The translations under genes were made by a program, and so were the position numbers. A DNA stretch of 10,225 bases, taken from assembly GCA_005240025.1 (NCBI GenBank), contig SBBK01000058.1, forward strand, positions 1 to 10,225. The letters run 5' to 3'. Below are positions 1 through 10,225 of the stretch, in pieces (the first letter of the stretch is position 1; each line of letters begins with the position of its first letter). Source of the stretch: an archaeon (lineage in GTDB: Archaea; Thermoproteota; Nitrososphaeria; Nitrososphaerales; Nitrosopumilaceae). The notes beneath the pieces are model-generated. The model saw only the letters and a program-made list of their open reading frames with translations, did no database searches and was not told the origin of the DNA.

Positions 1-1136
1 AACAAAATAGACGCAATTGCGGGAATTGAAGAGTCTTGGCTGACTTGAATCTTTTCGTTTCCAATCTTGATAAAAATGAGCCCTCTTTCCTTCACAATTT
101 CGGCATTGTGTGATCTGAGTTTTTCAACTATCACAGGATCCGTAACTGTGCTAGATGTGCCCAGCGCAAAAAGTACCCTGGCTATGTTTGAAATACGCTC
201 TGATCTCTCCCTGACCTGCAAAATAGCCTTGTTTTGTTCGTCGATTCTGCTCTGCAGATCGGCCATCTTTTTATCAAATGAGCTCGACTGGGTGACCTTG
301 CCCTTTTCTAGCAATATCTTGGAAAACATCCTGTCCAGACCCTCCATAAAGCTTGGAATCTTTTCATAGTCGACGCCTGCGTCTATCATAATTGGGAAGA
401 CCTCAAAGCCGTCTTGTGTTTTGATTATGACTGGTTCGTGAGGCCCTACTGTTATTTTTTGCGTTATGGTTTTTGCAGCAGAAATAATACTTTTGATGTT
501 GTCTGGCGTAATAGTGTTTGCAGGAGTATCAAAATTAATCTTGGCTGATCTTAGAATTTCTTCAGCATATCTCGCAGGTAGACCAAAGGTTCTTCCAAGC
601 CACCGAACTATGGGAGTTGAAATGGATTTCAGCTCGTCAAAATCTCTTTCGCTGATATGAAAAATGTTCAACCCTTTCTGGGGCGGTTGCATGTAGGTTG
701 TGCCAACACGCAACTCTCTATGTCTCACTTCAACTGAGTGCAGGAGGGCCAGTATCTTGAGATCCTTGTTGCAAAGTATGATGTTCCCGTCGCTAAAAAA
801 CTCGCAAATCAGAACAAACTCCTTGTCAAATCCCGAAAATGTCAGGTATGCGATTCGCTCAACACCGATCTGTTCTATTTTTGTAATCTTTAATCGTAGG
901 AGATCACTCCGTAATCGCCTTATCAGCTTGTTTTCCTCAATCTGGTCTATTTTGATATCGCTTAACCACATCCCTACTGAGGAAACCACCAGAAACAAAT
1001 CGGCCTTTTGCGGGTGATGAAGCTTGAAAAGTATGCTGTCTTGGTTTATCGAGTAAATATTGTTTACATAGCATTCCTCAGTTTTTCTTGAGATTTCGCC
1101 TACAAGAAATGCCAGCTCAATTCCTGCTAGTGCCAT
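1..1136 (-). CDS. NFACT family protein (archaeal Rqc2/RqcH homologue), N-terminal part
   Basis: Partial gene: the minus-strand frame is open from the ATG at 1136 through the left edge (378 complete codons), so the C-terminal part is missing. The family (NEMF/Rqc2/RqcH/FbpA) binds the large ribosomal subunit with peptidyl-tRNA and helps rescue stalled nascent chains. Seen here: the N-terminal start MALAGIELAFLVGEI, then GVERIAYL (residues 91-98), FSDGNIIL (114-121) and a PPQKGL segment (151-156), all typical of the NFACT-N domain. A helical segment RWLGRTFGLPARYAEEIL (178-195) follows, like the family's helix-hairpin-helix region. A charged stretch at about 285-325 looks like the start of the central coiled coil. 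Full-length archaeal members have roughly 600-650 residues (family knowledge). An in-frame GTG two codons upstream (1142) is possible, but the ATG sits about 27 nt below a TATA-like box, which favours it. Family assignment is firm. Confidence 0.88.
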   Translation of the reverse strand, partial: MALAGIELAFLVGEISRKTEECYVNNIYSINQDSILFKLHHPQKADLFLVVSSVGMWLSDIKIDQIEENKLIRRLRSDLLRLKITKIEQIGVERIAYLTFSGFDKEFVLICEFFSDGNIILCNKDLKILALLHSVEVRHRELRVGTTYMQPPQKGLNIFHISERDFDELKSISTPIVRWLGRTFGLPARYAEEILRSAKINFDTPANTITPDNIKSIISAAKTITQKITVGPHEPVIIKTQDGFEVFPIMIDAGVDYEKIPSFMEGLDRMFSKILLEKGKVTQSSSFDKKMADLQSRIDEQNKAILQVRERSERISNIARVLFALGTSSTVTDPVIVEKLRSHNAEIVKERGLIFIKIGNEKIQVSQDSSIPAIASIL

Positions 1137-1153
1137 AACCACACATGAAAAAT

Positions 1154-1170
1154 CTAGAATATACTTCTAG
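1154..1170. promoter_or_regulatory. TATA box of the NFACT gene inside a 17-bp inverted repeat
   Basis: On the minus strand, GTATATTC (1166-1159) is centred about 27 nt upstream of the ATG at 1136, the normal spacing for a leaderless archaeal transcript. The same bases lie inside a perfect inverted repeat, CTAGAA-TATAC-TTCTAG. A regulator bound there would compete with TBP. No experimental support; the site is inferred from spacing and symmetry. Confidence 0.45.
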
Positions 1171-1208
1171 TGATACACACATGACCAAACATTTTAAACC
1201 AGATACCA

Positions 1209-1646
1209 TTGAGTCAATCTAGAAATTTATTGAAGCATCCAAAGAAAAAGCCGCCACACAAAGACGAGCCCACAAAAGACGAGGACAAACCAAATATCGA
1301 ATCTGAGAGCCAAGACGAACTAGTAAGGCGCAAAAGGCTTCTTGACAGATTATTCTGGATTCGAGTGGGCTTTGCTGCAATAGGCGGCTTTGTTGCTACA
1401 TTTCTCTTTGAGTCAATCGGGGGCGAGGAAAGGAGGTGGGCATCGATTGGTTTTATGATAATGATCTTCATTATTACTGCAGTAATTGGTAAAGGACTAA
1501 AGATTGGCCTGCCGCCATCGGACAGAAAAAAACTGATCACGACAGGCATTGGGAGCTACGTCTTCATTTATCTGTTCATGTGGATTCTTTCGTATACTCT
1601 GATACACCATCCAGACACAGGCCTGATCCCACTAAAGCCAATCTAA
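1209..1646 (+). CDS. small three-helix membrane protein upstream of cbiT
   Basis: 145 residues. The first 47 are hydrophilic and highly charged (Lys/Glu/Asp/Pro). Three hydrophobic segments follow at about 49-70, 78-97 and 110-132, ending in a short tail. The start is TTG at 1209; no in-frame ATG or GTG lies between the upstream stop at 1182 and this codon, and the next Met is inside the second membrane segment. No Shine-Dalgarno sequence is visible. The gene ends 2 nt before the cbiT ATG, so it is probably co-transcribed with the cobalamin genes. I do not recognise the family with confidence. The helix lengths and the last segment (ITTGIGSYVFIYLFMWILSY) loosely recall EMC6-type small insertase subunits. 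That is a weak resemblance, and a role linked to cobalamin or cobalt remains equally possible from context. Confidence 0.75.
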   Translation: MSQSRNLLKHPKKKPPHKDEPTKDEDKPNIESESQDELVRRKRLLDRLFWIRVGFAAIGGFVATFLFESIGGEERRWASIGFMIMIFIITAVIGKGLKIGLPPSDRKKLITTGIGSYVFIYLFMWILSYTLIHHPDTGLIPLKPI

Positions 1647-1648
1647 CT

Positions 1649-2239
1649 ATGTGGAAATTCAAAACGCCCGGCATACCTGATGAATATTTTGAGAGGACAG
1701 ATGAGGTACCAATAACAAAAGAAGAAGTCCGTGCAGTCCAGATAGGCAAGGCAAGACTTGCAGCTGGTAATACGGTATATGACATCGGGTGCGGGAGCGG
1801 CTCCATTACTGTAGAGATAGCACTTCAGGTTGGAAACAACGGCAAAGTTTATGCAGCTGACATTGATCCACGGGCAATTGAGCTTACCAAGAAAAACCTC
1901 GCAAAATTCCAAATCTCAAATACTGTTCTCATACTTGGAGACGCAAAACAAAACATATCTGGTCTTCCTTCTGCTGACGCCATATTTATCGGAGGAACTG
2001 GTGGCGACACAAAAGAAATAGTCAAACTCTGCTACGAAAAACTAAATCCAGGTGCAAGAATAGTAATTGGAACAATTTTGATTGAAACGCTTTATTCCGT
2101 ATTGGAAATAATAAATGAGCTCGATTTTGCCGACATCGACATTACGCAAATAACAATATCAAAAAGCAAAAAAACCTCGACTGGAACAATGATGCTTGCT
2201 CGAAATCCCGTAACAGTAGTCTCGGCAACAAAAAAGTGA
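1649..2239 (+). CDS. cbiT: CbiT, cobalt-precorrin-6B/7 C15-methyltransferase (decarboxylating)
   Basis: 196 residues, the usual size of stand-alone archaeal CbiT. The enzyme methylates C15 of the corrin ring and decarboxylates the acetate at C12, using S-adenosylmethionine, in anaerobic-route cobalamin synthesis. Seen: the family opening GIPDEYFERTDEVPITKEEVRA (split as residues 8-15 and 16-29), the SAM-binding glycine loop DIGCGSGSITVE (45-56), the acidic end of the second strand at Asp71/Asp73, and a GGTGG turn (115-119). The frame extends upstream to an ATG at 1580, but that would add 23 unrelated residues inside the preceding gene. ATG 1649 gives the family's normal N-terminus and a 2-nt gap to the upstream stop. 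It lies in one operon with cbiL and cbiF downstream. Confidence 0.92.
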   Translation: MWKFKTPGIPDEYFERTDEVPITKEEVRAVQIGKARLAAGNTVYDIGCGSGSITVEIALQVGNNGKVYAADIDPRAIELTKKNLAKFQISNTVLILGDAKQNISGLPSADAIFIGGTGGDTKEIVKLCYEKLNPGARIVIGTILIETLYSVLEIINELDFADIDITQITISKSKKTSTGTMMLARNPVTVVSATKK

Positions 2240-2246
2240 CAGTTCG

Positions 2247-2254
2247 CTTTTATC
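2247..2254 (+). promoter_or_regulatory. possible internal promoter (TATA-like box) before cbiL
   Basis: CTTTTATC in the 37-nt gap between cbiT and cbiL is centred about 26 nt before the cbiL ATG, the spacing expected for a leaderless start. It may give cbiL-cbiF their own transcript in addition to read-through from the upstream genes. Based on motif and spacing only. Confidence 0.4.
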
Positions 2255-2276
2255 TAGGAGATTCTGTTTTCAAAAC

Positions 2277-2999
2277 ATGCACGAACTTGTCTGCGTTGGT
2301 TGCGGTCCAGGTGATCCGGAATTACTCACAGTCAAAGCAGTAAAGGCAATCCAAGATGCTCAGGTAATAGCATGCCCTACAGCAAAGGAAGGCAAGCCAA
2401 GCATCGCACTTTCTGTAGTGGAATCAATAATTGACAAGTCAAAAAACCCGGAAATAGTAAATCTGGTCTTTCCGATGGTAAAAGACAAGGAAACACTGGA
2501 ATTCACATGGCAGAAAAACACCGAGATTCTGGCCAAAAAGGTACTGGACGGAAAAAAGGTGGTGTATCTAACTGTTGGCGACCCATACCTGTACAGTACG
2601 TGGATCTACCTGCACAAGGAATTGCAGGGCAAATATCCACAGATAAAAATCTCCGTCATACCTGGAATTGTCTCGATGTTTACATTTGCATCCAAAGTCG
2701 GAATTAGTTTGGCAGAAGGGGCAGAGACAATGGCAGTCATACCATCATGTTATGACCTCTCAAGGGTAAAGGAAACTGCAAAAAACTGCGACACAATGAT
2801 CTTTCTCAAAGATGGCAGATACTTTGATCAGGTGATCAAACTACTAAAGGAAGCTGGATTTTCAGACGATTCTATATTTGCAATAGGACAGGACCTTGGT
2901 ACCCCAAATGAAATTGTGCGGAAAATGAGGCTTGGTGATGTAAGCGAAAACACAATGACTACGAAATATTTCTCGATCATGGTGGTAAAGCGTGTCTAA
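2277..2999 (+). CDS. cbiL: CbiL, (cobalt-)precorrin-2 C20-methyltransferase
   Basis: 240 residues; a tetrapyrrole (corrin/porphyrin) methylase of the SAM-dependent CobA/CysG fold. It adds the methyl group at C20 of (cobalt-)precorrin-2, an early step in ring contraction. Seen: the N-terminal glycine loop VGCGPGDPELLTVKA (7-21), the central GDPYLYST motif (101-108), and PGIVS (129-133), typical of the C20 enzymes. The sequence at 32-42 (ACPTAKEGKPS) fits the CbiL/CobI subgroup better than the C11 or C17 enzymes. Its last codons overlap the GTG start of cbiF by 8 bp, which points to translational coupling. Whether the substrate carries cobalt cannot be read from the sequence, but the neighbouring separate cbiT suggests the anaerobic, cobalt-early route. 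Confidence 0.92.
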   Translation: MHELVCVGCGPGDPELLTVKAVKAIQDAQVIACPTAKEGKPSIALSVVESIIDKSKNPEIVNLVFPMVKDKETLEFTWQKNTEILAKKVLDGKKVVYLTVGDPYLYSTWIYLHKELQGKYPQIKISVIPGIVSMFTFASKVGISLAEGAETMAVIPSCYDLSRVKETAKNCDTMIFLKDGRYFDQVIKLLKEAGFSDDSIFAIGQDLGTPNEIVRKMRLGDVSENTMTTKYFSIMVVKRV

Positions 3000-3771
3000 G
3001 GTATATTTTGTAGGGTGTGGGCCGGGAGACCCAGACCTAATAACAGTCAAGGCAAAAAAATTGTTGCAAAAGGCAGACGTGGTGGTGTATTCTGGCTCAC
3101 TGATTCCGCCCCAAATCCTCAAAATCTGCAAAAAAGCCGAGCTCCATGACGCATCCGGCCTTGTGCGGGAGGAAATATTTGAGATTCTCAAAAAAAACGC
3201 GCAAAGCGGAAAACTTGTAGTAAGATTACACGATGGCGATCCGGCCGTTTTTGGAACAGTGCGCGAGCAGACAGACAATTTGCAAAAGGAAGGAATTGAT
3301 TTCCAAATAATACCCGGCGTGACGTCGTTTTTGGCCGCCTCTGCCGCACTCGGACTCCAGCTTACCTTGGCTGGAGTGACACAGACCATTATTGTTACTA
3401 GGGCGGAAAAACGTACCAAGGTCCCCTCCGGGGAGAAAATCTCCGAGCTTGCGCGCCACAAGTCCACCATGGTTTTCTATCTGAGCGTACAACTCCTATC
3501 AGACATTGTAAAAGAGGCACTAAGGGGCGGTTATCTCCCAACCACGCCTGCAGCCGTAGTATACAGAGCAAGCTGGCCTGACCAAAAAATAATCACAGGA
3601 ACCTTGCAGGACATAGTAAAAAAGGTCTGGGCGCAAAAAATCACAAGAACTGCAATTGTAATAATTGGCGATGTCATACAACCAAAATCATACGAGTATT
3701 CCAAGCTGTACGATAAGACATTTAGCCACGGCTATAGAAAGGCAAAAAATACTCTAGATCCTACAAAATAA
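2992..3771 (+). CDS. cbiF: CbiF, (cobalt-)precorrin-4 C11-methyltransferase
   Basis: 259 residues, the normal length for CbiF/CobM. It transfers a methyl group from SAM to C11 of (cobalt-)precorrin-4. Seen: VGCGPGDPDLITVKA (7-21), YSGSLIP (33-39), LHDGDPAVFGTVREQ (79-93), PGVTSFLAASAALG (108-121) and the C11-enzyme signature region LTLAGVTQTIIVTRAEKRT (125-143). The start is a GTG that overlaps the end of cbiL. No ATG lies close by in frame, and the residues from this GTG match the family start directly. Last gene of the cobalamin unit; the next gene is convergent. The C-terminal 25 residues are basic and probably variable. Confidence 0.94.
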   Translation: MSKVYFVGCGPGDPDLITVKAKKLLQKADVVVYSGSLIPPQILKICKKAELHDASGLVREEIFEILKKNAQSGKLVVRLHDGDPAVFGTVREQTDNLQKEGIDFQIIPGVTSFLAASAALGLQLTLAGVTQTIIVTRAEKRTKVPSGEKISELARHKSTMVFYLSVQLLSDIVKEALRGGYLPTTPAAVVYRASWPDQKIITGTLQDIVKKVWAQKITRTAIVIIGDVIQPKSYEYSKLYDKTFSHGYRKAKNTLDPTK

Positions 3772-3781
3772 AAAGAAAAAA
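3764..3781 (-). terminator. oligo-T terminator of the secreted-protein gene
   Basis: Just beyond the stop of the minus-strand gene, the minus strand reads CTTTTTTCTTTTTATTTT, a T-rich stretch of the kind that ends archaeal transcription without a hairpin. It overlaps the 3' end of cbiF. On the plus strand only a four-T run is present, so cbiF termination is less clear. Confidence 0.5.
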
Positions 3782-3790
3782 GTTTTGGGA

Positions 3791-4486
3791 TTATGGTGTT
3801 AACGCGCTTGCGGTTCCACCGAGCGTGACTGTCCACTGTACTGTCAGCGCATCGTTTGCGTTCAGGCTGACTGAAGTGAAGGTCTGTCTTGCAAACATTG
3901 AGTTGGTACTCTCATCAGTACTGTTGAAGAGGCCTGACTCGGTTACAGTCTGAGCGTTACCAGAAGTATTTGTGAATGTAGCAGATTGAACTACACTTGC
4001 TGTTGTTCCAGCACCGGAACCTGTCGAGTTTGTCCATGTGGTAGTTGTTGTTTGTTTTGGCACAAGGCCTGTGATGTGAGTCGAGTTTGTAGTTACCGGA
4101 TAAATGCTACCAAGTTTTGCGTGGTCACTTGCTACTGCGTTTGTTGCATTTCCAATGGCAATAATTTTGTAGCCTTTGGTATTTGCGCCGGCGCAATCTG
4201 GATCTGTACCGCTGACTGCTGCACCGGGTACCTCTTGGAACAAGAGTTTGAGTGCACAGTTTTCTCCTTGATTGACAACCAGGTTGTCCGTCTGTCTGTA
4301 TGCTTTGATGTTACCATCGGTATCCGTAACCGTCAAAGTTACGTGTCCCATGAATAATCCTGCGGCTCCTGGAGCAGCTTGAATGGTGTTCTTGATTGGT
4401 CCTACACCAAAAATAGTAGCGCTAAACAAGCCTGCCACGACTGCTAGGGAAACCCCTAGGACTAATGTGGTCGTATTTGCTTTCAT
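3791..4486 (-). CDS. secreted Thr/Asn-rich surface protein of unknown function
   Basis: 231 residues. An N-terminal hydrophobic helix (about 7-27, after Met-Lys) serves as signal peptide or membrane anchor. The rest is polar and beta-prone, with a Thr run at 146-150 and five N-X-S/T sequons (N113, N134, N153, N173, N188), consistent with a glycosylated extracellular protein. Two cysteines (C77, C98) could form a disulfide. The C-terminal part (MFARQTFTSVSLNANDALTV, 197-216, then QWTVTL) resembles the end of beta-sandwich tail or appendage proteins of viruses; this is an impression, not a proven homology. ATG 4486 is about 26 nt below a clear TATA box, so the transcript is probably leaderless. 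Transcribed alone, convergent with cbiF. Function unknown. Confidence 0.82.
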   Translation of the reverse strand: MKANTTTLVLGVSLAVVAGLFSATIFGVGPIKNTIQAAPGAAGLFMGHVTLTVTDTDGNIKAYRQTDNLVVNQGENCALKLLFQEVPGAAVSGTDPDCAGANTKGYKIIAIGNATNAVASDHAKLGSIYPVTTNSTHITGLVPKQTTTTTWTNSTGSGAGTTASVVQSATFTNTSGNAQTVTESGLFNSTDESTNSMFARQTFTSVSLNANDALTVQWTVTLGGTASALTP

Positions 4487-4507
4487 TAAGGTATGGATCC
4501 CCGCCGC

Positions 4508-4516
4508 CTATATAGA
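4508..4516 (-). promoter_or_regulatory. TATA box of the secreted-protein gene
   Basis: The minus strand reads TTCTATATAGG, centred about 26 nt before the ATG at 4486. This is one of the clearest archaeal TATA boxes in the window and predicts a leaderless mRNA. Confidence 0.6.
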
Positions 4517-4543
4517 AATTATGGAATTTTGTCGGATAAAATC

Positions 4544-4558
4544 GTGCCAAAATGGCAC
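4544..4558. repeat. inverted repeat GTGCCA-N3-TGGCAC, copy 1
   Basis: Perfect 6-bp arms around AAA, centred about 39 bp upstream of the TATA box of the minus-strand secreted-protein gene. The same arms with a TAT centre recur at 9615-9629. It may be a regulator site or the first stem of the stem-loop cluster that follows it. Confidence 0.55.
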
Positions 4559-4573
4559 CAATTACAAGAAGGT

Positions 4574-4627
4574 GTTTTGCAGACAAAACGGGCGAGAAAG
4601 CCCACACCCTAGGGTTGGGAGTATGTC
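4574..4627 (+). mobile_element. tandem stem-loops resembling a TnpB/IS200-IS605 right end (remnant or omega-RNA-like scaffold)
   Basis: Three stem-loops follow each other almost without gap. The first is GTTTTG-CAGA-CAAAAC (4574-4589). The second is GGGC-GAGAAA-GCCC (4590-4603). The third is an imperfect stem from CCCACACC to GGTTGGG around a CTAG loop (4601-4619), which competes with the second for GCCC. GAGTATGTCA follows. From memory, the sequence CCC-TAG-GGT-TGGGAG-TATGTCA resembles right ends of archaeal IS200/IS605-type tnpB elements, where the hairpin array doubles as the scaffold of the TnpB guide RNA. No tnpB gene is present here. It could instead be an unrelated structured RNA or a promoter-region structure. 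Confidence 0.3.
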
Positions 4628-4629
4628 AG

Positions 4630-4638
4630 GGCTTTAAC
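4630..4638 (+). promoter_or_regulatory. TATA-like box of the PEFG surface-protein gene
   Basis: GGCTTTAAC is centred about 31 nt before the GTG at 4666, predicting a transcript with a leader of only a few nucleotides. It lies directly after the stem-loop cluster. A second AT-rich stretch, AAAAATAC at 4640-4647, is the alternative. Confidence 0.35.
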
Positions 4639-4665
4639 CAAAAATACACCTGATTCGTAACCAAA

Positions 4666-5433
4666 GTGTTGAAATTTCAGGCAGCATGCATACTCGGGCT
4701 CCTTTTCGGAGTTGCAAGCGCATACGCCTTTGAGCCCATTCCAATAACCATATCAAACGCAATGGACAAAATAATCTTCGACGGCAGATGGACGCATCAA
4801 ACAGAATGGAAGGCATCAAGCCTCAACACGTATTTCTATAACGATACTCAGATAATTTTGCGCAGTGCACACCAGGATAACTTTGTCTATATTTTTTTGG
4901 ATCCCATATATGACAACACACTAGACAAGCTTGATCACGCAATTGTCTGCTTTGATACAAGCAACAACAAATCTGACAGGGCGGACTTGGGCGATTATTG
5001 CTTTGTTACATACCTTGAAGGAAATGATGCATTTACCTATCAGGGGGGGAGTGATTCGGACGAGACAAACTTTTTTGTCAAAAAATCAAATCCCAAAGGA
5101 TTTGTTGCCAAAGGCGCCATTTCAGATACCAATGACAGGTATACATCTGTGCCACACCCAAGCTACGAGTTTAGAATTCCAACAGACCTGATTGGAAGGC
5201 AAAGTGTTTATGGATTTTATTTTCTGGTCTATGATGATGGCACAAAAAAAACCTATACCTATCCACAAAATCTAGATTCTGAAAACTTTGTCTCAAGTCC
5301 AGACAAGTGGGGTGAGATGTACTCCCCAGACAAATCTCTGCCAGAGTTTGGAGTGCCGATGCTTTTGCTGGTTTTTTCAATAATATCGGTGATAATCTTG
5401 AGAATGAAAAACAGAATTTTCAGCCAGTCATGA
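4666..5433 (+). CDS. secreted surface protein with PEFG-type C-terminal anchor
   Basis: 255 residues. The start GTG 4666 gives a classic signal peptide (hydrophobic core about 7-18, likely cleavage after SAYA at 21); the next ATG is inside the mature domain. The body has many aromatic and acidic residues (for example DGRWTHQTEW 39-48, FVYIFLDPIYD 73-83, HAIVCFD 91-97, and YEFRIPTDLIG 167-177). This pattern is like CBM9/DOMON-type beta-sandwich domains, a weak fold-level assignment. The tail has PEFG (226-229), a hydrophobic helix (230-245) and a basic RMKNR end, which matches the PEFG-CTERM sorting tail described for thaumarchaeal surface proteins and processed by an archaeosortase-like enzyme (family knowledge). 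The stop overlaps the UDG start (ATGA), so the two genes are translated from one message. Ligand and role are unknown. Confidence 0.85.
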   Translation: MLKFQAACILGLLFGVASAYAFEPIPITISNAMDKIIFDGRWTHQTEWKASSLNTYFYNDTQIILRSAHQDNFVYIFLDPIYDNTLDKLDHAIVCFDTSNNKSDRADLGDYCFVTYLEGNDAFTYQGGSDSDETNFFVKKSNPKGFVAKGAISDTNDRYTSVPHPSYEFRIPTDLIGRQSVYGFYFLVYDDGTKKTYTYPQNLDSENFVSSPDKWGEMYSPDKSLPEFGVPMLLLVFSIISVIILRMKNRIFSQS

Positions 5434-6092
5434 AGCAAAGCCAAATCTCAATACTAAATCACAAAATCATACGATGCAAAAAATGCCCCCGACTGGCAAA
5501 ATACATCAGAAATGTGGCAGCCAAGAAGGTAAGGCGATACAGACAGGAAAAATACTGGGCAATGCCCCTGAGCGGTTTTGGCGATCCCAGTGCCAGGCTA
5601 CTAATCATCGGGCTTGCACCCGCAGCTCATGGGGGAAACAGAACGGGCAGAATGTTTACTGGGGACAGCTCAGGGGACTGGTTGGCTAAGGTACTCTTTG
5701 ATAATGGTTTTGCAACAAAGCCAACAAGCCAGAAAATCGACGATGGATTCAGCCTCATCAATGCATACATCACAGCAGCAGTCAGGTGCGCACCACCAGA
5801 CAACAAACCTACAAGACAAGAAATCAATACATGTTCTGAATTTTTAATGCAGGAACTGATGATATTAAATAATGTCAAAGTAATTGTGTGTCTTGGGAAA
5901 ATTGCGTTCGATACTCTAAGGCAGCTGCTTGGGATCAAAGGCGGGAGGTTTTTCCACGGAAACTGTTTTCCACATAACAACAAGGTGATCTTGGTCAGTT
6001 ACCATCCGAGCAGGCAGAATACACAGACAGGCAGACTGAACTGGGATGATTGGAACAAAATATTTCAGCGTGCCAGAACCATATCGGGCTAG
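5430..6092 (+). CDS. uracil-DNA glycosylase, family 5 (UDGb type), Fe-S
   Basis: 220 residues. It removes uracil (and, in this family, often hypoxanthine or other deaminated bases) from DNA to start base-excision repair. Seen: Fe-S cysteines C16 and C19 in CKKC, then C120 and C135. Motif A is GLAPAAHGGNRTGRMFTGD (61-79), where the family-5 Ala replaces the catalytic Asp/Asn of other UDG families. The motif B region is SYHPSRQNTQTGRL (190-203), with the conserved His192. These features separate it from family 4 (GEAPG...). The start ATG 5430 overlaps the stop of the surface-protein gene by 4 bp. That coupling of a repair enzyme with an anchored surface protein has no obvious functional logic. 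The TAG stop shares a CTAG with the stop of the convergent gene. Confidence 0.93.
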   Translation: MKQSQISILNHKIIRCKKCPRLAKYIRNVAAKKVRRYRQEKYWAMPLSGFGDPSARLLIIGLAPAAHGGNRTGRMFTGDSSGDWLAKVLFDNGFATKPTSQKIDDGFSLINAYITAAVRCAPPDNKPTRQEINTCSEFLMQELMILNNVKVIVCLGKIAFDTLRQLLGIKGGRFFHGNCFPHNNKVILVSYHPSRQNTQTGRLNWDDWNKIFQRARTISG

Positions 6093-6943
6093 TAATTTTT
6101 TATCGATTCCAGTAATCTTTGATCCTTGAAGATAATGTACTCGGGATAGCAATTTAGCATTACACCATTATCAATTTCATAAAATTTCCAATTTTTACAT
6201 TCGTTGTCATATTCGAAATCTGTATTGTCAAATTTCCACTCAAAACCATTTCGTATCTGAAGATCGGGATAACCGTGGCCACGCACCAGCGTGATGGAGT
6301 TGTTCAAATAATCCACATTAATTTCTGCAAACAACGCATTTGGATACAGGTAGATGACCTTTGGGTGATCCGTTATCGCGTCAAACTCTTTTTTTGTGAC
6401 ATATTCATTGTGCAATAAAATTACTTTATCGTATTTTTTTAAAATTTCTGGGTTTCTGTCAATGTCTGCATCAGTGACGTACTGATATCCAAGCAGACGC
6501 AGTGAATTGAATGCGGCTCTGCTGGCAGAATACTCACCGCTAAACTCGTCAGGAATCTTTACGGTAAGGCACGAAGTGCCGCACTCGTTCTTGTAATAAT
6601 CATAAAATCCATTTTCACTGTAGGCGGCCTCTGTAAAACCAGGATATACCACTACGCTGTTTTGTGACTGGTTCAATAGGCCGATTTTGTAATACGTGAG
6701 CATCAGTTCTGGTTTTAACTCAAACTCTGCACCACTATACGTAATGGTTTTTGCTTCAGCATCAACTCGGACATCTCCCTGCTTTACAAGTATTTTAAAA
6801 AGTGCACCTTCTACTGGCAGTTCTTTTCTGGCTGCTTCATCTTCATGGGTAAGGACGCTATCTTTGACAGTCAATGTCATGTAATATGCAACAAATGCGG
6901 CAACCGCAACAACCAATACCGCAACAAGAATCTTGTTAATCAT
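6089..6943 (-). CDS. membrane-anchored protein of unknown function downstream of aroD
   Basis: 284 residues. One N-terminal transmembrane helix (about 4-24) is followed by an extracytoplasmic domain. Seen: VVVYPGFTEAAYSENGFYDYY (97-117, given in two parts: VVVYPGFTEAAY, SENGFYDYY), cysteines at 121, 125, 249 and 265, and KKYDKVILLHNEYVTKKEF (169-187), followed by a strand, VIYLYPNALF. The last pattern recalls the Rossmann-like C-terminal domain of N,N-dimethylformamidase large-subunit-like proteins (YDV-hydrophobic-H-EY), a weak resemblance with no claim of activity. The start overlaps the aroD stop by 8 bp, so it is the second gene of a two-gene operon. I cannot name the function. Confidence 0.8.
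   Translation of the reverse strand: MINKILVAVLVVAVAAFVAYYMTLTVKDSVLTHEDEAARKELPVEGALFKILVKQGDVRVDAEAKTITYSGAEFELKPELMLTYYKIGLLNQSQNSVVVYPGFTEAAYSENGFYDYYKNECGTSCLTVKIPDEFSGEYSASRAAFNSLRLLGYQYVTDADIDRNPEILKKYDKVILLHNEYVTKKEFDAITDHPKVIYLYPNALFAEINVDYLNNSITLVRGHGYPDLQIRNGFEWKFDNTDFEYDNECKNWKFYEIDNGVMLNCYPEYIIFKDQRLLESIKNY
6096..6101 (+). terminator. oligo-T stretch after the UDG gene
   Basis: Six T residues start 4 nt after the UDG stop codon and lie within the 3' end of the convergent gene. Such a T-run is enough for archaeal RNA polymerase termination; no hairpin is seen. Confidence 0.35.
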
Positions 6944-7790
6944 ACAACTTGCTCATAAATCTGGAAATGTCTGATGTGAGAGATTCCGGTTCTCTCCGAA
7001 TTGCAGCCCAGCTTTTTTTCTTTAATAAAAGCATGTCAAATATTGATCTGGTATCTTTTACTGAAATCTGTGCCAAATTGCTTGCAGAACTGACCTTTAC
7101 TGCACAATAAGTAAGACATGATCCCAAAATAGGGGAAAGGATTCTTGTGGGCTGTCCTGCCTTTCCCATTCCAAATATTGCTGATGGAATATCAGCAGAT
7201 CTTGCTAGTCTTACAGAGTCAAGTATGTTGCTTACATCCTTTGTGGTATGGGGAGTAAATACCAGCTTTACTACATCCGCACCTGTCCTAGAAACTTTTT
7301 TGAAAATGTTGACTATCTCTCTGGATGACGGGGTGTTTTTGAAATCGTGATATGAGCAGATGACTCCAACCCCCTTATCATGTGCAATAGCAATGAGCTC
7401 AGTCCGTTGTTTTTCATTAATGCTCAGCTCAATGTCGATAAATGCAGGCTTGTATTCCATGATCTCATATAGCAACGAGATGCGTTTTTTTTCATTACCT
7501 GGGAACATACCGCCTTCGTCTTTACTTCTGAGGGTAGCTATGAGTGGAAGGCGTGACTCTGAAATGATTTTTTTAATATCTTGAAGATCATGATTTTTTA
7601 GATAATCAATTCGAAGTTCAGCCATATCTGTACCTAATTTTGTTGCTGCCGCTGTCATATTGACAAATTCGCATGCATTGTTTGCAGTAATGGTAGTACA
7701 GATAACCGGGTGCCCCTTCATTAATCTGACAATCCACTTGTAGGTAAGATTTGATTTTAATGATCTGTGCCTTTTTGTTACCCTGATCAT
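6936..7790 (-). CDS. aroD: AroD, type I 3-dehydroquinate dehydratase
   Basis: 284 residues from ATG 7790, or 261 from the internal ATG at 7721. It dehydrates 3-dehydroquinate to 3-dehydroshikimate through a Schiff base in the shikimate pathway. Seen, numbered from 7790: ELR (58-60) for substrate binding, SYHDF with catalytic His148, VVKLVF with Schiff-base Lys175, Arg216 in GQPTRI, GSCLTY (223-228), and Ser237/Gln241 where Escherichia coli has SAPGQ (here SNLAQ). Family alignment would start at 7721 (MKGHPVICTTI). However, the TATA-like box in this stretch is placed for initiation at 7790, which would give either a basic 23-residue extension or a 69-nt leader. No Shine-Dalgarno supports either. 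The gene overlaps the next one by 8 bp. No other shikimate gene is nearby. Confidence 0.9.
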   Translation of the reverse strand: MIRVTKRHRSLKSNLTYKWIVRLMKGHPVICTTITANNACEFVNMTAAATKLGTDMAELRIDYLKNHDLQDIKKIISESRLPLIATLRSKDEGGMFPGNEKKRISLLYEIMEYKPAFIDIELSINEKQRTELIAIAHDKGVGVICSYHDFKNTPSSREIVNIFKKVSRTGADVVKLVFTPHTTKDVSNILDSVRLARSADIPSAIFGMGKAGQPTRILSPILGSCLTYCAVKVSSASNLAQISVKDTRSIFDMLLLKKKSWAAIRREPESLTSDISRFMSKLYD

Positions 7791-7812
7791 TGATTCGTTA
7801 TTGGATTAGCTG

Positions 7813-7821
7813 TAATTAAAG
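7813..7821 (-). promoter_or_regulatory. TATA-like box of the aroD operon
   Basis: The minus strand reads CTTTAATTA, centred about 27 nt before the ATG at 7790. This supports transcription initiating at or next to that codon rather than at the family-typical ATG 7721. Confidence 0.45.
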
Positions 7822-7841
7822 GATGAATCTGGCAAACATAG

Positions 7842-7860
7842 AATTAAAAAAACAAAAAGA
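7842..7860 (-). terminator. oligo-T terminator of cdvB
   Basis: About 20 nt beyond the cdvB stop, the minus strand reads TCTTTTTGTTTTTTTAATT, a strong T-rich archaeal terminator signal. It lies next to the aroD promoter, so cdvB and aroD are probably separate transcripts. Confidence 0.55.
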
Positions 7861-7880
7861 ACTTTACGTCATCAAGCGAC

Positions 7881-8531
7881 CTATTCGTATGTCGATGAGC
7901 TTGACTGGGACGAAAGTCCTGAGGGAGAGGGAACCGATGGGAATCGTTCACCAATTTGCTGTTCTGCAACAGCCGATGCCTCTTGCAAGATCTTGTCGGT
8001 TTCCTCATTTGAGGTCTCAGAGTCGATGCTAAATGCATCTCCTGCCAACGAGTCCATCATGAGACCGCCGAGTGTCTGAGTCATTGCATTTAGTTCTGCA
8101 TCAGCTTCTGGCATAAATCGTCCAAGCGATGATTTCAAACCTTTCATGGTTGACATTGCTGGACCGATAGCAACCATTGCATCGCCCAAGTCGTGGATTG
8201 TAGTCAAACGTAGCTGTACCTGCTCTAATGCCATTCTTGCATTGCCAAGCATTTTTGATACCTTGCGAATTTCAGCAAGCTCGTTTGACAGGACGCGACT
8301 TGCGCTTGTATCGTGTTGTTGCATCGCAGCTACGATTCGTTTAAAAAGTTGAGCGTCACGTTCGTGCAACTTGGAAAGCATTGAATCCATTTTTGAAATT
8401 TGCAACTGCAGCTTGTTTACTGCTGTCTGGATTCTTGGTTTCAATGCACCCTGTGGTTTGACAGAGTCTTTGATTTTGTCTGTAAAACTTGCGGTGTCTT
8501 GACGCGCCCAATTCTTATCGAAGCTGGTCAT
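7881..8531 (-). CDS. cdvB: CdvB paralogue, ESCRT-III/Snf7-like cell-division protein
   Basis: 216 residues. CdvB proteins polymerise on the membrane at mid-cell and drive constriction and abscission in crenarchaea and thaumarchaea. Seen: a long, almost uninterrupted helical core from about 15 to 165, rich in Lys/Arg near its start (KPRIQTAVNKLQLQISKMD, 31-49), with heptad-like spacing and a Met-rich end (MTQTLGGLMMDSL, 150-162), as in Snf7 domains. A Ser/Glu-rich linker follows, then RFPSVPSP (196-203), which resembles a MIM2 motif that binds the MIT domain of the CdvC/Vps4 ATPase. The winged-helix region that links Sulfolobus CdvB to CdvA is absent, so it looks like a CdvB1/B2-type paralogue. 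ATG 8531 is chosen over a TTG two codons upstream. cdvA and cdvC are not in the window. Confidence 0.88.
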   Translation of the reverse strand: MTSFDKNWARQDTASFTDKIKDSVKPQGALKPRIQTAVNKLQLQISKMDSMLSKLHERDAQLFKRIVAAMQQHDTSASRVLSNELAEIRKVSKMLGNARMALEQVQLRLTTIHDLGDAMVAIGPAMSTMKGLKSSLGRFMPEADAELNAMTQTLGGLMMDSLAGDAFSIDSETSNEETDKILQEASAVAEQQIGERFPSVPSPSGLSSQSSSSTYE

Positions 8532-8546
8532 GCGCAACTGTTTTGA

Positions 8547-8562
8547 ATTTAATTCTTAATTG
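8547..8562 (-). promoter_or_regulatory. AT-rich promoter region of cdvB
   Basis: The minus strand reads CAATTAAGAATTAAAT here, including a TATA-like stretch about 26 nt before the cdvB ATG. The exact box is ambiguous. It lies directly next to the 18-bp palindrome. Confidence 0.35.
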
Positions 8563-8566
8563 ATGT

Positions 8567-8584
8567 AGTTGATTATAATCAACT
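8567..8584. promoter_or_regulatory. perfect 18-bp palindrome between cdvB and the racemase-like gene (candidate operator)
   Basis: AGTTGATTATAATCAACT is fully self-complementary. A further GTTGA at 8585-8589 pairs with the right arm to give TCAAC-T-GTTGA, so three alternating GTTGA half-sites lie side by side. The centre is about 45 bp from the cdvB start and about 62 bp from the racemase-like start, next to the cdvB TATA region. The size and symmetry suit a dimeric transcription factor. Binding protein unknown. Confidence 0.5.
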
Positions 8585-8607
8585 GTTGAGTAAATTTAGC
8601 TGACAAG

Positions 8608-8616
8608 AATAAAATT
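8608..8616 (+). promoter_or_regulatory. TATA-like box of the racemase-like gene
   Basis: AATAAAATT is centred 26 nt before the ATG at 8638, which suits a leaderless transcript. Confidence 0.5.
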
Positions 8617-8637
8617 GCAATCACTGGGCAGATTAGC

Positions 8638-9411
8638 ATGGGCAAAATCGTGGTCTTTGATTCAGGGTTTGGTTCGCTGTCAATAATCAGGGCAATTCAA
8701 AAACAAACCAAGGCACACATCGTATACGTCGCAGATCAGAAAAACTTTCCATATGGGGAAAAAACCAAAAAGGAACTTGAAAAAATCATACAAACTACAA
8801 TCATTTCATTGCAAAAGAGATTTGACCCAGACTTGATAGTAGTCGGCTCAAACACACCATCGATACTGCTTGAAGATCTGATTAAAAATGGGAAGGGGTT
8901 GATAGGGGTATACCCGCCACTAGGTCGTGCATATGCAATTACGAAAACAAACTCTGTCGCACTTCTTGTTACACATGTGGTGGCCAACAGCAGGTCATTC
9001 GATTATTTTATAAACAAAAATTCGATCGCAAAAAAAATAAAAACAATTAAGATAGATTCGAGTGAATTAGTTGACTTGGTTGAATCAGGAAAATTCCTCC
9101 ATAGTGAAAAATTTTGTATTGCTAAAATAAATCGAGTATTGCGGAATAAACTTACAGGTAATAATGTTGACGTTGTAACATTATCAAGTACCCATTTGCC
9201 ATTTTTGTTACCAATATTGAAAAAATTGTTCCCAGACATTATTTTTCTGGATCCAGCTGATGATGTTGCTGTAAAAATTATAACACACAAATCATTTGTA
9301 CCGACCAGACGAAACAGGTTAGATGTCTTTTCCACCGGCAATGCTGCTGTTTTTCAAAAAAATTTGCAAAAGATCGGTTTGCGAAAACTTGTAATTCCAA
9401 TCGAATTATAG
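8638..9411 (+). CDS. glutamate racemase (MurI)-like protein lacking both catalytic cysteines
   Basis: 257 residues, normal MurI length and domain order. Seen: VFDSGFGSLSIIRAI (6-20) with the conserved Asp8 and Ser9, ADQKNFPYGEKT (32-43), the first active-site loop VVGSNTPS (68-75), GVYPPLGRA (90-98), and the second loop TLSSTHLPFL (181-190) with His186. In active MurI the loops read ACNTAS and GCTHYP. Here both cysteines are serine (S71, S184), and the Glu of GVEP is Tyr92. Two-base thiol-driven racemisation is therefore not expected. The fold and most substrate-loop residues remain, so the protein is not simply decayed. Archaea of this kind lack peptidoglycan, so a wall precursor role was unlikely in any case. 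Base composition falls strongly in the middle (9001-9060 has about 20% G+C). Divergent from cdvB. Confidence 0.85.
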   Translation: MGKIVVFDSGFGSLSIIRAIQKQTKAHIVYVADQKNFPYGEKTKKELEKIIQTTIISLQKRFDPDLIVVGSNTPSILLEDLIKNGKGLIGVYPPLGRAYAITKTNSVALLVTHVVANSRSFDYFINKNSIAKKIKTIKIDSSELVDLVESGKFLHSEKFCIAKINRVLRNKLTGNNVDVVTLSSTHLPFLLPILKKLFPDIIFLDPADDVAVKIITHKSFVPTRRNRLDVFSTGNAAVFQKNLQKIGLRKLVIPIEL

Positions 9412-9431
9412 GTAACGGACTAACAATAACC

Positions 9432-9443
9432 GAGATTTTATTT
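9432..9443 (+). terminator. possible T-rich terminator of the racemase-like gene
   Basis: GATTTTATTTTG lies about 20 nt after the stop codon. It is T-rich but broken by an A, so moderate to weak. It could equally be a promoter element. Confidence 0.3.
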
Positions 9444-9614
9444 TGTGTGCATTCTAATCAAACTCTACCATTATTTCACAATGTGCAAACTGGTTTTGAT
9501 AGGAAACGAGGAAAACAAATCGTTTAGCAAAATTATAGTATTACGATCCTATTACATCACATTGCCAGATTCGGTAAAAAGTATTAGCCACAACGGTAAG
9601 CAAGTTGATTGTGC

Positions 9615-9629
9615 GTGCCATATTGGCAC
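9615..9629. repeat. inverted repeat GTGCCA-N3-TGGCAC, copy 2
   Basis: Perfect 6-bp arms around TAT, with the same arms and spacer length as 4544-4558. It lies about 170 bp upstream of the next secreted-protein start, in sequence without a convincing gene. Confidence 0.55.
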
Positions 9630-9799
9630 TGGTCTCTCTAACATGGTTCCCTGAAGTTTATTTTATGCAGAATAATGTCAATATGTGTGAATCTGGCAGA
9701 GGGAAGAATTGAGTGTGAGAGTATGCTGTAGATCAGGCTCATTTGGTCGCAATAAGCCCTGGACACAATTACGTCTCCAACTGCAGATGGTGGAGTGAT

Positions 9800-10225
9800 G
9801 TGTCTGTGGTGACGGTAAAAACTACAACACTGGCGTTAATCCTTGTTCTGATAATTTCGTCATTTGATTCATCATACAGCGCAATACCATTACAAGATCA
9901 CAAATCAGAAATAATTATCACAACTTTTCTCGAGAAACCATCTGGTGCTACAGTAACAAAAGAATACACTGTACAAATCGATGAACAAGATTCACAGCCT
10001 GGTCATGATCCACAGAATGCAGTCAAACAACCGATAATTGGTTACGTGATCAAAATTGACCTCCATGAAGATCTAACAATATCGAATGATGACGGATCAG
10101 ACGACCAGTTACACCTAATCAAGTTTGATCACACACAGGCTATCATGGACAGAATATTCAACCAAAGAAAGTCAAAGCCTGACGGGGATGCCGGATTACT
10201 ACCATACAGTATACCGGTGCAATCA
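9800..10225 (+). CDS. secreted protein of unknown function, N-terminal part
   Basis: The frame is open from a stop at 9716 to the right edge; 142 codons are visible from GTG 9800 and the 3' end lies outside. Three GTG codons (9800, 9806, 9809) are possible starts. GGTGGAG at 9789-9795 is a Shine-Dalgarno-like sequence and suits 9800 or 9806. All give a signal peptide with hydrophobic core LALILVLIIS (11-20) and likely cleavage near SSYSA (24-28). The mature part is polar (DEQDSQPGHDPQ at about residues 64-75, then QPIIGYVIKIDLHEDLTI) with alternating hydrophobic residues, suggesting beta strands. No cysteine and no known motif are visible. I do not recognise the family. Confidence 0.7.
   Translation, partial: MSVVTVKTTTLALILVLIISSFDSSYSAIPLQDHKSEIIITTFLEKPSGATVTKEYTVQIDEQDSQPGHDPQNAVKQPIIGYVIKIDLHEDLTISNDDGSDDQLHLIKFDHTQAIMDRIFNQRKSKPDGDAGLLPYSIPVQS

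Follow-up and report, generated by a model that had tools for sequence, protein, structure and literature searches.

The window, by which we mean the whole stretch of 10,225 nucleotides of archaeal DNA that was analysed, contains an intact gene for a protein with the MurI fold, in a head-to-head arrangement with a gene for an ESCRT-III paralogue. The features are located as follows:

7881..8537, minus strand: CdvB1/B2-type ESCRT-III paralogue (cdvB; NF041005, 165.7 bits), head-to-head neighbour.
8538..8637, no strand: divergent intergenic region of 100 bp, containing the element AAATTTAGCT (AAA[AT]TTAGCT, present in 53 of the 57 gene pairs that are head-to-head in the window's family).
8638..9411, plus strand: Ser/Ser MurI-fold protein, 257 amino acids, intact open reading frame.
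8659..8667, plus strand: Asp8-Ser9-Gly10, retained (96 of 96 Ser/Ser genome loci; 100% of the Cys/Cys proteins).
8749..8757, plus strand: Pro38-Tyr39-Gly40 loop, retained (96 of 96 loci).
8848..8850, plus strand: Ser71 (TCA), site of the first catalytic Cys (TCN in 64 of 64).
9187..9189, plus strand: Ser184 (AGT), site of the second catalytic Cys (AGY in 64 of 64).
9190..9195, plus strand: Thr185-His186, retained (96 of 96 loci).

Glutamate racemase is the bacterial enzyme that makes D-glutamate, and two cysteines shuttle the protons in its active site. The protein encoded in the window matches the two-domain MurI fold over its full length and contains the motifs DSG, PYG, VVGSNTPS and LSSTHLP. 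A phmmer search of the PDB sequences gave 23 matches, every one named glutamate racemase. In the four PDB alignments examined, Ser71 and Ser184 align with the two catalytic cysteines. MurI/RacE proteins (TIGR00067; PDB-entries 2dwu, 2gzm, 1zuw and 2jfn) are Cys/Cys, whereas the protein of ammonia-oxidising archaea (AOA) is Ser/Ser, has GS instead of GG after the DSG motif and STHLP instead of CTHYP. Its TIGR00067 score of 98.3 bits is below the equivalog cut-off of 146.65. Proteins from another AOA family (G283, G227 and G215) exceed this cut-off in spite of being Ser/Ser, so the overall sequence is still racemase-like. No Pfam profile matched the window protein at E 0.001, including PF01177 (Asp/Glu/hydantoin racemase superfamily), for which the protein of G102 (L055), a genome we take to be N. 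maritimus SCM1, scored 30.3 bits against a cut-off of 31 bits.

The replacement of both catalytic cysteines, which the preliminary description had read from the window, is confirmed by the PDB alignments and extends to every AOA locus that could be read. All of the best 120 homologues listed are Ser/Ser. An alignment of 364 proteins, compiled from three protein searches (best 120 each of 4171, 7995 and 5614 matches) and six locus proteins, comprises 155 Ser/Ser and 208 Cys/Cys proteins and a single protein whose first site falls in a gap; it contains no mixed Cys/Ser or Ser/Cys relative. The genome loci yielded 97 distinct readable sequences, a count that omits loci lacking a 190-residue open frame or the motif pattern. 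96 of them, all from AOA, are Ser/Ser, and no close relative with intact cysteines was found in the AOA loci read. The remaining one (G160) is Cys/Cys and identical to a protein named Bathyarchaeia. G160 was also the only genome outside the order among the 47 that matched in a phylum draw of 300, and the search of genome contigs returned only two bacterial loci. Bathyarchaeia-type archaea (L033, P0121-P0130) carry a Cys/Cys MurI with His replacing Asn after the first Cys.

With fragments included, 97 of the 121 genomes in the window's family matched the gene, as did 61 of 70 genomes of one further AOA family and 6 of 7 of another. It is single-copy in the source genome (79% complete), which groups with Nitrosotenuis to judge from how several of its best hits are named. 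A search of 13 AOA genomes with PF01177 revealed no Cys-bearing paralogue, with the reservation that this profile fails to detect even the known gene in 7 of them. In the 6 genomes with a match (4 above cut-off), it hit solely the racemase-like locus, and hence no Cys-bearing paralogue was found there. Judged from these sequences, the Ser/Ser proteins form a subfamily of the MurI fold that is specific to AOA and present in all three AOA families examined.

In a tree of 68 proteins, the 28 Ser/Ser proteins are separated from 40 Cys/Cys proteins by a 100/100 branch. Ser71 and Ser184 are encoded by different types of serine codon, each a single base away from a TGY cysteine codon (TGY to TCY and TGY to AGY, respectively). 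The simplest history would therefore consist of two distinct one-step changes, each fixed once, and the Ser/Ser pair is most simply dated to the common ancestor of the three AOA families examined. The Ser/Ser proteins also differ in a concerted way from the Cys/Cys proteins by G13S, T15S, G32A and Y187L and, in the group with Asn72, by G183S. NG86 dN/dS ratios of 0.097-0.297 (27 pairs with at least 78% identity) indicate that the gene is under purifying selection. Strain-specific decay is ruled out by these ratios together with the uniformly Ser/Ser loci.

The substrate contacts of the MurI pocket are DSG, PYG, Asn72, Thr73, Thr112, Glu149 and Thr185-His186, and the window protein has all of them. 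Across the 96 Ser/Ser loci, Asp8, Ser13, Tyr39, Ser71, Thr73, Ser184, Thr185 and His186 are invariant and both DSG and PYG are always present. The earlier observation that these two motifs and His186 are retained thus holds well beyond the window. Glu149 is Glu in 94 loci and Asp in 2, and Thr112 is Thr in 88. Position 72 is occupied by Asn (83 loci), Ile (9), Met (3) or Ser (1). The strict conservation of Ser71 and Ser184 next to a variable Asn72 suggests that the serine hydroxyls themselves matter. Since Asn72 and Thr112 vary, the present ligand may differ from the old one. Cys160 was considered as a compensating cysteine and rejected: 97% of the Asn72 group have it, whereas it is not conserved in the I/V group, and it is therefore no general replacement.

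Without two thiols, a two-base 1,1-proton transfer is not expected to proceed at useful rates, so the protein is most likely not a glutamate racemase. We propose, with a probability of roughly 0.6, that the Ser/Ser subfamily binds a small acidic ligand and is a binding or ligand-responsive protein or a one-sided catalyst. Judged by sequence and fold match rather than by coordinates, the fold appears to be kept along with most of the amino-acid/dicarboxylate pocket signature, and the putative ligand would be held in the old racemase pocket. The protein could then act as a ligand-responsive or binding protein. Alternatively, it could be an enzyme whose Ser71 and Ser184 position or polarise the ligand for a one-sided reaction (elimination, isomerisation or hydrolysis). 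The human trans-3-hydroxy-L-proline enzyme has a different fold from MurI and keeps one Cys. It provides a precedent for such a switch, as exchange of an epimerase Cys for a hydroxyl residue, in this case Thr, is described to turn the epimerase into a dehydratase, i.e. to an elimination (PMC8142540).

The preliminary description had suggested a changed reaction or a binding role rather than decay. The old, clade-wide Ser/Ser pair, the mostly retained pocket and the purifying selection make this likelier than decay; they do not extend to the new function itself. The protein is best filed as a MurI-fold variant that has lost the defining chemistry across a whole archaeal group. A more far-reaching version, which we put forward tentatively and at somewhat less than even odds, regards it as the first branch of the Asp/Glu racemase superfamily with two serines. 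This branch would be an enzyme or a glutamate-type sensor that arose once in the AOA ancestor by two single-base Cys-to-Ser changes, with a role new for the fold and a possible connection to ESCRT-III division or to a hydantoinase/oxoprolinase as partner. Searches of the open-access literature (titles and abstract openings) turned up no description of a MurI with two serines.

AOA rank among the most abundant archaea, and public records name their gene glutamate racemase (names of the listed matches). A 2025 study (PMC12363236) describes glutamate racemase (GLUR) as ubiquitous in AOA, ties it to amoA, gludB, alaA and aspB and rests the use of D-glutamate in hadal carbon and nitrogen cycling on this gene. 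By its AOA-wide distribution and its name, GLUR is the same gene family as the one analysed here. The study models the N. maritimus protein, reports its catalytic sites as present and concludes that D-glutamate is used, whereas the AOA sequences analysed here are Ser/Ser, including the G102 protein (L055) with SNTPS and LSSTHLP. The protein could still be a glutamate (or aspartate) racemase with the serines as weak bases, as its mostly retained non-cysteine pocket residues would allow. A hydroxyl residue indeed replaces one of the two proton-transfer cysteines in the Asp/Glu racemases EcL-DER and MMP0739, which have a Thr/Cys pair (PMC8142540). However, the natural exceptions described in PMC8142540 and PMC12838360, among them a RacX with Ala79/Cys193 in the latter, retain one Cys, and the Cys197Ser variant of EcL-DER is reported there to have no racemase activity (PMC12838360). 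Mur ligases (PF08245) were matched in none of 13 AOA genomes (the source genome being 79% complete) and in 12 of 14 controls. A classical consumer of D-glutamate was thus not found, which is another difference from the MurI/RacE setting. PF14336 matched none of the 13 genomes and none of its controls, so its absence carries no information. We consider racemase activity unlikely. If the protein cannot racemise, the D-glutamate-use inference of PMC12363236 fails, and the clade becomes a natural experiment on what the MurI pocket is able to do without its two thiols.

The preliminary description had also pointed to the position opposite a cdvB paralogue as a sign of possible repurposing. The adjacency is conserved: of 58 informative genomes in the window's family, 57 have the two genes head-to-head with a gap of 82-104 bp, and the same holds for 6 of 6 loci of a Nitrosocaldus-type AOA family. 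The 57 pairs are the window, L002-L030, L040, L050, L055, L056, L086-L089, L094-L109 and L111-L113, with G174 (L089) counted despite its shortened frame; L110, which begins at a contig end, and the broken copies of G233 and G278 were left out of the 58. This arrangement, and the persistence of the broken copies next to cdvB in G233 and G278, would fit a partner or regulator of cell division that is co-expressed with the ESCRT-III paralogue from a shared promoter. Two CdvB paralogues of the same type, Nmar_0029 and Nmar_0061, are described for N. maritimus (PMC3684127). In 8 of 15 gene-less genomes searched for cdvB (G357, G362, G367, G291, G180, G320, G360 and G349) there was no full match above 60% identity; these may contain only other CdvB paralogues, reflecting either co-loss of the pair or assembly gaps.

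A functional link does not follow from this adjacency. Next to cdvB, the intergenic element or its variant AAATTTATCT persists in five genomes that lack an intact racemase-like gene (G287, G239, G314, G300 and G302; L115-L119). It thus provides no evidence of co-regulation and may belong to cdvB alone. It was not seen in the intergenic regions compared from the Nitrosocaldus-type family. Moreover, the gene lies away from cdvB in G352 (L093, L114), the one exception in the window's family, cdvB is found within 1.5 kb in only 2 of 30 Nitrososphaera-type loci, and it is absent from the 12-kb stretches of G215 and G283. A role in cell division is thus doubtful in our view. The intergenic region of the window also contains a perfect 18-bp palindrome, AGTTGATTATAATCAACT (8567-8584). 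As an operator of the family it was discarded, since only 16 bp are kept in one close relative (L003).

Outside the window's family the gene can have a different neighbour. A hydantoinase/oxoprolinase gene (HyuA family; PF01968, PF05378) is located directly downstream on the same strand, at a distance of approximately 80-110 bp, in 8 of 30 Nitrososphaera-type loci, and a gene of this family has the same placement in G215 (L077); the loci concerned are L077, L154-L159, L176 and L179. Together with a HyuA-family gene elsewhere in the source genome (G000:C190), this raises the idea of an enzyme that acts on a cyclic amide of the hydantoin or 5-oxoproline type jointly with the HyuA/oxoprolinase-family protein. 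The two genes do not consistently travel together, however. HyuA was matched in 8 of 16 genomes tested, and of the 8 without a match, six possess the Ser/Ser gene (G102, G089, G144, G227, G197 and G257); conversely, G287 has a HyuA-family gene and no Ser/Ser gene. We give this assignment little credence, and retain a small acidic ligand in the old pocket as the preferred reading. Frequent further neighbours are cbiT/cbiL/cbiF and a gene of the uracil-DNA-glycosylase family. In the window, cbiT, cbiL and cbiF, which encode methyltransferases of the cobalamin pathway, stand in a row at 1580-3771, and they recur near the gene pair in other AOA. A 284-residue open reading frame at 6089-6943 shows only a weak DMFA2_C match (under cut-off) and is present in 2 of the 21 compared stretches.

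Of the 121 genomes from the window's family, 24 gave no match to the gene. Some of these cases are contig gaps, and six of the genomes without a match are listed under the genus of the window. The absences are doubtful in G372 and G340, where cdvB meets a contig end at the expected place of the gene, and in G367, where a cdvB fragment (96%) lies on a contig end. Broken copies adjoin cdvB in G233 and G278 (L083, L084), a short 5' stub stands beside it in G239 (L116), and decayed copies were observed in G426 and, as a second copy, in G351. Since a minority of genomes lack the gene or carry it in broken form, it is dispensable. That a transferred bacterial murI is decaying into a pseudogene throughout the family is very improbable despite the genuine wrecks (G233, G278, G426) and the stub in G239, as the purifying selection, the intact full-length frame of the window and the motifs invariant over 96 loci argue against it. 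The broken and stub copies beside cdvB (L083, L084, L116) make repeated loss visible. In G328 (C217:1074-1517), a frame of 161 amino acids matches residues 2-71 and 175-250 alone, as if the middle had been deleted in frame.
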